Shown here: piece after piece, positions 1 through 64,000 of the stretch
How positions within the stretch are numbered: position 1 is the first letter of the stretch
Layout: each line of letters opens with the position of its first letter
NCBI RefSeq assembly: GCF_021026375.1
Contig: NZ_JAJNDB010000004.1
Span: forward strand, 310,001 to 374,000
Origin: Actinomycetospora endophytica
Lineage (GTDB): Bacteria > Actinomycetota > Actinomycetes > Mycobacteriales > Pseudonocardiaceae
Direction of reading: 5' to 3'
DNA length: 64,000 nucleotides
Notes under the pieces: generated by a model
The model's database searches: none
The model's input: the letters and a program-made list of their open reading frames with translations, nothing else
What the model was told of the DNA's origin: nothing
Made by a program: the position numbers and the translations under genes

Positions 1-593
1 CACTCGTCGCCGTAGTCGAGGATGCGGTCCTCGACGCCGGGGCCCATGCCGCCGATCAGCACCGGCGGGTGCGGCGCCGTGACCGGCTTGGGCCACGACC
101 ACGAGCGCGAGAAGTCCACGAACTCGCCGTGGAACTCGGCCTCGTCCTGGGTCCAGAGCTCCTTCATGGCCTTGACCTGCTCGGCCATCAGCCGCATGCG
201 GGTCTTCGGGTCGGTGCCGTGGTCGGCCATCTCCTCACGGTTCCACCCGGCGCCGATCCCGAACAGGAAGCGCCCGCCGGAGAGCCGGTCCAGCGACGCG
301 ACCTCCTTGGCGGTGTGGATCGTGTCGCGCTGGATGACCAGGCAGATGCCGGTCCCGACCTTGAGCGTCGTCGTCGCGCCCGCCGCGGCCATGAGGCCGA
401 CGAAGGGGTCGTAGGTGTGCACGTACATCCGGGGCAGGTCGCCGCCACCGGGGTACGGGGACGTCCGCGCGACCGGGATGTGCGAGTGCTCGGGGAACCA
501 CAGCGAGTCGAAGCCGCGGTCCTCCACCTCCTGGGCGAGGCTCGCCGGGTCGATCGCGTCGTCCGTCGGAAACATCATGATGCCGTGATCCAC
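1..593 (-). CDS. LLM class F420-dependent oxidoreductase, C-terminus cut by window edge
   Basis: About 197 N-terminal residues of a luciferase-like monooxygenase are visible and the rest lies left of the window. The protein opens with a GIMMFPTDDAI stretch, followed by a WFPEH motif, GTGICLVIQRD and SGGRFLFGIGAGW. These are typical of the TIGR03619-type F420-dependent subfamily of actinobacterial flavin or F420 oxidoreductases. A GTG start at 593 keeps the conserved VDHGIMMFP opening, whereas the ATG at 578 would cut it. The gene is divergent from glutaminase, with only 49 bases between the starts. The substrate cannot be told from sequence, and use of F420 is known for the family only. Confidence 0.85.
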   Translation of the reverse strand, partial: MDHGIMMFPTDDAIDPASLAQEVEDRGFDSLWFPEHSHIPVARTSPYPGGGDLPRMYVHTYDPFVGLMAAAGATTTLKVGTGICLVIQRDTIHTAKEVASLDRLSGGRFLFGIGAGWNREEMADHGTDPKTRMRLMAEQVKAMKELWTQDEAEFHGEFVDFSRSWSWPKPVTAPHPPVLIGGMGPGVEDRILDYGDE

Positions 594-642
594 GCCGGGG
601 GAGTTCCCCGCGCGGGCCTCCGGCCACACGGAACGCGGCGTC

Positions 643-1770
643 GTGGTCCATCATGCGCGCGTGGCCTGGGACGAGACGCTCACCGAGCAGGAGGCGCGAC
701 GCGCGCGCGAGCAGCTCGAGCAGCTGCTGGAACGTCAGGCGCGGATGGGGACGGCCGACGTCGTCACCTACCACCCGCCGGAGGCGATCTCGCAGCGCGA
801 CCTGTTCGCGCTGGCCGGCACGCATGTCGACGGCACCCAGTGGACCGTCGGCGACTGTGACCACCGCTTCCCGCTCCAGTCGATCTCCAAGGTGTTCACC
901 TACGCGCTGGCCCTGGAGGACAACGGCCGCGAGGCGACCCTGTCGCGCGTCGGGGTCGAGCCCTCCGGCGACCCGTTCAACTCGCTGGCCTTCGACGAGG
1001 TGAACCGCCGCCCGCACAACCCGATGGTCAACGCGGGGGCGCTCGTCGCGGCGGACATCGTCGGCGGGGCGGACGTGGAGGAGCGGGTCGGGCGGCTGCT
1101 GGAGCGGATGCGGCTCTACACCGGGAATCCCGATCTCGAGGTCGACCAGGAACTGCTCGACGCCCAGCTCGCCGACGCCGACCGCAACCTCGGCATCAGC
1201 TACTACATGCGCTCGCTGGGGATGCTCGTCGGCGAGGTCGCCGAGATCCTGGCGGTGTACCTCTCGGCCTGCTCGGTGATGGTCACGACGGCGGAGCTCT
1301 CCGTCGCGGCGGCGACGCTCGCCCACGGCGGGATCAACCCGCGCACCGAGGAGCGGGCGATGCCCCGGACCTACGTCCGGGACGTCATCGGCGTGATGTT
1401 CACCTGCGGCATGTACGACGCGGCCGGGCAGTGGGCCAACGACGTCGGCATCCCCGCCAAGAGCGGCGTCTCCGGCGGGATCATGGCGAGCATCCCGAAC
1501 CAGGTGGGGCTGGGGGTGTTCTCCCCGGGGCTCGACGTCCACGGCAACTCGGTGCGCGGGGTCAACGTGTGCCGGGAGCTCTCCGACCGCTTCGGTCTGC
1601 ACATCTTCGCCGACCCGGGCGAGACCCAGCTCGGCCGCCTGGGCGGCCGGGTCTGGCCCGAGCCGGAGCCCGAGCCCGAGCCGGGCGCGCTGGATCCCCG
1701 CGAGGAGGACGAGGAGCGCGCTCCCGACGACGACGGCGCGGTGCCCGCCGTCGTGGACGCCCCGGCGTAG
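643..1770 (+). CDS. glsA: Glutaminase A
   Basis: Hydrolyses L-glutamine to glutamate and ammonia in the cytoplasm. The serine-dependent glutaminase fold is clear: the SISK motif (S80, K83) carries the catalytic Ser-Lys pair. GVEPSGDPFNS, RPHNPMVNAGA and the C-terminal LTCGMYDAAG-like and PAKSGVSGGI blocks are all conserved. The protein has 375 residues. About 35 residues at the C-terminus are an acidic, EPEP-rich low-complexity tail that is not part of the enzyme core. The GTG at 643 is the longest start and GTG 661 is an alternative. Neither has a strong ribosome binding site. Confidence 0.93.
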   Translation: MVHHARVAWDETLTEQEARRAREQLEQLLERQARMGTADVVTYHPPEAISQRDLFALAGTHVDGTQWTVGDCDHRFPLQSISKVFTYALALEDNGREATLSRVGVEPSGDPFNSLAFDEVNRRPHNPMVNAGALVAADIVGGADVEERVGRLLERMRLYTGNPDLEVDQELLDAQLADADRNLGISYYMRSLGMLVGEVAEILAVYLSACSVMVTTAELSVAAATLAHGGINPRTEERAMPRTYVRDVIGVMFTCGMYDAAGQWANDVGIPAKSGVSGGIMASIPNQVGLGVFSPGLDVHGNSVRGVNVCRELSDRFGLHIFADPGETQLGRLGGRVWPEPEPEPEPGALDPREEDEERAPDDDGAVPAVVDAPA

Positions 1771-1799
1771 GGACGGGCCTACGGCCTAGGGTGCCGGGC

Positions 1800-2561
1800 G
1801 TGGGCATCCTCGATCGTTTCCGACTGGACGACCGCGTCGCGATCGTCACCGGCGCCTCCTCCGGGCTGGGGGCGACGTTCGCGCGCACCCTGGCCGAGGC
1901 GGGGGCCGATGTGGTGCTCGGTGCCCGGCGCATCGAGAAGCTCGACGAGACCCGGGCCGCCGTCGAGAAGCTCGGCCGACGCGCCGTCGCGGTGCGCACC
2001 GACGTCGCCGAGCCCGACGACTGTCAGACCCTCGTCGACGCGGCGATGACCGAGTTCGAGCGCGTCGACGTCCTGGTCAACAACGCCGGCATCGGCACCG
2101 CGGTGCCCGCCACCAAGGAGACCCCGGAGCAGTTCCGGCAGGTGATCGACGTCAACCTCAACGGCTGCTACTGGATGGCGCAGGCGGCGGCGAAGGTGAT
2201 GGCCCCGGGCAGCTCGATCGTCAACATCTCCTCGGTGCTGGGCCTCACGACGGCGGGGCTGCCGCAGGCGGCGTACTCGGCGTCGAAGGCGGGGCTGGTC
2301 GGGCTGACCCGCGACCTCGCGCAGCAGTGGACTCCGCGCAAGGGCATCCGCGTGAACGCCCTGGCGCCCGGGTTCTTCACCTCGGAGATGACCGACGGCT
2401 ACCAGGAGGGCTACCTGGACTCCCAGCTGCCGCGGATCCTGGCCGGCCGCATCGGCGACCCGGAGGACCTGGCGACGGCGCTGATCTTCCTGTGCTCCGA
2501 CGCCGGGTCCTACGTGACCGGGGTGACGCTGCCGGTCGAGGGCGGACTCCTCACGTCGTAG
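1800..2561 (+). CDS. SDR family NAD(P)-dependent oxidoreductase
   Basis: A classical 253-residue short-chain dehydrogenase. It has the cofactor motif TGASSGLG near residues 18-25, NNAGIG in the middle, the catalytic Ser in NISSVLG and Y-S-A-S-K. The C-terminal GVTLPVEGG is also typical. The start is GTG at 1800, 29 bases after the glutaminase stop. Its TAG stop is the first three bases of the TAGGTG that begins the palindrome at 2562-2601. The substrate is unknown; relatives act on hydroxyacyl-CoA or secondary alcohols. Confidence 0.9.
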   Translation: MGILDRFRLDDRVAIVTGASSGLGATFARTLAEAGADVVLGARRIEKLDETRAAVEKLGRRAVAVRTDVAEPDDCQTLVDAAMTEFERVDVLVNNAGIGTAVPATKETPEQFRQVIDVNLNGCYWMAQAAAKVMAPGSSIVNISSVLGLTTAGLPQAAYSASKAGLVGLTRDLAQQWTPRKGIRVNALAPGFFTSEMTDGYQEGYLDSQLPRILAGRIGDPEDLATALIFLCSDAGSYVTGVTLPVEGGLLTS

Positions 2562-2601
2562 GTGAACGAATCTGGTCGCCTGGACGACCAGATTCGTTCA
2601 C
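2562..2601. terminator. Perfect 17-bp inverted repeat between convergent genes (element E1)
   Basis: Arms 2562-2578 and 2585-2601 match over all 17 bases around a 6-base loop (CCTGGA). The hairpin sits between the SDR stop (2559-2561) and the convergent metal-receptor gene, whose TGA stop (2598-2600) is inside the right arm. No T-run follows, which is usual for actinobacterial terminators. A GCGCGGAGCGC word follows the right arm, as in the elements near 4880 and 6422. The terminator role is inferred. Confidence 0.75.
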
Positions 2602-3392
2602 ATGGCGCGGAGCGCCTTCGCCGCCTCGAGCAGGCTCGGCCCGTACCAGGTGAGCAACCGGCCGCTGAACAGCGCCGACGGCGCCGCGAAGGCCTCCGGG
2701 CCGTCGTCGGCGGTGAAGGTGTACGGCTCGTCGGGCAGGACGACGAGGTCGTGCGGCGGCAGGTCGTCGATGTCGATGCGCGGGTAGCGCTCGGCGGTCG
2801 GCCCGCCGTCGGCCAGCGCGTTGTCGATCCCGAGGCGGTCGAGGATCGCGCCGGTGAAGGTGTCGCGCCCGACCGCCATCCACGGCTTGCGCCAGATCGG
2901 GACGATCGCGCTGCGGCGGTCGGCGGACGCGACCCGTGGCAGGTCGGCCCAGGCCTTCTCCGCGCCCTCGAGCCACGCCGGGCGCTCCAGCCCGCAGGCG
3001 GCGAGCATGCCGTCGAGGCTGGCGAACGCGCCGTCGACGGTGCGGACGTCCGTCACGTAGACCGCCAGGCCCGCGTCGCGCAGCGCCTGCAGGTCGCCCG
3101 GTCGGTTCTCCTCCTCGTTGGCGACGACGAGGTCGGGCGCCAGGGCGACGATCGCCTCGACGTCGGGATTCTTCGTGCCGCGGATGCGGGCCGGGGGAAC
3201 CGAACCGGCGTCGTCGAGGTCGAGCGGGTGGGTGCACCAGTCGGTGACCCCGACGAGCAGGCCGGGCTCGGTCACGCCGATCGCCTCGGTGAGAGAGGGG
3301 ACGAGGCTCACCACGCGCCGGACCCGGGTGGGGACCGGGACCCGGGTCCCCAGGTCGTCGCGGACGGTCTCGCGCGTCGTCTGCTCGGCCAT
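2598..3392 (-). CDS. Helical-backbone metal receptor / BtuF-like binding protein
   Basis: A 264-residue protein of the periplasmic-binding-protein class III family used for cobalamin and iron chelates. It has VVSLVPSLTEAI near residues 26-37, GVTDWCTHP and GTKNPDVEAIVALAPDLVVA, then a late VVLPDEPYTF strand. No signal peptide or lipobox is visible at the chosen ATG (3392), nor in the in-frame extension, so an exported location is not supported. No ABC permease or ATPase lies nearby. The stop codon is embedded in the hairpin of the convergent gene pair. Confidence 0.8.
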   Translation of the reverse strand: MAEQTTRETVRDDLGTRVPVPTRVRRVVSLVPSLTEAIGVTEPGLLVGVTDWCTHPLDLDDAGSVPPARIRGTKNPDVEAIVALAPDLVVANEEENRPGDLQALRDAGLAVYVTDVRTVDGAFASLDGMLAACGLERPAWLEGAEKAWADLPRVASADRRSAIVPIWRKPWMAVGRDTFTGAILDRLGIDNALADGGPTAERYPRIDIDDLPPHDLVVLPDEPYTFTADDGPEAFAAPSALFSGRLLTWYGPSLLEAAKALRAM

Positions 3393-3483
3393 GCCCTCGA
3401 TCGTGCCAGGGCTCGAGGCCCTGCGGGGCGGCATGGCAGAGGTCACCCGGTACCGTGCGTCCCTCACACCTGGAGGGGTTTCG

Positions 3484-4848
3484 ATGGATCGGTGGGCGTC
3501 GGGCATCGACACGGCGTGGTTGCAGCTCGAGCGGGAGACCAACCGGATGGTCGTGCACGGGCTGCTGTTCTGCGACGGGCCGGTCGACCTCGCGGCGCTG
3601 CGCGAGCGCGTGGCGCAACGGTGGGTCGCGGTGTACCCCGGGCTGCGGCAGCGCCCGACGTGGCCGGCGGGTCCGGCCGGGCCGGCCCGCTGGGTCGACG
3701 CGCCGCCGGACCTGACGCAGCACGTCACGACGATGGCCCTCCCCGAGCCCGGCGACGACGCGGCTCTGGCGGACCGGATCGGTGCGCTGATGTCCCGCTC
3801 GCTGCCGACCGACCGGCCGTGGTGGCGGATGGAGCTGGTGACCGGGTACGAGCGCGGCACCGCGGTGCACGTCGCGATCCACCACGGCCTCGCCGACGGG
3901 GTGGCGCTCAACCACCTCTTCCACGCCCTCGCCGACCCGGTCTCGGACCCGCGCACGCCCGCCGCCTACGCCGACCCGCCGCGGCATCCGGCGCGGGTGC
4001 ACGACCTGCGCCTGCTGCACCGCGAGATTCGTGACCGGGCGTCGTCGTTGTGGGAGACCGCGAAGCGCGTCGGCACGCCGGACGGGGCGTCCGAGCTCGC
4101 CGCGACCGGGCGGGCCGTGCGGTCGTCGGCGGCGCTGCTCGCCCGACCGCCGCGCGAGGTCCCGTCGGCGTTGCAGGGACGTCCCGGGGTCGCGAAGGCG
4201 GCCCGCTGGACCTCCGCCGTCGCGCTCGACGACGTCCGCGCCGCGGGCAAGGCGGCGGGCGGCAGCGTCAACGACGTCGTCTGCGCGGCCATCGCCGGCG
4301 CGCTGCGGACCTACCTGGGTGACGGTGCGCCGCGGCTCCGCGCCGTGATGCCGAGCAACCTCCGGCCCCTGGACCGTCCGATCTCGGACGAGCTCGGCAA
4401 CGAGTTCGGCCTGGTCCTGCCGCCGTTGCCCACCGACGAGCCCGATCCGGCCCGCCGCGTCGAGCGCATGCACCGGGCGATGGCCACGATCAAGCGCACC
4501 GACCAGGCGCTGGCCACCTTCGCGGGGATCGCCGGCGCGGGGCTGGCCTCGGCGTCGTTCACCCAGGGCCTCGTCCGGCGCTACGCCCGGGCCGCGTCGT
4601 TGATCATCTCCAACGTGCCGGGCCCCCTGGAGGAACTGACGCTCGGCGATACGCGGGTGCGCGACGTGATGTTCTGGGTGCCCTGCTCCGGCGATCTCGG
4701 GCTCGGCGTCTCGGTGCTGTCCTACGCGGGGCGGATTCGGCTGGGCGTGGACGCGGACCTCGGGCTGCTCGGCGGCGAGTCCGGGGTCGATCGGTTCGTG
4801 GCGGCACTGGAGGCGGAAATAGGTGGCCTTCGGCCTTGTGAGCACTAA
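3484..4848 (+). CDS. Wax ester synthase / diacylglycerol acyltransferase (WS/DGAT family)
   Basis: Transfers an acyl group from acyl-CoA to a long-chain alcohol or diacylglycerol to make storage lipid. The 454-residue length fits the family. The catalytic HHxxxDG motif is HHGLADG (H133-H134, D138). The late SNVPGP motif is also family-typical. ATG 3484 has a good GGAGG upstream. The last nine codons, ending in a TAA stop, run into the palindrome at 4835-4880, so the C-terminal residues are encoded by the repeat element. The true acceptor alcohol is not known. Confidence 0.9.
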   Translation: MDRWASGIDTAWLQLERETNRMVVHGLLFCDGPVDLAALRERVAQRWVAVYPGLRQRPTWPAGPAGPARWVDAPPDLTQHVTTMALPEPGDDAALADRIGALMSRSLPTDRPWWRMELVTGYERGTAVHVAIHHGLADGVALNHLFHALADPVSDPRTPAAYADPPRHPARVHDLRLLHREIRDRASSLWETAKRVGTPDGASELAATGRAVRSSAALLARPPREVPSALQGRPGVAKAARWTSAVALDDVRAAGKAAGGSVNDVVCAAIAGALRTYLGDGAPRLRAVMPSNLRPLDRPISDELGNEFGLVLPPLPTDEPDPARRVERMHRAMATIKRTDQALATFAGIAGAGLASASFTQGLVRRYARAASLIISNVPGPLEELTLGDTRVRDVMFWVPCSGDLGLGVSVLSYAGRIRLGVDADLGLLGGESGVDRFVAALEAEIGGLRPCEH

Positions 4849-4898
4849 TTGACGTCATAGCGTCAATTAGTGCTCACAAGCGCGGAGCACACCTAATA
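4819..4898. repeat. Compound palindrome between convergent genes (element E2)
   Basis: The core is a perfect 20-bp inverted repeat, 4835-4854 with 4861-4880, around the loop TCATAG. It is flanked by two small GC stem-loops, GGCC-TTC-GGCC on the left and a CGCGGAGC unit on the right. The ends read TAGGTG on the left and CACCTA on the right. The left half encodes the end of the WS/DGAT. The right CACCTA supplies the TAG stop (4893-4895) of the convergent SDR. The element is closely similar to the one at 6362-6440. It can act as a bidirectional terminator. Confidence 0.8.
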
Positions 4899-5708
4899 CT
4901 CCGTCACCCCGGCATCCGGCGCGATCTCGTGCGCGGTGATGAATCGCGACTCGTCGGAGGCGAGGAAGAGCACCGTCTCGGCGACGTCCTCCGGCGCGGT
5001 GATCTCGACCGGCAGCATGTTGGTGAACATGGCACCCGGGCGCGGGTTCTCGGCCATCGCCTCCCCGAGCGCCGCCTGCATCGCGCCGCTGCCCATTCCC
5101 GTCGCCATTCCGGTCGGGTGCACGCTGTTGACGCGGATCGAGTGCTGCGCGAGCTCCGCGGCGAACGCCTTCGCCATCCCGCGGACCGCCCACTTGCTCG
5201 CCGTGTACGGGACCATGAACGGCTGCACCTTCAACCCGGCCGCCGAACTGATGACGATCACCGAGCCGCCGCCCGCCGCGACGAGGTGCGGCGCCCCGAC
5301 CATGATCGTGTTCCAGGCGCCCGCGACGTTGACGTCGAGGGTGTCCCGGAAGATCTCCGGCGTGATCCGGTGCCAGGCCCGCGGGATGCAGATGCCGGCG
5401 TTCGCGACGACGACGTCGAGTCGCCCCAGCTGCCCGACCGCGCCGTCGACGACGCTGCGCAGGGCGTCGAGGTCCCGGACGTCGGCCTGTCCGGCGACGG
5501 CGCGCCGGCCCTGCTGCTCGACGAGGCGGACCGTCTCGTCGAGGTCGGCCGGGGTCGCCGAGGCGTAGTCCACGCCCGGGAGCGGCCCGCACACGTCGAC
5601 CACGACGACGTCGGCGCCCTCCGCGGCGAGGCGCACCGCATCCGCCCGCCCCTGCCCGCGCGCCGCCCCGGTGACCAGGGCGACCTTGCCCGCGACCCGA
5701 CCAGCCAT
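4893..5708 (-). CDS. Mycofactocin-coupled SDR family oxidoreductase
   Basis: A 271-residue SDR resembling the TIGR03971 group, which uses a tightly held nicotinamide recycled through the redox peptide mycofactocin. Visible are TGAARGQGRADAVRLA near the N-terminus, a 20-residue insertion after VVVDVCGP typical of the group, NAGIC, the VISSAAG serine, Y-T-A-S-K and VNSVHPTGMATGM. ATG 5708 has GAGGAG upstream; a GTG at 5750 would add 14 residues without a better site. The substrate is probably an alcohol. No mycofactocin biosynthesis gene is in the window. Confidence 0.85.
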   Translation of the reverse strand: MAGRVAGKVALVTGAARGQGRADAVRLAAEGADVVVVDVCGPLPGVDYASATPADLDETVRLVEQQGRRAVAGQADVRDLDALRSVVDGAVGQLGRLDVVVANAGICIPRAWHRITPEIFRDTLDVNVAGAWNTIMVGAPHLVAAGGGSVIVISSAAGLKVQPFMVPYTASKWAVRGMAKAFAAELAQHSIRVNSVHPTGMATGMGSGAMQAALGEAMAENPRPGAMFTNMLPVEITAPEDVAETVLFLASDESRFITAHEIAPDAGVTEY

Positions 5709-5741
5709 GTCCGCTCCTCGCTCGTCCGAGAGGTCTACCTC

Positions 5742-5762
5742 TTCTGACACTTGCTGCCAGAA
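5742..5762. promoter_or_regulatory. Candidate operator upstream of the mycofactocin-type SDR
   Basis: TTCTGACA-N5-TGCCAGAA forms a dyad with one mismatched pair. It lies 34-54 bases upstream of the SDR start and is flanked by two direct CTACCTC words. Size and symmetry fit a TetR-class operator. No regulator gene is adjacent, so the binding protein is unknown. Confidence 0.4.
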
Positions 5763-5882
5763 AAGCTACCTCCGTTCGGGCGCCGAGAGTGGCGCGACGC
5801 TGGGCCATGCGAGTGGTGGTGACGCCGATCACGTCACACGCCGTCACACTGACGAAGATTGGCGAGGAGAGGGGCGGCTCTC

Positions 5883-6365
5883 ATGGTCAGGGGTCGAACG
5901 CACGACGACGGGGCACGGCACGGACCCGGGCACGTCGGCGCACGGAGGCGGCCGGGCTTGCTGCTGATCCTCCTCGGCGTGCTGCTCGCCGCCGCCTGCT
6001 CCTCACCACCGCCCACGAGCGCACCACCGGCCGGCACCGCGGCCGCGCCCTCGGCCCCGGTCACGGCGATCCCCGCGGGGACCTACCGGAACGCCATCGT
6101 GCCCAGCGGGCCGCAGTCGCTCGTCATCGGCGCCGGGTCGAGCTACACGCAGGTGATGACCAGTACCGGGCAGAGCATCCAGGGCACCCTCGGCCAGGAC
6201 GCCCAGCAGCGCGTGACGTTCACGAGCGTCGCCGGCGCGCCGTGTGCCGGCCAGGTCGGGACGTACAAGGCGTCCGTCGACGGGACGACGCTGCACCTGA
6301 CGGCCGTCGCCGACCCCTGCCAGAGTCGTGCCTCGGCGTTCGTCTCCGGGCCCTGGACGTCGTAG
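5883..6365 (+). CDS. Small putative lipoprotein
   Basis: A 160-residue exported protein of unknown function. A basic N-terminus is followed by a hydrophobic segment (LLLILLGVLLAAACS) ending in Cys, which reads as a lipobox. A Ser/Pro/Thr/Ala-rich linker and a compact beta-rich domain of about 100 residues follow. That domain contains two Cys residues (APCAGQ and DPCQSR) that could pair. It has the GTYR...GTLHLTAVADPC pattern of small surface lipoproteins. ATG 5883 follows a GAGGAGAGGGG stretch. The TAG stop is the start of the element at 6362. Confidence 0.7.
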   Translation: MVRGRTHDDGARHGPGHVGARRRPGLLLILLGVLLAAACSSPPPTSAPPAGTAAAPSAPVTAIPAGTYRNAIVPSGPQSLVIGAGSSYTQVMTSTGQSIQGTLGQDAQQRVTFTSVAGAPCAGQVGTYKASVDGTTLHLTAVADPCQSRASAFVSGPWTS

Positions 6366-6440
6366 GTGCGCCGACGCGCCCGTGAGCAGAAATTGATGTC
6401 AGAGCGTCAATTACTGCTCACGAGCGCGGAGCGCACCTAC
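6362..6440. repeat. Stop-to-stop compound palindrome (element E3)
   Basis: The outer arms GTAGGTGCG (6362-6370) and CGCACCTAC (6432-6440) pair. The inner arms around GTGAGCAG and CTGCTCAC pair over about 17 bases with two mismatches. The TAG stops of the lipoprotein (6363-6365) and of icmF (6437-6439) are the TAGGTG ends of the element, so it runs exactly from stop to stop. It is strongly similar to the element at 4819-4898. It is likely a bidirectional terminator and a member of a dispersed repeat family. Confidence 0.8.
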
Positions 6441-9400
6441 ATGGACCGCCGGTACTGCCCGCCCACCTCGAAGAACGCGTCGGTGAGCTGGCCGAGCGAG
6501 CACACCCGCGCGGCGTTCATCAGCTCGGCGAACACGTTCTCCCCGGCGGTCGCGGCGTCCTGCAGGCGCCGGATCGCCTCGGCGGACTCGGTCGAGTGCC
6601 GCGCCTGGAAGTCGTCCAGCCGCGCCAGCTGCGAGGACTTCTCCTCCTCGGAGGCCCGCGAGAGCTCGATCTCCTTGGGCGCCTCGCCTTCCGCGTCCGG
6701 GGGCGCCAGGAACGTGTTCACGCCGATGATCGGCAGCGAGCCGTCGTGCTTGCGGCCCTCGTAGAGCATCGACTCGTCCTGGATCTTGCCGCGCTGGTAG
6801 CCGGTCTCCATGGCGCCCAGCACGCCGCCGCGCTCGGCGATCCGGTCGAACTCGGCGAGCACGGCCTCCTCGACGAGGTCGGTGAGCTCCTCGATCACGA
6901 ACGAGCCCTGGAGCGGGTTCTCGTTGAGCGAGAGGCCCCATTCCTTGTTGATGATCATCTGGATGGCCAGCGCCCGGCGCACCGATTCCTGCGACGGCGT
7001 CGTGACGGCCTCGTCGTAGGCGTTGGTGTGCAGTGAATTGGCGTTGTCGTACAGCGCGCAGAGGGCCTGCAGCGTGGTGCGGATGTCGTTGAACTGCATC
7101 TCCTGCGCGTGCAGCGACCGCCCCGAGGTCTGCACGTGGTACTTCAGCTTCTGCGAGCGCTCGTTCGCGCCGTAGCGCTCGCGCATCGCGACCGCCCAGA
7201 TCCGGCGCGCGACCCGCCCGATCACCGAGTACTCGGCGTCCATCCCGTTCGAGAAGAAGAACGACAGGTTCGGGGCGAAGTCGTCGATGTCCATACCGCG
7301 CGCGAGGTAGGACTCGACGTAGGTGAACCCGTTCGAGAGCGTGAACGCGAGCTGCGAGATCGGGTTCGCCCCGGCCTCCGCGATGTGATAGCCGGAGATC
7401 GACACCGAGTAGAAGTTGCGCACTTCGTGCGCGATGAACCACTCCTGGATGTCGGCCATCATCCGCAGCGAGAACTCGGTCGAGAAGATGCAGGTGTTCT
7501 GGCCCTGGTCCTCCTTGAGGATGTCGGCCTGCACCGTGCCGCGGACGTTCGCGACGGCGTGGGCCACCAGCTCCGCACGCTCGGCGTCGTCGGGCTCCCG
7601 GTCGTGCTCCGACCGGAACGTGTCGACGACCTGATCGATCGCGGTGTTGAGGAAGTACGCGAGCAGGGTGGGCGCCGGCCCGTTGATCGTCATCGACACG
7701 CTCGTCGTCGGCGACGTCAGGTCGAAGCCCGAGTACAGCACCTTCATGTCGTCGAGCGTCGCGATCGAGACGCCGCTGGTGCCGACCTTGCCGTAGACGT
7801 CCGGGGGAGTGGCCGGGTCGCGGCCGTAGAGGGTGACCGAGTCGAACGCCGTCGAGAGCCGCTTCGCCTCGGAGTCCTCCGAGAGGTAGTGGAACCGGCG
7901 GTTCGTGCGGAACGCGTCGCCCTCGCCGGCGAACATGCGGGCCGGGTCCTCGCCCTCGCGCTTGAACGCGAACACCCCGGCGGTGAAGGGGAAGTGCCCC
8001 GGCAGGTTCTCGACCCGCAGGAACCGCAGCACCTCCTCGTCGGCCGAGAACCGCGGCAGCGAGACGCGGTTGACCTTGGAGCCGGACAGCGTCTCCCGGG
8101 TCAGCCGGGTGCGGAGCTCCTTGTCGCGGACGTGGACCACGAGCTCGTCGCCCGCGTAGTCCTCCTTGGTCTGCTCCCAGCCGTCGATCAGCTCCGCGGC
8201 CTCGCGCGGCAGGTCCTTCTCGGCCTCCTCGAGCACGGCGGGCAGCTCGCCGGCGTCGCGGTCGCCGAGGGCCTCGCGGGCCTGCCGGAGGGCGGAACGA
8301 CGGCGGGCCGCGGCGACCATCGACTCGGTCTCGTCGTGGTAGGCCCGGACCGTCGCGGCGACGTCGGCCAGGTAGCGCTCGCGGTCGGCCGGGATCGCCG
8401 AGCCGCTGAAGGTCGACACCGTGGTGTCCGGGATGTCGAGCCGGCCCTGTCCCTCCGCGAGGCCGTGCTCGCCGAGCAGCGTCATCAGCTTGCCGTAGAG
8501 CGCGGTGACGCCCTCGTCGTGGAAGGTCGCGGCGCTGGTCCCGTAGACCGGCATCTCCTCCCACGAGGAGCCGAACGCGTCGCGGTTGCGCAGCAGCTGC
8601 CGGGCGACGTCGCGCCGCGCGTCGTCACCGCCGCGCCGCTCGAACTTGTTGATCGCGACGACGTCGGCGAAGTCCAGCATGTCGATCTTCTCGAGCTGGG
8701 ACGCGGCGCCGAACTCCGGCGTCATGACGTAGAGCGACACGTCGGCGAACTCGACGATCCCCGCGTCGCCCTGCCCGATGCCGGGGGTCTCGACGACGAC
8801 GAGGTCGGCGCCGGAGGCGCGCAGGACGGCGATGACGTCGGCGAGGCGCTCGGGGAGCGCGGTGCCCGAGCCGCGGTTCGCCATGGAACGGAACGAGATG
8901 GGGCCGCCCAGGGCGTTCATGCGGATCCGGTCGCCGAGCAGGGCGCCGCCCCCACGACGACGGGTCGGGTCGACAGCGAGGACGGCGACCTTGAGCTTGT
9001 CCTCGCGGTCCATGCGGGTGCGGCGGACCAGCTCGTCGGTCAGCGACGACTTGCCCGAGCCGCCGGTGCCGGTGATGCCCAGGACCGGGACGTGGCGCTC
9101 TCCGTTCGCGGCGTCGATGCGCTCCCGGACCTCGGTGGGCAGCTCGCCGGACTCGGCCATCGTCACCGCGCGCGCGACGACCGCGCGCTCGCCGGTGAAC
9201 AGGCCCTCCCAGCTCGTGGGGGGCTTCGCGCCGAGGTCCTCGTCGCACTCCCGGATGATGGTGTTGATCATCCCCGGCAGGCCCATCGTCTGGCCGTCCT
9301 GCGGGGAGAAGATCCGCGCCACCCCGTGGGCGTGCAGCTGGTCGATCTCGCGCTGGACGATCACGCCGCCGCCCCCGCCGTACACGCGGACGTGCCCGGC

Positions 9401-9676
9401 GCCGCGCTCGCGCAGCAGGTCGACGAGGTACGTGAAGTACTCGACGTGCCCGCCCTGGTAGGAGCTGATGGCGACCGCGTGCGCGTCCTCCTCGACGGCG
9501 GCGGACACCACGTCGTCGACGGAACGGTCGTGTCCGAGGTGGATCACCTCGGCGCCCTGTCGCTGCAGGATCCGCCGCATGATGTTGATCGCCGCGTCGT
9601 GCCCGTCGAACAGGCTCGCCGCGGTGACCACGCGGATCGGGTTGCTCGGCACGTGCAGGTCGCTCTGCTGGGCCAT
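6437..9676 (-). CDS. icmF: Fused isobutyryl-CoA mutase IcmF
   Basis: Interconverts isobutyryl-CoA and n-butyryl-CoA by an adenosylcobalamin radical rearrangement and carries its own G-protein chaperone. The 1079 residues show, in order, a B12-binding domain (FDGHD, H26), a MeaB-like P-loop GTPase (GITGTGGSGKSS, G200-S210; later NKFERRGGDDA), and the methylmalonyl-CoA-mutase-type TIM barrel in the C-terminal half. This architecture is diagnostic of IcmF. ATG 9676 has an upstream GAGGAC. A 20-bp palindrome 56 bases upstream may control it. Some IcmF relatives act on pivalyl- or isovaleryl-CoA, so the exact substrate is inferred. Confidence 0.93.
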   Translation of the reverse strand: MAQQSDLHVPSNPIRVVTAASLFDGHDAAINIMRRILQRQGAEVIHLGHDRSVDDVVSAAVEEDAHAVAISSYQGGHVEYFTYLVDLLRERGAGHVRVYGGGGGVIVQREIDQLHAHGVARIFSPQDGQTMGLPGMINTIIRECDEDLGAKPPTSWEGLFTGERAVVARAVTMAESGELPTEVRERIDAANGERHVPVLGITGTGGSGKSSLTDELVRRTRMDREDKLKVAVLAVDPTRRRGGGALLGDRIRMNALGGPISFRSMANRGSGTALPERLADVIAVLRASGADLVVVETPGIGQGDAGIVEFADVSLYVMTPEFGAASQLEKIDMLDFADVVAINKFERRGGDDARRDVARQLLRNRDAFGSSWEEMPVYGTSAATFHDEGVTALYGKLMTLLGEHGLAEGQGRLDIPDTTVSTFSGSAIPADRERYLADVAATVRAYHDETESMVAAARRRSALRQAREALGDRDAGELPAVLEEAEKDLPREAAELIDGWEQTKEDYAGDELVVHVRDKELRTRLTRETLSGSKVNRVSLPRFSADEEVLRFLRVENLPGHFPFTAGVFAFKREGEDPARMFAGEGDAFRTNRRFHYLSEDSEAKRLSTAFDSVTLYGRDPATPPDVYGKVGTSGVSIATLDDMKVLYSGFDLTSPTTSVSMTINGPAPTLLAYFLNTAIDQVVDTFRSEHDREPDDAERAELVAHAVANVRGTVQADILKEDQGQNTCIFSTEFSLRMMADIQEWFIAHEVRNFYSVSISGYHIAEAGANPISQLAFTLSNGFTYVESYLARGMDIDDFAPNLSFFFSNGMDAEYSVIGRVARRIWAVAMRERYGANERSQKLKYHVQTSGRSLHAQEMQFNDIRTTLQALCALYDNANSLHTNAYDEAVTTPSQESVRRALAIQMIINKEWGLSLNENPLQGSFVIEELTDLVEEAVLAEFDRIAERGGVLGAMETGYQRGKIQDESMLYEGRKHDGSLPIIGVNTFLAPPDAEGEAPKEIELSRASEEEKSSQLARLDDFQARHSTESAEAIRRLQDAATAGENVFAELMNAARVCSLGQLTDAFFEVGGQYRRSM

Positions 9677-9731
9677 GAGGTGGGTCGTCCTCGCTGCTCG
9701 ACGAAGGCGTCCGGGTGACGCAGGCCCCAAT

Positions 9732-9751
9732 ATAGTAGGACGTCCGACTAT
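9732..9751. promoter_or_regulatory. Palindromic operator candidate upstream of icmF
   Basis: ATAGTAGGACGTCCGACTAT is a 20-bp dyad with one mismatched pair. It is centred 66 bases upstream of the icmF start and overlaps the stop codon of the Nudix gene. AT-rich ends around a GGACGTCC core look like a TetR-family site. The cognate regulator is not adjacent. Confidence 0.5.
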
Positions 9752-10338
9752 TGGCGAGATGTGGTGCTCTCCGCCACGTACTGCAGCAGGCCGACGAGGG
9801 TTCCCGCGCCCAGCAGTTCACCCGCGCCGGCGAGCCGGACGACGTCGGAGACCGGCACCCACCGGGCCCGGCCGGGCTCGTGGCGGTCGAGGGGTTCGCC
9901 GGTCGGCTCGGCGTCGCGCCACAGGTGCACGTGCACCGTCGTCGACACCCCGCCGGGCAGCGGTTCGAACTCGATGAGCGGGCGGCGATGGCCCCGCGGT
10001 CGCCAGCCCGTCTCCTCGGCGGCCTCGCGGGCCGCGGCCATCCAGGCCTCCTCGCCGTCGTCGACGCCGCCGCCCGGGAGCTCCCAGCCGTAGCGGTTCA
10101 CCGGATAGCGGTACGTCCGGAGCATGAGCACCTCCTCGCCCGACTCGCCGTTGCGGACGACGAGGGCGACGGCCACCCGGGGCAGGTGCACGACGGGGTA
10201 GTCGAAGCGGTCGCCCTCGGGGGCCGTGACGTCGTGGACCTCGACCCGGACGCCGGCGTCGTCGGCCGGACCGGACGCCGCCCAGGCGGTCGATGCGGCA
10301 TGGGTGGTCCAGGAGTCGGCCGGAGTCACGTCGGTCAC
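9748..10338 (-). CDS. Nudix hydrolase
   Basis: Pyrophosphohydrolase of the Nudix fold. The signature GX5EX7REUXEEXGU is complete in GGVDDGEEAWMAAAREAAEE, followed by TGW. The length, about 196 residues, and the early LPRVAVALVV strand resemble ADP-ribose-pyrophosphatase-like members. Several in-frame GTG codons exist (10413, 10338, 10329). I chose 10338 because the conserved tryptophan-rich opening begins soon after it, but the start is not secure. It lies upstream of icmF on the same strand and its stop overlaps the palindrome. The nucleotide substrate is unknown. Confidence 0.8.
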   Translation of the reverse strand: MTDVTPADSWTTHAASTAWAASGPADDAGVRVEVHDVTAPEGDRFDYPVVHLPRVAVALVVRNGESGEEVLMLRTYRYPVNRYGWELPGGGVDDGEEAWMAAAREAAEETGWRPRGHRRPLIEFEPLPGGVSTTVHVHLWRDAEPTGEPLDRHEPGRARWVPVSDVVRLAGAGELLGAGTLVGLLQYVAESTTSRQ

Positions 10339-10475
10339 TTCTGTCTCAGGTTGCGACGAATCGTGATCACCAAGATCGCCTGAACCGGTGAGGTGGGATT
10401 TCCGAGTGTTCACGACGTCACGCTCGGGTATCAGTGAGCACCGGCCGTCCGGTCGGAGAGAGACGAGGGAGTTTC

Positions 10476-10631
10476 ATGATCATCCTCGGCGTCATCCTGA
10501 TCATCATCGGGGCCGTCACGGGCATCTCGATCCTCTACACGATCGGCGCAATCCTGGCGATCGTCGGTCTGGTGCTGACCATCCTGGGGGCTGTCGGCCG
10601 CGGGATCGGCGGCCGCAAGACCTACTTCTAG
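10476..10631 (+). CDS. Small two-helix membrane protein
   Basis: A 51-residue protein of two hydrophobic helices (residues about 2-18 and 20-38) with a basic GRGIGGRKTYF tail. ATG 10476 has an excellent GAGGGAG ribosome site at 10465-10471. It resembles the short DUF6131-like membrane peptides common in actinobacteria, but I cannot assign a function. A strong hairpin follows the stop. Confidence 0.75.
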   Translation: MIILGVILIIIGAVTGISILYTIGAILAIVGLVLTILGAVGRGIGGRKTYF

Positions 10632-10648
10632 ACGCCCCGACCGTCCAG

Positions 10649-10678
10649 CCGCCCGTCCCTGGCGAGAGGGACGGGCGG
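10649..10678 (+). terminator. Rho-independent-type hairpin
   Basis: A perfect 12-bp stem, CCGCCCGTCCCT (10649-10660) with AGGGACGGGCGG (10667-10678), around the loop GGCGAG. It lies 17 bases after the stop of the small membrane protein. There is no T-tract, as usual in high-GC actinobacteria. Confidence 0.75.
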
Positions 10679-10769
10679 GGTCGAGGGCGGCAGTAGCGCT
10701 CCGTCACGAACCGTAGCGATATTCGCCAGATTCCTTCCCTCGTTGTACACGTAGAGTTAGCGTAAGCGC

Positions 10770-11249
10770 GTGACTTCGCCTGTGTACTCCGGACGACCCG
10801 CCACGGCGCCCTGGTCTCTGACGGCTGACGCGCCGGGTGCCTGGCCGATCCCGCCGTCGGCGTCGTCACGCCCCTCCACCGTCGCCGCCGTCTTCTGGGT
10901 GGCCGTGGCCCAGGTGGTCTGTTCCCTCCTCGGCGCGGGCGCCCTCGCCACCATGCTGCTCGCCGTCGACAACCATCCCCGTGAGGGCATGGCCGCCGCG
11001 GCCCTCCTGCTCGGCGTCACCGTGCTCGTCGACATGTGCTGGCTCGGCCTCGCCTGGATGGTGCGCGGCGGCAGTCAAGTAGCCCGTGTGACGTTGGCCG
11101 TGCTGACGGCGATCGGCGCGCTGGTCGCCCTGGCGTTCTGCCTGGTCGCGTGGGCGGTGGTCGTGCCCCTGCTCGGCTTCGTCCTGCAGGGCGCCGTGCT
11201 CGTCCTGCTCTTCGCGCCGTCCACCAACGCCTGGTTCGCCGGGCGCTGA
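10770..11249 (+). CDS. Four-helix membrane protein, function unknown
   Basis: A 159-residue protein. A Pro/Ser-rich cytoplasmic N-terminus of about 35 residues precedes four predicted membrane helices (about 38-62, 73-96, 103-122, 126-150). Only four residues separate the last two. No catalytic motif is visible. The GTG start at 10770 lacks a clear ribosome site, so the message may be leaderless or the start may differ. The family looks like small actinobacterial DUF-type membrane proteins. It is convergent with the nitronate monooxygenase gene. Confidence 0.65.
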   Translation: MTSPVYSGRPATAPWSLTADAPGAWPIPPSASSRPSTVAAVFWVAVAQVVCSLLGAGALATMLLAVDNHPREGMAAAALLLGVTVLVDMCWLGLAWMVRGGSQVARVTLAVLTAIGALVALAFCLVAWAVVVPLLGFVLQGAVLVLLFAPSTNAWFAGR

Positions 11250-11257
11250 CCGACGGG

Positions 11258-12304
11258 CTACACCAGGCCGCGCACCACATCCGCCACAGGGATCGCCGCG
11301 GCCTTCCGGAAGTGAATGCCGGCCCAGAGGTGGAGCCGGTCGGTGTCGCCCGCCGCCGCGGCGGCCGTCCGCATCGGCCGGGTCAGGTGGTGCACCTCGG
11401 GGTAGGCCGCGGGGGCGGCCGGGCCGTGCTCGACCGCGAACCGCGTGGTCAGCGCCCGGGCCGGACGTCCGGTGTAGGCGCGCGTGACCAGGGTGCCCGA
11501 GAACGACGGGTCGGCGAGCGCCTCGCGGTGCGTCGTCGAGGTGCCGGCCTCCGGGCAGCGCAGCAGCGCGGTGCCCAGCTGCACGGCCACTGCTCCGGCC
11601 TCGAGCGCGCGCCGGGCGGTCGCGGTGTCGGCGATCCCGCCCGCGGCGATCATCGGCAGAGTCGTCGCGCGGCGGATCGCGGCGAGCAGGTCGAGCGTGT
11701 CGGTCTCGTTCGGGGTGGCGGCCTCGTCGTGCGTGCCCCGGTGCCCGCCCGCCTCGGCGCCCTGGACGCAGAGCCCGTCGAACCCCGCCTCGGCCGCCGA
11801 TCGGGCCTCCTGGACGCTCGTCACCGTCGCGACCAGGGTGGCTCCGGTGGCGCGCAGGGCCGCGAGCCGTGTCGGGTCGGGCAGCGCGAACGTCACGCTG
11901 ATGGCGTCCGGGGGATCCTGGGCGAGCACCGCGATCTTCTCGTCGAGCGCGTCGCCGGAGTCGGGGTCCTCGGCGGGACGGGGGTTCCCGAGCTCGGCTC
12001 CGAGGGCGGCGGCCTCCGGCGTCAGCCGTCGCGCGTAGGTGTCGACGGCCGCGTCGCGACGTTGCTCCTCGCGGTCGGTGCGCGGCCGGGTCGGGGGCAG
12101 GAACAGGTTGACCCCGAACCGGCCCGTCGTGCGCTCGCGGAGCTCGGCGAGCTGGGCGTCGAGCTTCTCCGCGGTCAGGTACCCCCCGGCGAGATAGCCG
12201 TACCCGCCTGCTTCGGTGACCGCCGCGACCAGCGCCGGCGACGACGGGCCACCCGCCATCGGCGCCGCGACCACCGGCAGCGAGCCCGGTCCCTCGGCCC
12301 TCAC
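11258..12304 (-). CDS. Nitronate monooxygenase family flavoenzyme
   Basis: FMN-dependent TIM-barrel enzyme of the 2-nitropropane dioxygenase family (348 residues), which oxidises alkyl nitronates such as propionate 3-nitronate. Family marks are AAPMAGG at the N-terminus, FGVNLFLP and CVQGAEAGGHRG, where the His is the usual catalytic base. MIAAGGIAD and AVQLGTALLRCPE bind phosphate and FMN. The start is GTG 12304. The physiological substrate is not known; many members simply detoxify nitronates. Confidence 0.88.
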   Translation of the reverse strand: MRAEGPGSLPVVAAPMAGGPSSPALVAAVTEAGGYGYLAGGYLTAEKLDAQLAELRERTTGRFGVNLFLPPTRPRTDREEQRRDAAVDTYARRLTPEAAALGAELGNPRPAEDPDSGDALDEKIAVLAQDPPDAISVTFALPDPTRLAALRATGATLVATVTSVQEARSAAEAGFDGLCVQGAEAGGHRGTHDEAATPNETDTLDLLAAIRRATTLPMIAAGGIADTATARRALEAGAVAVQLGTALLRCPEAGTSTTHREALADPSFSGTLVTRAYTGRPARALTTRFAVEHGPAAPAAYPEVHHLTRPMRTAAAAAGDTDRLHLWAGIHFRKAAAIPVADVVRGLV

Positions 12305-12401
12305 GCGTCAACCTTCACTCGACCCCGTCCGCCGCCCACGAACGGTGACGCTATCGCCCGACGTCGTCCGATTCGCGACGACGGTGCCGGGCGCGGGTCG
12401 A

Positions 12402-13358
12402 TCAGGGGACCGGTCCGACGAGCCACCCGGCCGGGTCCTCCCACGCCTGCAGGGTGCGGCGGCTGTGCACGACGCGGCGCTCGCCGGAATCCGGATCAGG
12501 CCAGCCCAGCGTCGCGGCCAGGAGCTGCAGCGGGGTGCGGAAGTCGTCGAGGGGGACGTCGCGCACGGTCGGGTAGAACGGGTCGCCCAGGATCGGGACG
12601 CCGAGCGAGGCCAGGTGCAGGCGCAGCTGGTGGGTCCGGCCGGTGTAGGGCGTCAGCCGGTAGCGGGCGATCGGACCGAGGAGCTCGTCGTCGCGGTGAT
12701 CGAGCAGCTCGATCCCGGTCGCGGCGTTCGGCTCGCCCGGGATCTCCTGGGCGGTGACGATCCCGCGTTCCTTGACGATCCGGGACCGGACCGTGGTCGT
12801 CGTCGGGAGCCCGGGGTCGTAGCGGGTGACCGCGGTGTAGGTCTTGTCGACGCGGCGGTCGCGGAAGAGGTTCTGGTACGCGCCGCGCCGTTCGCGGCGC
12901 ACGACGAACAGCACCAGCCCCGCCGTCACCCGGTCCAGCCGGTGGGCGGGGGAGAGGTCCGGCAGCCCGTGCTCGTCGCGCAGCCGGACGAGCGCGGTCT
13001 CCCGGATGTGGCGCCCGCGCGGGATCGTCGCGAGGAAGTGCGGCTTGTCGGCGACGAGGACGTCGTCGTCGCGGTGGGCCACGTCCACGGTGAACGGGAC
13101 CGGTGCCTCGTCGGGCAGGTCGCGGTGGAACCACACCGACCCGCCGCTGACGTAGGGCGCGTCGACGGCGAGCGGGCCGTCGGCGTCGTGGAAGCGGCCG
13201 GCCGCGAACATCGCGTCGATCTCGGCGGCGGAGAGGGGGACGCGGCCGACGAGGTGGTCGCGGATCGTCGGCCACTCGTCCGAGACCGGCAGCCGCATCC
13301 GCGCGGGGTCCAGCCCGAACCGCGGGGGGAGTGAGGCCGGGGGACGCATCCCGCCCAT
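12402..13358 (-). CDS. RluA-family pseudouridine synthase
   Basis: Isomerises a uridine to pseudouridine in rRNA or tRNA. The catalytic HRLDR motif is at residues 139-143 (Asp142), in AHRLDRVTAGLVLF. YTGRTHQLRLHLASLG near the C-terminus is also characteristic. The protein has 318 residues with an N-terminal S4-like region (VPLSAAEIDAMF). ATG 13358 is chosen; ATG 13349 is a close alternative with GGGCGGG before it. The open frame extends upstream into the 50-bp repeats, but that part is not protein-like. Confidence 0.88.
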   Translation of the reverse strand: MGGMRPPASLPPRFGLDPARMRLPVSDEWPTIRDHLVGRVPLSAAEIDAMFAAGRFHDADGPLAVDAPYVSGGSVWFHRDLPDEAPVPFTVDVAHRDDDVLVADKPHFLATIPRGRHIRETALVRLRDEHGLPDLSPAHRLDRVTAGLVLFVVRRERRGAYQNLFRDRRVDKTYTAVTRYDPGLPTTTTVRSRIVKERGIVTAQEIPGEPNAATGIELLDHRDDELLGPIARYRLTPYTGRTHQLRLHLASLGVPILGDPFYPTVRDVPLDDFRTPLQLLAATLGWPDPDSGERRVVHSRRTLQAWEDPAGWLVGPVP

Positions 13359-13408
13359 TGTGAGCGAGAGGCCCCTTCGCTCGATCCATCCACCCAAGGG
13401 CGCCCACG

Positions 13409-13651
13409 GCCGGCGGGGGTCGGTGGTCTCCGTTCGGCGGCGTGTGCGTGACGCACACGGTGGCGGCGGTCGGGGTTCTCCGTGCGGCGGCGTGTGCGTG
13501 ACGCACACGGTGGCGGCGGTCGGCCTCCGGTCTCCCGCGGCGTGGGTGTCGCGCACACGATCCGGCGGCCGCCGCCGGCCGGCCGTGTGCGTCGCGCACC
13601 GGTGCGCTCGCCTGGTTGGTGTCGTCGGCTGACCGTGTGCGTCGCGCAACG
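13409..13651. repeat. Imperfect 50-bp tandem repeats, each with a 17-bp palindrome
   Basis: The 377 bases between 13358 and 13736 contain no credible gene. They hold five copies of a palindrome, GTGTGCGTGACGCACAC or close variants, starting at 13442, 13492, 13542, 13585 and 13635. Spacing is 50, 50, 43 and 50 bases. The intervening 33-base stretches of the first units are also similar (GGCGGCGGTCGG). All frames give Arg/Pro/His-rich translations, as expected of repeats. The spacers are degenerate copies of each other, so this is not a CRISPR array. Confidence 0.8.
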
Positions 13652-13735
13652 AGACGCGGGAGAACCGGCGGCTGAGTCCGCGCCGGACGAGCAGCCGCGT
13701 CGTCCGCCGTCAGCGGCATCCTCGCGCGCCGCCTC

Positions 13736-14962
13736 TCACCAGTCGTGGACGGTCCCGTCCGGTCGCCGCGCGATCGGCAGGTAGGCCCGTTCGTACGGGA
13801 ACCGCGCCGCCACCTCGTCGTCGTAGGAGACCCCGAGCCCCGGTTCCTCGGACGGCCGCAGCCCGCCGTCGTCGAACGTGAACCGCGGGGAGAACACCGC
13901 GTTCGTCTCCGCCGAGTGGAGCATGTACTCCTGGATGCCGAAGTTGTGCAGGGCCAGGCCGAGGTGCAGCGACGCCGCCATGCCGACCGGCGAGACGTCC
14001 GTCGGGCCGTGCATGCCCGAGCGGACCTGGTATTGCCCCGCGAGGTCCAGGATGCGGCGCAGCCCGGTGATCCCGCCGGCGTGGGTCACGGGCGAACGGA
14101 CGTAGTCGATCAGCTGCTCGGCCAGCAGCGTCCGGTAGTCCCAGACGGTGTTGAAGACCTCGCCGATCGCGAGCGGGGTCGTCGTGTGGTGGCGGACGAG
14201 CCGCAGCGCCTCCTGGTTCTCGGCGGGCGTGACGTCCTCGAGCCAGAACAGGTCGTAGGCCTCCAGGGACTTCCCGAGCCGCGCGGCCTCGATGGGGGTG
14301 AGCCGGTGGTGCGCGTCGTGGAGCAGCATCAGCTCCGGCCCGAACTCCTGCCGGACCGACTCCATCACCGACGGCACGTGGCGCAGGTAGGCCCGCGAGT
14401 CCCAACGCTCCTCGGCCGGCAGCGCACCGCGGCGGGCCGGCTCGAAGTCGTAGCGCTCACCACCCCCGGCCGACGACGCCACGCCGTACACCGGCCCCAG
14501 CCCCGGCACCCCGGTCTGCACGCGGATCGCGCGGAAGCCCTGCTCGCGGTGCGCGTGCACCGACTCGATCAGCTCGGCCACGTCGACGCCGCTCGCGTGC
14601 CCGTACGCCAGGCAGCGCTCGCGGGACGCGCCGCCGAGCAACTGGTAGAGCGGCAGCCCCGCCACCTGCGCCTTGATGTCCCAGAGCGCGACGTCGACCG
14701 CCGCGATCGCGCTCATCGTCACCGGCCCCCGCCGCCAGTAGGCGCCCCGGTAGAGCAGCTGCCAGGTGTCCTCGATCGCGTGCGGGTCGCGGCCCTCGAG
14801 CAGCGGCGCCACGTGCTCGGACAGGTAGGCCGCCACGGCGAGCTCGCGGCCGTTGAGCGTGCCGTCGCCGAGCCCGACGACGCCGTCGTCGGTCGTGATC
14901 CGCAATGTCACGAAGTTGCGGCCCGGGCTCGCGACGAGGACCTCGACCTCCCGGATCCTCAC
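13736..14962 (-). CDS. manD: D-mannonate dehydratase, enolase superfamily
   Basis: Dehydrates D-mannonate to 2-keto-3-deoxy-D-gluconate in hexuronate catabolism. The 408-residue protein follows ManD closely: [76 protein letters not shown] and [11 protein letters not shown] carry the metal and catalytic residues. GTG 14962 overlaps the stop of the upstream Gfo/Idh/MocA gene. UxaC and UxuB nearby supply the two preceding steps, which supports mannonate over other acid sugars. Some ManD-family proteins act on gluconate or are nearly inactive. Confidence 0.92.
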
Positions 14963-16023
14963 GAAGCCACCAACCCGACCGGGCGCCCCGTCGACGCCGA
15001 CTCGTACATGCCGAGGATCAGCGCCAGCGCTGCCCGCGCATCGTCGGTCGTGACCCGCGGACGACGGCCGGTGGCGACGGCGTCGGTGAAGTCCCGCAGC
15101 TGGGCGATGTGGGCGGCGCCCATCGCCAGCTCGCGCGGCTCCGGCCGGTCCTCGCGCGTGAGCTGGTTCAGCGACGCCCCCGACTCGCTCATCCGGATCT
15201 CGGGCGGCGACCCGTCGGTGGTGTGCAGGAACGTCAGCTCGTCGTCGGTCACCACCGCCGACCCGCCGGTACCCATGACCCGTAGCGACGTGTCCAGGCC
15301 GGGGTAGGCCGCCGTCGTGCCGTGGACCGTGGCCAGCGCGCCGGTCGCGAACCGCACGACCGCGACCGCGGTGTCCTCGACCTCGATCCGCTCGTGGGCG
15401 AGCAGCGCGGTGTAGGCGAACACCTCGACCGCCTCGCCGAGCATGGAGAGCAGCAGGTCGATGACGTGGATCGACTGGTTCATCGTCGCGCCGCCGCCGT
15501 CGAGCGACCACGTGCCGCGCCAGGCGCCGGAGTCGTAGTAGCTCTGCCCCCGCCACCAGGCGCAGGACGCGTTCGCGCTGGTCAGCGTGCCGAGTCGGCC
15601 GGCGTCGAGCTCGGCGTGGAGGCGCTCGGCGGCACGGTCGAAGCGGTGCTGGGAGATGACCGTCGCGACCTTCCCCGACGACGCCTCGGCGGCCCGGATG
15701 CGGTCCGCGGCGGCGAGCGAGACCTCCAGCGGCTTCTCGACGACGACGTGCTTTCCCGCCTCGAGCGCCGTCACCGCCGGGTCGGCGTGCGCCCCGCTCG
15801 GGGTGCAGATCGCGACGGCGTCGACGTCGTCCGCGGTGAGCGCGGCCGCCACGTCGGTGCTCCAGCGGGCGGCGCCGTGCGCGGCGGCGACCTTCTCGGC
15901 GCGGACCGGGTCGAGGTCGACGACGACGACGAGCTCGGCGTCGACCGACGGATCCGCGAGGCACCGGGCGTGGACGTCGCCGATGGTGCCCGCGCCGACG
16001 ACCGCGAAGCGCAGCCCGGTCAC
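14959..16023 (-). CDS. Gfo/Idh/MocA family oxidoreductase
   Basis: A 354-residue NAD(P)-dependent sugar or polyol dehydrogenase. The N-terminal Rossmann motif [15 protein letters not shown] is followed by ICTPSGAH and [11 protein letters not shown], the EKP motif that binds cofactor and substrate. The C-terminal domain has the expected beta-sheet. GTG 16023 overlaps the stop of the sugar isomerase gene, and its own stop overlaps manD, so the three form one operon. It probably oxidises a uronate or its lactone upstream of the Ashwell steps, but the substrate is inferred. Confidence 0.87.
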
Positions 16024-16844
16024 GAGAACTCGATCCCTTCGTCGTCGAGCAGGCGGGTGAAGGTCTTCGTGGCGCGGACGAACTCGTCGACCCCGGAGAA
16101 CCCGCCGAACGCGTCCTGCGCCGCGAGGTGCGGCTCCATCGAGAAGAACCCGTCGAAGCCGTCCGCCCGCAGCGCCCGGACCGTCTCGCGGATCTCTCCG
16201 TCGCCCTCGCCGGCGGCCACGACCGAGGCGTCGGCGAGCAGCGCGTCCTTCACCTGCACGTAGTCGGTGTACGGCCGCAGCGCGGCGTAGGCCTCGGTGA
16301 AGGGCCGCACGCCTACCTGGACGTAGTTGGCGGCGTCCCAGGCCAGGCGCAGGTGCTCGGAGGAGACCGACTCGACGACGTCGAGGGCCCGCGACGGCAC
16401 GTCGCCGTAGATCTCCTTCTCGTTCTCGTGCAGCAGGGTGATCCCGGCGTCGCGGGCGCGTGCGGCATAGACGGCGAGGCGGCGGATCACCTCGTCCCGG
16501 TGCTGCTCCGGCGGGGCGCCGCGCAGGAAGAAGGAGAAGAGCCGCAGGTAGGGGGCGTCGAGCCGCCGGGCGACCTGCAGTGCCCGGTCCAGCCGCGCGA
16601 GATCGTGCTCCGGCGGGTCGGTGATCGCGACCTTCCCGCACGGCGAGCCGATCGACGACACCCCGATCCCGTGCGCGGCGAGCGTCGCCCGCACCCACTC
16701 GACCTGGTCGTCGTCGAGGTCGACGACGTTCACCGACCAGGCGCTGCGCAGTTCGAGGAAGCGGACGCCCAGGTCGTCGAGCACCGCGCACTGCTGATCC
16801 AGGTCGGGCCCGATCTCGTCCGCGAAGCCGGACAGGGTCCACAT
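16020..16844 (-). CDS. Sugar phosphate isomerase/epimerase (xylose-isomerase-like TIM barrel)
   Basis: A 274-residue AP-endonuclease-2-type TIM barrel protein. Metal-binding acids are visible in [33 protein letters not shown] and SMEPHL, the pattern of sugar isomerases and epimerases. ATG 16844 has no strong ribosome site, but it lies just downstream of the LacI operator at 16875, which fits a regulated first gene of the manD operon. The substrate is unknown; an isomerisation feeding uronate breakdown is likely. Confidence 0.85.
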
Positions 16845-16874
16845 GGGGCGGACGGTAGGAAGACCGCCACGGCG

Positions 16875-16900
16875 CGGCAATCGGTTGCCGTAAGTTGCCG
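16875..16900. promoter_or_regulatory. LacI operator O1 in the divergent uronate promoter
   Basis: CGGCAA (16875-16880) and TTGCCG (16885-16890) form a dyad with spacer TCGG. A third TTGCCG follows at 16895-16900. The half-sites start exactly 10 bases apart. The site lies between the isomerase start (16844, minus) and the lacI start (16921, plus). It is the mirror image of the site at 17901-17926. This is strong evidence for binding by the adjacent LacI protein, though binding itself is inferred. Confidence 0.8.
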
Positions 16901-16920
16901 AGCCGGATCGGGGGTGCGGG

Positions 16921-17910
16921 ATGGGCGAGCGGGGGCCGACCATCTACGACGTCGCGCGGCACTGCGGGGTCGCGGCGTCCACCGTGTCGCGGGTCTTCTC
17001 GCGCCCGACGCGGGTCGGGGCCGACACCCGACGTCGGGTGCACGCCGCGGCGGCCGAGCTCGGGTACCGGCCCCGGCCGCTCGCCCGCGACGACGGTCCG
17101 GAACGCGTCCGGACCGTCACGCTCGTGGTCAGCGACATCGCGAACCCCTACTACCCGCCGCTGATCAAGGCGGTGCAGGCACGGGCCGCGCAGCTGGGCC
17201 GGACCACGATCGTGACCGACAGCGACGAGTCCCCGGAGGTGGAGGCCGGCAACCTGCGCCGCAGCCTCGCGACCTCGGCGGGCGGGATCCTGGCGACGTC
17301 ACGCCTCTCCGACCGGGCCGTGCTCGAGCTCGCCGAGCACCGTCCGCTGGTGGTGCTCAACCGACGGATCGACGGCCTGTCCTCGCTGGTCGTCGACACT
17401 CCCGCCGGGATGCGCGCCGCGGTCCGGCACCTCGTCGCGCTCGGGCACCGCCATCTGCTCTACCTCTCCGGACCGCGCAACTCCTGGGTCAACTCCCGCC
17501 GGTGGGCGGCGGTCCACGACGAGGCCGGGGCTCACACGACCCTGCTCGGGCCGTTCCCACCGACGCGGCGCGGCGGGCACACGGCAGCCGAGGAGATCCG
17601 GGCCCACCCCGGCGCGACGGCGGTGCTCGCCTACAACGACCTCATCGCGATCGGCGCGATGGAACGCCTGGCCGCACGGGGTGTGCGGGTGCCGGAGGAC
17701 CTGAGCCTGATCGGGTGCGACGACGTGTTCGGCGCGGACCTCGTCGTTCCCGGCCTCACGACCGTCGCCGGCCCGACCGGCCGACTCGGCCGGCGGGCCG
17801 TCGACGTGCTGGAGGCGGGGCTGACGGACCCGACGGCGGAGCCCACGACGGTGACCCTGGGCGCCGACCTGGTCGTGCGGGGGACGACGGGACCGCCGCC
17901 CGGCAACTGA
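16921..17910 (+). CDS. LacI family transcriptional regulator of the uronate locus
   Basis: A 329-residue repressor. The N-terminal helix-turn-helix has TIYDVARHCGVAASTVSRV, and the hinge region has GYRPRPLARD. The periplasmic-binding-like sensor domain includes VVSDIANPYYPPL and a C-terminal GCDDVFGADLV. It lies between the ManD and UxaC-UxuB operons. Both promoters carry CGGCAA/TTGCCG operators, so it very likely controls both and itself. The inducer is probably a hexuronate or an intermediate (inferred). Its last codons overlap the first half-site of operator O2. Confidence 0.93.
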   Translation: MGERGPTIYDVARHCGVAASTVSRVFSRPTRVGADTRRRVHAAAAELGYRPRPLARDDGPERVRTVTLVVSDIANPYYPPLIKAVQARAAQLGRTTIVTDSDESPEVEAGNLRRSLATSAGGILATSRLSDRAVLELAEHRPLVVLNRRIDGLSSLVVDTPAGMRAAVRHLVALGHRHLLYLSGPRNSWVNSRRWAAVHDEAGAHTTLLGPFPPTRRGGHTAAEEIRAHPGATAVLAYNDLIAIGAMERLAARGVRVPEDLSLIGCDDVFGADLVVPGLTTVAGPTGRLGRRAVDVLEAGLTDPTAEPTTVTLGADLVVRGTTGPPPGN

Positions 17911-17926
17911 CGGCAACCAGTTGCCG
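17901..17926. promoter_or_regulatory. LacI operator O2 upstream of uxaC
   Basis: CGGCAA at 17901-17906 and again at 17911-17916, then TTGCCG at 17921-17926. The dyad 17911-17926 has spacer CCAG. The half-sites are again 10 bases apart, in the reverse order of operator O1. The site starts inside the lacI 3' end and lies 33 bases before the uxaC start. Confidence 0.8.
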
Positions 17927-17958
17927 CCGTCGGCCGCGGCTGCGCAGGCTCGACGGTC

Positions 17959-19374
17959 ATGGGCGTCCCGCTGGCTCCGCACCCGGACCGGCTGTTCCCA
18001 CCGGACCCCGCCGACCGCGGGATCGCGCGCGAACTGCACGCCGCGGTCGCCGAGCTGCCGATCGTGAGCCCGCACGGCCACGTCGACCCGGGTCTGCTCG
18101 CGGAGGACCGGGCGTTCGGAGACCCGGCGTCGTTGCTGGTCACCCCCGACCACTACGTCACCCGGCTGCTGCACGCCCACGGTGTCCCGCTCGAGCGCCT
18201 CGGACTCACCGACGCCGACGGAGCGGTGGCCGCGGCGCCTCGCGAGGTGTGGCGGGAGTTCTGTGCGGGCTGGCCGCTGTTCCTCGGGACGGCGACCCGC
18301 GGCTGGCTGGAGCAGGAGCTGGCCGAGGTCCTCGGAGTGACCGAGCAGCCCTCCGCCGACCACGCCGACGCGCTCTTCGACGAGCTCACCGCCCGGCTCG
18401 CCCGGGCGGACATGCACCCCCGTGCGCTGTTCCACCGGTTCCGGATCGACGCGCTCGCCACCACCGACGACCCGGCCGACGACCTGCGCCACCACCGCGC
18501 CCTCGCGGCCGACCCGAGCTGGACCGGCCGGGTGGTGCCGACCTTCCGCCCCGACCGCTACCTCGACGCGACCTCACCCGGCTGGCCCGCCGCGCTGGAC
18601 CGCCTCGGCGAGGCCGCCGGGATCGCGATCGGGAGCTACGACGACCTCGTGGCCGCGCTGGAGCGCCGGCGCGCCTACTTCGCCGAGCACGGCGCGACCG
18701 CCACCGACCACAGCGCGCCGACCCCGCGCGCCGCATTCCTCGACGTCGCCGACGCCCGTCGCCTGTTCGACGCGGTCCGCTCCGGGTCGGGCACGCCGGC
18801 GGACGCGACGACGCTGTCCGAGCAGCTGCTCGGCGAGATGGCCCGGATGTCGACCGAGGACGGCCTGGTGATGGCGCTGCACTGCGGGGTGCGGCGCAAC
18901 CACCACCCCGGGACGTGGCGCCGGTTCGGGCCCGACACCGGTCACGACATCCCGGTCCACGCCGAGTTCACCGCCGCCCTGGCCCCGATGCTCGAGCGCT
19001 TCGGCACGCACCCACGCTTCCGGACCGTGTTGTTCACCCTCGACGAGACGGTGTTCTCGCGGGAGCTCGCCCCGTTGGCGGGGTTCTACCCGTCGGTGTT
19101 CGTCGGTGCGCCGTGGTGGTTCCTGGACGCGCCCCGGGCGATGCGCCGTGCCCGGGACGCGATCACCGAGACGGCCGGGTTCTTCCGCGGCTCGGGGTTC
19201 GTCGACGACACCCGCGGCTTCTGCTCGATCCCGGCCCGCCACGACACCGCGCGGCGGGTCGACGCCGGATACCTCGCCGGGCTGGTCGCCGAGCACGTCA
19301 TCTCGCTCGACGACGCCCACACGGTGATCCGGAACTGGGTGCTCGACGCGCCGCGGACGGCGTTCGGGCTGTGA
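17959..19374 (+). CDS. uxaC: Glucuronate (uronate) isomerase
   Basis: Isomerises D-glucuronate to D-fructuronate (or galacturonate to tagaturonate), the entry step of the Ashwell pathway. At 471 residues it matches the family length. Amidohydrolase-fold marks include SPHGHVDPGLLAED for the metal-binding HxH, HCGVRRNHH, and YPSVFVGAPWWFLDAP with RGFCSIPARHD late in the protein. ATG 17959 sits 32 bases after operator O2. Its stop overlaps the GTG of uxuB, indicating translational coupling. Confidence 0.93.
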   Translation: MGVPLAPHPDRLFPPDPADRGIARELHAAVAELPIVSPHGHVDPGLLAEDRAFGDPASLLVTPDHYVTRLLHAHGVPLERLGLTDADGAVAAAPREVWREFCAGWPLFLGTATRGWLEQELAEVLGVTEQPSADHADALFDELTARLARADMHPRALFHRFRIDALATTDDPADDLRHHRALAADPSWTGRVVPTFRPDRYLDATSPGWPAALDRLGEAAGIAIGSYDDLVAALERRRAYFAEHGATATDHSAPTPRAAFLDVADARRLFDAVRSGSGTPADATTLSEQLLGEMARMSTEDGLVMALHCGVRRNHHPGTWRRFGPDTGHDIPVHAEFTAALAPMLERFGTHPRFRTVLFTLDETVFSRELAPLAGFYPSVFVGAPWWFLDAPRAMRRARDAITETAGFFRGSGFVDDTRGFCSIPARHDTARRVDAGYLAGLVAEHVISLDDAHTVIRNWVLDAPRTAFGL

Positions 19375-20570
19375 TCACGGCGGTGCACCTCGGGCTCGGT
19401 GCGTTCCACCGCGCCCACCAGGCGGCCTACACCGCGGCGGACCCGGAGGCGGGGATCGCCGCGTACACCTTCCGCAGCACCGCGCTCCCCGAGGCGCTCA
19501 CCGCCCAGGGCGGTCGGTACCACCTGCTGATCCGCTCCGACGACGGCCCGGAGCTCCGGGAGATCGCGTCGATCGTCCGGGCGCGCCCCGGGACCGACCT
19601 CGAGAGCTGGCGACGCGACCTGTCGTCGGGCAGCGTCTCGGTGCTCACCCTGACGATCACCGAGGCCGGGTACGCGGATCCGGCCACGATCGGCCGGGTG
19701 CTCGACGGACTCGCGGCTCGCCGTACCGGCTCGGGTGCTCCGATCGCGCTCGTGCCCTGCGACAACCTGCCCGGCAACGGGTCGGTGCTGCGCGACGCGC
19801 TGCTGCGCGTCGCCGAGCCGGGGCTCGGTGCCTGGATCGACGAGCACGTGGGGTTCGTCGACACGGTCGTCGACCGGATCACCCCGGCGACGACGGCCGA
19901 CGACCTCACCGAGGTCGCGCGGCTGCTGCCCCGCGGGGTCCGGGACGACGTCCCCGTCGTCACCGAGCCGTTCTCGGAGTGGGTGCTCGCGGGGGAGTTC
20001 CCGCACGGGCGCCCCGCCTGGCCGGCGCGGTTCGTCGACGACGCCGCCCCGTACGCCCGGCGCAAGCTCTGGTTCCTCAACGGCGCGCACAGCCTGCTCG
20101 CGTACGTCGGCCCGTCGCGCGGCGCGGCCACCGTCGACGAGGCGGTGCGGGATCCGGAGGTCGCGCGGTTGATGGAGTCGTGGTGGGACGCCGCCGCCCG
20201 TCACGCTCGGGTCGACTGCCTCGACGACTACCGCGGGGCCCTGCGCACCCGGTTCGCCCAGCGTGGCATCCGGCACCGGCTCGCCCAGATCGCCCGGGAC
20301 GGATCGGCGAAGATCCCGGCGCGGATCCTGCCGGTGCTCGCGCTGGAGCGTGCCGCCGGTCGTCTTCCCGACGGTGCCGTGGGGGCGTTGGCGGGGTGGG
20401 TCGCGCACCTGCGGGCCGGTGAGGTGCACGACCCGCGAGCGGCCGACCTCGTCCCGGCCGCCCGGTCCGGGGGAGCGCGCGCCGTGCTGGGGGCGTTGGG
20501 CTCGCCGGACGCGATCGCGCTGGCGGGCGACGACGAACTGGTCCGAACCGTCGACGCCTCAGCCCCCTGA
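19371..20570 (+). CDS. uxuB: Fructuronate reductase / mannitol dehydrogenase family
   Basis: NAD-dependent polyol dehydrogenase of 399 residues. Family marks are HLGLGAFHRAHQAAY at the N-terminus, PCDNLPGNG, and the active-site KLWFLNGAHSLLAYVG (K232, N237, H240). In this context it should reduce D-fructuronate to D-mannonate, which ManD then dehydrates. Mannitol or tagaturonate activity cannot be excluded from sequence. It is coupled to uxaC by a GTGA overlap. The 126 bases that follow hold no gene. Confidence 0.88.
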   Translation: MITAVHLGLGAFHRAHQAAYTAADPEAGIAAYTFRSTALPEALTAQGGRYHLLIRSDDGPELREIASIVRARPGTDLESWRRDLSSGSVSVLTLTITEAGYADPATIGRVLDGLAARRTGSGAPIALVPCDNLPGNGSVLRDALLRVAEPGLGAWIDEHVGFVDTVVDRITPATTADDLTEVARLLPRGVRDDVPVVTEPFSEWVLAGEFPHGRPAWPARFVDDAAPYARRKLWFLNGAHSLLAYVGPSRGAATVDEAVRDPEVARLMESWWDAAARHARVDCLDDYRGALRTRFAQRGIRHRLAQIARDGSAKIPARILPVLALERAAGRLPDGAVGALAGWVAHLRAGEVHDPRAADLVPAARSGGARAVLGALGSPDAIALAGDDELVRTVDASAP

Positions 20571-20696
20571 GCCTGCCGTCGCGCCGATCACCGTCGGTAG
20601 CCACCACCCGCCCGGAGACCGATCACCACCCGAGTCGCTAGGCCGAGGTGGATCGACCCCACGGCGGACGACGACCACGGTGCGTCACACGACTCG

Positions 20697-21914
20697 TCAG
20701 GCCTCCGGGATCAGCGCATCCGAGACGATCTTGCGCTGGATCTCGGACGTCCCCTCGAAGATCTTGGTCAACCGGGCGTCCCGCCAGTACCGCTCCACCG
20801 AGTACTCCGTCGTGTAGCCGTTGCCGCCGAAGATCTGCAGCGCCTGGCTCGTCACCTGCTCGGCCATCTCGGAGGCGAACAGCTTGGCCTGGGAGGTCTC
20901 CACGTCCGCCGATTCACCCGAGTCCACCAGGTACGCCGCATGCATCCAGAGCTGGCGTGCCGCCTCGACCTGCGCGGACATGTCGGCGAGCGCGTGGCGG
21001 ATGACCTGCTGGTCGCCGATCGGGTGCCCGAACTGCACCCGCTGCCGGCAGTACGCCACCGCGTCCTCCACGGCACCGCGCGCCAGCCCGACCGCGCGCG
21101 CCGCCGTCTGCACCCGCGCCGGTCCGAGCCAGCGCAGGCTGTCCTTGAAGCCCTGGCCCTCCGCCTGTCCGGTGTCCTGGAGCGCGTCGGCGGGCAGGCG
21201 GAGGCCGTCGAACCGGAGCTCCCACGTCGTCAGGCCGTAGTAGCCGATCTTGTCGATGGGAGTGCCGGAGACGCCGTCGGGGAACGAGCCGCGGGGCTTC
21301 TCCACGAGGAAGAGCTCCAGTCCGTCCGAGCGCCCCTCACCCTCGTGCGGCTCGCGCGTGCGGGCGAGCAGGTGGAGGAAGTCGGCCCGCTGCGCGTGGC
21401 CGACCCAGCGTTTGGTGCCGGTGATCACCCACGATCCCCCGGAGCGCTCGGCCCGGCACTCCACGTTCGCCAGGTCCGACCCCGCCTCCGGCTCGGAGAA
21501 CGCGATCCCGCCGATCCAGCCACCGGCGGCGGAGCGTCGGAGCAGTTCGGAGCGTCGGTCCGCGTCCGGCGACGCGCACCCCGTACCGTTGCCGCGCGCG
21601 ATGATGCTGGCGACGCTCATCCAGCCCCGCGCCAGCTCCTCGCAGATGAGGCAGTACTCGAAGACCCCGAGACCGAGCCCGCCGTGCTCACGGTCGATCA
21701 TGATCCCGAAGTAGCCGAGCTCGGCGAGCCGGCGCAGGAGCGCGTCGGGGATCTCGCCACGCTGCGGGTCGAGCTCGTCGGCGAGCGGGAGCACCTCCTC
21801 CATGGCGAAGGTCCGCGCGGTGCGTCGAATATCCTGCCGCTCGGGCGTGAGATAGACGCTCGTCGTCGGCGCGATCGTCTCGACGTCCTCGAGGTTCTTC
21901 CGGCTCCAGGTCAC
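20697..21914 (-). CDS. Acyl-CoA dehydrogenase
   Basis: FAD-dependent alpha,beta-dehydrogenase of 405 residues. It has the family marks GIAFSEPEAGSDLA (flavin and substrate binding), ITGTKRWVGHA, RVQFGHPIGDQQVI, and the C-terminal QIFGGNGYTTEYSVERYWRDA with EGTSEIQ. GTG 21914 has GGAGGG just upstream. It may belong to the same transcription unit as the MetE-like and carnitine genes upstream. The acyl chain is unknown; crotonobetainyl- or short-chain acyl-CoA would fit the context (inference). Confidence 0.9.
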   Translation of the reverse strand: MTWSRKNLEDVETIAPTTSVYLTPERQDIRRTARTFAMEEVLPLADELDPQRGEIPDALLRRLAELGYFGIMIDREHGGLGLGVFEYCLICEELARGWMSVASIIARGNGTGCASPDADRRSELLRRSAAGGWIGGIAFSEPEAGSDLANVECRAERSGGSWVITGTKRWVGHAQRADFLHLLARTREPHEGEGRSDGLELFLVEKPRGSFPDGVSGTPIDKIGYYGLTTWELRFDGLRLPADALQDTGQAEGQGFKDSLRWLGPARVQTAARAVGLARGAVEDAVAYCRQRVQFGHPIGDQQVIRHALADMSAQVEAARQLWMHAAYLVDSGESADVETSQAKLFASEMAEQVTSQALQIFGGNGYTTEYSVERYWRDARLTKIFEGTSEIQRKIVSDALIPEA

Positions 21915-21944
21915 GCCCTCCAGTCTTCCCGATCATCACCGGGC

Positions 21945-23090
21945 TCAGACGCGGTCGGCGCCCGCCCGCAGCGCGCGGAACTTCTCCCAGACGACCGTCG
22001 GGTGGACCTCGGGCTGGTAGCTCGCCCGCGATGAGAACCCGCAGTCGGCGCCCGCGATGACCTGCTCCCGCCCGACGGCATCCACGTAGTGCCGCAGCAT
22101 CTCGGCGACCAGGTCCGGGTGCTCGACGTAGTTCTGGGCGTGCCCGAGCAGGCCGGGGATGAGGATCGCGTCGCCGAGGCGCTGCTTCACCGCCGCGTCG
22201 TGCCAGATCGTCCACTCGTGGGAGTGCCGCGGGTTCGCGACCTCGAACGAGTACGCCCCCGCCCGGATCGCCAGCATCGGCCCGACGACCTCGGCCATGG
22301 TGATGTCGTGGACCCGCGGGCCGTGGTTGAGGCCGTAGCAGGTGTGGAGCCGGATCGTCTCGGTCGGGATGTCGCGCAGCGCGTGGTTGACGATCTCGGC
22401 GTGCTCCGCCGCGGTGCGCCGCCGCTCGTCCGGTTCCAGGGCGGGGTCCGAGAGGATCTCGATGAGCCAGGGGTCGTCGATCTGGAGCAGGAACCCGGCG
22501 TCGACGATCGCCAGGTACTCCTCCCGCAGCGCCTCGGCGACGGCGGTGTAGTACTCGGTATCGGTCGCGTAGTACTCGTTGCGCCCGAACCCCCGCGGTG
22601 AGGTCGACGGCATGAACGCCTCGGTGTGCTCGACCCCGACCAGCGCCGTGCGCAGGTTCTCGATGTCGGTGCGCAGCTGCTCCTGGCCGGTGTAGGAGAC
22701 CGGTCCGACGCAGGCCACTGTCACCATCGGCGCGACCGTCTTCGAGTACTTGCCGAGGTACTGCTCGTAGTACTCCGGGAAGGCGTCGATCTCGAGTTTC
22801 CACGAGGGCGGCAGCAGCCGCTCCCCGCTCGACGGCGAGAACCCGTCCAGGCGGTCCTGGACGTAGGTCGCGAAGCTGACCTTGCCCATCTCGCCGTCGG
22901 TCACGACGTCGAGCCCGACCTCGGCCTGCTTGGCGACGACGTCGGCCACCGCCTGCGTGACCTGCTTCGCGAAGCCGGCCTCGTCGTAGGGCCGGCCGTG
23001 CTCCTTCTCGCGCATGGTGTCGAGCAGGGCCTCCGGACGGGCGAGGCTGCCGACGTGGGTGGTGAGGATCCGCTCGCTGCTGCGCTGCAT
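21945..23090 (-). CDS. Cobalamin-independent methionine synthase II family protein (MetE C-terminal-like)
   Basis: A 381-residue zinc-dependent methyl- or alkyl-transferase fold related to the MetE catalytic domain and to epoxyalkane:coenzyme M transferase. Visible are TTHVGSLARP at the N-terminus, DVVTDGEMGK, LQIDDPWL, IRLHTCYGLNHG (a His-x-Cys zinc pair) and a late GADCGF Cys. It lacks the N-terminal MetE half, so it is not a complete methionine synthase. It lies in the carnitine gene neighbourhood, where a role with trimethylamine-type or thiol substrates is possible but unproven. Confidence 0.85.
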   Translation of the reverse strand: MQRSSERILTTHVGSLARPEALLDTMREKEHGRPYDEAGFAKQVTQAVADVVAKQAEVGLDVVTDGEMGKVSFATYVQDRLDGFSPSSGERLLPPSWKLEIDAFPEYYEQYLGKYSKTVAPMVTVACVGPVSYTGQEQLRTDIENLRTALVGVEHTEAFMPSTSPRGFGRNEYYATDTEYYTAVAEALREEYLAIVDAGFLLQIDDPWLIEILSDPALEPDERRRTAAEHAEIVNHALRDIPTETIRLHTCYGLNHGPRVHDITMAEVVGPMLAIRAGAYSFEVANPRHSHEWTIWHDAAVKQRLGDAILIPGLLGHAQNYVEHPDLVAEMLRHYVDAVGREQVIAGADCGFSSRASYQPEVHPTVVWEKFRALRAGADRV

Positions 23091-23100
23091 GGGCCAGACG

Positions 23101-23334
23101 CTAGGAACGCCGCGCTCGCGGGGGCACCGTCGTGTTCGCGGGACCGGAACGGTGTTCGAGGGCGTCGAGGAACTCGCCCTGCCGGTCGACGAGTGCGCCG
23201 GCGGCGTCGCGCAGCGGGACGAAGCGGCAGAGGTACACCAACCCGCGGTCCTCGCCCTCGCCCTCGACGGTGTGCTGCCACCGGTCCCGGGTCTCGGTGT
23301 CGTGAGCGCGGAACCATGACGTCCCGGTGATCAC
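23101..23334 (-). CDS. Hypothetical small protein
   Basis: A 77-residue open frame between the 3-hydroxyacyl-CoA dehydrogenase (stop at 23343) and the MetE-like gene (start 23090). It is tightly packed on the same strand. It has GTSWFRAHDTETRD and RGLVYLCRFVPLRDAAG, then a disordered Arg/Pro tail. GTG 23334 has a weak ribosome site. The gap is otherwise unused and operonic spacing favours a real gene. I recognise no domain. Confidence 0.5.
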   Translation of the reverse strand: MITGTSWFRAHDTETRDRWQHTVEGEGEDRGLVYLCRFVPLRDAAGALVDRQGEFLDALEHRSGPANTTVPPRARRS

Positions 23335-23342
23335 CGCCGTCG

Positions 23343-24272
23343 TCAGCCGGCCCGCGCACCTTCCACCGCGCGGCGGATCGCGATCACCGCGCGGTCCCGT
23401 TCCGCCACGAGGTCGGCGAACGACCGCGCCCCGGCCTCGTCCGTCGTGCCGCGCACCATCGCGTCACGCAGCTCTCCCGTCAGCTCCGGCGCCCCGAGCC
23501 GGGTCCATGGCGCCTTCAACGACGGCCCGAAGTGATCGAGCATGTGGGCCATCCCGCCCTCGCCACCCGCGAGGTGGAACGTCAGGCACGGCCCGTGAAC
23601 CGGCCAGCGCAGCCCCGGGCCCTCGGTGATCGCGGTGTCGATCTGCTCGACCGTCGCCTCACCGTTCGCGACCATGTGCAGCGCCTCGCGCCAGAGCGCC
23701 TCCTGCAGCCGGTTCGCGACGAACCCGGGCAGCTCCCGATCCATCTCGATCACCGACTTGCCGATCGACCGGTAGAACTCCGCCGCCTCCTTCACGACGG
23801 TGGGTGCGGTCGCCTCGCCGCCGGCCACCTCCACCAGCGGGATCAGGTACGGCGGGTTGAACGGGTGCCCGACGACGAGCCGGGACGGGTCCGCGGCCTC
23901 GGTCGCCATGTCCGTCATCGGGAAGCCCGAGGTCGACGAGGCGACGATGGTGTCCGGCCCGGTCGCCGCGACCAGGTCGGCGAGCAGGCCGCGCTTGAGC
24001 TCGAGGTCCTCCGGTGCGCTCTCCTGGACGAACGCGGCTTCCGCGCAGGCCTCGGCCAGGGATGCGGCGACCCGCAACCGGGACCGGTCGGCCCCGTCGT
24101 CGAGACCGAGCTCGGTCAGGGCCGGCCAGGCCGCGTCGACGGTCCGACGCAGCCGGGCCTCGGCGTCGGGGGCGGGGTCCCACGCGACGACGTCGAACCC
24201 GCGCGCCAGGAAGTAGGCGGCCCACCCGCCGCCGATCACGCCGGCGCCGATGCACGTGATCGGGCGGCTCAC
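23343..24272 (-). CDS. 3-hydroxyacyl-CoA dehydrogenase family, probable L-carnitine 3-dehydrogenase
   Basis: NAD-dependent enzyme of 309 residues. The Rossmann motif is CIGAGVIGGGWAAYFLARG, followed by VQESAPEDLELK, SSTSGFPMTDM, GHPFNPPYLIPLVEV and FVANRLQEALWREALHMV. These features are closest to carnitine 3-dehydrogenase, which oxidises L-carnitine to 3-dehydrocarnitine. Its GTG overlaps the stop of the BKACE gene, whose product class cleaves dehydrocarnitine, and this supports the assignment. A generic 3-hydroxyacyl-CoA role remains possible. Confidence 0.85.
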   Translation of the reverse strand: MSRPITCIGAGVIGGGWAAYFLARGFDVVAWDPAPDAEARLRRTVDAAWPALTELGLDDGADRSRLRVAASLAEACAEAAFVQESAPEDLELKRGLLADLVAATGPDTIVASSTSGFPMTDMATEAADPSRLVVGHPFNPPYLIPLVEVAGGEATAPTVVKEAAEFYRSIGKSVIEMDRELPGFVANRLQEALWREALHMVANGEATVEQIDTAITEGPGLRWPVHGPCLTFHLAGGEGGMAHMLDHFGPSLKAPWTRLGAPELTGELRDAMVRGTTDEAGARSFADLVAERDRAVIAIRRAVEGARAG

Positions 24273-25174
24273 CGGGCGGCACCCAGACCGAAGATCTCGC
24301 GGGCCTGGTCGGGGGTGGCCACCGAGGCCCCGAGCCCCTCGACGATCGTCACGGCGCGCTCTACGAGCTGCGCGTTCGTCGCCTTCACCCCGCGGGACAG
24401 ATAGAGGTTGTCCTCCAGCCCGACCCGCGCGTGCCCGCCGAGCAGCACCGACTGCGCCACCCACGGCAGCTGGTCGCGGCCCAGCGCGAACGAGGTGAAC
24501 CGGGCGTCCGCCGGCAGCAGGTTGACCATCGCCTGCAGCAGGCCGGGGTCGGCCGGCGCGCCGTACGGGACGCCCATGCAGAGCTGCACGAGCGCCGGCG
24601 GGTCGATCAGGCCCTCGTCGTGCATGACCTTCGCGAACCAGAGCTGGCCGGAGTCGAACACCTCCAGCTCGGGCTTCACCCCCAGCTCCTGGAACCGCTT
24701 CGCGCCGGCGCGGAGCATGTCCGTCGTCGAGACGTAGAGGGCACCGCCGTCGCCGAAGTTGTAGGAACCGCAGTCCAGCGTCGCGATGTCGGGCAGCAGC
24801 TCCTCGACGTGAGGCAGCCGGTCCATGGCGTTGACCAGGTCGGTGCCGTCGACGGGCTTGAGCGGGTCCTCCTCGTCCATCACGAGGTCGCCGCCCATCC
24901 CGGCGGTGAGGTTCAGGACGACGTCGACGCCGCTCTCGCGGATGAGGCGGACGGCCTCGCGGTAGAGCGCGACGTCGCGGGAGCGGATGCCGGTCTCGGG
25001 GTGCCGGACGTGCACGTGGACGACGGCGGCTCCGGCGCGGGCGGCCGCGATCGCGTCGTCGGCGATCTGCGCCGGGGTCACCGGCACGTGCGGGCTCTTG
25101 CTGGGGGAGTCGGCGGCGCCGGTCAGGGCGCAGGTGATGACGACGTTCCTGGTCATCGGGCGGGGTCCGGTCAC
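24269..25174 (-). CDS. BKACE family beta-keto acid cleavage enzyme (likely dehydrocarnitine cleavage)
   Basis: A 301-residue zinc TIM-barrel enzyme that condenses a beta-keto acid with acetyl-CoA and releases acetoacetyl-CoA plus a shorter acyl-CoA. Zinc ligands lie in AAVVHVHVRHPETG. TLDCGSYNFGD, LCMGVPYGAPAD and GLEDNLYLSRGV are family marks. Next to a carnitine dehydrogenase the likely reaction is dehydrocarnitine to betainyl-CoA and acetoacetate products. GTG 25174 overlaps the TetR stop; ATG 25156 is an alternative start. Confidence 0.88.
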   Translation of the reverse strand: MTGPRPMTRNVVITCALTGAADSPSKSPHVPVTPAQIADDAIAAARAGAAVVHVHVRHPETGIRSRDVALYREAVRLIRESGVDVVLNLTAGMGGDLVMDEEDPLKPVDGTDLVNAMDRLPHVEELLPDIATLDCGSYNFGDGGALYVSTTDMLRAGAKRFQELGVKPELEVFDSGQLWFAKVMHDEGLIDPPALVQLCMGVPYGAPADPGLLQAMVNLLPADARFTSFALGRDQLPWVAQSVLLGGHARVGLEDNLYLSRGVKATNAQLVERAVTIVEGLGASVATPDQAREIFGLGAAR

Positions 25175-26016
25175 GGGTGGTCTCCTCGGACGATCGTGTG
25201 GTCGACGAAGTCGCGCAGGGCGGCCCGCATCTCGGCGACGTCCGAGGCCCGGGTCATCACCCCGATCCCGAGCCCGTCGACGAGTGCGGTGAGCTGCCGG
25301 GCGCGCAGCTCCTGGTCCCCGGCCCGGAACGCCCCGGCCTCGGCGCCGTCGTGCAGCGTCATGAGCACGGTGCGGAACCAGCGGTCCTGCGCCTCGCGGT
25401 AGAGCTCACGCCGGCGCTGGTCGTCGGGCGCGGCGTCGAGCACCGCCTCGACCCAGACCTGCATCCAGATCGACCACTCCGGCTCGAGCACCGGCCCGTC
25501 GGGCATCTGCAGGTCGAGCAGGCGCAGCAGCCGCGCATGCGGGTCGGGCAGATCGGCGAGGGCGGCCGACTGCCGGTCGAACGCCAGTTCGACGTTGTGG
25601 CGCAGCGCCTCGCCGAGCAGCGCCTCCTTGCCGGGGAAGTGGTAGTGCACCGCGGCGCTGCTGGTGCCGGCGGCGTTCGCGACGTCCGCCACCCGGACCT
25701 GGTGGTAGCCCCGCTCGGCGATGAGCGTCCAGGCGGCGTCGAGAATCCGCTTGCGGGCGCCGTCGGGGTCGTCGACGGGCGCCGGCCGTACCGACGGACC
25801 CGGCGTGGCCGTGACGACGGGCCGGACGAGCTCGGTCAGGGGAATCCCGACCCGGGCGGCGATCGCGGCGAGCTCGTCGGTCGTGAACCGCCGCCTCCCC
25901 GCGAGCGACTTCGACAGCTTCGTCTCGTCGAGCCCGATCCCGGTCGCGAACTCGCGCCGGGTCGCGCCGCTGCGCTCGATGGCGCGGCGCACCCGGTCGG
26001 GGACGGAGTCGGTCAC
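25171..26016 (-). CDS. Fused XRE-TetR transcriptional regulator
   Basis: A 281-residue protein with two DNA-binding domains. Residues about 5-65 form an XRE helix-turn-helix (REFATGIGLDETKLSKSLAG, then FTTDELAAIAARVGIPL). Residues about 85-130 form a TetR helix-turn-helix (KRILDAAWTLIAERGYHQV, then GTSSAAVHYHFPGKEALL), followed by a TetR ligand domain. It heads the carnitine operon, coupled to the BKACE gene by GTGA. It is divergent from the nitrile hydratase operon, with a dyad at 26056 in between. The ligand may be carnitine or a derivative (inferred). Confidence 0.85.
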   Translation of the reverse strand: MTDSVPDRVRRAIERSGATRREFATGIGLDETKLSKSLAGRRRFTTDELAAIAARVGIPLTELVRPVVTATPGPSVRPAPVDDPDGARKRILDAAWTLIAERGYHQVRVADVANAAGTSSAAVHYHFPGKEALLGEALRHNVELAFDRQSAALADLPDPHARLLRLLDLQMPDGPVLEPEWSIWMQVWVEAVLDAAPDDQRRRELYREAQDRWFRTVLMTLHDGAEAGAFRAGDQELRARQLTALVDGLGIGVMTRASDVAEMRAALRDFVDHTIVRGDHP

Positions 26017-26055
26017 GGCTCCGGACGGTACGGCGGCGCTTGCTCGGATCGCAAG

Positions 26056-26077
26056 TGACTGACTGGCGGATCAGTCA
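26056..26077. promoter_or_regulatory. Candidate operator between the XRE-TetR gene and the nitrile hydratase operon
   Basis: TGACTGA (26056-26062) and TCAGTCA (26071-26077) form a perfect 7-bp inverted repeat with an 8-base spacer. It lies 40 bases from the regulator start and 42 bases before the nitrile hydratase operon, so one bound protein could control both directions. The regulator is presumed to be the fused XRE-TetR protein. Confidence 0.55.
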
Positions 26078-26118
26078 GCACTCTGGAGGTCATCTCCCCG
26101 GGGTGCCATCCTCGGCGC

Positions 26119-26364
26119 ATGGCGTACGCGAACGACGTCGGCGGCATGCACGGCTTCGGCGATCTCCCGGAGGAGCACGGGCCGCTGTTCGAGTCGGTCT
26201 GGGAGGCGCAGACGTTCGTGCTGAACCAGGCGTTCGTGGCGGCCGGTGCGTACACGCTCGACGAGTTCCGGGCGACGATGGAGCGGATTCCGCCGGGCGA
26301 GTACTACGCGATGCCGTACTACGAGCGCTGGCTGACCGCGCTCGAGACGCTGGTGGGGTCGTGA
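26119..26364 (+). CDS. Nitrile hydratase beta subunit, N-terminal half (split gene)
   Basis: An 81-residue protein matching the N-terminal domain of nitrile hydratase beta: DVGGMHGFGDLPEE, then WEAQTFVLNQAFVAAG and a PPGEYYAMPYYERWL block. In ordinary enzymes this is continuous with the C-terminal barrel; here the gene stops and the next begins by a GTGA overlap. Such three-subunit forms are known in toyocamycin nitrile hydratase and thiocyanate hydrolase. There is no frameshift scar: both pieces have their own start and the overlap is tidy. Confidence 0.85.
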   Translation: MAYANDVGGMHGFGDLPEEHGPLFESVWEAQTFVLNQAFVAAGAYTLDEFRATMERIPPGEYYAMPYYERWLTALETLVGS

Positions 26365-26630
26365 ACGTCGGCGACCGGGTGCGGGTCCGGACGATGAACC
26401 CGCCCGGCCACAACCGCGCGCCGCGCTACGTGCGGGGTCACGTCGGCGAGGTGGTGCGGTTCGTGGGCGACGGGCGGTTCCCGGACGAGTCGGCCGTCGT
26501 CGGATCCGCGGCACACCGGGAGGACATCGTGACCGTCGCGTTCCCGAGCGCGGAGCTGTGGGGCCCGGACGCGCACTCCGGCGACCGTGTCCACGTGGAC
26601 CTCTTCGTCAGCTACCTGGAGCAGCCATGA
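26361..26630 (+). CDS. Nitrile hydratase beta subunit, C-terminal half (split gene)
   Basis: An 89-residue SH3-like barrel. It has VGDRVRVRTMNPPGHNR and PRYVRGHVGEVVRFVG at the start, then VTVAFPSAELWGPDA and VHVDLFVSYLE. These are the C-terminal beta-subunit blocks that contact the metal-bearing alpha subunit. GTG 26361 overlaps the stop of the N-terminal half, and its own stop overlaps the alpha-subunit ATG. Ordered coupling suggests equimolar assembly of three chains. Confidence 0.85.
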   Translation: MNVGDRVRVRTMNPPGHNRAPRYVRGHVGEVVRFVGDGRFPDESAVVGSAAHREDIVTVAFPSAELWGPDAHSGDRVHVDLFVSYLEQP

Positions 26631-27250
26631 GCGCTGACCACCATCGCAACGCCGAGCTGCAGGCTCGCGTGAACCGCCTGCTCGACGTGGCCGAGGCGCG
26701 CGGGGTGATCACCCGGGCCGGAGTCGATCAGCGGATCGAGGCCTTCTCGGACCGCGTCACCGCGCGCAACGGCGCCGAGATGATCGTGCGGGCCTGGAAC
26801 TCGCCCGAGTACCGGGAGCGGCTGCTGGCCGATGCGGGCGCGGCGGCGGCCGAGCTGGGACACGTCGGCGGCGGGTTCAGCTCGGACATCCGGCTGCACG
26901 CGGTGGCGAACTCAGCCGAAGTGCACAACGTCATCGTCTGCACCCTCTGCTCCTGCTACCCCGTGGCGTGGCTGGGCCCGCCGCCGGCCTGGTACAAGAG
27001 CGAGGCCTACCGCTCGCGGGTGGTGCGCGACCCGCGCGGGGTGCTGGCCGAGTTCGGGCTCGTGGTGCCCGACTCGACGGAGGTCCGGGTGTGGGACGCC
27101 AGCGCCGAGGCCCGCTACATCGTCGTTCCCGAGCGCCCGGAGGGGGCCGAGGCGCTGTCCGAGGCCGAGCAGGTCGCGCTCGTGACCCGCGACTGCCTCA
27201 TCGGTACGGCGCTCCCGACGGTTCCGGCGCGGGTCCGGGAGGTCACATGA
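26627..27250 (+). CDS. Nitrile hydratase / thiocyanate hydrolase alpha-type subunit, cobalt type
   Basis: A 207-residue metal-binding subunit. The claw motif is CTLCSC at residues 105-110, within VIVCTLCSCYPV. Thr after the first Cys and Tyr after the last are typical of cobalt-type rather than iron-type enzymes. RSRVVRDPRGVLAEFG and the C-terminal LVTRDCLIGTALP are conserved. It hydrates a nitrile to an amide, or a related cyano-group substrate such as thiocyanate. It is the third cistron of the split operon. Two Cys (105, 108 or 110) would be oxidised post-translationally, as in known members. Confidence 0.9.
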   Translation: MSADHHRNAELQARVNRLLDVAEARGVITRAGVDQRIEAFSDRVTARNGAEMIVRAWNSPEYRERLLADAGAAAAELGHVGGGFSSDIRLHAVANSAEVHNVIVCTLCSCYPVAWLGPPPAWYKSEAYRSRVVRDPRGVLAEFGLVVPDSTEVRVWDASAEARYIVVPERPEGAEALSEAEQVALVTRDCLIGTALPTVPARVREVT

Positions 27251-27678
27251 GCAAGCGCACGGTCGCGGCCCGGGCCCTGGTGGGGCTGGTCGGTGCGATG
27301 ACGGCCGGTGGCGCGCTGGCGGCGGACGCCCTCGTCCCGGAGACCGCCCGTCGGCACCTGCGCAACCCGCGCTGGCCGGGGCACGCCAAGTTCCACGACG
27401 CCCAGTACATCGTCATGAGCATGCTGCTGGGCGGCTATTCGCTGCGGCTGGTCACCAGACGTCGGGGCGACCCGGACCGCAACCTGCTCGCGGCCGCGGC
27501 GATCTCCTCGACCCCGTGGCTGGGCATGTACGGCGCGGCGGCATTCCCGGGCACCGAGCTGGTCGACGAGGAGTTCGACACCCCCAAGGTGCTCGGCCTC
27601 GACCCGAACATCTTCGTCGCGACCAGCTGTCTCGCCGTGCTCGGGACGGCCGTGGGGCTGGCCCGATCCGCGCGTTGA
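27247..27678 (+). CDS. Membrane protein of unknown function in the nitrile hydratase operon
   Basis: A 143-residue protein beginning with a hydrophobic segment (ALVGLVGAMTAGGALAADA), then a conserved-looking GHAKFHDAQYIVMSMLLGGYSLRL. Further helices follow at about 75-95 and 118-137. ATG 27247 overlaps the alpha-subunit stop, so it is part of the operon. It does not look like the small beta-like activators known for cobalt insertion. It could serve in substrate or metal uptake, or be an uncharacterised accessory. I do not recognise the family with confidence. Confidence 0.65.
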   Translation: MSKRTVAARALVGLVGAMTAGGALAADALVPETARRHLRNPRWPGHAKFHDAQYIVMSMLLGGYSLRLVTRRRGDPDRNLLAAAAISSTPWLGMYGAAAFPGTELVDEEFDTPKVLGLDPNIFVATSCLAVLGTAVGLARSAR

Positions 27679-27694
27679 ACCCGTAGGGCCCCTC

Positions 27695-27760
27695 ATGATC
27701 GCGACGACCGTGAGGGACCGTTCGGTCCTCGCCCACTCTCCTCACACGGATCGCGATCAT
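27695..27760. terminator. Inverted repeats between convergent genes
   Basis: ATGATCGCGA (27695-27704) pairs with TCGCGATCAT (27751-27760). Inside, GGACC-GTTC-GGTCC makes a small tight hairpin near 27716-27729. The region separates the nitrile hydratase operon from the convergent IclR gene and probably terminates both. Confidence 0.55.
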
Positions 27761-27770
27761 CCGTGCGGGT

Positions 27771-28577
27771 CTAGGCTCCCGCCCGGCCCAGCGCCGACGT
27801 GATCCGCTCCGCCGCCCTTCGCACGCCCTGGACGACCGCGGGCTTGCGCGGCCCGAGCATCCGCGACGTCGACCCGACGACCGAGACCGCGGCCACCGCC
27901 CGCCGTCCCGACCGTTCGTTGCCCGAGAGGATCGGCGCCGCGATCGAGGACCAGCCGAGGTCGTACTCGTCCCGGCAGGTGGCGTAGCCCTGCTCGCGGG
28001 TCTGCACCAGCGTGCGGCGCCAGCGCTGCGGGTCGACGACGGTGAAGGGCGTCCGCCGCTCCAGCCCGCGCTCCAGGATCGCCAGCGTCAGCTCCCGGTC
28101 CGACGCCGCGAGGACCCGCCCGATCGACGACGAGTGCGCCGGGTTGCGGTGGTAGTCGGTGCGGAACCGCAGCCCCGCGCCCGCGGTCTCGAGGCGCTCC
28201 AGGTAGAGCACGTCGGTGCCCACGGCCACGCCCAGCTGCACCGTCTCGCGCACGGTCTCCCGGAGCTCACCGAGCACCGGCATCGCGACCTCGCGCAGCA
28301 GCAACCGGTCCACCGCGAGCTGGCCGTACTCGAACAACCGCAGCCCGAGCCGGTAGCGCCCGGACCCGGAGCGCTCGAGCAGCCCGCCGGCCGCGAGCGC
28401 GGCGAGCATCCGGCACGCGGTCGACTTCGCGATCCCGAGCCGCGCGGCCACCTTCGTCGCCCCCAGTTCCGGCTCGGCGGCGAAGCAGTCGAGGACCGCG
28501 ACCGCCGTCGACACCGACCGGAGCGGGGAGTCCTCGGCGTCGTCGGCGAGCACCGGCGAGAACGGCAGGACGGTCAT
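27771..28577 (-). CDS. IclR family transcriptional regulator (first copy)
   Basis: A 268-residue regulator. A winged helix (STAVAVLDCFAAEPELGATK, then RLGIAKSTACRMLAAL) precedes the IclR ligand domain. That domain has GVAVGTDVLYLERLETA and GYATCRDEYDLGWSSIAAPI. ATG 28577 shares one base with the stop of the histidine phosphatase (TGATG). The IclR gene is thus the last member of an operon of two extradiol dioxygenases, phosphatase and regulator. It probably senses an aromatic ligand. A second IclR gene lies at 32426. Confidence 0.88.
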   Translation of the reverse strand: MTVLPFSPVLADDAEDSPLRSVSTAVAVLDCFAAEPELGATKVAARLGIAKSTACRMLAALAAGGLLERSGSGRYRLGLRLFEYGQLAVDRLLLREVAMPVLGELRETVRETVQLGVAVGTDVLYLERLETAGAGLRFRTDYHRNPAHSSSIGRVLAASDRELTLAILERGLERRTPFTVVDPQRWRRTLVQTREQGYATCRDEYDLGWSSIAAPILSGNERSGRRAVAAVSVVGSTSRMLGPRKPAVVQGVRRAAERITSALGRAGA

Positions 28578-29665
28578 CACGCCTCCCAGTCGGGGAACTC
28601 GTCCGCCGGAGGCACGTTCACCTCGGTGACGCGGTTGCGGTACGACACGAAGGCGGACCGGCCGCCCTCGCGCATCTTCACCCGGATCTCCTCGGTGTTG
28701 AGGGGCTCGCCGGGGTCGTAGCCGTGGGCCCACGTCGCGAACGCGCGCATCGGGCCGGAGTGCGTCGCCGCGAGGATGCGGCGGTGGGTGAGCGAGCCGT
28801 CCGCGCGACGGGACTCGTCCATGAGCCGGTGGAACCCGCGCCAGAACCGTCGGACACACATCGCGGGCGGCTCGAAGTACATCATCGGGACCGTCAGCCA
28901 CTCCTGGATCGGGTCGGCCCCGCCCAGCTGGGTGCGGTAGAAGCGGTCGATCTCGACGAGCCACCGCGGCCGGTCGCCGACCGCCAGCCGCTCGAGCGTC
29001 TCGTTGGTCGCCTGGTACTGCCGGAACGCCGAGGTGACGTCGCGCAGCCCGTCGGGCGTCCACACGCCGAAGTTGCGCAGCTCCGGGATGGGCTCCGGGT
29101 TGGTGACGTCGGCGTCGATGCCCCACATCGACAGCCCGTCCTTGGCGCCGCGGAAGAGCTGGTCGGCGGTCTGGCGGGCGCGGTTGGTGTCGGCGCACAC
29201 CAGCCGGACCTGGTCGCCGGGGTCGAAGCGCCGCGCGAGCTCGTGGCCGCGCCGGTGGGCCTGCCACGCGCCCATGGGGGTCAGCCCGGCGTCGGTCGAG
29301 TACCCCTGCGTGATGCCGTGCCGGATGATCGAGATCTCGCAGACGATCTTCTCGCTCGCCTTGCGCTCGATCGGTGCCGCGATCTCCTTGCCGCGGCTCG
29401 CCTCGGCGAGCGCGGGGGTGAACCGCTGGCCGTCGTAGGAGACGCTGGTGTCGATCGCACTTCCCGACGACGTTGCTCCCGACGACGGCGGGTGCGCGTC
29501 ACCAGCTGTCGTCGTGCGCTCCCGGAAGCGGCGCAGGTAGAGCGGCGTGCCGTCGGACCCGCCGTCACCACCCCCGTCGTCGGGGACGGCCTGCCGTCGG
29601 GACCGGTACTTCGAGAGGTAGTCCGGCGTCTCGTAGCGGTCGACGGACCGCGGGTCGCGGGCCAT
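28577..29665 (-). CDS. Histidine phosphatase family protein
   Basis: A 362-residue member of the phosphoglycerate-mutase-like superfamily. About 105 disordered N-terminal residues rich in Gly/Ser/Arg precede the catalytic IIRHGITQG (RHG at 115-117). Later CADTNRARQTADQLF and AATHSGPMRAFATW carry the second Arg and His. It is coupled on both sides by TGATG overlaps to an extradiol dioxygenase and to an IclR gene. That is unusual company for a phosphatase and suggests a dedicated role with a phosphorylated aromatic or its regulator. The substrate is unknown. Confidence 0.82.
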   Translation of the reverse strand: MARDPRSVDRYETPDYLSKYRSRRQAVPDDGGGDGGSDGTPLYLRRFRERTTTAGDAHPPSSGATSSGSAIDTSVSYDGQRFTPALAEASRGKEIAAPIERKASEKIVCEISIIRHGITQGYSTDAGLTPMGAWQAHRRGHELARRFDPGDQVRLVCADTNRARQTADQLFRGAKDGLSMWGIDADVTNPEPIPELRNFGVWTPDGLRDVTSAFRQYQATNETLERLAVGDRPRWLVEIDRFYRTQLGGADPIQEWLTVPMMYFEPPAMCVRRFWRGFHRLMDESRRADGSLTHRRILAATHSGPMRAFATWAHGYDPGEPLNTEEIRVKMREGGRSAFVSYRNRVTEVNVPPADEFPDWEA

Positions 29666-30609
29666 CAGGAGTGCACCGTGAAGAAGCGCTCGTTGACCTG
29701 GCGGTGGTAGTAGAAGATCGCCCGGCCCATCTCCTCCTCGGTCCAGGTGATCGGTTCGAAGTCGGGGTCGACCCAGTAGCCGCCGGTGAACAGTTCGTTG
29801 CGGTTGCCGGCCGGGTCGAAGAAATAGGTCGTGTAGCCGCGGGTCACGCCGTGCCGCGTCGGCGCCACGTCGATGTTCACGCCGTGATAGGCGAGGGTGT
29901 CGGCGGCGTCGCGGATGCCGTTCCAGTCGTCCATCCAGAACGCGAAATGGTGCAGCGCGCCGTTCGGCCCGGTGATCACCGCGATGTCGTGCGGGGTGTG
30001 GGAATGCTCGAGGAACGTCGCGAGCTGGTGCCCGTCGTTCGCGAGGATCTGTTCGGTGAGCCGGAACTCGAGCAGTTCGCAGAAGAACGCGGTGAAAGCC
30101 TCGACGTCCTCGGCCATGACGAACAGGTGGTCCAGCCGGGGCGGCGCGATCCCGACGAGATCCATCGGCCGGGGCGGCGGGTTCGTCTGCGGGAGCATGT
30201 TCCCGACCCGCTCGGTCCCGTGGGTGAGCTCGACCAGGTGCCCGGACGGTGCCTCGAAGCGGATCGCCTCACCCCAGCCCGGACCGAGCTCGCGCAGCGC
30301 GAACCGCTTGACCGGCACCCCGGCGGCCTCGAGCTTCGCGGTGAAGTGGTCGAGGTCCTCGGGCGAGTGGAGCTTGAACGACATGTGGTCGAGGCCGTAG
30401 GTGGGCGCGGCGCGGAGGATCACCGAGTGGTGCTCGCGCTCGTCCCAGCACTTGAGGAAGACGCGCTCGGCGCCGTCGCGCTCGTCGCGGGCGGTCTCGA
30501 CGAGGCCCAGCACCTCGGTGTAGTACGCGGTGGCGAGCTCGAGGTCGGGAACGCGGACCTCGACGTGCTGGAGTCGGAGGATGCGATCGGAGGTCGAGTT
30601 GGTCGGCAT
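29665..30609 (-). CDS. Extradiol catechol dioxygenase, XylE-like (second gene of operon)
   Basis: Meta-cleaves a catechol to a 2-hydroxymuconic semialdehyde using Fe(II). It has 314 residues and two VOC modules. The iron ligands by alignment to catechol 2,3-dioxygenase are H161 (RLDHLF), H221 (LHHFAFW) and E272 (GNRNELFTGG). The conserved TRHGVTRGYTTYFFDP and the C-terminal NERFFTV resemble XylE. It is a diverged duplicate of the next gene. Which ring substituents it accepts cannot be told. Confidence 0.9.
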   Translation of the reverse strand: MPTNSTSDRILRLQHVEVRVPDLELATAYYTEVLGLVETARDERDGAERVFLKCWDEREHHSVILRAAPTYGLDHMSFKLHSPEDLDHFTAKLEAAGVPVKRFALRELGPGWGEAIRFEAPSGHLVELTHGTERVGNMLPQTNPPPRPMDLVGIAPPRLDHLFVMAEDVEAFTAFFCELLEFRLTEQILANDGHQLATFLEHSHTPHDIAVITGPNGALHHFAFWMDDWNGIRDAADTLAYHGVNIDVAPTRHGVTRGYTTYFFDPAGNRNELFTGGYWVDPDFEPITWTEEEMGRAIFYYHRQVNERFFTVHS

Positions 30610-30619
30610 TCGAGGCTCC

Positions 30620-31534
30620 TCAGGTGTGCATGCGCAGGAAGCGCTGGCTGACGACGTTCTCGTAGTAGAAGAGGCCCTTGCCGAAGTTGTCCTCGGTCCA
30701 GGTGAGGATCTCGGTGTCGGGGTCGACCCAGTAGCCGCCGGTGAAGACCTCGTTGCGGATCCCGAGCGGGTCGAAGAAGTAGATGGTGTTGCCGCGGGTC
30801 ACGCCATGACGAGTCGGGCCCTGGTCGATCTGCACGCCGTTGTAGGCGAGCGTGTCGGCGGCCTTGCGGACGTGGTCCCAGTCGTCGAGCCAGTAGGCCC
30901 AGTGGTGCAGCGCGCCGTTCGGCCCGTTGACGATCGCGATGTCGTGCGGTGAGTTCGTCCGGCCGGCGAGCCAGACGCCCAGCTGGTGACCGTTCCCGTC
31001 GAGCACCTGCTCGGTCAGGCGCAGCCCGAGCACCTCCATGAAGAACCGCGCGGACTCGGCGACCTCCTCGGCGTTGACCAGCATGTGGTCCATCCGCGGC
31101 GGCGCGATGCCGGGCAGGTCGGGCGGCGGGACGGGCGCGGGGTTGTGCTTGCCGAGCAGGTTGCCGGTCTTCTCGATGTCCCAGACCAGCTCCATGATCT
31201 GGCCGGACGGGACCTCGAACCGCAGCGACTCGCCCTGGCCGACGGCCTCCCCGCGGCTGACCCGGCTGGTGGGGCAGCCGTAGGCCTCCACCTTGTTCTC
31301 GAAGTCGGCCAGGTCGTCCTCGGCCTCCACGCGGAACGTGAAGGAGTCCAGCCCGGTGCGCGGGTTGTAGCGCATCCGCAGCGAGTGGTGGTCCTCCTCG
31401 TCCCAGCACTTGAGGTAGACCGCGTCCTCGGTCCGGGCGACCTGCTGCAGGCCCATGACCTCGGTGTAGTACGCGGTCGACAAGTCCAGGTCGGGGGTCC
31501 GCACGTCCACGTGCGCGAGTCGCAGGATGCCCAC
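30620..31534 (-). CDS. Extradiol catechol dioxygenase, XylE-like (first gene of operon)
   Basis: A 304-residue two-module VOC dioxygenase. The iron ligands are H150 (RMDHML), H211 (LHHWAYW) and E262 (GIRNEVFTGG). TRHGVTRGNTIYFFDP is shared with its neighbour. It is first in the operon, 10 bases upstream of the second dioxygenase. GTG 31534 faces the divergent promoter region that carries an 11-bp inverted repeat. The tandem arrangement suggests two catechols of different substitution or a duplicate under divergence. Confidence 0.9.
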   Translation of the reverse strand: MGILRLAHVDVRTPDLDLSTAYYTEVMGLQQVARTEDAVYLKCWDEEDHHSLRMRYNPRTGLDSFTFRVEAEDDLADFENKVEAYGCPTSRVSRGEAVGQGESLRFEVPSGQIMELVWDIEKTGNLLGKHNPAPVPPPDLPGIAPPRMDHMLVNAEEVAESARFFMEVLGLRLTEQVLDGNGHQLGVWLAGRTNSPHDIAIVNGPNGALHHWAYWLDDWDHVRKAADTLAYNGVQIDQGPTRHGVTRGNTIYFFDPLGIRNEVFTGGYWVDPDTEILTWTEDNFGKGLFYYENVVSQRFLRMHT

Positions 31535-31618
31535 GTCCGGTCCTCTCGGGTGGGGTGCCGGCGGAAGGCCGGTGTGCTTGACGTCACGACGCTAGCCGCC
31601 CTAGCGTTCCGGAGAGAA

Positions 31619-31650
31619 GAGCAACCGTTCCGGCTTCCGGAACGGTTGGC
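31619..31650. promoter_or_regulatory. Inverted-repeat operator in the dioxygenase divergent promoter
   Basis: AACCGTTCCGG (31623-31633) and CCGGAACGGTT (31637-31647) pair perfectly around CTT. The framework GCAAC-C-GTTC-N8-GGAAC-G-GTTGG recurs upstream of the dikinase operon at 44401-44431 with the same N8 spacing. Another CGTTCCGGA half-site lies near 31605. It probably binds one of the two IclR proteins, because IclR genes flank it. Confidence 0.65.
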
Positions 31651-31657
31651 GCGGAGC

Positions 31658-31705
31658 GCATGTGCGTGCGTTTCCGTGTCAGGACACGGAAACGCACGCA
31701 CATGC
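31658..31705. repeat. Perfect 23-bp inverted repeat in the leader of the 31718 gene
   Basis: Arms 31658-31680 and 31683-31705 match completely around a 2-base loop. The hairpin ends two bases before the GGAGG ribosome site of the plus-strand gene. A near-identical palindrome is at 34991-35032. A GCGCGGAGCGC word abuts its left arm, as in elements E1-E3. It may be an attenuator or translational control, or simply a mobile palindrome. Confidence 0.75.
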
Positions 31706-31717
31706 CGGAGGCGAAAC

Positions 31718-32425
31718 GTGGCCGACCCGATGGCGATGCGCCGCGCGGTCGCGGGCTACGTCGAAGGCATCCACCGGGCCTACGCCCAGCAGGCCTCGAC
31801 GTTCCCGCCGGCGGTCCGCGGCCGGATGCCGCTGCTGGCCGCCGGACGGTTCACCGTCGTCGCCGCCGGGGCGCGCAACCTGCACGTGCTGGCGACGACG
31901 GAGCCCCTCGGCCCGCTGCAGGGCGAGGAGGTCGAGCTGCCGGGATCGCTCGACGGTCTCGAGTGGACGGTGCGCTTCTACGACCCGGTCGTCCTCCCCG
32001 CGCTCGGCGTGATCGACGAGGGTGACGCTGCGCGGCCCGACGAGGTCCGCGGCTGCCTGGGAATCTCGACCGTGCTCTACCACCTGGTGACCCAGCCCGG
32101 GTCGGGTCTCTCGCCGCATCACGCGGGCCACGTCGGGTCCGGTCTGGCCAGCGGTCACTCCGCTGCGGCCCGCGACTTCGACACGCTCCGCTCGCGGGCC
32201 CGCGGCCGGGAGGCGCTGGTCGACGAGATGCAGGGCGCCGCGGTCGCCGGCCTCGCCCGCGCCCAGGTGCTGCTCGCCCGTGCGATCGCCCCGCACAATC
32301 CCGCCGTCGGTGAGGCGGTCGACTCCGCGCTGCGCCCCGGAGCCGACCTCGACCCGGACGGCGTGCGCCGGGTCCTCGTCGGCGCCCTCGGGGGTACCGC
32401 GGCGAGCACGGTCGGGGCGGTCTGA
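31718..32425 (+). CDS. Protein of unknown function in the aromatic cluster
   Basis: A 235-residue soluble protein without a signal or recognised motif. It has YVEGIHRAYAQQASTFPP near the N-terminus, a beta-rich middle (GRFTVVAAGARNLHVL, then LEWTVRFYDPVVLPALG) and an Ala-rich helical C-terminus. GTG 31718 has GGAGG seven bases upstream. It is divergent from the dioxygenase operon and its stop abuts the second IclR gene, so it belongs to the catabolic cluster. It may be a pathway accessory or sensor; no firm family is recognised. Confidence 0.65.
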   Translation: MADPMAMRRAVAGYVEGIHRAYAQQASTFPPAVRGRMPLLAAGRFTVVAAGARNLHVLATTEPLGPLQGEEVELPGSLDGLEWTVRFYDPVVLPALGVIDEGDAARPDEVRGCLGISTVLYHLVTQPGSGLSPHHAGHVGSGLASGHSAAARDFDTLRSRARGREALVDEMQGAAVAGLARAQVLLARAIAPHNPAVGEAVDSALRPGADLDPDGVRRVLVGALGGTAASTVGAV

Positions 32426-33385
32426 GTGGACGCTCCGCTGCACTCGGTCACGAACGCCGCCCGCCTGCTGAAGGCGTTCCTCTCCCGGGAGGAGACGCTC
32501 GGGGTCTCGGAGCTCTCCCGCCGACTCGGGCTCGGCAAGAGCGCCGTGCACCGGCTGCTGGCGACGCTCGCCGCGGAGGGCCTCGTCTCCCGGGACGCCG
32601 ACGGTGGGTACCGGCTCGGCCTGGTCGTGTTCGAGCTCGGTGAGGCGGTGCGCTCGCACATGGACCTGCACGCGGCCGCCGGCCCGGTCCTGGTCGAGCT
32701 GCGCGAGCAGACCGGGGAGTCCTCGCAGGTGGGGGTGCTCGACGGCGACGAGGTCGTCTATGTCGACCGGCTCGAGAGCACCCACTCGCTGCGGCTGTTC
32801 CACGAGACCGGTCGCCGGGTCCCGCTGCACTGCACCAGCTCGGGGAAGGTTCTGCTGGCGTCACTGCCGGTGGAGCGGCGCGAGCGGATCCTCGCCGCCG
32901 GGCTGCGCGAGCACACCCCGCACACGATCGTCACCCCCGACGCCCTGCGCGCCGAGCTCGCTGCCGTGCAGGAGCGGGGGTGGGCGGACGCGGTGAACGA
33001 GCGCGAGCTCGGGGTCGCCTCTCTCGCCGCTCCCGTCCGCGGTCCCGGTGGTGCCGTGGTCGCGGCCATCAGCGTCGGCGCCCCGATCACCCGCTTCCGG
33101 GCCATCCCGCGCCAGCGTCTCGCGCGCTGGGTCGTCGAGGCGGGGGAGGCGGTGTCGCGGCGCTTGGGCTGGTCGCCGGAGACGGAGCATCAAGGGGAGC
33201 ACGCCGATAGGGTGAGTCGACCATCCAGTACGGAGTGCGAACAGCCTGACCGCAGCGGCCCGCCGTCGTCGGGAACGGAGACCGAACGACGCGACCGCAG
33301 CGACCCGCCGTCGTCGGGAGCAGGATCGTCGTCGTCCACCGTCCGCACGCCGAACGGCCAGGAGGCCGCGCATGCCCGTGTCTGA
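32426..33385 (+). CDS. IclR family transcriptional regulator (second copy) with repeat-derived tail
   Basis: A 319-residue protein. The winged helix (SELSRRLGLGKSAVHRLLA) and IclR ligand domain (GVLDGDEVVYVDRLEST, CTSSGKVLLASLP, GVASLAAPV) occupy about 255 residues, the usual length. The rest is a low-complexity tail encoded by imperfect 45-bp DNA repeats containing GACCGCAGCG and CCCGCCGTCGTCGGGA. It overlaps the hydratase gene by 14 bases. It is the likely regulator of the meta-cleavage genes and of the operator at 31619. Confidence 0.85.
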   Translation: MDAPLHSVTNAARLLKAFLSREETLGVSELSRRLGLGKSAVHRLLATLAAEGLVSRDADGGYRLGLVVFELGEAVRSHMDLHAAAGPVLVELREQTGESSQVGVLDGDEVVYVDRLESTHSLRLFHETGRRVPLHCTSSGKVLLASLPVERRERILAAGLREHTPHTIVTPDALRAELAAVQERGWADAVNERELGVASLAAPVRGPGGAVVAAISVGAPITRFRAIPRQRLARWVVEAGEAVSRRLGWSPETEHQGEHADRVSRPSSTECEQPDRSGPPSSGTETERRDRSDPPSSGAGSSSSTVRTPNGQEAAHARV

Positions 33386-34220
33386 ATCGCTCGATGCCCC
33401 GGGCAAGGCCCGCGCGCTCTACGAGGCGCGCCGCACCCGCGTCCCGATCGCGCCCTTCACCGACGCCGACCCCTCGCTGGGCATGGCGGAGGGCTACGCG
33501 ATCCAGCGCGAGCTGCTGCCGCTGCTGCTGGCGGACGGGGACCGCGTCGTCGGGTACAAGGTCGGGCTGACGTCGACCGCGATGCAGCGGATGGTCGGGG
33601 TCGACTCGCCCGATCACGGGCCGGTGCTCGCCTCGACGGTCTACCGCGACGGCGACTCGCTGCCCCTCGACCGCTTCATCGCGCCCAAGGTCGAGGCGGA
33701 GATCGTCTTCGTGATGGGGGAGCGGCTGCTCGGGCCCGGGATCGGACCGACGGACGCGGCACGCGCGGTCGCCGGGGCGGCCGCGTCGATGGAGATCGTC
33801 GACTCCCGGATCGCGGACTGGCGGATCAAGCTCGCGGACACGGTGGCCGACCTGGCGTCGAACGGCGCGGTGGCGGTCTCGTCGCGCGTGGTGCCGCTGG
33901 CGGGACTGGACACGCGGCTGGTCGGGATGACCCTGACGCGCAACGGCGAGCTGATCGACACCGGGGCGGGCGCGGCGGCGCTGGGCGATCCGCTCGCGGT
34001 CGTGGCGTGGCTCGCGAACGTGCTCGGCGAGCACGGGGTGGCGCTCGAACCGGGGCACCTGGTGATGACGGGCGCCCTGCACGCGGCGGTGCCGATGGCC
34101 GCGGGCGAGGTGTACCGGGCGGAGTTCGATCGGCTCGGGCCGGTGTCGATCCGCGTGACGGCGGGAGACGCAGCGAAGCGGAGCTCGACCACGACGACCG
34201 GTGCGGAGGTGGCGGCGTGA
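33372..34220 (+). CDS. 2-hydroxypenta-2,4-dienoate hydratase (DmpE/MhpD type)
   Basis: A 282-residue member of the fumarylacetoacetase-like hydratase/decarboxylase family. VVGYKVGLTSTAMQRMVGVD, KVEAEIVFVMGERL and MEIVDSRIADWRIKLADTV follow the DmpE hydratase pattern rather than the decarboxylase. It adds water to the dienoate product of meta cleavage to give 4-hydroxy-2-oxovalerate, the substrate of the DmpG-type aldolase at 51777. ATG 33372 has CAGGAGG upstream. It is coupled to the next gene by GTGA. Confidence 0.85.
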   Translation: MPVSESLDAPGKARALYEARRTRVPIAPFTDADPSLGMAEGYAIQRELLPLLLADGDRVVGYKVGLTSTAMQRMVGVDSPDHGPVLASTVYRDGDSLPLDRFIAPKVEAEIVFVMGERLLGPGIGPTDAARAVAGAAASMEIVDSRIADWRIKLADTVADLASNGAVAVSSRVVPLAGLDTRLVGMTLTRNGELIDTGAGAAALGDPLAVVAWLANVLGEHGVALEPGHLVMTGALHAAVPMAAGEVYRAEFDRLGPVSIRVTAGDAAKRSSTTTTGAEVAA

Positions 34221-34984
34221 GTGCGGATGTCCAACAGTTGGCGGCGCGGCTGTCGAAGGCCGTGGCGGAACGGACGGCGATCGAGCCGCTGACCGACGAG
34301 GTCCCCGACCTGGATCTCGAGACCGGCTACGCCGTGCAGCGGGTGTTGCGCGAGCAGGCCGGCCCGATCGCGGGCTGGAAGCTCGGGGTCACCTCCCGGG
34401 CGAAACAGGCGCAGGTCGGGGTGTCCGCGCCGGTCTGCGGGTTCCTGCCGGCCGCCGGGGCGCTCGATCTCGGCGAGCCGCTGTCGGTGTCGTCGCTGAT
34501 CCAGCCGCGGGCCGAGCCGGAGATCGTGTTCGTGCTCGGTCGCGACCTCTCGGGGGCGCACTGCACGGCGGTCGACGTGCTCTCGGCGACGTCGGGTCTG
34601 GCGGTCGGCATAGAGGTGCTCGACTCCCGGTTCCGCGACTACCGCTTCACGATGGCCGACGTCGTCGCGGACAACACCTCGGCGGCGCGCTACCTCGTCG
34701 GGAGCCCGGTACCGCCGGCCGGGATCGACGTCCGGCTGGTGGGCGTGGTGCTGGAGAAGAACGGCGAGGTGATCGCGACGGCTTCCGGGGCGGCCTCGCT
34801 CGGACACCCGGCGGCGGCGGTGGCGTGGCTGGTGCGCCGGTTGGCGGCGTCCGGGGAGGGGCTGCGTGCCGGGGAGGTCGTGCTCTCCGGCGGCCTGACC
34901 GCGGCGACCCCGGTGACGCCCGGTGATGTGGTGACCGTGTCGATCGACCGGCTCGGCACGGTGGAGATGGCTGTTTCGAGCTGA
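34217..34984 (+). CDS. 4-oxalocrotonate decarboxylase (DmpH/XylI type)
   Basis: A 255-residue paralogue of the hydratase before it. WKLGVTSRAKQAQVGVSAP, PRAEPEIVFVLGRDL and GIEVLDSRFRDYRFTMADVV with VADNTSAARYLVG match the decarboxylase side of the family. It removes CO2 from 2-oxohex-3-enedioate. Hydratase and decarboxylase form a complex in known pathways, and here their genes overlap. Together with the tautomerase that follows, this marks the oxalocrotonate branch. Confidence 0.83.
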   Translation: MSADVQQLAARLSKAVAERTAIEPLTDEVPDLDLETGYAVQRVLREQAGPIAGWKLGVTSRAKQAQVGVSAPVCGFLPAAGALDLGEPLSVSSLIQPRAEPEIVFVLGRDLSGAHCTAVDVLSATSGLAVGIEVLDSRFRDYRFTMADVVADNTSAARYLVGSPVPPAGIDVRLVGVVLEKNGEVIATASGAASLGHPAAAVAWLVRRLAASGEGLRAGEVVLSGGLTAATPVTPGDVVTVSIDRLGTVEMAVSS

Positions 34985-34990
34985 CGCTCT

Positions 34991-35032
34991 CGTGCGTGCG
35001 TTTCCGTGTCAGAACACGGAAACGCACGCACG
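34991..35032. repeat. Second copy of the leader palindrome, 19-bp arms
   Basis: Arms 34991-35009 and 35014-35032 match perfectly around CAGA. The core is almost identical to 31658-31705, including the GTTTCCGTGTCAG centre. It begins six bases after the decarboxylase stop and ends 13 bases before the GGAGG of the tautomerase gene. Confidence 0.75.
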
Positions 35033-35054
35033 GGGCCCGACGGAGGAGGGCCGA

Positions 35055-35258
35055 ATGCCCCTGGTCCAGATCACGCTCGCCCGCGGGCGGACCCCCGAGC
35101 AACTCGCCGCGCTCGGGGAGAAGGTGACCGCGGCGGTGTCCGAGGCGGTGGGTGCCCCGGCGGGCAACGTCCGCGTCGTCGTCACCGAGTGCGAGCCCGA
35201 GCACTGGTTCGTCGGCGGGGAGTCGTTGGCGGAGCTCCGGTCGTCCGGCCGGCGGTGA
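35055..35258 (+). CDS. 4-oxalocrotonate tautomerase family protein
   Basis: A 67-residue tautomerase. Pro follows the initiator Met (MPLVQITLARG), giving the catalytic N-terminal Pro. The helix TPEQLAALGEKVTAAVSEAV and the GNVRVVVTECEPEHWFVGG strand are typical, with the expected WFVGG near the end. It ketonises 2-hydroxymuconate to oxalocrotonate for the decarboxylase upstream. ATG 35055 has GGAGGAGGG before it. A larger fused tautomerase lies at 49915. Confidence 0.88.
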   Translation: MPLVQITLARGRTPEQLAALGEKVTAAVSEAVGAPAGNVRVVVTECEPEHWFVGGESLAELRSSGRR

Positions 35259-35262
35259 GGAC

Positions 35263-35619
35263 GTGCTCGTCGACCTCGGCGACCCGGCCGGGCGGTCCGC
35301 CTGGACGGTGACCGCCGACGACGGCCGCGCGTTCGCCGTCTTCGTGCTCGACGACGGGTCGGTGCGGGTGAGCGACGCGGCCTGCCCGCACAACGGCGGC
35401 CCGCTGGTCGAGGGGCAGGTCCGCGGGGTCGACGTCCGCTGCCCGTGGCACTGGTACCGCTTCGACCTCGACTCCGGCGCCTGCCGGACCACGACGATGT
35501 TCGCGCTCACGGTGTACCCGGTGCTCGAGGTCGACGGGCGGCCGCACGCGGACGTCGGGGACGCGCCGCCCACGCTGTCGTGGTCCGAGCGGCTGCGGGC
35601 GCACGCGAGAGACGCGTAG
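35263..35619 (+). CDS. Rieske [2Fe-2S] ferredoxin
   Basis: A 118-residue Rieske protein. The cluster motifs are C-P-H in DAACPHNGGP and C-P-W-H in VRCPWHWYRF. The spacing fits the small ferredoxins that pass electrons to ring-hydroxylating oxygenases. GTG 35263 follows GGTGAGG. It may serve the oxygenase at 37558 or the P450 that follows. No ferredoxin reductase is seen in the window. Confidence 0.88.
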   Translation: MLVDLGDPAGRSAWTVTADDGRAFAVFVLDDGSVRVSDAACPHNGGPLVEGQVRGVDVRCPWHWYRFDLDSGACRTTTMFALTVYPVLEVDGRPHADVGDAPPTLSWSERLRAHARDA

Positions 35620-35694
35620 GCCGCCCAGGGAAGTGGGAGCGGGCTTTCGTTTTCGGTGCTACGGTCGGTGACGCCGCCACCTTGAGGAGTCACC

Positions 35695-36864
35695 GTGACC
35701 GTCGACGCCAAGGACCTCCCGCTCCACGTGCAGCGGGACCACTTCGATCCGCCCGCGGCCGTCAGCGCCCTCCGCGACCAGCCCGGCCTCGAGCGGGTCA
35801 CCGACGCCCTCGGGCAGCCCGCCTGGCTCGTGACCCGCTACGACGAGGCCCGCGAGGTCCTCGGCGACGCGACCCGCTTCTCCAACGAGCGGGTGCCCGC
35901 CGTCCGCATCCCCGGCACCGACCCTGCCGTCTTCCGCGCCGGCAACCTGCTCATGAACGACCCGCCCGAGCACACCCGACTGCGGCGCCTGCTCACCGGC
36001 GAGTTCACCGTCAAGCGGATCCGGCGCCTGCAGCCGCGGATCTCGGCGTTCGTCGACGCCCAGCTCGACGCCATGGCCCAGGCCGGCCCGCCCGCCGACC
36101 TCGTCACCGACTTCGCGCTGCCCGTCCCGAGCCTCGTCATCTGCGAGCTGCTCGGCGTGCCCTACGAGGACCGCGACGACTTCCAGACCCGCGCGGGCAA
36201 GCAGATCGACCTCACCCTGTCGCTGGAGGAGCGCGGCCGGGTCGCCGCCGAGTCCCGGGCCTACATGGGCGAGCTGGTCGACCGCGCGTTCGCCGCCCCA
36301 GGGGACGACATGCTCGGGATGCTGGTCCGCGAGCACGGCGACGACCTCACCCGCAACGAGCTCATCGGGATCGCCTCGCTGCTGCTCATCGCCGGGCACG
36401 AGACCACCGCGAACATGCTCGCCCTGGGCACGCTCGCGCTGCTGCGCCACCCCGAGCAGGCCGCCCTGGTGCGCGACGACCCGACCGCCACCGCGCCCGC
36501 CGTCGAAGAGCTCATGCGGTACCTGTCGATCGTGCACGCGAGCGTGCCGCGCGTCGCGATCGCCGACACCGAGGTCGCGGGGACGCCGATCGCGGCGGGG
36601 GAGATGGTGCTCGTCTCGCTGGCGGCCGCCGACCGGGACCGTGCGCTCGTCGAGGACCCCGACCAGCTCGACATCGGCCGCGCGGGCGCCCCGCACGTGG
36701 CGTTCGGGCACGGCGTGCACCACTGCCTCGGCGCGCCGCTCGCGCGCATGGAGATGGCGACGGCGTTCCCCGCGCTGCTCCAGCGGTTCCCGACGCTGGC
36801 CACCCCGGTCGACCTCGACAGCGCACCTAGGGGACGACCGTCACCGGCCACTTCCCCGCCTTGA
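35695..36864 (+). CDS. Cytochrome P450
   Basis: A 389-residue bacterial class I P450. The I-helix AGHETT is at 233-238, the K-helix ExxR at 272-275 and the heme-binding loop FGHGVHHCLGAPLA has Cys344. GTG 35695 follows TTGAGGAGT. After VDLD the usual C-terminal beta strands (a WRPS..RGLESLP-like region) are missing. They are replaced by APRGRPSPATSPP, which is antisense to the end of the convergent stress protein. A TAGGTGCGCTGTCG word on the other strand marks this junction. The substrate may be a phenolic ether or other aromatic. Confidence 0.87.
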   Translation: MTVDAKDLPLHVQRDHFDPPAAVSALRDQPGLERVTDALGQPAWLVTRYDEAREVLGDATRFSNERVPAVRIPGTDPAVFRAGNLLMNDPPEHTRLRRLLTGEFTVKRIRRLQPRISAFVDAQLDAMAQAGPPADLVTDFALPVPSLVICELLGVPYEDRDDFQTRAGKQIDLTLSLEERGRVAAESRAYMGELVDRAFAAPGDDMLGMLVREHGDDLTRNELIGIASLLLIAGHETTANMLALGTLALLRHPEQAALVRDDPTATAPAVEELMRYLSIVHASVPRVAIADTEVAGTPIAAGEMVLVSLAAADRDRALVEDPDQLDIGRAGAPHVAFGHGVHHCLGAPLARMEMATAFPALLQRFPTLATPVDLDSAPRGRPSPATSPP

Positions 36865-37270
36865 TCAACCGTCCCGCGAGCGACCCGACGAACCGGTGCC
36901 CGGCCTTCATCGAGGCCCCGACGACGACGGCGTCCGCGCGCAGGTCGTCCGCGGCGCGCACGATCTCCAGGTACGGGTCGCCGTGCACCATCATCAGCCG
37001 CGCCTCCATCTCGAGCAGGCGCAGGTACTCCTTGGCCTGCTCGTGGAGGTCGGCGGCGAGGTCGTGCGCGGACTCCGCGAGCACCGTGACCGCGTCGGCG
37101 GACAGCGAGGACATCGCGGGCGTGGTCGTCACGGTGATGACGACGAGCTCGGACCGCTGCCGCCGGGCCAGCCCGACGGCGTAGGCGCCGGCCCGCAACG
37201 ACGTCGTCGACCCGTCGACCGCCGCCAGGATCAGCTTCGGGCCGTCGGTACCGAGCTCGAACCCCTCCAC
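36827..37270 (-). CDS. Universal stress protein family
   Basis: A 147-residue single-domain USP. ILAAVDGSTTSLRAGAYAV at the N-terminus and the C-terminal VVVGASMKAGHRFVGSLAGRLI carry an ATP-binding-type Gly pattern. It ends with the usual PVTVVP strand. GTG 37270 is the start. Its last 38 bases overlap the convergent P450 gene, and its TAG stop belongs to a TAGGTG word of the intergenic repeat family. Confidence 0.85.
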   Translation of the reverse strand: MEGFELGTDGPKLILAAVDGSTTSLRAGAYAVGLARRQRSELVVITVTTTPAMSSLSADAVTVLAESAHDLAADLHEQAKEYLRLLEMEARLMMVHGDPYLEIVRAADDLRADAVVVGASMKAGHRFVGSLAGRLIKAGKWPVTVVP

Positions 37271-37321
37271 GGCGATGATTCTGCTCCCCGTGGCCCGGTT
37301 CCGTCGATCAAGGGAATCGCC

Positions 37322-37561
37322 TCAGTGCGGCGGCTCGTGTCCGACGACCGTCTCGCCGGTCGGGACGATCTCCCCGGTCCACCCGCAGGCCGCGCACCAG
37401 CAGTAGAAGCGCCGGTCGTCGCCCTCCCAGAACTCCGATGCGAGGTCGACCTCGCCCGCGCAGCCGGGGCAGAACCGCGGCGCGTCCCGACGGTGCGCCT
37501 CGGCGTCCGCCGCGAAGCGACGGTCCGGCGGCGCCGATCGCCGCTCCGGCGGCGAGGTCAT
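37322..37561 (-). CDS. Small zinc-ribbon protein
   Basis: A 79-residue protein with two Cys pairs, CPGC and CAAC (FCPGCAGEVDL and CWCAACGW), forming a probable zinc ribbon. A charged Arg/Asp N-terminus precedes them. Its ATG overlaps the stop of the Rieske oxygenase by an ATGA, so it is co-translated with it. It may be an assembly or electron-transfer accessory, but no function can be given. Confidence 0.7.
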   Translation of the reverse strand: MTSPPERRSAPPDRRFAADAEAHRRDAPRFCPGCAGEVDLASEFWEGDDRRFYCWCAACGWTGEIVPTGETVVGHEPPH

Positions 37562-38904
37562 CCGACCTGTCCCGAGTCCACCTGGGCCTCGGTGCCCGGC
37601 GCCAGCGTCGCGTCGCCGATCCCGCCCTCCGGAGTGAACGACGTCCGCCCGGCCGCCTTGTCCTTCCCGACCTGCTCCGCGGCGGAGAGATGCACCTTGC
37701 GGATCGTGTCGAGCATCGGCGAGAAGCGGGTGGAGCCCATGTCGCAGAAGTCGAGCGCGAACTGCGCCCCGCCCGCGTGGAACTTGTCCTTCTCGCAGGG
37801 CAGGTCGATCCGCTCGTGCTCTTCGCGGATCGTGCCCAGCGGGTCCTCACCGTTCTCGACGGCCGCCATCTGCTGCTTGAACATCTTGCGCAGCATCGAG
37901 ACGCCGATGTCGGAGCGGCCCAGGTGCTCCGTCGTGCGGTCCGTGATCGGACCCTGGGTGCACCAGGCCATGATGTCCTGGCCCTCGACGTAGTTCACGA
38001 CGTGGCGGCCGCGCTCGTCGAACACCGGGATCTCGTAGTCCGGGACCGCCGGCTGCGACAGCGGCTCGTAGCCCTCGGGGGCGTGGACCGTGTAGAGCAT
38101 GAACCGGGTCGTCGTGCGGTTGATCGGGATCCGCAGCTGCATCTGGTGGATGCCGCCGCCCCCGACGCGCATGTTGTAGGGGAAGACGAGCGGGTGCCCG
38201 ACCTTCCAGTCGTCGTTGTCCTCGCTCGCCCCGGCCAGGATGCGGCGCTTGATGATGCCCCACTCGAAGGCGTCGAACCCGATGCGCTGGTGCGCCTTGC
38301 CGAACGACGGGGGAGCCGTGAAGCCCTCGTGGCGGCCGATGAACTCGAAGTAGCGCCCGTGCAGGAACTCGACGTGGTGCGGGTCGACCGCGTTCTCCAT
38401 GATCTGCACGTAGTTGCACGGCAGATCCGCCCAGCCGATGTCGCGGAAGCCGTCCATCACGTAGACGTCGAAACGGGGCAGCTCGGGCGCCGGGGCCGGC
38501 CCGACGTAGGCCCAGACCAGCCCGCCCATCTCCTCGACCCGACCCGCCGTCGCACGCACGCGGTTCTGGAAGTTGGTGTTCTCCTTCTCTGCCGGCTGGT
38601 CGGTGCACGCGCCGTCGGTGTCGAACTTCCAGCCGTGGTACGGGCAGCGCAGGCCGTCGTCCTCGACGACGCCGTAGGCCATCGACGCCTTCCGGTGCGG
38701 GCAGGGCTCGGGGATGATCCCGTACCGCCCCGACGGCGAGCGCCAGAGCGCGAAGAACTCCCCGAGCAGCTCGACCCGCTTGACGGGGAACTCGGCCAGC
38801 TCGCGGGTGAACGCGACGGGGTACCAGTAGCGCCGCAGGACCTCGCCCATGCGGGTCCCGGGCTCGACGGCGGTGAGCTCGTCGTTCTGCTCGGCGGTCA
38901 GCAC
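37558..38904 (-). CDS. Rieske aromatic ring-hydroxylating oxygenase, large subunit
   Basis: A 448-residue oxygenase of the phthalate/vanillate type. The Rieske motif is C68-x-H70 and C87-x2-H90 (PEPCPHRKAS, LRCPYHGWKF). The mononuclear iron site is NAVDPHHVEFLHGRYF, with D174, H177 and H182. GTG 38904 has GGAGGGG nine bases upstream. It hydroxylates or demethylates an aromatic using an external reductase, which is not in the window. It is coupled to a zinc-ribbon protein. The substrate is not predicted. Confidence 0.9.
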   Translation of the reverse strand: MLTAEQNDELTAVEPGTRMGEVLRRYWYPVAFTRELAEFPVKRVELLGEFFALWRSPSGRYGIIPEPCPHRKASMAYGVVEDDGLRCPYHGWKFDTDGACTDQPAEKENTNFQNRVRATAGRVEEMGGLVWAYVGPAPAPELPRFDVYVMDGFRDIGWADLPCNYVQIMENAVDPHHVEFLHGRYFEFIGRHEGFTAPPSFGKAHQRIGFDAFEWGIIKRRILAGASEDNDDWKVGHPLVFPYNMRVGGGGIHQMQLRIPINRTTTRFMLYTVHAPEGYEPLSQPAVPDYEIPVFDERGRHVVNYVEGQDIMAWCTQGPITDRTTEHLGRSDIGVSMLRKMFKQQMAAVENGEDPLGTIREEHERIDLPCEKDKFHAGGAQFALDFCDMGSTRFSPMLDTIRKVHLSAAEQVGKDKAAGRTSFTPEGGIGDATLAPGTEAQVDSGQVG

Positions 38905-38928
38905 GGCGGCATCCCCTCCAGTGGTGGT

Positions 38929-38952
38929 GGTCCACCTCACGCTAGGTGGGCC
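38929..38952. promoter_or_regulatory. Dyad upstream of the Rieske oxygenase
   Basis: GGTCCACCT (38929-38937) and AGGTGGGCC (38944-38952) pair in eight of nine positions around CACGCT. The site lies 25-48 bases before the oxygenase start and just after the end of ctaG. It could be an operator or part of a terminator for ctaG. Confidence 0.35.
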
Positions 38953-38993
38953 GACCCCGGCGGAGAAGCGGGCTGTGCCGGAGCGCGGGACGG

Positions 38994-39959
38994 CTACCCG
39001 TGATCGCGGTGCAGCCGGGCCAGCATCCGGTTGTAGGCGGCCAGGGCCTCGTCGTCGTCGTCGAGGTCGTCGCCGGTCCCGTCGTCGCCGGTCTGGTCGG
39101 AGATCGCCGAGCGCCGGGCCGATTCCAGCCACGGGCCGAAGTCCACCCGCCCGCTCGGGTCCGAGACCCACAGCCTGCCGAGCAGGACCATGATCACCAT
39201 CATCAGCGCGTCGCCGCCGACCCACATGATCCCGCCCCCGAGGTGCACGCCCTCGAGGTCGTAGGCGGGGAACATCGTCGCCGGCGCGAGCATGAGCACG
39301 ACGCCGACCAGCGTGTCGACGCCCATGGCGATCAGCATGAGCACGAACCGCACGAAGTAGGCCGGCCGGTTCGGGAGCAGGTCGACGCCGATGGCGGTGT
39401 GGAAGAACAGCAGGCCGGCGACGAGGTAGAGCGCCTGCTCGGTGTAGTGCAGGCCCATCGAGGAGGCCATGGCCTGCATGAACCCGGTGAGGTGGGTGAG
39501 GACGACGACGGCCGCGTAGACGAGCAGGACGGTGCCGGGGAACGTGATCGCCCGCGCGACCGGGCTCGCCAGAGTCGCGTCGAACGCCCGCCCAGCGCCA
39601 CCGGGCAGGGTGTCGCGCAGCAGTTCCAGCGGGTGTCCCGCCACCCAGAACGCCGGGATCACCATGATCAGCATCAGGTGCATGACCATGTGCACCGCGA
39701 ACGCGCCGTGGCCGAACACCGCGATCCCGGAGTTCCAGGTCACGACGGCGGCCGCGAGCGCGGCCAGGAACGAGGCGGTGCGCCGCACCGGCCAGGAGCC
39801 GTGCCGCGTCGCGCCGGTCAGGTAGAGCGCACCCAGCACGACGAGCACCGCGTCCACACCCCAGGCCGGCTCCCAGGTGGTGAGGACGTCCACCCACGCC
39901 GGCCCCGGGACCCGCCCCATCGGCCCCATCTGTCGAGCAACTCCAGCCACGGGCCCCAT
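38994..39959 (-). CDS. Cytochrome c oxidase assembly protein, CtaG (caa3) family
   Basis: A 321-residue polytopic membrane protein. About seven hydrophobic helices include VDAVLVVLGALYLTG, HMVMHLMLIMVIPAFWV and a GLHYTEQALYLVAGLLFFH segment. The His-rich HGAFAVHMVMHLM and MGLHYTEQ resemble the copper-delivery CtaG family. An acidic DDGTGDDLDDDDEAL tail follows. ATG 39959 has GGAG upstream; GTG 39989 would add ten residues. It helps copper insertion into terminal oxidase (family knowledge). Confidence 0.85.
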   Translation of the reverse strand: MGPVAGVARQMGPMGRVPGPAWVDVLTTWEPAWGVDAVLVVLGALYLTGATRHGSWPVRRTASFLAALAAAVVTWNSGIAVFGHGAFAVHMVMHLMLIMVIPAFWVAGHPLELLRDTLPGGAGRAFDATLASPVARAITFPGTVLLVYAAVVVLTHLTGFMQAMASSMGLHYTEQALYLVAGLLFFHTAIGVDLLPNRPAYFVRFVLMLIAMGVDTLVGVVLMLAPATMFPAYDLEGVHLGGGIMWVGGDALMMVIMVLLGRLWVSDPSGRVDFGPWLESARRSAISDQTGDDGTGDDLDDDDEALAAYNRMLARLHRDHG

Positions 39960-40011
39960 CGTGCTCCGACCCCCGTCGGACGGCAGCACACCGGGGGTCG
40001 GGGTCCCGAAC

Positions 40012-41214
40012 CTAGACCGGCAGCGCCGAGAGCTTCTGCCACTCCGGCCAGGTGTACGACCAGTCGTAGATGTCGGTCTTGGGCATCGGCACCGGGCTGC
40101 CCGTGACCTCCACCGGGTCGCCGAAGATCGCGGTGTTGAAGTAGGCCTGGGCGTCCTGTGGCGAGAGGTTCACGCACCCGTGGGTGACGTTCTCGTTGCC
40201 CTGGGCCCCCTCGGAGAGCGGGTTGGCGTGGATGAACTCGCCGTTGTTGGAGATCCGGACGGCCCAGTGCTCCGGCACGTTGTTGTAGCCGTACGCCGGG
40301 TTGGACATGAGCACCGTCTGCTGCTTGCTCATCACGACGTGGACGCCGTTGGTGGTGTTGCGGTTCGGGTCGGAGCCCAGGCCGTAGCTCGCGGGCACGG
40401 TCATCACCGGCTTGCCGTCCCGGACGACGACCATCTGGAACGAGTTCACGTCGGCCTTGACGATCTGGGAGCGGCCGATCGTGAAGTGCGAGCTGACGTC
40501 GGCCTTGCCCCAGTTCCCGCCGCCGGTGTCCACCCCCTGCAGGTTCGCCGCGACGGTGACCTGCGTGCCGGGCTGCCAGTAGCCCTCGGGCCGCCAGTGC
40601 ACCCGGGAGCCCTGCGCGGTGTCGGGGAGCCATCCCCAGGACCCCGTCGTCGGGACCGAGGTCTGCACCGACAGTGCGCGCTGCGCCGCGGCCTTGTCGG
40701 TGACCGGGCCGTTGAACTGGACGATGATCGGGGCCCCGATGCCGACGGTGTTCCCGTCGCCGATGTTCAGGTTCGCGGCGATCGTGTTCTGCGGGTCGAC
40801 GGTCGTGAACGTGCCGGTGACCCGCTGCGCGGCGCCGTTCGCGTCGACCGCGGCGCCCTTCCACGTGTACGTGGTGTTGTAGGCCAGCGTCGCGGTGCTC
40901 GCCCAGCCGTCCGGCGTCGGACGTCCGGCGACGGCGGAGCCGTCCGGGCCGGTGAGGGCGACGTCGGTGAGCCGGCCGTTCGCCACGTGGACGGCCGCGG
41001 GCTGGGCCGGGGCGACCCCGGTGGCGCCGTTGGCGGGCGTGGTCGTGATCTGGACCTGGGGCGTGGACGGTGCGTCGGCCTGCGCCTCCGAGCTGCTCCC
41101 GCCGGCCGACCCCGGCCCGGCGTTCGCCCGCTCGATCGTGCCCCACACGGTGACCGCGGCGAGAGCCACCGCGAACGTCACCATCACCCCGAGCAGAAGA
41201 CGCCCGAGCGCCAT
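40012..41214 (-). CDS. L,D-transpeptidase with N-terminal Ig-like domains (LdtMt2 type)
   Basis: Cross-links peptidoglycan through 3-3 bonds outside the membrane. A signal anchor (LLLGVMVTFAVALAAVTVW) is followed by two Ig-like repeats (about 50-250) and a YkuD catalytic domain. The active-site Cys347 lies in THGCVNLS, with EFIHANPLSEG upstream. It has 400 residues. ATG 41214 follows GGGGGTG. The 213 bases upstream hold no gene. It is not obviously part of the aromatic pathway. A second L,D-transpeptidase is at 60151. Confidence 0.9.
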   Translation of the reverse strand: MALGRLLLGVMVTFAVALAAVTVWGTIERANAGPGSAGGSSSEAQADAPSTPQVQITTTPANGATGVAPAQPAAVHVANGRLTDVALTGPDGSAVAGRPTPDGWASTATLAYNTTYTWKGAAVDANGAAQRVTGTFTTVDPQNTIAANLNIGDGNTVGIGAPIIVQFNGPVTDKAAAQRALSVQTSVPTTGSWGWLPDTAQGSRVHWRPEGYWQPGTQVTVAANLQGVDTGGGNWGKADVSSHFTIGRSQIVKADVNSFQMVVVRDGKPVMTVPASYGLGSDPNRNTTNGVHVVMSKQQTVLMSNPAYGYNNVPEHWAVRISNNGEFIHANPLSEGAQGNENVTHGCVNLSPQDAQAYFNTAIFGDPVEVTGSPVPMPKTDIYDWSYTWPEWQKLSALPV

Positions 41215-41427
41215 CGACCCACACCCCCTGTGTGTCGTCCTCACCAGCGTCCCCGGGCGTCCCGGGGCCTCATCGTCGGACGTGTCGGTTCCGACGCGGT
41301 TCCACCATGGTGCCCCCGGTGTCACACGGAGGTGGTGCGGCGCACCGGTCGCGGGCGGATTCGTGACCTGGCGGCCGCCGTCCCCACGGTAACGGGCCAG
41401 GTGGGTCTCGCGGACCGCCCGGGGTCG

Positions 41428-42561
41428 CTAGCGGCCGGGGATGGGCTTCCCCGAGAACAGGTACTTCTGGGCGAGGGCCACCGGGTCGTAGGCGGGTGCC
41501 GAGGACACGGCGGGCTCCGGATCCGCGGTCGTCACCGGCCGGGTCTGGACGATGCACACCGGGTCGCCCGCCCGACGGTGCCTGCTGATCACCCACTCGA
41601 CGTCGACCGCGTGCCCGTAGTGCTCCTCGATGGCGGTGACGGCCGACGCGATCGCGCCGATCTGCTCGTCGTCGAGCACGCGGCGGTCGGCCAGCTTGGC
41701 GGGCATCTCGATCTCCGTGACGGCGCCGACCGCGAAGTCGAACGCGCTCACGATCTTCTTGTGTGCCACGTCGTAGCGCAGCACCCGCCCGTCCGCCTTC
41801 CCCACCTCGACGTGGTCGGGGTCGACCAGGCCCTGGACGATCGCCTCGCCCCAGCCCCAGCTGGTCTCGACGACGACGCGGTCCCGCTTTCCCGTGACGG
41901 GGTGCACCGAGAACGCCACCCCGGAGGCCCGGGCGTGGATGAGCTCGATGACCCCGACCGCGATCGGCATGTCGTGGTGGCTGATGCCGCGCCGCAGTCG
42001 GTAGGCCAGGGCCCGGGCCGTGAACAACGACCCCCAGCAGCGCCGCACCGAGTCCAGCACCCGCTCGATGCCCGAGACGCCGAGGTAGGTGTCGAAGATC
42101 CCGGCGAACGAGGCGTCGGCGGCGTCCTCCCCGGTGGCCGACGAGCGCACCGCGACGGGCACGTTGACGTCGACGCACCGCAGGCACAGCTCCTCGTAGG
42201 CCTCGGTGAGCCGGGCGGTGAGGTGCTCGCTGATCGGGGTGGCCACGAAGAGCTCGCGGATGGCGGCCGACGCCTGGTCGACCTCGAGCTCCGACGGGTC
42301 GGGGCCGAGGCTGGCGAGGACCGCGTCGATCCGCCCGTCGAGACCGGAGTCCCGGCAGTGGCGGAGGTAGGCGTCGACGGTGACCGCGAAGCCCTGGGGC
42401 ACCTGCACCCCGGAGGCCAGCAGCTCGGCGAGGCGGCCCATCTTGGCGCCGCCGCAGGCCACCGCCGCCTCGGGCGCCACCTCGTCGAGCCACGCGACGG
42501 CGTCGCAGCTGTGCCGCTCGAGCCCCGCGCCGTCCCCGGTCTCCGTCGACGCCGTCGTCAT
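41428..42561 (-). CDS. PEP-synthase-like dikinase, ATP-grasp subunit
   Basis: A 377-residue pyruvate-phosphate-dikinase N-terminal domain. It has CGGAKMGRLAELLASGVQVP, VAVRSSATGEDAADASFAG, a TYLGVSG loop and EVEWVI-like blocks (DVEWVISRH) ending in CIVQTRPV. It lacks the swivel and PEP domains, which are on the neighbouring gene. Its ATG overlaps that gene's stop. Such split pairs are phenylphosphate synthase or HpeHI-like phenol dikinases that phosphorylate aromatic hydroxyls with ATP. The substrate is inferred from the cluster. Confidence 0.83.
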   Translation of the reverse strand: MTTASTETGDGAGLERHSCDAVAWLDEVAPEAAVACGGAKMGRLAELLASGVQVPQGFAVTVDAYLRHCRDSGLDGRIDAVLASLGPDPSELEVDQASAAIRELFVATPISEHLTARLTEAYEELCLRCVDVNVPVAVRSSATGEDAADASFAGIFDTYLGVSGIERVLDSVRRCWGSLFTARALAYRLRRGISHHDMPIAVGVIELIHARASGVAFSVHPVTGKRDRVVVETSWGWGEAIVQGLVDPDHVEVGKADGRVLRYDVAHKKIVSAFDFAVGAVTEIEMPAKLADRRVLDDEQIGAIASAVTAIEEHYGHAVDVEWVISRHRRAGDPVCIVQTRPVTTADPEPAVSSAPAYDPVALAQKYLFSGKPIPGR

Positions 42562-44342
42562 GCGGGAACCTCCGAGGTCGCCCCGGCGGCCGGGGCGACG
42601 ACGTCCGCGGCCTTGGTGAGGATCGTGACGGTGCCGTTGGTCCCGTCGATCTCGACCTCGTCGCCGTCGGAGATCGACAGCGTCGCGACGCCGGTGGCGG
42701 TGACCGTCGGGACGCCGTACTCGCGGCCGACGATGGCGGCGTGGGAGAGCATCCCGCCGCCGTCGCAGGCACAGCCGGCGATCTTGCCGAAGGCCGGCGT
42801 CCAGTTCGGCGAGGTCGACTCGCAGATCAGGATCGAGCCGGGCTCCAGGCGGTGCAGCTCGTCGGACGACTGGAGCACCCGCGCGATGCCCCGCACGGTG
42901 CCCTTGGCGGCGGCGACCCCGGAGATCGTCGTCTGCGCGGCGGCGTCGGGGTTCTGGACGGCCCTGATCGAGTGCGGGTTCAGCCCGAAGATCTCGATGA
43001 GGATCGGGTCCTCGACGGCCTCCGGGATCGTCCCGAGCACCTTCGGCATCTCGCTGCGGCGGCCGTGCCAGTGGTCGAAGTACTGACGGCGGGCGTCGAC
43101 GAGGCCGCGCAGGCTCGCGTCGTAGGGCTTGTCGCCGGAGGCGACGTCGCGCAGCTCCGGCCAGAACAGGTAGAGCATGTCGTCGTGCCGGTCGGCCTTG
43201 ACCCGGCTCGCGAGTTCCTGGCAGCCCCAGCGCAGCGGGAGCATGACCTTGAGGTCGATGTAGTAGTTGTGGTCGTCCTGCCACCACGGGAAGTTGGCCT
43301 GCTGGTTGGAGGTGAGGCCGGCGTCGAACACCGCCTGTTCCTCCCGGGTGAGGCCGGCGCGGGCGTTCTCGATCGCCTCCTCCCGCTCGGCCATCGCGTT
43401 GCGGGCGGCCTGGTCGAAGTCGTGCGAGTCCCGCCGCTGCAGGAACGTCTTCACCAGGTTCAGGGGGATCGTGTTGTCCTCGACCCAGCTCGGCACGCCG
43501 ACGTCGCAGGTGGCCTCGGCGCGGTAGCCGTAGATCCGCAGGAACTCGTCGAACTCGGTCAGCCAGATCGACGCGGCGCCGCCGTGCCGGGCGAGCGCGT
43601 CGCGCAGCTGCCCGCCGTCGTGCGCCTCGAAGACCGGCTCGAGCCCCGCGGCGCGTGCCTTCAGCGCGAGGTCGTAGAGCTTGCGGTCGGTCTCCATGAT
43701 CTTGGTGTCCTCGCCCTGGAGGAACTTGCCGATCTCGTTCGGGTTGATGCCCATGTCCGCGCAGGCCCCGTAGAAGCCCAGGAAGTTCGCGAGCATCGGG
43801 TACATGACGCCGAAGTGGATCTCCATCGCGCGCTTGTGGTAGCGGCGGCCCTGGGCGAGCAGGTTCGGGAGCTCGTCGCCGCGGACCTGGGAGAAGTCGA
43901 TGCCCCGGAAGTACGACCAGGTGTTCTCCAGCTCGTCGCGGCCGGATTCCCAGATGCTGCGGTAGTTCGTCAGGAAGTACGGGAGGTTGGTCGCGATGCG
44001 CCCGGCGCGCGCCTCGATCTCGCGGGGGTCGGTCTCCGGCAGCGCCGAGCCGTAGAGGTGGGTGCCCGCGAAGCGCGCGGTCACGCCGCGGCCCGGCGGC
44101 AGCGGGAGCGACTCGGCGGCGTGCTGGGTGCCCCAGCAGTAGCCGTCGCCGCTCCACAGCGTGGCGCCCAGCGGGGTGAGGCCGCGCGACCAGTGGAAGT
44201 CGAGGAACCAGAACTGATTCTCGTCGCCGGGCTTGAAGGGACCGGCCGGGTCGACGATCCACGGCATGTCGAAGTACTCGGGCTTGTACCCGGGGTACCA
44301 CTCGCCCGTGCTGTAGGCGTCGACCGGAACGACGTTGGCCAT
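42558..44342 (-). CDS. PEP-utilising phosphohistidine subunit of a two-component dikinase
   Basis: A 594-residue protein. The C-terminal swivel domain has the phosphohistidine motif GGMLSHAAIVGREYGVP, with His534. The large N-terminal region (GEWYPGYKPEYFDMPWIVDP) contains the substrate-facing part. ATG 44342 follows GAGGAGG. With the ATP-grasp subunit downstream it forms a complete phospho-transfer unit. Family precedent is phosphorylation of phenol or hydroxyphenyl ketones. A carboxylase partner is not in the window. The upstream operator resembles the one at 31619. Confidence 0.83.
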   Translation of the reverse strand: MANVVPVDAYSTGEWYPGYKPEYFDMPWIVDPAGPFKPGDENQFWFLDFHWSRGLTPLGATLWSGDGYCWGTQHAAESLPLPPGRGVTARFAGTHLYGSALPETDPREIEARAGRIATNLPYFLTNYRSIWESGRDELENTWSYFRGIDFSQVRGDELPNLLAQGRRYHKRAMEIHFGVMYPMLANFLGFYGACADMGINPNEIGKFLQGEDTKIMETDRKLYDLALKARAAGLEPVFEAHDGGQLRDALARHGGAASIWLTEFDEFLRIYGYRAEATCDVGVPSWVEDNTIPLNLVKTFLQRRDSHDFDQAARNAMAEREEAIENARAGLTREEQAVFDAGLTSNQQANFPWWQDDHNYYIDLKVMLPLRWGCQELASRVKADRHDDMLYLFWPELRDVASGDKPYDASLRGLVDARRQYFDHWHGRRSEMPKVLGTIPEAVEDPILIEIFGLNPHSIRAVQNPDAAAQTTISGVAAAKGTVRGIARVLQSSDELHRLEPGSILICESTSPNWTPAFGKIAGCACDGGGMLSHAAIVGREYGVPTVTATGVATLSISDGDEVEIDGTNGTVTILTKAADVVAPAAGATSEVPA

Positions 44343-44400
44343 CTGACCCTCCTCGGCGGTGAGATCGAGCCGACCGTGATCCAAGCTCAAGAGTGACGCA

Positions 44401-44431
44401 AGCAACACGTTCGCGGGGACGGAACGTTGCT
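44401..44431. promoter_or_regulatory. Inverted repeat upstream of the dikinase operon
   Basis: AGCAACACGTTC (44401-44412) faces GAACGTTGCT (44422-44431). The arrangement GCAAC-AC-GTTC-N8-GGAAC-GTTGC has the same eight-base spacing as the site at 31619-31650. It lies 59-89 bases before the dikinase start and 55-85 before the divergent HAD gene. A shared IclR target is likely. Confidence 0.6.
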
Positions 44432-44485
44432 CCCGAGGGAACGGGCGGGTCCCCGCCGGACGAACGGGGGCCTAGCGTGCGGACG

Positions 44486-45202
44486 ATGAGCACCCCCCGA
44501 GCGCTGCTGCTCGACATCGGCGGAGTCCTGCTCACCTCGGCGCACGAGCGGATGGGCGTGCTCGGCGATCGGCGGCCCGGGCTGGGGTCGTTCACCGAGA
44601 TCCGCGGGCTGCTCGGGCCGCGCCCGGACGTCGCGTGGGACGAGGTCCTCGCCGGCCGGGCGAGCGAGCGCGGCTACTGGGCGGCGCGGGCGGCCGAGTA
44701 CGCGGCGCTGGTCGACGACCGCTCCTCGCGGGGTGTGCCGGCCCTCATGGACGTGCTCTACCCGGAGGACGAGGACCCCGGGCTCTTCCGCCCGGAGGTC
44801 GTCGCGCTCATGGACGACGCGCACGCGGCCGGACTCGTCGTCGCGGCCCTGACCAACGACCTCGCGGCGTTCCACGGGGACGGCGACCTCACCGACCATC
44901 CCGTGCTCGGCCGCTTCGACACGATCGTCGACGGCTCCGTGACGGGAGTGCTCAAACCGGAACCCGGGGCGTACCGGATCGCCCTCGACGCGGTGGGCTG
45001 CGCGGCGGGGGAGGTCGTGTTCCTCGACGACATCCCGGGGAACTGCGCCGGTGGTCGGGCGGCCGGGCTCGTGACGGTCGAGGTGGACGTCCGTGACCCG
45101 GCGGCGTCGGTCGCGGACGCGCGGAATGCGCTGGGGTTGGGACCTCCGGAGACGTCAGGAAAGACCCGTTCCGGACGTCCGGTGTCGGGAAGTCGGCGTT
45201 GA
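44486..45202 (+). CDS. HAD family hydrolase
   Basis: A 238-residue HAD-fold protein. The nucleophile motif is LLDIGGVLL, with Gly in place of the second Asp of DxD. VAALTNDLAAF, LKPEPGAYRIALDAVG and VVFLDDIPGNCAGGRAAGL give the later Lys and Asp pairs. It may be a phosphatase or dehalogenase-like enzyme. ATG 44486 is chosen; a GTG at 44477 is in frame. It is divergent from the dikinase and its stop overlaps the TTG of the SDR. Confidence 0.82.
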   Translation: MSTPRALLLDIGGVLLTSAHERMGVLGDRRPGLGSFTEIRGLLGPRPDVAWDEVLAGRASERGYWAARAAEYAALVDDRSSRGVPALMDVLYPEDEDPGLFRPEVVALMDDAHAAGLVVAALTNDLAAFHGDGDLTDHPVLGRFDTIVDGSVTGVLKPEPGAYRIALDAVGCAAGEVVFLDDIPGNCAGGRAAGLVTVEVDVRDPAASVADARNALGLGPPETSGKTRSGRPVSGSRR

Positions 45203-45954
45203 TCACCGGGTACGACGGCGGGGGCGGCGCGGCGGCCGTCGTCGTCGGCGCGTCCGGGGCGCTCGGCTCGGCGATCGCGTCCCGGCTGGCCGGCGCCGGG
45301 CTCGTCGTCGTGGGGGTGGCGCGGAAGCCGGTGGACGCGGCCGGCGTGATCGGGTGCGCCGCCGACATCGGGGACGACGCCGCGGTCGACGTGATCCGCG
45401 CGGCCGTCGACGACGTCGGGCTGCCGGTGCGGATGGTCGTCCAGGCGGCCGGGCTGCCGGCGGCCGGGCCGCTCCCGACGATCGACCCCACGGCGCTCGG
45501 CTCCGCGGTGTCGCTCAAGGTCGGCGGGATGCTCCGCCTGGTCCGGGCGGTCGCGGACCGGCTGGGGCCGGGTTCGCGGCTGGTCGCGCTCGGCGGGCAC
45601 TACGGCACCGAGCCCTCGCCGCACACCTGCGCCGCCGGGGTCACGAACGCGGCGCTGGCCAACCTCGTGCGCCAGCTCGCCGACCATCACGGCCCCGACG
45701 GGGTCACCGCGCACCTCGTCGCTCCCGGTCCCGCCGACACCGACCGGCTGCGGCGGCTCTCGCAGGCCCGGGCCGACGAGCGCGGGGTGGACGTCGAGGA
45801 GATCCTCGCCGAGCGCCGGGCCGAGTCGCCGCTCTCGGTCCTGGTGACGCCGGAGCAGGTCGCGTGGGCGGTCGCGACGCTGCTCGACCCGGAGGCCGAC
45901 GCGCTCACGGGCTCGACCCTCGCCCTCGATGTCGGGGCCCGGCGGGGCATATAG
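45199..45954 (+). CDS. SDR-like protein with degenerate active site
   Basis: A 251-residue short-chain-dehydrogenase-fold protein. The nucleotide motif VVVGASGALGSAIA is intact. At the usual YxxxK position the sequence reads AGVTN, so both catalytic residues are lost. The Asn-Ala region and the C-terminal GSTLALDVGARRG remain typical. It starts at TTG 45199, coupled to the HAD gene. The TAG stop is the start of the TAGGCG end of an intergenic palindrome. It may be non-catalytic. Confidence 0.78.
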   Translation: MITGYDGGGGAAAVVVGASGALGSAIASRLAGAGLVVVGVARKPVDAAGVIGCAADIGDDAAVDVIRAAVDDVGLPVRMVVQAAGLPAAGPLPTIDPTALGSAVSLKVGGMLRLVRAVADRLGPGSRLVALGGHYGTEPSPHTCAAGVTNAALANLVRQLADHHGPDGVTAHLVAPGPADTDRLRRLSQARADERGVDVEEILAERRAESPLSVLVTPEQVAWAVATLLDPEADALTGSTLALDVGARRGI

Positions 45955-45994
45955 GCGCGCTGTCGCGCCTGCTCACGAGGCCGCAGGCCACCTA
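45952..45994. repeat. Stop-to-stop palindromic element (element E5)
   Basis: The TAG stop of the SDR begins GGCGCG-CTGT-CGCGCC, a perfect 6-bp hairpin. TGCTCACGAG and a second hairpin, GGCC-GCA-GGCC, follow. The element ends in CACCTA, which holds the TAG stop of the RIO kinase (45992-45994). The second half matches the left half of the element at 4819 in reverse. The long central stem seen in E2 and E3 is missing. Confidence 0.7.
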
Positions 45995-46936
45995 CAGACC
46001 CGCCTCGGCGACGAGCCGGTGGAACAGCGCCTCGGCGTCGACCTCGAGGCCGCGGGCGGTGAACCACTCGGCGATCCGGCGAACGTCGCGGACGAGCATC
46101 TCGGACCCGTGCGGGTTCCCGACGAGGTCGACCACCTGCGGCAGGTCGATGAGGACCAGCCGGCCGTCGTCGACGAGGATGTTGTAGGCCGACAGGTCGC
46201 CGTGGGTCCAGCCGAGGCGGGCGAGCCCGACGAGGGCGTCCGTCAGTTGACCCCACCAGTCGTCCAGCTCGGCGCGGTCGGGCCGCTGCTGGGCGAGGCG
46301 GGGCGCCGCGACGCCGTCGGGTGAGCCGAGGAACTCGAGCAGCAGCTCGGTGCCGTCGAGCTGCACCGGATAGGGCACCGGGACCCCGGCCTCGTAGAGC
46401 GTGCCCAGGGCGGCGAACTCCGCGGTCGCCCACTGCCCGGCGAGCAGCTCGCGGCCGAACGAGGTGCGGTTCGCCATCGCGCGGGTCTCCCGGGACCGAC
46501 GGACGCGACGTCCCTCCAGGTAGCCGGCGTCGCGGTGGAACATCCGGTGCTCGGCCGAGCGGTACCGCTTGGCGGCGAGCAGGCAGCCTGGCAGCGCCCT
46601 CGGGTCGAGCTCCGCTCCGCTGCGTCTCCCGCCCGGGACCGCCCGTTCGAGCAGGTGGACGTCGGCCTCCTTCCCGGTCTTGAGCACGCCGAGCTCGGAG
46701 TCGACGGCGCCGAGGTCGGTGACGACCCAGGCGGGTCTCGGGGTCGGGCCGTGGATCGCGTCGGCCCAGGTCGACCAGCGGCCTCCGGACGGTGGGCCGC
46801 CGGCCTCGTGATCGTCCTCGGGTTCCGGCTGGGGACGGGTGCGGAGAGGTTGTTCGTACTCGTCGTCGTCGAAGCGCCGACGACGGCGGGGGATGCGTTC
46901 GTGCACTGCAGGGGGCTCCTGACGTGGGGTGGTCAC
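45992..46936 (-). CDS. RIO-type serine kinase / ATPase
   Basis: A 314-residue atypical protein kinase. A disordered Arg/Asp-rich N-terminus (about 70 residues) precedes VLKTGKEADVHLL, the glycine-loop equivalent, then AAKRYRSAEHRMF. The catalytic THGDLSAYNIL and the DFG-like LIDLPQVVDL are intact. Bacterial RIO members are poorly understood; ribosome-linked ATPase roles are known in eukaryotes and archaea. GTG 46936 lies inside a 20-bp dyad. Confidence 0.86.
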   Translation of the reverse strand: MTTPRQEPPAVHERIPRRRRRFDDDEYEQPLRTRPQPEPEDDHEAGGPPSGGRWSTWADAIHGPTPRPAWVVTDLGAVDSELGVLKTGKEADVHLLERAVPGGRRSGAELDPRALPGCLLAAKRYRSAEHRMFHRDAGYLEGRRVRRSRETRAMANRTSFGRELLAGQWATAEFAALGTLYEAGVPVPYPVQLDGTELLLEFLGSPDGVAAPRLAQQRPDRAELDDWWGQLTDALVGLARLGWTHGDLSAYNILVDDGRLVLIDLPQVVDLVGNPHGSEMLVRDVRRIAEWFTARGLEVDAEALFHRLVAEAGL

Positions 46937-46942
46937 CCCACG
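46923..46942. promoter_or_regulatory. Dyad over the RIO kinase start codon
   Basis: CGTGGGGTG (46923-46931) and CACCCCACG (46934-46942) are perfect 9-bp arms around GT. The GTG start codon (46934-46936 on the other strand) is inside the right arm. A bound repressor or an RNA hairpin here would block translation initiation. Confidence 0.45.
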
Positions 46943-47090
46943 CGAGGACGCCTCAGCGAGGGGTGCGGGTGCAGACGGACGCGACGTGTCGCGTCGCCGG
47001 CCGGGCGACGGTCTGCACGGGGCACCTCCTCGGTTCTCGCGGTCCGTTGCCGCGATCGTGGCGCACCACCGCGGATCCCGCGACGGATTT

Positions 47091-47615
47091 TCAGGCGCCG
47101 GGGATCGGGGCCCCGGCGGGCACGCCGGTGCTCTCGTAGTCGTCGTAGTGCCGCCGCCACGCGGGCGTCGGACCGGTCCCGGGACCGCCGACCGGGCTCC
47201 CGGCGAGTGCCGCGTCGAGGGCCTCGAGGCAGACCTCCCACCCGGCGGCGGTGCGCGCCGCGGTGTCGCGGTCCTCGAGCAGCGCGGTGAACGTCAGCCG
47301 GCACCCGCCGCCGGCCAGCGGCTCGAGCACCAGGCGCAGCTCGTCGCCGGCCCACGTGATCGTGAACCGGTGCGGCGGGTCGTGCTCGACGACGGTGCCC
47401 GTGCCGCCGTCGCCGTCCTCGGCGAAGGAGTAGCGCACCGTCGCGCCGGGCTCCGGCTCACCGATCCCGGGGAACGCGACCCGCGCCGGGAACCAGGCGA
47501 CCAGTTCCGTCGGGTCGGTGACGGCGTCCCACACGCGTTCCCGCGAGTGCGGGTAGTCACGGACGAAGCGCAGGGCGGGCCTGCCGTCGATCTCGGCGTA
47601 GGTACCGGTCGTCAT
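47091..47615 (-). CDS. SRPBCC / AHSA1 domain protein
   Basis: A 174-residue START-like protein of the activator-of-Hsp90 type, often paired with ArsR regulators. It has FVRDYPHSRERVWDAVTDP, LVAWFPARV and a central PPHRFTITW strand, then the C-terminal GWEVCLEALDAALAG helix that closes the cavity. ATG 47615 overlaps the ArsR stop, so the two are co-translated. The ligand is unknown. 154 bases after its stop run to the RIO start, with no gene. Confidence 0.85.
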   Translation of the reverse strand: MTTGTYAEIDGRPALRFVRDYPHSRERVWDAVTDPTELVAWFPARVAFPGIGEPEPGATVRYSFAEDGDGGTGTVVEHDPPHRFTITWAGDELRLVLEPLAGGGCRLTFTALLEDRDTAARTAAGWEVCLEALDAALAGSPVGGPGTGPTPAWRRHYDDYESTGVPAGAPIPGA

Positions 47616-47941
47616 CGGGGTTCCTCCGGGGTGCGGTCGAGGTGCTCGCCGAGGGCGTCGAGGGCCGCACCCCACCGGCTGCGGTAGGGCGCCAGCCAGG
47701 CCTCGAGCTCGCCCATCGGGCGGGGGTCGACCTCGTAGACCCGGCGCTGGGCGTCGACGGTCGCGCGGACGAGCCCCGCGCGGCGGAGCACCGCGAGGTG
47801 CTTGGACGCGGTCGGTTGGGCGAGCTCGAGACGCGCGACGACCTCGCCGACGGCGTGCGGACGTTCCCGCAGCAGGTCGAGGATCGCGCGCCGGGTGGGA
47901 TCGGCGAGAGCGGTCCAGGTGGTGGACACGACGACGAGCAT
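47612..47941 (-). CDS. ArsR family transcriptional regulator
   Basis: A 109-residue winged-helix regulator. WTALADPTRRAILDLLRERP, QPTASKHLAVLRRAGLVR and QRRVYEVDPRPM define the family, without the Cys metal-site motif of arsenic sensors. ATG 47941 lies within a 34-bp nested dyad; GTG 47929 is a shorter alternative. It is coupled to the SRPBCC gene. It probably represses its own operon by binding the dyad. Confidence 0.87.
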   Translation of the reverse strand: MLVVVSTTWTALADPTRRAILDLLRERPHAVGEVVARLELAQPTASKHLAVLRRAGLVRATVDAQRRVYEVDPRPMGELEAWLAPYRSRWGAALDALGEHLDRTPEEPR

Positions 47942-47972
47942 GCCTGAGTCGGCATATGCCCGTCCAGGCATG
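47939..47972. promoter_or_regulatory. Nested 34-bp dyad at the arsR start
   Basis: CATGCCTG (47939-47946) and CAGGCATG (47965-47972) are perfect arms. Between them is a perfect 10-bp palindrome, GGCATATGCC (47951-47960), with 4-base spacers on both sides. All parts share one centre at 47955.5. The arsR ATG is the first arm. Two symmetric sites fit cooperative binding by ArsR dimers. Confidence 0.65.
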
Positions 47973-48125
47973 TGGCTGGTGGGGTCTCATTCGGAGCACA
48001 GGGGGAACCTGCGACAGTGGGTCCGCGTCCGTTCTAGGACGGTGTCTTGATCGAGACAGCGCCGCGTGGGTGGGCCGGGCCCCCGCGGTGGACGGCGAGC
48101 CGGCCGAGGTGCGGGGGAGCTGTCC

Positions 48126-49004
48126 GTGGCGACGGTGGTGACGGATCCTGCGGCGACGGGCACGACCGGCGACCGGGTGGCCGCGTGGATGACACGGCGC
48201 CTCGGCTCGATGGTCACCGTCTACCTCACGGTCGGACTCTCCGCGGTATGGATGGTGCTCGGGGCGCGGGCGGTGTTCGGGTTCGACCCCTACCCGTATC
48301 CGGTACTGCTCTTCGTCGGGAACGTCGTCCAGCTGCTGCTGATCTTCGTGATCCTCGTCGGGCAGCGGACCCTCTCGGAGTCGGGCGAACGGCGCGCGCA
48401 GCAGACCTACGACGACGCCCAGGCGATCCTCGGGGAGTGCCACCGGCTGCAGTCGCTCATCGACGACCGGGCCCGCCTGCTCAACCGCGGCGCCGAGGCC
48501 GGCCGGGAGCTCGACCCCTGCGACACCGCGCCGATCATGATCAGCCCGCCCGCCGCCGTCGAGCCCGCGACCTCCACCGTGAACCGCCGGATCGCCGCCT
48601 GGCTGGTGCAACGGCTCGGGAGCACCGCGGCCGTCGTCGTCACCACGGTGATCATCATCGGCTGGATGGGCCTCGCGCTGGTCGGCGTGATCCCGGACCC
48701 CTACCCGTTCCCGTTCCTGCTGTTCTGCTCCAGCCTCGCCCAGCTGCTGTTCATGTTCGTGATCATGGTCGGGCAGGACGTGCTCGGCGAGGTGTCCGAG
48801 CGCCGCGTCGCGGAGACGGCCAACCACACCGCCGTCGTCCTGCAGCAGTGCCGCCACCTGCGTCAGCACCTCCTGGCCCAGGACAGCCTGCTCGACGCGG
48901 TGGTGGATCAGGCGGTCCGTGCCGGCGAGGTCGAGCGGGCCGGGGCGCCGGCTCCCCGTGCGCACGTCGAGCGGCCGGAGGACGTCGGTTCCGGGAGCCG
49001 CTGA
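48126..49004 (+). CDS. Membrane protein with two DUF1003-like repeats
   Basis: A 292-residue protein with an internal duplication. Each half has a MTRRLGS or LVQRLGS opening and two membrane helices flanking a FDPYPYPVLLF or PDPYPFPFLLF loop. A helical region follows (SERRAQQTYDDAQAIL; SERRVAETANHTAVVL). The repeats cover about residues 15-110 and 150-245. GTG 48126 has a GGGGGAG upstream. The function of DUF1003 proteins is unknown. Confidence 0.8.
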   Translation: MATVVTDPAATGTTGDRVAAWMTRRLGSMVTVYLTVGLSAVWMVLGARAVFGFDPYPYPVLLFVGNVVQLLLIFVILVGQRTLSESGERRAQQTYDDAQAILGECHRLQSLIDDRARLLNRGAEAGRELDPCDTAPIMISPPAAVEPATSTVNRRIAAWLVQRLGSTAAVVVTTVIIIGWMGLALVGVIPDPYPFPFLLFCSSLAQLLFMFVIMVGQDVLGEVSERRVAETANHTAVVLQQCRHLRQHLLAQDSLLDAVVDQAVRAGEVERAGAPAPRAHVERPEDVGSGSR

Positions 49005-49131
49005 ACTGGGAGGCCCCTCCGACGAGAGGTACGTCAGGCAGGCTCGAGGGCGCTCGCGCATGCCCCCCGTGCTCCCGATCATGGCGGGGCGAACGGGTGG
49101 CGTCGTGAGCGCGCGGCCTTAGGGTCGCGGC

Positions 49132-49905
49132 ATGGACCTGGGCCTCACCGGACGCACCGCCATCGTCTGCGCCTCCACGTCGGGTCTCGGGGAGGCCACG
49201 GCGCGGGCGCTCGCCGCCGAGGGTGCGCGGGTCGTCGTGAGCGGCCGTCGCGGCGACCGCGCCGCCGCGATCGCCGCCGAGCTGCCCGAGGCGATCGGGG
49301 TGGGGGTCGACCTCACCACCGACGACGGACCCGCGACCCTCGTCGCCGCGGCGACCGAGGCGTTCGGCGACGTCGACGTCGTCGTCCTCAACAGCGGCGG
49401 ACCACCGCCGAGCACCGCGGCGACCATCGACACCGCGTCGATCACCGAGGCGATGGTGCCCCTGCTGCTCGCCCAGCAACGGCTGGTGGCGGCGGTGCTG
49501 CCCGGGATGCGCGAGCGTCGCTGGGGCCGGATCGTCGCCGTCGGCAGCGCCGGGACCGTCGAGCCCATCCCCGGGCTGGCGCTGTCGAACGCGGGGCGCG
49601 CCGCCCTGGCGGGCTACCTGAAGACGCTCGCCGGCGAGGTCGCCTCGGACGGCGTCACGGTGAACCTGCTGCTGCCCGGCCGGATCGCCACCGCCCGCAC
49701 CACCGGGATCGACGCCTACATCGCCGAGCAGCGGGGGACCACGCCCGCGGACGTCGCGGCGCGCGCCGAGGCGGAGATCCCGGCCGGTCGGTACGGGACC
49801 GCGGACGAGTTCGGCGGGGTCGCGGCGTTCCTGTGCAGCGACGTGGCCTCCTACGTGACCGGAACCGCGACGCGGTGCGACGGTGGGCTGGTCGGCGGCC
49901 TGTAG
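49132..49905 (+). CDS. SDR-like oxidoreductase with SxxxR at the active site
   Basis: A 257-residue SDR fold. The N-terminal VCASTSGLGEATARALAAEG is an altered TGxxxGxG motif, and LNSGGPP replaces NNAG. At YxxxK the sequence is SNAGR, so Tyr is Ser and Lys is Arg. The C-terminal TGTATRCDGGL is typical. This combination marks a divergent SDR subgroup seen among putative 3-oxoacyl-ACP reductases, whose activity is not established. It precedes, divergent in use, the minus-strand meta-pathway operon. Confidence 0.82.
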   Translation: MDLGLTGRTAIVCASTSGLGEATARALAAEGARVVVSGRRGDRAAAIAAELPEAIGVGVDLTTDDGPATLVAAATEAFGDVDVVVLNSGGPPPSTAATIDTASITEAMVPLLLAQQRLVAAVLPGMRERRWGRIVAVGSAGTVEPIPGLALSNAGRAALAGYLKTLAGEVASDGVTVNLLLPGRIATARTTGIDAYIAEQRGTTPADVAARAEAEIPAGRYGTADEFGGVAAFLCSDVASYVTGTATRCDGGLVGGL

Positions 49906-49914
49906 CGGGCGGCG

Positions 49915-50331
49915 TCAGAGCATCGAGGAGCGCGCGACGATCTCCTCGCGGCGCTTCGACGACGCCGGGACACCGCCGATCGCCCAGTCCTCCGGCGGGA
50001 CCTGGGCGACGCGGCCCCGCACCCGGGACCGCGTCACCCCGAGGACGTCGCAGAGGGCGTCGGTGAGCTCCCGGAGCAGCCGCTGCCGCTGCTCCATCGG
50101 CCGGCCCTCCAGGACGGCGGCGACGAAGTAGGGCGCCGGGTCGCCGTCGACGGCGGCCGTGATCCCACCGGTGGCCCACAGCTCGGGCGGGTGCATCGTC
50201 ACGAAGGCGCGGACACGGCCGATCGGTGACTCGAGGACGGCGGCGTAGCGCTCGCTGACCCTCTGCAGGAGCTCCTCGATGCGGGCCGGCAGGTGCTGAC
50301 CCTCCACGAGGTGGATCTCCACGACCGGCAT
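49915..50331 (-). CDS. Fused two-module tautomerase family protein
   Basis: A 138-residue protein built of two tautomerase modules. The first begins MPVVEIHLVEG with catalytic Pro1, then TMHPPELWATGG. The second (residues about 68-130, YFVAAVLEGRPMEQ...PPEDWAIGG) has no N-terminal Pro of its own. Length and fusion recall cis-CaaD and MSAD rather than the 62-residue oxalocrotonate enzyme. It abuts the ALDH stop directly (TAG then ATG). It is the last gene of a meta-pathway operon. It may act on hydroxymuconate or a related enol. Confidence 0.8.
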   Translation of the reverse strand: MPVVEIHLVEGQHLPARIEELLQRVSERYAAVLESPIGRVRAFVTMHPPELWATGGITAAVDGDPAPYFVAAVLEGRPMEQRQRLLRELTDALCDVLGVTRSRVRGRVAQVPPEDWAIGGVPASSKRREEIVARSSML

Positions 50332-51777
50332 CTAGTCCCCGTCCCGTATCGCCATGACGACCGCCTTCGGTTCGGTGAAGAACTCGCGGCTGAACGTACC
50401 TCCTTCCCGACCCACGCCGCTGTCCCCGACACCGCCGAACGGCGCCCGCAGGTCGCGCACGAAGAAGCAGTTGACCCAGACCGTGCCTGCTCGCAGCGCC
50501 GCGCCGACCCGGTGCGCGCGGGAGAGGTTCTCGGTGAAGAGCATCGCGTTGAGGCCGTACGGGGTGTCGTTCGCGAGCCGCACCGCCTCCGCCTCGTCGT
50601 CGAACGGAGTGATCGTCACCAGCGGGCCGAACACCTCCTGACGCTGCAGCGGCGCGTCCGGGCCGACGCCGACGACGACCGTCGGGCGGACCGTCCAGCC
50701 GTCGCCGGTGCCGCCGGTGAGGATCTTGCCGCCCTGCGCCTCGACGCCTTCGAGATGACGGACCACCTTCGCGTGGTGGGCCTCGGAGGCCAGCGGGCCG
50801 ACCTGCGTGCGGGGCTGCTTGGGGTCCCCGACGACGAGGGCCTCGGCCGCCGCGACGAACCGCGCGGTGAACTCCTCGACGACCGGGCGCTGCACGTAGA
50901 GCCGCGAGCCGGCCAGGCAGACCTGACCGGCGTTGGTGTAGATCGCGCGGATCGACCAGGCGACCGCGTCGTCGAGGTCGGCGTCGGCGAACACCACGTT
51001 CGCGCCCTTGCCGCCGAGCTCGAGGCTGACCGGGACCAGGCGGCGGGCGGCGGCCTCGGAGATGACCCGCCCGGTCGCGGACTCGCCGGTGAACGTGATC
51101 CGGTCGACCCCGGGATGCGCGGTGAGAGCCTCGCCCGCCGAGTCCGGGCCGAACCCGTGCACGACGTTGAGCACCCCGGGCGGCATGCCCGCCTCGGTCG
51201 CGAGCCGGGCCAGGATCGACGCGGAGGCCGGGGTGTCCTCGGCCGGCTTGAGCACGACGGTGTTGCCCCAGGCCAGCGCCGGGGCGATCTTCCAGGACTC
51301 CAGCATCAGCGGGAAGTTCCACGGCGCGATGGCCGCGACCACGCCGGCCGCCTCGTAGCGGGAGTAGGCGTGGTGCCCGGAGTCCATCGGGTACTGCTCG
51401 GCCGGGGTCATCCGGGCGTGGTCGGCGAAGAAGCGCAGGTTCTGCGCGCAGCGGGGGACGTCCTTGCCGCGGGCGTCGTCGATCGGCTTGCCCATGTCGG
51501 TGGTGTCCGCCAGGGCGAGCTCGTCCGCGTGGGACTCGACGAGGTCGGCGAGCCGCTGGAGGATCGTCCCGCGCTCCGCGGTGCCCATCCGCGGCCAGGG
51601 ACCCTCGTCGAACGCGCGCCGGGCCGAGGTGACCGCCCGGTCGACGTCGGCGGCCGACCCCAGCGCGACCTCGGCGTACGGCTCGCGGGTGGCGGGGTCG
51701 ACCGATCCGAACACCGCGGCGTCGAGCGAGTCGGCCTCCGCGCCGTCGATGACGTGCCGGATCGGGACGGTCCCCAT
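50332..51777 (-). CDS. Aldehyde dehydrogenase, likely 2-hydroxymuconic semialdehyde dehydrogenase
   Basis: A 481-residue NAD-dependent ALDH. The catalytic Glu253 is in SLELGGKGANVV and Cys287 in NAGQVCLAG. APWNFPLMLESWKIAPALAWGN is the cofactor region. The C-terminal LRAPFGGVGDSGVGREGG is typical of semialdehyde dehydrogenases in catechol pathways. It is coupled to the aldolase by TGATG. It would oxidise the ring-cleavage semialdehyde of the dioxygenases at 29.7-31.5 kb. Confidence 0.88.
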   Translation of the reverse strand: MGTVPIRHVIDGAEADSLDAAVFGSVDPATREPYAEVALGSAADVDRAVTSARRAFDEGPWPRMGTAERGTILQRLADLVESHADELALADTTDMGKPIDDARGKDVPRCAQNLRFFADHARMTPAEQYPMDSGHHAYSRYEAAGVVAAIAPWNFPLMLESWKIAPALAWGNTVVLKPAEDTPASASILARLATEAGMPPGVLNVVHGFGPDSAGEALTAHPGVDRITFTGESATGRVISEAAARRLVPVSLELGGKGANVVFADADLDDAVAWSIRAIYTNAGQVCLAGSRLYVQRPVVEEFTARFVAAAEALVVGDPKQPRTQVGPLASEAHHAKVVRHLEGVEAQGGKILTGGTGDGWTVRPTVVVGVGPDAPLQRQEVFGPLVTITPFDDEAEAVRLANDTPYGLNAMLFTENLSRAHRVGAALRAGTVWVNCFFVRDLRAPFGGVGDSGVGREGGTFSREFFTEPKAVVMAIRDGD

Positions 51778-52811
51778 CAGCCCTGCTCCCGTCCGCGCGC
51801 CAGCTCGAGCGCCACGTCGATGATCATGTCCTCCTGGCCGCCGACGAGGCCCAGTTCGCCGCAACGTCGCAGGATCTCGTGCGTGGGGACCTTGTAGCGC
51901 TCCGCCGCGTGCTCGGCGTGGAGCAGGAAGCTCGAGTACACGCCCGCCCAGCCCTGGACGATGGCGTTGCGGTCCATCTTCGGCCAGCGGTGCAGGTAGG
52001 GGCGCACGACGTCCTCGGCGGCGTCGAGCAAGGCCATGACGTCGAGCCCGGTCGAGATGCCGAGGCGGTCGAACACGGCGGCGAGCACCTCGGTCGGGGA
52101 GTTGCCCGACCCCGCGCCGAGCGCGCACAGCGACCCGTCGATCTCCTTGACGCCGACCTCGGCGGCGATCACCGAGTTGGCCACGCCGAAGCTCAGGTTC
52201 TGGTGACCGTGATAGCCGACCCAGGCCTCGTCGCCGACCTCGGCCACGAGAGCCTCGAAGCGGGCGCGGGCCTCGTGCATGAGCAGGGCTCCGGCGGAGT
52301 CGGTCACGTAGGGGCACTGGCAGCCCGCGTCGACCATGATCCGGGCCTGCTTCGCCAGGTCCTCCGGCGGCGTGCGGTGGGCCATCATGAGGAACCCGAC
52401 GGTCTCCATGCCCAGTTCCCGGGCGACCCCGAAGTGCTGCGGGCTGACGTCGGCCTCGGTGCAGTGGGTGGCGACGCGGACCACCTCGGCGCCCGCGTCG
52501 TGAGCACGGCGCAGGTCGTCCGCCGTCCCGATGCCGGGCACCAGCAGCACGGCGATCCGGGCGGTACGGGCCTCCTCCCGGGCGGCCGCGATCAGGCGGA
52601 GCTCGTCGGTGTGGGAGAACCCGTAGTTGAACGTCGAGCCGCCCAGACCGTCGCCGTGGGTGACCTCGATGACCTCGACGCCCGCCCGGTCCAGGGCGCG
52701 GACGGTGTCCCGGACCTGCTCCTCGGTGAACTGGTGGGCCTGTGCGTGCGAGCCGTCGCGCAGCGTCGTGTCGGTGATGCGGACGTCGTTCCTGATCTCC
52801 GGTCTCGTCAT
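51777..52811 (-). CDS. dmpG: 4-hydroxy-2-oxovalerate aldolase (DmpG/MhpE)
   Basis: Cleaves 4-hydroxy-2-oxovalerate to pyruvate and acetaldehyde. It has 344 residues, typical length. The HMGL-like TIM barrel shows [11 protein letters not shown] (14-24), with D14 and R18, and the metal site GYHGHQN (H201, H203). The C-terminal helical region contacts DmpF. It overlaps the DmpF gene by ATGA and hands acetaldehyde directly to it through a tunnel (family knowledge). It completes the lower meta pathway. Confidence 0.93.
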
Positions 52812-53740
52812 GCCGGCACCCCCGCGGTGAGCAGCTCGGTCGCGATCAGCTCGCCGACCCGGGTGGCCGCCGCCGTCATGATGTCGAGGTTCCCGGCGTA
52901 TTCGGGCAGGTAGTCACCCGCGCCGCGGACCTCGAGGAACACCGCCACCCGGCCTCGACCGCCCCACTCCGGGCGAGGCGGGTCGAACTGCGGATCGGCC
53001 CGTAGCGAGTAGCCGGGCACGTACTCCTGCACCCGGGCGACCATGGCGTGAACGGAGGCCGAGATCGCCGTCGTCGTCGCGTCGTCCCAGCGCTCGCCGG
53101 GGATCGCGCAGAAGATCGTGTCCCGCATGATCATCGGGGGCTCGACGGGGTTGAGGATGATGATCGCCTTGCCCCGCGCGGCGCCGCCGACCTCCTCGAC
53201 CGCGCGCGCCGTGGTCTGGGTGAACTCGTCGATGTTGGCGCGGGTGCCGGGCCCCGCCGAGCGGGAGGCGGCCGAGGCGACGATCTCGGCGTACGGCACG
53301 TCGACCACCCGCGACACCGCGGCCACGATCGGGATCGTGGCCTGCCCACCGCAGGTGATCATGTTGACGTTCGGGGCGTCGAGGTGGTCCGGCATGTTCA
53401 CCGCCGGGCAGACCATCGGCCCGAGGTGGGCCGGCGTGAGATCGACGGCCCGGATGCCCGCGGCCTCGTAGCGCGGGGCGTTCGCGGCGTGGGCCCGCGC
53501 GGAGGTGGCCTCGAAGACGATGCGCGGCAGCGGATCCTGCGCGAGCAGCCAGTCGACGCCCTCGGCCGAGGCGGCGATCCCGGCCGCGCGCGCCCGGTCG
53601 AGGCCGGGAGACTCGACCACCCCGACCATCGCCGTGACCTCGACGGTCGAGCTCCGGGCGAGCTTGGCCAGCAGATCGGTGCCGATGTTGCCGGGGCCGA
53701 CGACGGCCGCCGGAACCCTCGTGCCGGGCGGAGCGCTCAT
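52808..53740 (-). CDS. dmpF: Acetaldehyde dehydrogenase (acylating), DmpF/MhpF
   Basis: Converts acetaldehyde and CoA to acetyl-CoA with NAD. It has 310 residues, family length. The N-terminal [17 protein letters not shown] is the cofactor motif and Cys130 in [12 protein letters not shown] is catalytic. The C-terminal [20 protein letters not shown] is typical. ATG 53740 is the first gene of the lower meta-pathway operon, preceded by a GGTGAC/GTCACC dyad. Confidence 0.93.
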
Positions 53741-53749
53741 GGCCGAGAC

Positions 53750-53765
53750 GGTGACACGGGTCACC
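53750..53765. promoter_or_regulatory. Dyad upstream of the dmpF operon
   Basis: GGTGAC and GTCACC are 6-bp arms around ACGG, ending ten bases before the dmpF start. It could be an operator or a small RNA hairpin. The 197 bases to the next gene hold no other feature I can support. Confidence 0.35.
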
Positions 53766-53937
53766 GACGGTCTGGAACCGCAGCGTTCGCGAGAGGGCAA
53801 AGCCGCGACGTCGCTCACGGCCGTTCGGCGCCGCCCCTGCGTCCGCAGGGGTGAGGCCCCGTCGGACTCGTCGTCAGGCGTCGGTGGGCCGCCGCGCGCA
53901 CTGTCGTCGCGGACGGATGGCTGCTAGACCATGGGTC

Positions 53938-54753
53938 ATGGCGACCCCGGTCACGACCCAGCCCGCCACGTCACCGGCAGCCGCCGACACGGTGCGCACC
54001 GAGGTCGACGGCGCCGTCGCGCGCGTCGTGCTGACCGCCGCCCGCCGTCGCAACCCGCTCTCGGTCGCGACGATGCGTGCCCTCACCGCCGGGCTGCGCG
54101 ACGTCGCCGCGCACGAGGGCGTGCGGGTGATCGTGATCGCCGCCGAGGGTCCCGCGTTCTCCGCGGGCCACGACCTCTCCGAGATGGTCGACCGGACCCT
54201 GGCCGAGGAGCGCGAGGTGTTCGCGGTCTGCACCGAGATGATGCGCGCGGTCCACGACGTGCCGCAGCCGGTGATCGCGGCGGTGCAGGGCATGGCCGTC
54301 GCCGCCGGGTGCCAGCTGGTCGCGACCTGCGACCTCGCGATCGCCGCCGACCACGCCGTCTTCGGCACCCCCGGCGTCAAGATCGGCCTGTTCTGCTCGA
54401 CGCCGATGGTGGCCGTCAGCCGGGCCATCGGGCGCAAGCGGGCGATGCAGCTGCTGCTCACCGGCGAGACGATCGACGCCGCGACCGCCGTCGAATGGGG
54501 CCTGGTCAACGCCGCCGTCCCGGCCGACGAGCTCGACTCGGCGGTCCGGTCGATGGCCGAGAAGGTCGCCGACGCCAGCAGCGTGACGCTGCGGATCGGC
54601 AAGGAGGCGTTCTATCGGCAGGTCGACCTCTCCGAGGACGACGCCTACGCCGAGATGAGCGAGGTCATGGCGGCGAACGCCATGACCTGTGACGCGCAGG
54701 AGGGTATGTCGGCCTTCCTGGCGAAGCGGTCGCCGGTCTGGCAGCACCGCTGA
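53938..54753 (+). CDS. Enoyl-CoA hydratase/isomerase family protein
   Basis: A 271-residue crotonase-fold protein. The oxyanion-hole strand is GPAFSAGHDLSEMVDR, followed by GMAVAAGCQLVATCDLAIA and FGTPGVKIGLFC. The C-terminal half has GLVNAAVPADEL. It resembles ECHDC3-type members, whose activity is not fixed. ATG 53938 is near the end of a noncoding stretch and has no strong ribosome site. It is followed by a VOC gene in the same direction. Confidence 0.85.
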   Translation: MATPVTTQPATSPAAADTVRTEVDGAVARVVLTAARRRNPLSVATMRALTAGLRDVAAHEGVRVIVIAAEGPAFSAGHDLSEMVDRTLAEEREVFAVCTEMMRAVHDVPQPVIAAVQGMAVAAGCQLVATCDLAIAADHAVFGTPGVKIGLFCSTPMVAVSRAIGRKRAMQLLLTGETIDAATAVEWGLVNAAVPADELDSAVRSMAEKVADASSVTLRIGKEAFYRQVDLSEDDAYAEMSEVMAANAMTCDAQEGMSAFLAKRSPVWQHR

Positions 54754-54797
54754 ACGACACCGACGACACGGACGACAGAGGCAAAGGAGCCCGCCCG

Positions 54798-55199
54798 ATG
54801 GCCTTCCCCGGACTGCAGCACGTCGCGATCACCGTCTCCGACCTGAAGCGCTCGACCGACTGGTATACCCGTCTCTTCGGCGCCGAGCCGGTACTCGACG
54901 AGGACGAGGAGGGCGGCGAGTTCCACCACACCGTCTACGCGCTCGACGGCGGGATGCTGTTCGGCCTCCACACGCACATGGGCCGCGAGGCGAAGGACGG
55001 ATTCGACGCGCGCCGCACCGGGCTCGACCACGTCGGGTTCGCGCTGCCGGACTCCGCGTCGCTCGAGGCCTGGGGCAAGCGGCTCGACGAGCTGGGCATC
55101 AAGCACGGCGGCGTCAAGAAGGCGCACTACGGCTCGGGGATCTCGTTCGCGGACCCGGACGGGATCGCGCTCGAGTTCTTCATCGCGCCGGGGACGTGA
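54798..55199 (+). CDS. VOC family protein (glyoxalase-like)
   Basis: A 133-residue single vicinal-oxygen-chelate protein with two beta-alpha-beta modules. LQHVAITVSDLKRSTDWYTRLFG opens it, the midpoint has GLDHVGFALPD, and GISFADPDGIALEFFIAP ends it. Conserved metal-type ligands are H8 and E near the end. ATG 54798 has AAAGGAG upstream. Its ligand is unknown. Two palindromes follow its stop. Confidence 0.82.
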   Translation: MAFPGLQHVAITVSDLKRSTDWYTRLFGAEPVLDEDEEGGEFHHTVYALDGGMLFGLHTHMGREAKDGFDARRTGLDHVGFALPDSASLEAWGKRLDELGIKHGGVKKAHYGSGISFADPDGIALEFFIAPGT

Positions 55200-55211
55200 T
55201 CAGGCCGTTCT

Positions 55212-55338
55212 GAGCGAGGGGCACCTTCGGTCGATCTAGTCGATCGAAGGTGCCCTTCGTTCGTTCGGGGCGGCGGGCGGTGATTCCGGCGGTCGGCGCC
55301 CCTCGCCCGTCTATTCGAGCGAAGGTGCCCTTCGCTCG
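55212..55338. terminator. Palindromes downstream of the VOC gene
   Basis: A 23-bp inverted repeat, 55212-55234 with 55240-55262, pairs in 20 of 23 positions around TCTAG. A second perfect 10-bp hairpin at 55316-55338 (CGAGCGAAGG and CCTTCGCTCG) repeats the same AAGGTGCCCTTCG words. Together they likely terminate the VOC transcript. The interval to the HxlR gene holds no ORF of note. Confidence 0.6.
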
Positions 55339-55445
55339 GAACGGCGGGAGACGGGAACCCGACCGGGCCCGGACGACGCGTCCTGATGAGTCAGCTCACG
55401 GTCCTACAAAGTGACTCGACGGTCGATCCGGGGTACCGTCCGCTC

Positions 55446-56123
55446 ATGGCTCCTCGGCGCGACTACTTCGACGGATGCGCGGCGGCCCACGCTCTCGACC
55501 TCGTGGGCGAGCGGTGGGCGCTGCTCGTGGTGCGGGAGCTGCTGCTCGGCCCCAAGCGGTTCACCGACCTGCGGACCGGCCTGCCGCACGCCAGCCCGAA
55601 CGTCCTCTCGCAGCGCCTGCGGGAGCTCGAGGACGCGGGCGTGCTCCGGCGGCGCCGGTTGCCCCCGCCCGCCGCGTCCGCGGTGTACGAGCTCACCGAG
55701 TGGGGCGCCGAGCTCGAGCCGGTGCTGCAGACCCTCGGGCGCTGGGCGTCGCGCTCGCTCCCGGAGGCCGAGCACATCGGCGTCGACTCCCTGGTGCTCT
55801 CGATGCGCACGATGTTCTCCGCGGAGAAGGCCGAGGGGGTCGACGAGGTCGTGCAGTTCGTCCTGGCCGACCAGCCCTTCGTCGCGAGCATCGGGGACGG
55901 CACGTTCTCGATGGAACGCGGCGAGACCACGACGGCCGACGCCACGGTGACCGCCGAGGCCCCGGAGGCGTGGGCGGCGGTCCTCTACACCGGCCACCCG
56001 GTCGACTCCGCGATCGCCGACGGCGTCCTCACCCTCGCCGGGGACCGGGCGGCCGTCGACCGGCTGCTCGACCTGTTCCCGATGCCCGAGCCGCTCTCGA
56101 GTCCCGAACCCGTCGGCGCCTGA
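55446..56123 (+). CDS. HxlR-type winged-helix regulator with SCP2-like C-terminal domain
   Basis: A 225-residue protein. The N-terminal half is an HxlR/MarR-like winged helix (LVGERWALLVVRELLLGPKR, then SQRLRELEDAGVLRRR). The C-terminal half (about 120-220) resembles the sterol-carrier SCP2-like domain found in a group of actinobacterial HxlR proteins. ATG 55446 gives the usual MAPRRDYF start; ATG 55386 would add 20 residues from a region that looks like promoter. The regulated genes may be the enoyl-CoA hydratases on either side. Confidence 0.83.
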   Translation: MAPRRDYFDGCAAAHALDLVGERWALLVVRELLLGPKRFTDLRTGLPHASPNVLSQRLRELEDAGVLRRRRLPPPAASAVYELTEWGAELEPVLQTLGRWASRSLPEAEHIGVDSLVLSMRTMFSAEKAEGVDEVVQFVLADQPFVASIGDGTFSMERGETTTADATVTAEAPEAWAAVLYTGHPVDSAIADGVLTLAGDRAAVDRLLDLFPMPEPLSSPEPVGA

Positions 56124-56166
56124 GCGGGGCCCGGCCGCTATCGGTGGGGCATGCCACGATCACCCC

Positions 56167-56988
56167 ATGGCCAGCGCTGACCCCACCGACCTGCCCGTCC
56201 TCGTCGAGCGTGACGACGTCGAGGCCGTGACCACCGTCCGGCTCAACCGGCCGGACTCCCGCAACGCGCTCACCGTGGAGCTGAAGGTCGCCCTGCGCGA
56301 CGCGCTGCAGGAGGTCGCCGAGGACGACTCGGTGCGGGCGGTGATCCTCGCGTCCAGTGGTCCGGCCTTCTGCGTGGGTCAGGACCTCCGCGAGCACGCC
56401 GAGTCGCTGCGCAGCGAGAGCACGCCCGGCGGGTCGCTGGACACCGTCACCGAGCACTACAACCCGATCGCCGCGGCGCTCGCCGGGATGCCGAAGCCGG
56501 TCGTCGCGTCGATCACCGGCACCACCGTCGGGGCGGGCCTGGGCTTCGTCCTGGCCTGTGACCTGCGGGTGGCCGCCGCCGGGACGAAGTTCGCGACGGC
56601 GTTCTCCGGCATCGGCTTCGGTGGCGACTCCGGGCTCTCGGCCACCCTCGCGCACTGCGTGGGCGCTTCGCGGGCCACCGACCTGCTGATGCTCGGCGAC
56701 ACCTTCACCGCCGAGGAGGCGCGCGACTGGGGCATCGTCCGGGAGGTCGCCGCCGACGCCGAGGCCACCGAGGCCGCCGCGCTGGCGCTCGGCCGGCGCC
56801 TGGCAGCCGGCCCGACCGTGGCCTACGCCGAGATCAAGAAGGCCGTCGCGCTCGGCACCGTGTCACAGCTCGGCGAGGTCCTCGCGCACGAGGCCCAGGC
56901 GCAGGTCAAGCTGGGCGCCACGCAGGACCACCGCGACGCCGTCGAGGCCTTCCTCGCCAAGGAGAAGCCGACCTTCCACGGGCGCTGA
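56167..56988 (+). CDS. Enoyl-CoA hydratase/isomerase family protein
   Basis: A 273-residue crotonase-fold protein. GPAFCVGQDLREHAESL carries the oxyanion hole. GTTVGAGLGFVLACDLRVA and FGGDSGLSATLAHCVGASRA give the second catalytic segment. The gene ends back to back with the minus-strand XRE gene, TGA at 56986-56988 then its TCA. It may act in fatty or aromatic acyl-CoA oxidation. The substrate is unknown. Confidence 0.86.
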   Translation: MASADPTDLPVLVERDDVEAVTTVRLNRPDSRNALTVELKVALRDALQEVAEDDSVRAVILASSGPAFCVGQDLREHAESLRSESTPGGSLDTVTEHYNPIAAALAGMPKPVVASITGTTVGAGLGFVLACDLRVAAAGTKFATAFSGIGFGGDSGLSATLAHCVGASRATDLLMLGDTFTAEEARDWGIVREVAADAEATEAAALALGRRLAAGPTVAYAEIKKAVALGTVSQLGEVLAHEAQAQVKLGATQDHRDAVEAFLAKEKPTFHGR

Positions 56989-57840
56989 TCACACGGTCTG
57001 CAGGCCGACCACGCGCAGCAGGTCGAGCTTCTCCGCGTCGGGGCTGCCCGGCGCGGCGGAGTAGACGATGAGCAGCTGGTCGTCGTCGGGGACGGCCAGC
57101 TGGTCGCAGTCGAGGGTGATCCGCCCGATGCCGGGCACGTCGTGGGACTTGCGGTCCACCCGGCGGTCCTCGACCGGGCGCTCCGCCCACAGCGCGGCGA
57201 ACCGCTCGCTCGACGCCAGGAGCTCGTCGACCATGCCGCGCAGCACCGCGTCGTCGGGGTAGCGGCCGAGGGCGGCGCGGGCGTCGGCCACCGCCGAGCG
57301 GTCCAGCCGCTCGCGGTCGCCGTTCTCGTCGAGGACCAGCGCGTGGCCCTCGAGCGGCGGGCCGAACCGCATCCACAGCAGGTTGCGGCGCTCGCGCGGG
57401 ATCGTCGACACGTCGCCCATCAGCGCGTCGGCGAGCGGGTTCCAGGCGAGAAGGCTCCGGCGGGCGTCGACGAGCATCGCCGGGAGGTCCTGCATCCGGT
57501 CGAGCAGCCGCAGCACGCTCGGGCGCACGACGTCGTTGACCCGCCCGGGGCCGGGCAGCGCGACGCCTGCCAGGTCGAACAGGTGCCCGGTCTCCGGTGG
57601 CGAGAGGCGCAGCGCCCGGGCCAGCGCTCCCAGCACCGACGACGACGGGTGCGGCCCCCGGTCCTGCTCGAGACGCACGACGTAGTCGACCGACACCCCC
57701 GCCAGTCGTGCCACTTCCTCACGGCGCAGCCCCGGCGTCCGGCGCCGCGGACCGGCGGGGAGCCCGACGTCGGCGGGGGTCAGCCGCTCGCGCCACTGCC
57801 GCAGCACCGCCGCGAGCTCGGTCGTGTCACCCCGGGTCAT
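56989..57840 (-). CDS. MmyB-like XRE transcriptional regulator
   Basis: A 283-residue regulator. The N-terminal HTH (GLRREEVARLAGVSVDYVVR, then LEQDRGPHPS) is followed by an MmyB-type PAS-like domain (ARRSLLAWNPLADALMGD and WMRFGPP) that binds fatty acid in known members. It is transcribed toward the enoyl-CoA hydratase, convergent, with zero spacing. The promoter region upstream (57841-58103) has a 19-bp direct repeat. Confidence 0.87.
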   Translation of the reverse strand: MTRGDTTELAAVLRQWRERLTPADVGLPAGPRRRTPGLRREEVARLAGVSVDYVVRLEQDRGPHPSSSVLGALARALRLSPPETGHLFDLAGVALPGPGRVNDVVRPSVLRLLDRMQDLPAMLVDARRSLLAWNPLADALMGDVSTIPRERRNLLWMRFGPPLEGHALVLDENGDRERLDRSAVADARAALGRYPDDAVLRGMVDELLASSERFAALWAERPVEDRRVDRKSHDVPGIGRITLDCDQLAVPDDDQLLIVYSAAPGSPDAEKLDLLRVVGLQTV

Positions 57841-57922
57841 GGATCCAGAGTGCCCGCTCGCGCGCGGGTGAGCCTGGTACCGCGCGTCCCCCGCTCGACC
57901 TCGAGGCTGAGGCGGGCGACGG

Positions 57923-58024
57923 GTTGATCAGGGGTACGTCAGGCAGGCGTTCACGCCCGGCGGAGTGCCTGGAGTGCCCCTGGCGGGCGAGCCGAGCGCC
58001 GGGACGTTGATCAGGGGTACGTCA
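57923..58024. repeat. Exact 19-bp direct repeat
   Basis: GTTGATCAGGGGTACGTCA occurs at 57923-57941 and at 58006-58024, 83 bases apart. A related GGTACGTCAGGCAGGC occurs at 49028-49043. The 263 bases between the XRE start and the synthetase stop otherwise hold no gene. Confidence 0.6.
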
Positions 58025-58103
58025 CGCACGTCCGCGCGCCTCGAGACCTGCCCAGCGTGCTGGTGATCAACGATGGGGTCGCGCAGGGCGGTCCCGCGAC
58101 CGA

Positions 58104-59759
58104 TCACCCGAACCCGTCCCGGAGATCCCGCTTGAGGACCTTCCCGACGGCGTTGCGGGGCAGCGCCTCGGTGGTGGTCGTGATCCGGGTCGGGGCCGCG
58201 AACGCCGCGATCCGGGTCGCGACCCGCTCCCGCAGCGCCGCCTCGTCCGGCACGACCCCGGGCGCGTGCACCACGACGGCCGCCACCTCCTCCCCGAGGG
58301 TGGGGTTCGGGATGCCGACGACCGCGGCGTCGAGCACCCCGTCCACCTCGAGCAGCTCGGCCTCGACCGCGGCGCAGTAGACGTTCTCCCCGCCGCGGAT
58401 GACCACGTCCTTGAGCCGGTCCACCACCCGGATCACCCCGCCGTCTACCCGTCCCAGGTCGCCGGTGCGGAACCACCCGTCGACGAAGGCCGCGGCGGTC
58501 GCCTCCGGGGCGTTCCAGTACCCGCGGACGACGTTCGGGCCGCGGAACCACAGCTCGCCCACGGCGCCCTCGCCCAGGTCGGCGCCGGTGTCCGGGTCGA
58601 CGGCGCGCACGTCCGCGCTGGGCACCGGCCGGCCGACGGCGTCGGGCGCGTCGACGTAGTCGTCCCCGACGTTGAACGCGATGGCCGCGGTGGTCTCGGT
58701 GAGACCGTAGCCGTTCGAGGGGGAGCCCAGCCCCGCGACCCGGCGCACCAGCTCCGGCGGGATCGGAGCGCCGCCCATCCCGATCCCGGTCAGCGAGGAC
58801 ACGTCCGCCTCCGGGTGCGCCGCGATCGCGCGGACGAGATCGCGCGCGATCGTCGGGACGCCCGAGACCGTGGTCAGCCGGTGCGTCGTGATCAGGCGCA
58901 ACGCGTCGTCGGCGTCCCAGCGGTACTGCGTGGCCAGGGTGGACCCGCCCGCCGTCGCGGTGACCATCCCGGACAGCCCCGCGACGTGGAAGATCGGGAA
59001 GGTGAGCAGCAACCCCGGCGCCGACGGCGGGACGGCTCCGGTCAGCCGGGCGGTCGCGGCGACGCCGATGCGGCGGTTGTGGACGTCGGTGCAGAGGTTC
59101 CGGTGGGTCCCGACGGCGCCCTTGGGTCGCCCCGTGGTGCCCGAGGTGTAGAGGATGAAGGCGTCGTCGTCGGGGTGGAGCGCGACGTCCGGCAGCGACT
59201 CGTCGATGACCTCGCCGAGGAACCGCTCGAAGGGCACGCACCCGTCGGCCGCGCCACGCACCACGACCACATCGACGTCGTCGGGCGTGACCGACCGCAG
59301 CGCCGCGGCGCGCTCACCGTCGGCGACGACGAGGCGCGGGGCCGCGTCGCCGACCGCGTGAGCGAGCTCCGCCGGCTGCCACCACGCGTTGAGCGGCACC
59401 ACGACGAGACCCGAGACCCATGCGGCCCAGCACAGCGGCGCCCACTCGGGGTAGTTGCGCAGGCAGATCGCGACCCGGTCACCGTGGCGCAGGCCGGCTT
59501 CGGCGTAGCGGCGGGCGAGCGCCGCGACCCGGGCGCGGTGCTCGGCGAAGGTGACCCGCTCGCCGTCGTACACGGTGAAGGGGCGGTCGCCGTACGCGGC
59601 GGTCGCGTCGTGCACGTCCCGCAGGACCTGCGGGCCGGTGACGTGGACCCGCAACCCGACGCCGCGCACCACCGCCTCGCCCAACTCCGACGGACCGCCG
59701 GGGGCGGTCAGCTCCTCGATCACCTCGGTACGGGTGGGACCTGCCTCGACGCCGGCCAT
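58104..59759 (-). CDS. AMP-dependent acyl-CoA synthetase
   Basis: A 551-residue adenylate-forming enzyme that activates a carboxylic acid with ATP and CoA. The P-loop-like LYTSGTTGRPKGAV, NGYGLTETTA and WFRTGDLGRVD are present, and the catalytic lysine is in GKVLKRDLR near the C-terminus. ATG 59759 is the chosen start. The long upstream open frame is not protein-like. The acid is unknown. The 391 bases to the next gene hold no ORF, only a GGCAT-A-ATGCC palindrome near 60003. Confidence 0.88.
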   Translation of the reverse strand: MAGVEAGPTRTEVIEELTAPGGPSELGEAVVRGVGLRVHVTGPQVLRDVHDATAAYGDRPFTVYDGERVTFAEHRARVAALARRYAEAGLRHGDRVAICLRNYPEWAPLCWAAWVSGLVVVPLNAWWQPAELAHAVGDAAPRLVVADGERAAALRSVTPDDVDVVVVRGAADGCVPFERFLGEVIDESLPDVALHPDDDAFILYTSGTTGRPKGAVGTHRNLCTDVHNRRIGVAATARLTGAVPPSAPGLLLTFPIFHVAGLSGMVTATAGGSTLATQYRWDADDALRLITTHRLTTVSGVPTIARDLVRAIAAHPEADVSSLTGIGMGGAPIPPELVRRVAGLGSPSNGYGLTETTAAIAFNVGDDYVDAPDAVGRPVPSADVRAVDPDTGADLGEGAVGELWFRGPNVVRGYWNAPEATAAAFVDGWFRTGDLGRVDGGVIRVVDRLKDVVIRGGENVYCAAVEAELLEVDGVLDAAVVGIPNPTLGEEVAAVVVHAPGVVPDEAALRERVATRIAAFAAPTRITTTTEALPRNAVGKVLKRDLRDGFG

Positions 59760-60150
59760 GCCCGCAGTCTGGTCCCGATCAGCCGACGGCGCCCGACGTC
59801 CGGGAGGCGGCCGGGTTGCCGTGCGCGTGGTGTGCCGATCCCGACACCGCCACTCGATCGGGTGACAGCACGTCGTGACCAGATCGTGACCATGCCGAGA
59901 TTCATGAGAACTCCTCAGAAATCCTCGGCGTGTCGGGTGTGTCATCATCGTATGACCGTTTGATCCGGTTCGGGCAGTGTGTCGTCTCTGTGTCGGTTCG
60001 GCGGCATAATGCCAGCTCAGGAGCGTGACCCCGCCCGAGTGACGCCCCGATCCGATGTGCACACTCCTCGTCGTCGTACCGAAACGAAACCGGTCCGTGA
60101 GCGTTGAGAGACCGGAACGTCACGCATCACCGACCGCGAAGGGGCACACC
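59760..60150. other. Intergenic region, 391 bases without a credible gene
   Basis: It separates the acyl-CoA synthetase start (59759, minus) from the L,D-transpeptidase start (60151, plus). Base use is more AT-rich around 59930-60015 (CATCATCGTATGACC, GGCATAATGCC), consistent with divergent promoters. A perfect 11-bp palindrome GGCAT-A-ATGCC is at 60003-60013. I see no terminator, RNA gene or convincing ORF. Confidence 0.5.
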
Positions 60151-60708
60151 ATGGGTCGTCACCACGCGAGCTCTCGTTCCCGGAACGGGGGACGTGGCCT
60201 GCGACTCGGCGTGGGCGCCGCCGGCGCCGCCGGGATCGGGCTCATCCAGCTCGCCGTCCCCGCGCTGGCCGCTCCGGCCGCCGCGCCCGCTCCGGCTCCG
60301 GCGGCCGCACCGGCCCCCGCCGCCGCGCCCGCCCCCGCGACCGGGGGCAAGAGCGCCACGCCGTGCGCGATCACGGCCAAGGCCTGCGTCTCGATCTCGC
60401 AGAAGAAGGCGTGGCTGACCGACGGCAAGGGCCACGTCATCGACGGTCCCGTCACCGTGACCACCGGCGCCAAGGGGTACGAGACCCCGACCGGCACCTT
60501 CTCGGTGATGTGGAAGGACAAGAACCACAAGAGCGACGAGTACGACCACGCGCCGATGAACAACTCGGTGTTCTTCGCGCCCGGGGACGCCTTCCACGAG
60601 GGCAGCCTCCAGCGTGACTCGGCCGGCTGCGTGCACCTCTCGCACGCCGACTCCGAGAAGTTCTTCGACAACCTCAACGTGTACGACCAGGTCCAGATCC
60701 TGAAGTGA
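60151..60708 (+). CDS. Short L,D-transpeptidase (YkuD family) with an Ala-Pro linker
   Basis: A 185-residue exported cell-wall enzyme. A signal segment (RLGVGAAGAAGIGLIQLAV, then PALAAP) and an Ala-Pro repeat linker of about 30 residues are followed by a minimal YkuD domain. The active Cys160 is in DSAGCVHLS. ATG 60151 follows GAAGGGG. It is distinct from the large Ig-domain transpeptidase at 40012. It may carry a crosslinking role at a different site in the envelope. Confidence 0.88.
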   Translation: MGRHHASSRSRNGGRGLRLGVGAAGAAGIGLIQLAVPALAAPAAAPAPAPAAAPAPAAAPAPATGGKSATPCAITAKACVSISQKKAWLTDGKGHVIDGPVTVTTGAKGYETPTGTFSVMWKDKNHKSDEYDHAPMNNSVFFAPGDAFHEGSLQRDSAGCVHLSHADSEKFFDNLNVYDQVQILK

Positions 60709-60729
60709 TCGCCTGACAGGCTGGTCGGC

Positions 60730-61794
60730 ATGGCCGGGAACCCCGACGAGCGCGACGAGCGCATCGCGCTGCTGCTCGATTACGACAACCTCGCGATCGG
60801 GGCTCGGGAGGGCCTCGGGGTGAGCCCGTTCGACCTCACGCCCGTGGCCGACGCGCTCGCGGTCCGGGGCCGGGTGGTCGCGCGGCGCGCGTACGCCGAC
60901 TGGTCCTCCTTCGACGAGGACCGTCGGCTGCTCGCGCGGGCGCAGGTCGAGCTGATCGACATCCCGCAGCGACTCGGGGGCTCCCGCAAGAACGCCGCCG
61001 ACATCAAGATGGCCGTGGACGCCGTCGAGATCGCCTACGAGCGGTCCTGGGTGACGACCTTCGCGATCGGCACCGGCGACTCGGACTTCACCCCGCTGGT
61101 GCACAAGCTGCGGGAGCTGGACAAGCGCGTGATCGGCATCGGGGTCGCCTCGTCGACCTCACGGCTCCTCCCGCCGGCCTGCGACGAGTTCCTCTACTAC
61201 GACCGGCTGCTCGAGGCCGCCGCACCGCCGCCGGAGCCCGTTCCCGAGACCGGCGCGCCGGCACCCGTCGCCGGCACCGAGGCGGAGACGGCCGCGGCCA
61301 CGCCCGACGACGACGAGGCCGTGGGCCGGCTGGTGACCCGGACGCTGTCCGGGCTCGCCCGGCAGGGCGACGGCGCGGTCCTCGCCTCCCGGCTCAAGCG
61401 CGCGATCCTGCGTCAGGACCCGACCTTCGACGAGGCCGAGCACGGGTTCCGCGGGTTCGGCGAGCTGCTGCGCCACCTGCGCGACCAGCGGATCGTCGAG
61501 CTCTCCACGGGTTCGGCGGCCGGGGACCCGGAGGTGTCGTTCCCGGAGAACGAGCCGGCCGAGGACGACGCGTTCCGGCTGCTCGCCGAGGTCGTCGCCG
61601 AGGAGTCCCGGTCCGGGAACGGGGTCCCGCTGTCCGGGCTCAAGGACCGCGTCCGCAAGCGCCGCCCCGGGTTCTCCGAGAAGACCTACGGCTTCGCCTC
61701 GTTCCTCAGTTTCGCCAAGGCCGCGCGGGCGCGCGGTGTGGTCCGCATGGCGTGGGACGAGACGGCGGGGGACTGGCGCCTGCAGCCCGCCTGA
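60730..61794 (+). CDS. NYN ribonuclease-like domain with two OST-HTH/LOTUS domains
   Basis: A 354-residue protein. The N-terminal NYN (PIN-like) domain has acidic residues LLLDYDNLAIG, NAADIKMAVDA and GTGDSDFTPLV. An Ala/Pro/Glu linker (about 160-195) and two OST-HTH/LOTUS domains follow (about 200-265 and 280-350). LOTUS domains bind RNA. The combination suggests an RNA-processing or RNA-binding nuclease. ATG 60730 starts 21 bases after the transpeptidase stop. Confidence 0.85.
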   Translation: MAGNPDERDERIALLLDYDNLAIGAREGLGVSPFDLTPVADALAVRGRVVARRAYADWSSFDEDRRLLARAQVELIDIPQRLGGSRKNAADIKMAVDAVEIAYERSWVTTFAIGTGDSDFTPLVHKLRELDKRVIGIGVASSTSRLLPPACDEFLYYDRLLEAAAPPPEPVPETGAPAPVAGTEAETAAATPDDDEAVGRLVTRTLSGLARQGDGAVLASRLKRAILRQDPTFDEAEHGFRGFGELLRHLRDQRIVELSTGSAAGDPEVSFPENEPAEDDAFRLLAEVVAEESRSGNGVPLSGLKDRVRKRRPGFSEKTYGFASFLSFAKAARARGVVRMAWDETAGDWRLQPA

Positions 61795-61812
61795 CCTCGG
61801 GGCCGCGTGGGG

Positions 61813-63312
61813 TCAGTGCCCCTCGAACAGGTCGCCGTCGGGCGGCGCGGACAGCCGCCCGAGCGTCTCCTGGGCGATCCGGCGGGGGAGCGGGAGCGTG
61901 GCGGGGCCGTTCGACACGCCCCCGTGCCCGTTCGCACCCTCGTGGCCGTCGTCGGGTGGGCGCACGTGCCGGCCTACGAACTCGTCGTCGTGGGTGTGGG
62001 CGTGGGTGTCGAACCACTCGTTCCCGTCCGGCGCACCGTGCTCGTCGAGGGCCCCCGACGAGGCCACGACGATGCGGCCCCCGGACGGCGTCGGACCGGC
62101 GTCGACCGGTCCGGTCGCGGAGTCGGCGTGGGCGAGGGCCTCGCGGAGCTCCCCGATCGGGAGCGGCCGCGTCCGGGCCGTCGTGGTGGCGACGCGGGCG
62201 TCGAGCGGGACGCCCGGGTGCCCCTCGGACGCCAGCTCCAGGCCCTCGCCGATCCGGTCGGCCAGCTCGGCGAGGTGGCGCGACGACGCCCCGGGCACGA
62301 CGACGGCGAACGTGCGCCGGTCCAGCCGGACCGCGACGTCGACCGGCCCGAGGGGCTCGCTCAACGCGGCCGCCACCCGGTGCCCGACGTGGTAGGCCGC
62401 GCGGGCGTCGTCGAGCGCCGGGTCGTCGAACCCCGCGATCTCGAAGAGCGCCAGCCCGACCTGCAGCGCACCCGGCCCGCCGCGCGGGGCCCAGCGGTCG
62501 AGGAACTCCGCCGTGGGCAGGCCGCTGGTGGGGTCGGTCGCGACGGCGGCGCGCGTCCCGGCCGCGTCGTGCGCGTCCGCGAGCTGGTCCCGGAGCTCCC
62601 GGGTGCCCGCGTGCGCGTCCCGCATCCGGTCGATCATGTGATAGAGCGAGGTCGTCGCCCACATCTCGCCGGGCGACCCGGCGGACCCGGCCTGCTCGCC
62701 GCCGGTCGGCATCGTGCGCGCCAGCAGGTCGTCGACGGTGCGGGCGAGCGCGGGATCGAGGCGGGTGCCGAGGGCGAACCGGAGCCGGGCGAGCTCGGTG
62801 GCGGCCTGGGTGCGGGAGAACCCCCACCGGCCGTCGAACACCCGGCCCATCTCGACCGCCCGCTCGGCCGGGTCGTGGGCGTGCTGGTCGGTCGCGACGA
62901 GGAACGCTCCGGCGTGCGGCCCGAGGGCCACGACCGTCCACTCGTCGGCCATGGGCTCGTCCGGCGCCAGCCCGACGACGTCCACGCCGCGGGGCGGCGC
63001 GGGCTCCTCGCCGGAGACGAAGCCGACGACCACGGTGACCCCGGCCTCGGCCATCCGCTCGTAGACCGCCCGCTCGCGGTCGAAGTGCACCAGCCGCTGG
63101 AAGAGCGCGACGACCACGGTGGGCTGCTCGACCCGGCCGGACATCACGGCCTTCTCCACGGCGTGCGAGATGTCCACGAGCAGCCGCTTGGACAGGCGCT
63201 CGGGCCGTGAGCCCGTGGCCCGGTCCCGGGCCACCCGGGTGGCGGCCCCCAGGTTGTCCACGAACGCGCGCTCGGCACGCGTCCGGGCGGCGTGAGCCAG
63301 CGGACCTTCCAC
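61813..63312 (-). CDS. DICT-domain sensory protein with degenerate GGDEF-like half
   Basis: A 499-residue protein. The N-terminal DICT sensory domain (about 25-170) has LSKRLLVDISHAVEKAVMSG and VVVALFQRLVHFDRERAVYE. The C-terminal half (about 235-400) resembles a GGDEF fold but lacks the GGDEF motif (VAVRLDRRTFAVVVPG takes its place). A long Gly/His/Asp-rich tail follows. GTG 63312 has GGAGG upstream. It is probably a light- or redox-linked sensor without cyclase activity. Confidence 0.8.
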   Translation of the reverse strand: MEGPLAHAARTRAERAFVDNLGAATRVARDRATGSRPERLSKRLLVDISHAVEKAVMSGRVEQPTVVVALFQRLVHFDRERAVYERMAEAGVTVVVGFVSGEEPAPPRGVDVVGLAPDEPMADEWTVVALGPHAGAFLVATDQHAHDPAERAVEMGRVFDGRWGFSRTQAATELARLRFALGTRLDPALARTVDDLLARTMPTGGEQAGSAGSPGEMWATTSLYHMIDRMRDAHAGTRELRDQLADAHDAAGTRAAVATDPTSGLPTAEFLDRWAPRGGPGALQVGLALFEIAGFDDPALDDARAAYHVGHRVAAALSEPLGPVDVAVRLDRRTFAVVVPGASSRHLAELADRIGEGLELASEGHPGVPLDARVATTTARTRPLPIGELREALAHADSATGPVDAGPTPSGGRIVVASSGALDEHGAPDGNEWFDTHAHTHDDEFVGRHVRPPDDGHEGANGHGGVSNGPATLPLPRRIAQETLGRLSAPPDGDLFEGH

Positions 63313-63445
63313 GACGGACCTCCTGAGGCACGGGCGGCACAGCAGATCGGGACCTGCCGTGGCTCGTATACCGCCGGGAGGTGCCCTCCACGCCGCCGGA
63401 CCGCGACGCCCGGGCGAACGGTCGGGGCTCGTCGGTCAGTGGATG

Positions 63446-64000
63446 TCAGGTGCGCTTTCCGGCCAATTCGCGGTAGAGCAGCGTCAGGCAGCGGTAGGGG
63501 TAGTCGAGCGTCGCCCGGCCTGCGGTGACGGGGCTGCGGGCCAGGTGGTCCCGGAGCCGCTCGAGCACCGACTGCCGATCCGCCGGCTCCCGGGTGCTCA
63601 CGCGGCTGAACGTGGAGAACAGCAGCACCAGCTCGTCCGGGGTGAGCTCCTGGGACCAGCGGGTGTCGATCACCTCGGGCGGCCCGAAGCCGGGCAGGAC
63701 GGGCGCCTCGGGATGCTCCCGGGGCTCCGGCTGGCCCGAGATCCGGTTCAGCTCGGCGACCCAGTCCACGGCGAGGTCCGGCAGGTTCCACAGCAGGGCG
63801 AGCAGCCCGTCCGGCCCCAGCACCCGCCGGGCCTCGGCGGACGCCGCGTCCGGGTCCACCCAGTGCCAGGCCTGCCCGTAGACGACCGAGGCGGCCGCAC
63901 CGTCGGGCACCGGCAGCCGCTCGCCGACGCCGTCGTAGACCTCGACCCCGGGCAGGTCGTGCCCGACCAGCACGGCCCGCATGCCCGGGTCGGGCTCGAC
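63446..64000 (-). CDS. Class I SAM-dependent methyltransferase, N-terminus beyond window
   Basis: About 185 C-terminal residues are visible and the reading frame continues past base 64000. VEPDPGMRAVL is the motif II strand at the right edge. GERLPVPDGAAASVVYGQAWHWVD and ARRVLGPDGLLALLWN fit the Methyltransf_11 type. The SAM-binding motif I must lie to the right. The stop is at 63446. Its substrate is unknown. Confidence 0.82.
   Translation of the reverse strand, partial: VEPDPGMRAVLVGHDLPGVEVYDGVGERLPVPDGAAASVVYGQAWHWVDPDAASAEARRVLGPDGLLALLWNLPDLAVDWVAELNRISGQPEPREHPEAPVLPGFGPPEVIDTRWSQELTPDELVLLFSTFSRVSTREPADRQSVLERLRDHLARSPVTAGRATLDYPYRCLTLLYRELAGKRT

Follow-up and report, generated by a model that had tools for sequence, protein, structure and literature searches.

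The DNA analysed here, called the window, is a stretch of 64,000 nucleotides of the Actinomycetospora endophytica genome (6.98 Mb, 17 contigs), corresponding to positions 310001–374000 of contig C12, in which several gene ends are occupied by short palindromic elements. The genes were called with a custom small gene finder based on codon usage, and the four loci E1 to E4 were read directly; the names SDR and icmF are those of the sequence-only reading. The features are given below in window coordinates, and no strand is assigned to the elements and cores.

1791–2561, plus strand: SDR gene, which terminates in the TAG of E1
2559–2616: E1, made up of the TAG stop (2559–2561), a core and a right mini-hairpin, the left mini-hairpin being absent
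2562–2601: core of E1, GTGAACG family, 40 bp
2604–2616: right mini-hairpin of E1, GGCGC-GGA-GCGCC
4820–4895: E2, a full unit TAGGTG...CACCTA (C12:314820–314895)
4838–4877: core of E2, GTGAGCA family, 40 bp
6363–6439: E3, a full unit (C12:316363–316439)
6368–6379 and 6424–6434: mini-hairpins of E3
6382–6421: core of E3, GTGAGCA family, 40 bp
6437–9676, minus strand: icmF gene, which terminates in the CTA of E3
31662–31701: core of the GTGCGTG family, 40 bp, intergenic between divergent genes
34992–35031: core of the GTGCGTG family, 40 bp, intergenic between co-directional genes
45952–45994: E4, with two mini-hairpins (45954–45969 and 45979–45989) and both the TAG and CTA stops kept

The border words of these elements had been taken for the actual stop codons of the neighbouring genes, and this is correct for all six of them: TAG 2559–2561, CTA 4893–4895, TAG 6363–6365, CTA 6437–6439, TAG 45952–45954 and CTA 45992–45994. 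For example, TAG 6363–6365 of E3 is the stop of the lipoprotein gene and CTA 6437–6439 that of icmF, and re-reading shows that the right-hand SDR at E2 terminates at CTA 4893–4895. In addition, two genes stop within the stem itself, namely the gene to the left of E2 with TAA 4846–4848 and the gene to the right of E1, on the minus strand, with TGA 2598–2600.

The proposed kinship of the four loci holds for E2 and E3, which are full copies with central stems of the same GTGAGCA family, but E1 carries a sister core (GTGAACG) and E4 reads only as a relic. That is to say, the stem of E1 is not a copy of those in E2 and E3; it belongs to a different dispersed 40-bp family, and a sequence search found many recurrences of it elsewhere in its own genome. 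The core of E4 is gone apart from TGCTCAC (45970–45976), and the locus reads as a decayed relic of the unit from which the core was lost. The word GCGCGGAGC, which had been noticed after the right arm of E1 to E3, is a form that the right mini-hairpin commonly takes, but by itself it shows no enrichment in the window (7 occurrences against 7.6 expected). Core-less double mini-hairpins were also considered as a class and rejected, the pattern being mostly noise: among 24 short candidates, only E4 is convincing by eye. Besides the GTGAGCA family, the window holds a second family of 40-bp cores with the word GTGCGTGCGTTTCCGTG, seen in the hairpins at 31658–31705 and 34991–35032.

The typical full unit consists of TAG, a GTGCGC-TNC-GCGC mini-hairpin, 2 bases, a 40-bp hairpin GTGAGCA...TGCTCAC, 2 bases, a second mini-hairpin and CTA. 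A mini-hairpin whose stem has at least 4 pairs is present on the left in 46/52 copies and on the right in 46/52, compared with 19% of shuffled left flanks. Because the left and right stem words are unlike in 24 of the 47 copies that have both, yet each is self-complementary, the mini-hairpins are regarded as units of their own. TAGG stands at the left of 43/52 copies, preceded by G in 27, C in 9 and A in 7, and CCTA at the right of 37/52, followed by C (which makes GTAG on the other strand) in 19, G in 11, T in 6 and A in 1. In the predicted RNA fold, a single long hairpin is best in 51/52 copies (the seven energies printed range from −55.7 to −68.5 kcal/mol), and no U-tract was seen by eye after the hairpin in the copies read.

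The core has a marked length preference. With GTG..CAC hairpins counted in 400 kb of its own genome, 25 have 40 bp and none has 41–65, and each length from 28 to 39 gives 0 to 7 at a looser cut-off. The same 40-bp peak is found in relative G210 (12 at 40, at most 2 at any other length); G042 shows it moderately (12 at 40, 7 at 35), and G098 lacks it (6 at 40, 6 at 35). A core was accepted with at least 13 of 17 Watson-Crick pairs, or 12 in the species-pair comparison and the search for gains. By their starts, the 67 cores sampled in the genome itself divide into GTGAGCA (52), GTGCGTG (10), GTGAACG (3), GTGAGCG (1) and GTGAGTG (1); 66 of them are distinct sequences, so that no recent burst is visible. 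Moreover, the arms are complementary within copies in 800/867 cells, compared with a mean of 731 and a maximum of 754 when arms are dealt among copies, and this excess indicates that copies move or evolve as whole hairpins. In the GTGAGCA family of this genome, 25/52 copies have a T.G or C.A mismatch at core pair 16, the other pairs mostly matching, and perhaps this mismatch keeps the palindrome imperfect.

The family extends far beyond the window. The pattern GTGAGCA-N(12–42)-TGCTCAC has 186 matches in the whole genome and none in its reversed control, and TAGGTG-N(50–80)-CACCTA, the form of palindrome that had been proposed for testing the family, has 78 matches against 1; the outcome that would have made the palindromes coincidental terminators, their absence elsewhere or random placement, was not seen. 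Cores of 40 bp outside this class, sought with a looser second pattern, number 118 against 2 in the control; in G098, G042, G151, G075 and G118 that pattern stays at or near the control level, with 2–5 matches and controls of 1–3. Together with the placement described next, these counts give good support to the view of a dispersed REP-like family that provides convergent genes with their stops. The palindrome family is thus real and larger than first described, and the transferable 40-bp core, the coexistence of several core families, the differences in place between species and the apparent decay of E4 are features invisible from one window.

As for placement, 860,775 bases of the genome were examined, cores within 100 bases of sequence ends being set aside. 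The density of cores in them is inflated, since 396,775 of these bases had been chosen for holding listed elements. Among the 67 cores, 41 lie between convergent genes, 23 between co-directional genes (12 and 11) and 3 between divergent genes, and none lies inside a called gene; the convergent background in the same DNA is 150/784 adjacent gene pairs (Fisher p = 9e-13). A stop codon is found within 40 bp of the core in 64/67, and both stops are so placed in all 41 convergent cores. The convergent excess is also seen in the window plus one contiguous stretch of 400 kb, starting just upstream of the first listed match on contig C9, where 9/14 GTGAGCA hairpins are convergent compared with 81/428 gene pairs. 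In the own 400 kb, TAG is the stop in 25/39 genes beside a core versus 56/323 others, and this bias is weaker in relatives: 7/19 versus 61/365 in G042, 7/18 versus 25/136 in G210, and 4/10 versus 40/232 in G098. The idea that stop codons are precisely targeted was tried and dropped, protein length being unchanged in 16/41 comparisons of a gene beside a core with its core-less ortholog and in 209/383 where neither has a core.

Other intergenic repeats exist in these genomes. One family of nested palindromes, ACGAACGA...TCGTTCGT, occurs in the own genome at L024:8404–8479, L033:720–774 and L039:19063–19115 and in G042 at L087:172–223. Longer intergenic hairpins, seen at 55212–55262 of the window and at L085:8610–8654, L081:7462, L082:7008 and L083:9159, are of two types: CACCTTCGGTCGA in the window and G258, and GGACGCCCTCGCTGC in G178, G189 and G135.

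When 297 genomes of the family were searched with the GTGAGCA pattern, the 18 of this genus had 3 to 186 matches, and the others had 0 to 12, chance matches of other lengths included. The exceptions outside the genus are two genomes of the genus coded g26, with 25 and 62 matches, mostly of 40 bp among the matches listed; by sequence, this genus is probably Saccharopolyspora. In named genomes, GTGAGCACT-N22-AGTGCTCAC occurs in at least 110 stretches, and the 80 matches listed belong, except for one in Rhodococcus, to Actinomycetospora and Saccharopolyspora. The 16 Saccharopolyspora sites (15 loci listed) all lack TAGG/CCTA ends, and mini-hairpins are no more frequent there than expected by chance (3/16 and 2/16, versus 19% shuffled). 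These 16 sites and the Rhodococcus site comprise 11 convergent and 6 co-directional settings. In Saccharopolyspora oryzae, two unlike 40-bp cores, L216:5401–5440 and L216:5466–5505, lie 25 bases apart between the same convergent gene pair. No description of such repeats in Actinomycetospora, Saccharopolyspora or Pseudonocardiaceae was found by title among openly licensed papers.

The 3′ end of icmF was compared across the genus in a survey that left out G227, and the same site was seen to hold different cores. In G042, G098, G075 and G151, whose icmF genes are 93–94% identical, the flanks, the mini-hairpin and the GTGAGCACT/AGTGCTCAC ends are common, and the inner bases differ between the species and pair within each; the cores of G098 and G075 retain the common word TCCGTGC. 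A 40-bp GTGAGCA hairpin is also present at this stop in G000, G210, G118, G166, G189, G135 and G258, the one in G210 ending in CGC and not CAC. The 40-bp cores that G235 and G243 carry there belong to other families, and in G200, G219, G178 and G250 a GTG..CAC core was not seen. The pair G166/G200 (icmF 97% identical) allows the comparison at further sites, site 9670 being unmapped and outside it. The interior identity is 0.42 at 42098, 0.35 at 196268 and 0.42 at 168067, and it is 0.77 and 0.88 at 74226 and 163259; at 191534 (icmF), the hairpin of G200 is different and longer. At 168067, 25 bases on each side of the 40-mer are identical and 24/40 are alike within it, the G200 copy being poorly paired (11/17).

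The mapped comparison has 128 rows, in which each row is a species pair, one site may count several times and cores near locus ends are skipped. The core is present in both species in 67 rows and absent from the other species in 61, which means that the hairpin is not essential there. In the 67 rows, the mean interior identity is 0.50 at a flank identity of 86.7%, compared with 0.45 between non-orthologous cores from the same species, and the slightly higher orthologous mean is partly explained by the resemblance between cores of one class. The interior identity is at most 0.5 in 38 of these rows and at least 0.7 in 11, which shows that replacement has not reached all sites, and the icmF site alone contributes 24 of the 67. 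Judging from the alignments, relatives often retain the gene-end hairpin with its interior apparently replaced, at some sites between flanks that are more than 90% identical, and we infer that the core is swapped whole.

Gain of a whole unit was observed once. Among 19 core-lacking comparisons printed (11 species pairs), one is clean, G042/G098 at 188978, and most others are too diverged for the edges to be read; the hairpins printed for G042 28680 and G210 23792 look like chance, and the former is one of the 128 rows as well. At the clean site, G042 has a full unit and its sister G098 an empty site with the same neighbour gene; G075 shares that neighbour and lacks a core, and when the other 17 genomes were inspected by eye, a unit was seen in G151 only, beside a different neighbour. 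The gain is flanked by a direct repeat AC(GG), readable as 2 or 4 bp, and the right gene has a TGA stop in G098 and, by eye, a TAG in the same frame in G042, where the gene is uncalled. At this site, G075 (L289) shows about 30 extra bases bounded by TCACG, perhaps a footprint. Presence also varies at the SDR stop of E1, read by eye in 14 of the 18 genomes (G135, G178, G166 and G243 left out): G000 and G210 have GTGAACG cores, G258 has a GTGAGCA core, G075 an apparent relic, and ten have none. Species-pair mapping places a GTGAGCG core of G178 between the same flanks.

How the copies became alike within a genome can be explained in several ways. If there were little or no mobility, ectopic gene conversion might have homogenised the old terminators within each genome; it would then be natural that the same gene ends often retain a hairpin while its interior changes, and that cores are common within a genome. 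For instance, the commonest core class of G189 makes up 34/50 listed cores and is seen once in 22 in its sister G135, where another class has 8/22, despite icmF being 97% identical (the counts cover the listed places, 50 of 103 in G189 and 22 of 95 in G135). However, the differences end at the edges of the 40-mer beside unshared flanks, which would give RecA few common bases to pair, and the one clean gain exists, so this explanation seems unlikely.

Next, the elements have to be placed among known repeats. Like REPs, they are short palindromes repeated at many extragenic sites; like REPINs, they contain two such palindromes that are inverted and fold together; and their termini give TAG stops downstream of genes, as in REPs and GTAG REPs. 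GTAG REPs and their head-to-head dimers are small palindromes inverted round a spacer, with TAG ends that are often stops, and most of them lie where the neighbouring genes converge or run in the same direction (Di Nocera et al. 2013, PMC3733652). The inverted pairs, the mostly convergent or co-directional setting and the TAG ends as stops are shared with GTAG REP dimers in that account (PMC3733652); as for the GTAG tag, the base before TAG is G in 27/43 here. Unlike in GTAG REPs, the spacer is a 40-bp hairpin, itself a family that exists elsewhere without tagged ends, and no Y1 transposase was found in the 18 genus genomes. GTAG repeats are listed there in Proteobacteria, Cyanobacteria, Chloroflexi and the PVC group, while a text search for the word start "actinobacteri" gave no occurrence (PMC3733652). 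REPINs are described, in what the source excerpt covers, as RAYT-tied inverted doublets that form hairpins, evolve as populations within genomes and fold as long hairpins or clovers (PMC3116915). Hairpin-forming inverted doublets and within-genome populations are shared with this description, but REPINs keep their doublet ends, whereas here no RAYT was found and relatives carry different cores at the same site (same excerpt, PMC3116915).

It may still be supposed that these are classical REPINs moved by RAYT, a Y1 HUH transposase too divergent to detect or missing from the assemblies, since tagged mini-palindromes inverted round a spacer downstream of genes, with TAG stops, match GTAG REPs as far as the source describes them (PMC3733652). 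We hold this to be improbable: the RAYT family Y1_Tnp (PF01797) was matched in 0/18 genomes of the genus, of which 15 reach a completeness of 90% or more (the controls gave hits in 5/14), and the part shared with Saccharopolyspora is the 40-bp core, without the TAGG/CCTA ends and with mini-hairpins at chance. Membership of REP or REPIN proper therefore fails on the partner transposase. Because the RAYT test fails and the transferable core has one length, the element is set apart from REPIN and called REP-like. Compared with a MITE, which has terminal inverted repeats and a target duplication, there is one clean gain with a direct repeat of 2–4 bp; as for a parent transposon, the genes between close copies, read by eye, are all ordinary-looking and none resembles a transposase. 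In searches of other collections, Rfam gave no match on the window at the gathering score, and the plasmid and phage collections gave none to 6300–6460 of the window (the E3 region) at E 0.01.

A stable hairpin just 3′ of stop codons is also what an intrinsic terminator has, and from their position and very stable predicted fold the elements are plausible, putative terminators. To our knowledge, I-shaped terminators have no fixed length. In the consulted part of their description, these terminators of GC-rich bacteria are stable hairpins without a U-tract at transcript ends and are defined by structure, whereas the element here is defined by a shared 40-bp sequence family (PMC8269248). If ordinary intrinsic terminators had evolved in place and owed their likeness to a preference of the termination machinery, the position at 3′ ends, the stable predicted fold and the arm complementarity (800/867 cells, above the maximum of 754 for dealt arms) would follow; but a single 40-bp length, interiors shared within species, and TAG and mini-hairpin ends that also occur where the gene end is not a stop codon would be unexpected, and this reading is very unlikely. 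Least credible of all is that the elements are signals for DNA uptake or protein binding, with a dialect in each species, whose hairpins resemble terminators by chance: dialects do differ between species and pairs of uptake sequences reportedly form terminator hairpins (PMC2267715), but the long stem words lack the abundant single copies of uptake sequences, being almost confined to cores (0–3 occurrences outside; GTGAGCACTAATTG 23 inside and 0 outside, AATTGACG 40 inside and 2 outside). The 7-mer GTGAGCA occurs 107 times inside cores and 197 times outside, the latter being taken as chance for a 7-mer.

On the whole, the elements are probably REPIN-like dispersed cassettes without RAYT, whose copies spread, whose 40-bp cores are replaced as a unit, and which are kept at gene 3′ ends, where they are expected to be bidirectional terminators. 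A cassette of three hairpins (the 40-bp core hairpin with a mini-hairpin on either side), with TAG and CTA as its borders, would be copied to new sites, and where a site is already occupied, the whole 40-bp core would be swapped; with cores replaced as a unit, each genome would come to be dominated by its own core sequences. With the TAG and CTA ends and the stops in the stem, an insertion at a gene end would do almost no harm, and the hairpin between convergent genes would stop both transcripts as a terminator free of a U-tract. Copies may thus survive almost only 3′ of genes, because the ends and the stem give stops and both transcripts are expected to finish at the long stable hairpin. The copying would be done by some recombinase or conversion process other than a Y1/RAYT enzyme. 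More tentatively, the 40-bp hairpin may itself be a mobile unit of fixed length: it is possible, but we would not count on it, that a recombinase other than Y1/RAYT swaps cores at occupied sites through little more than their GTG/CAC ends and so gives whole genomes their own dialects over no more than the divergence between sister species.

If the cassette reading is true, movement of REP-like repeats without RAYT would be open to direct testing in this genus, since differences at shared sites exist at 97% icmF identity. Many gene ends in the genus would then carry a selfish or domesticated repeat that serves as stop signal and probably as terminator, and hairpins would be exchangeable in place without the transposase that is thought to drive the spread of REPs.
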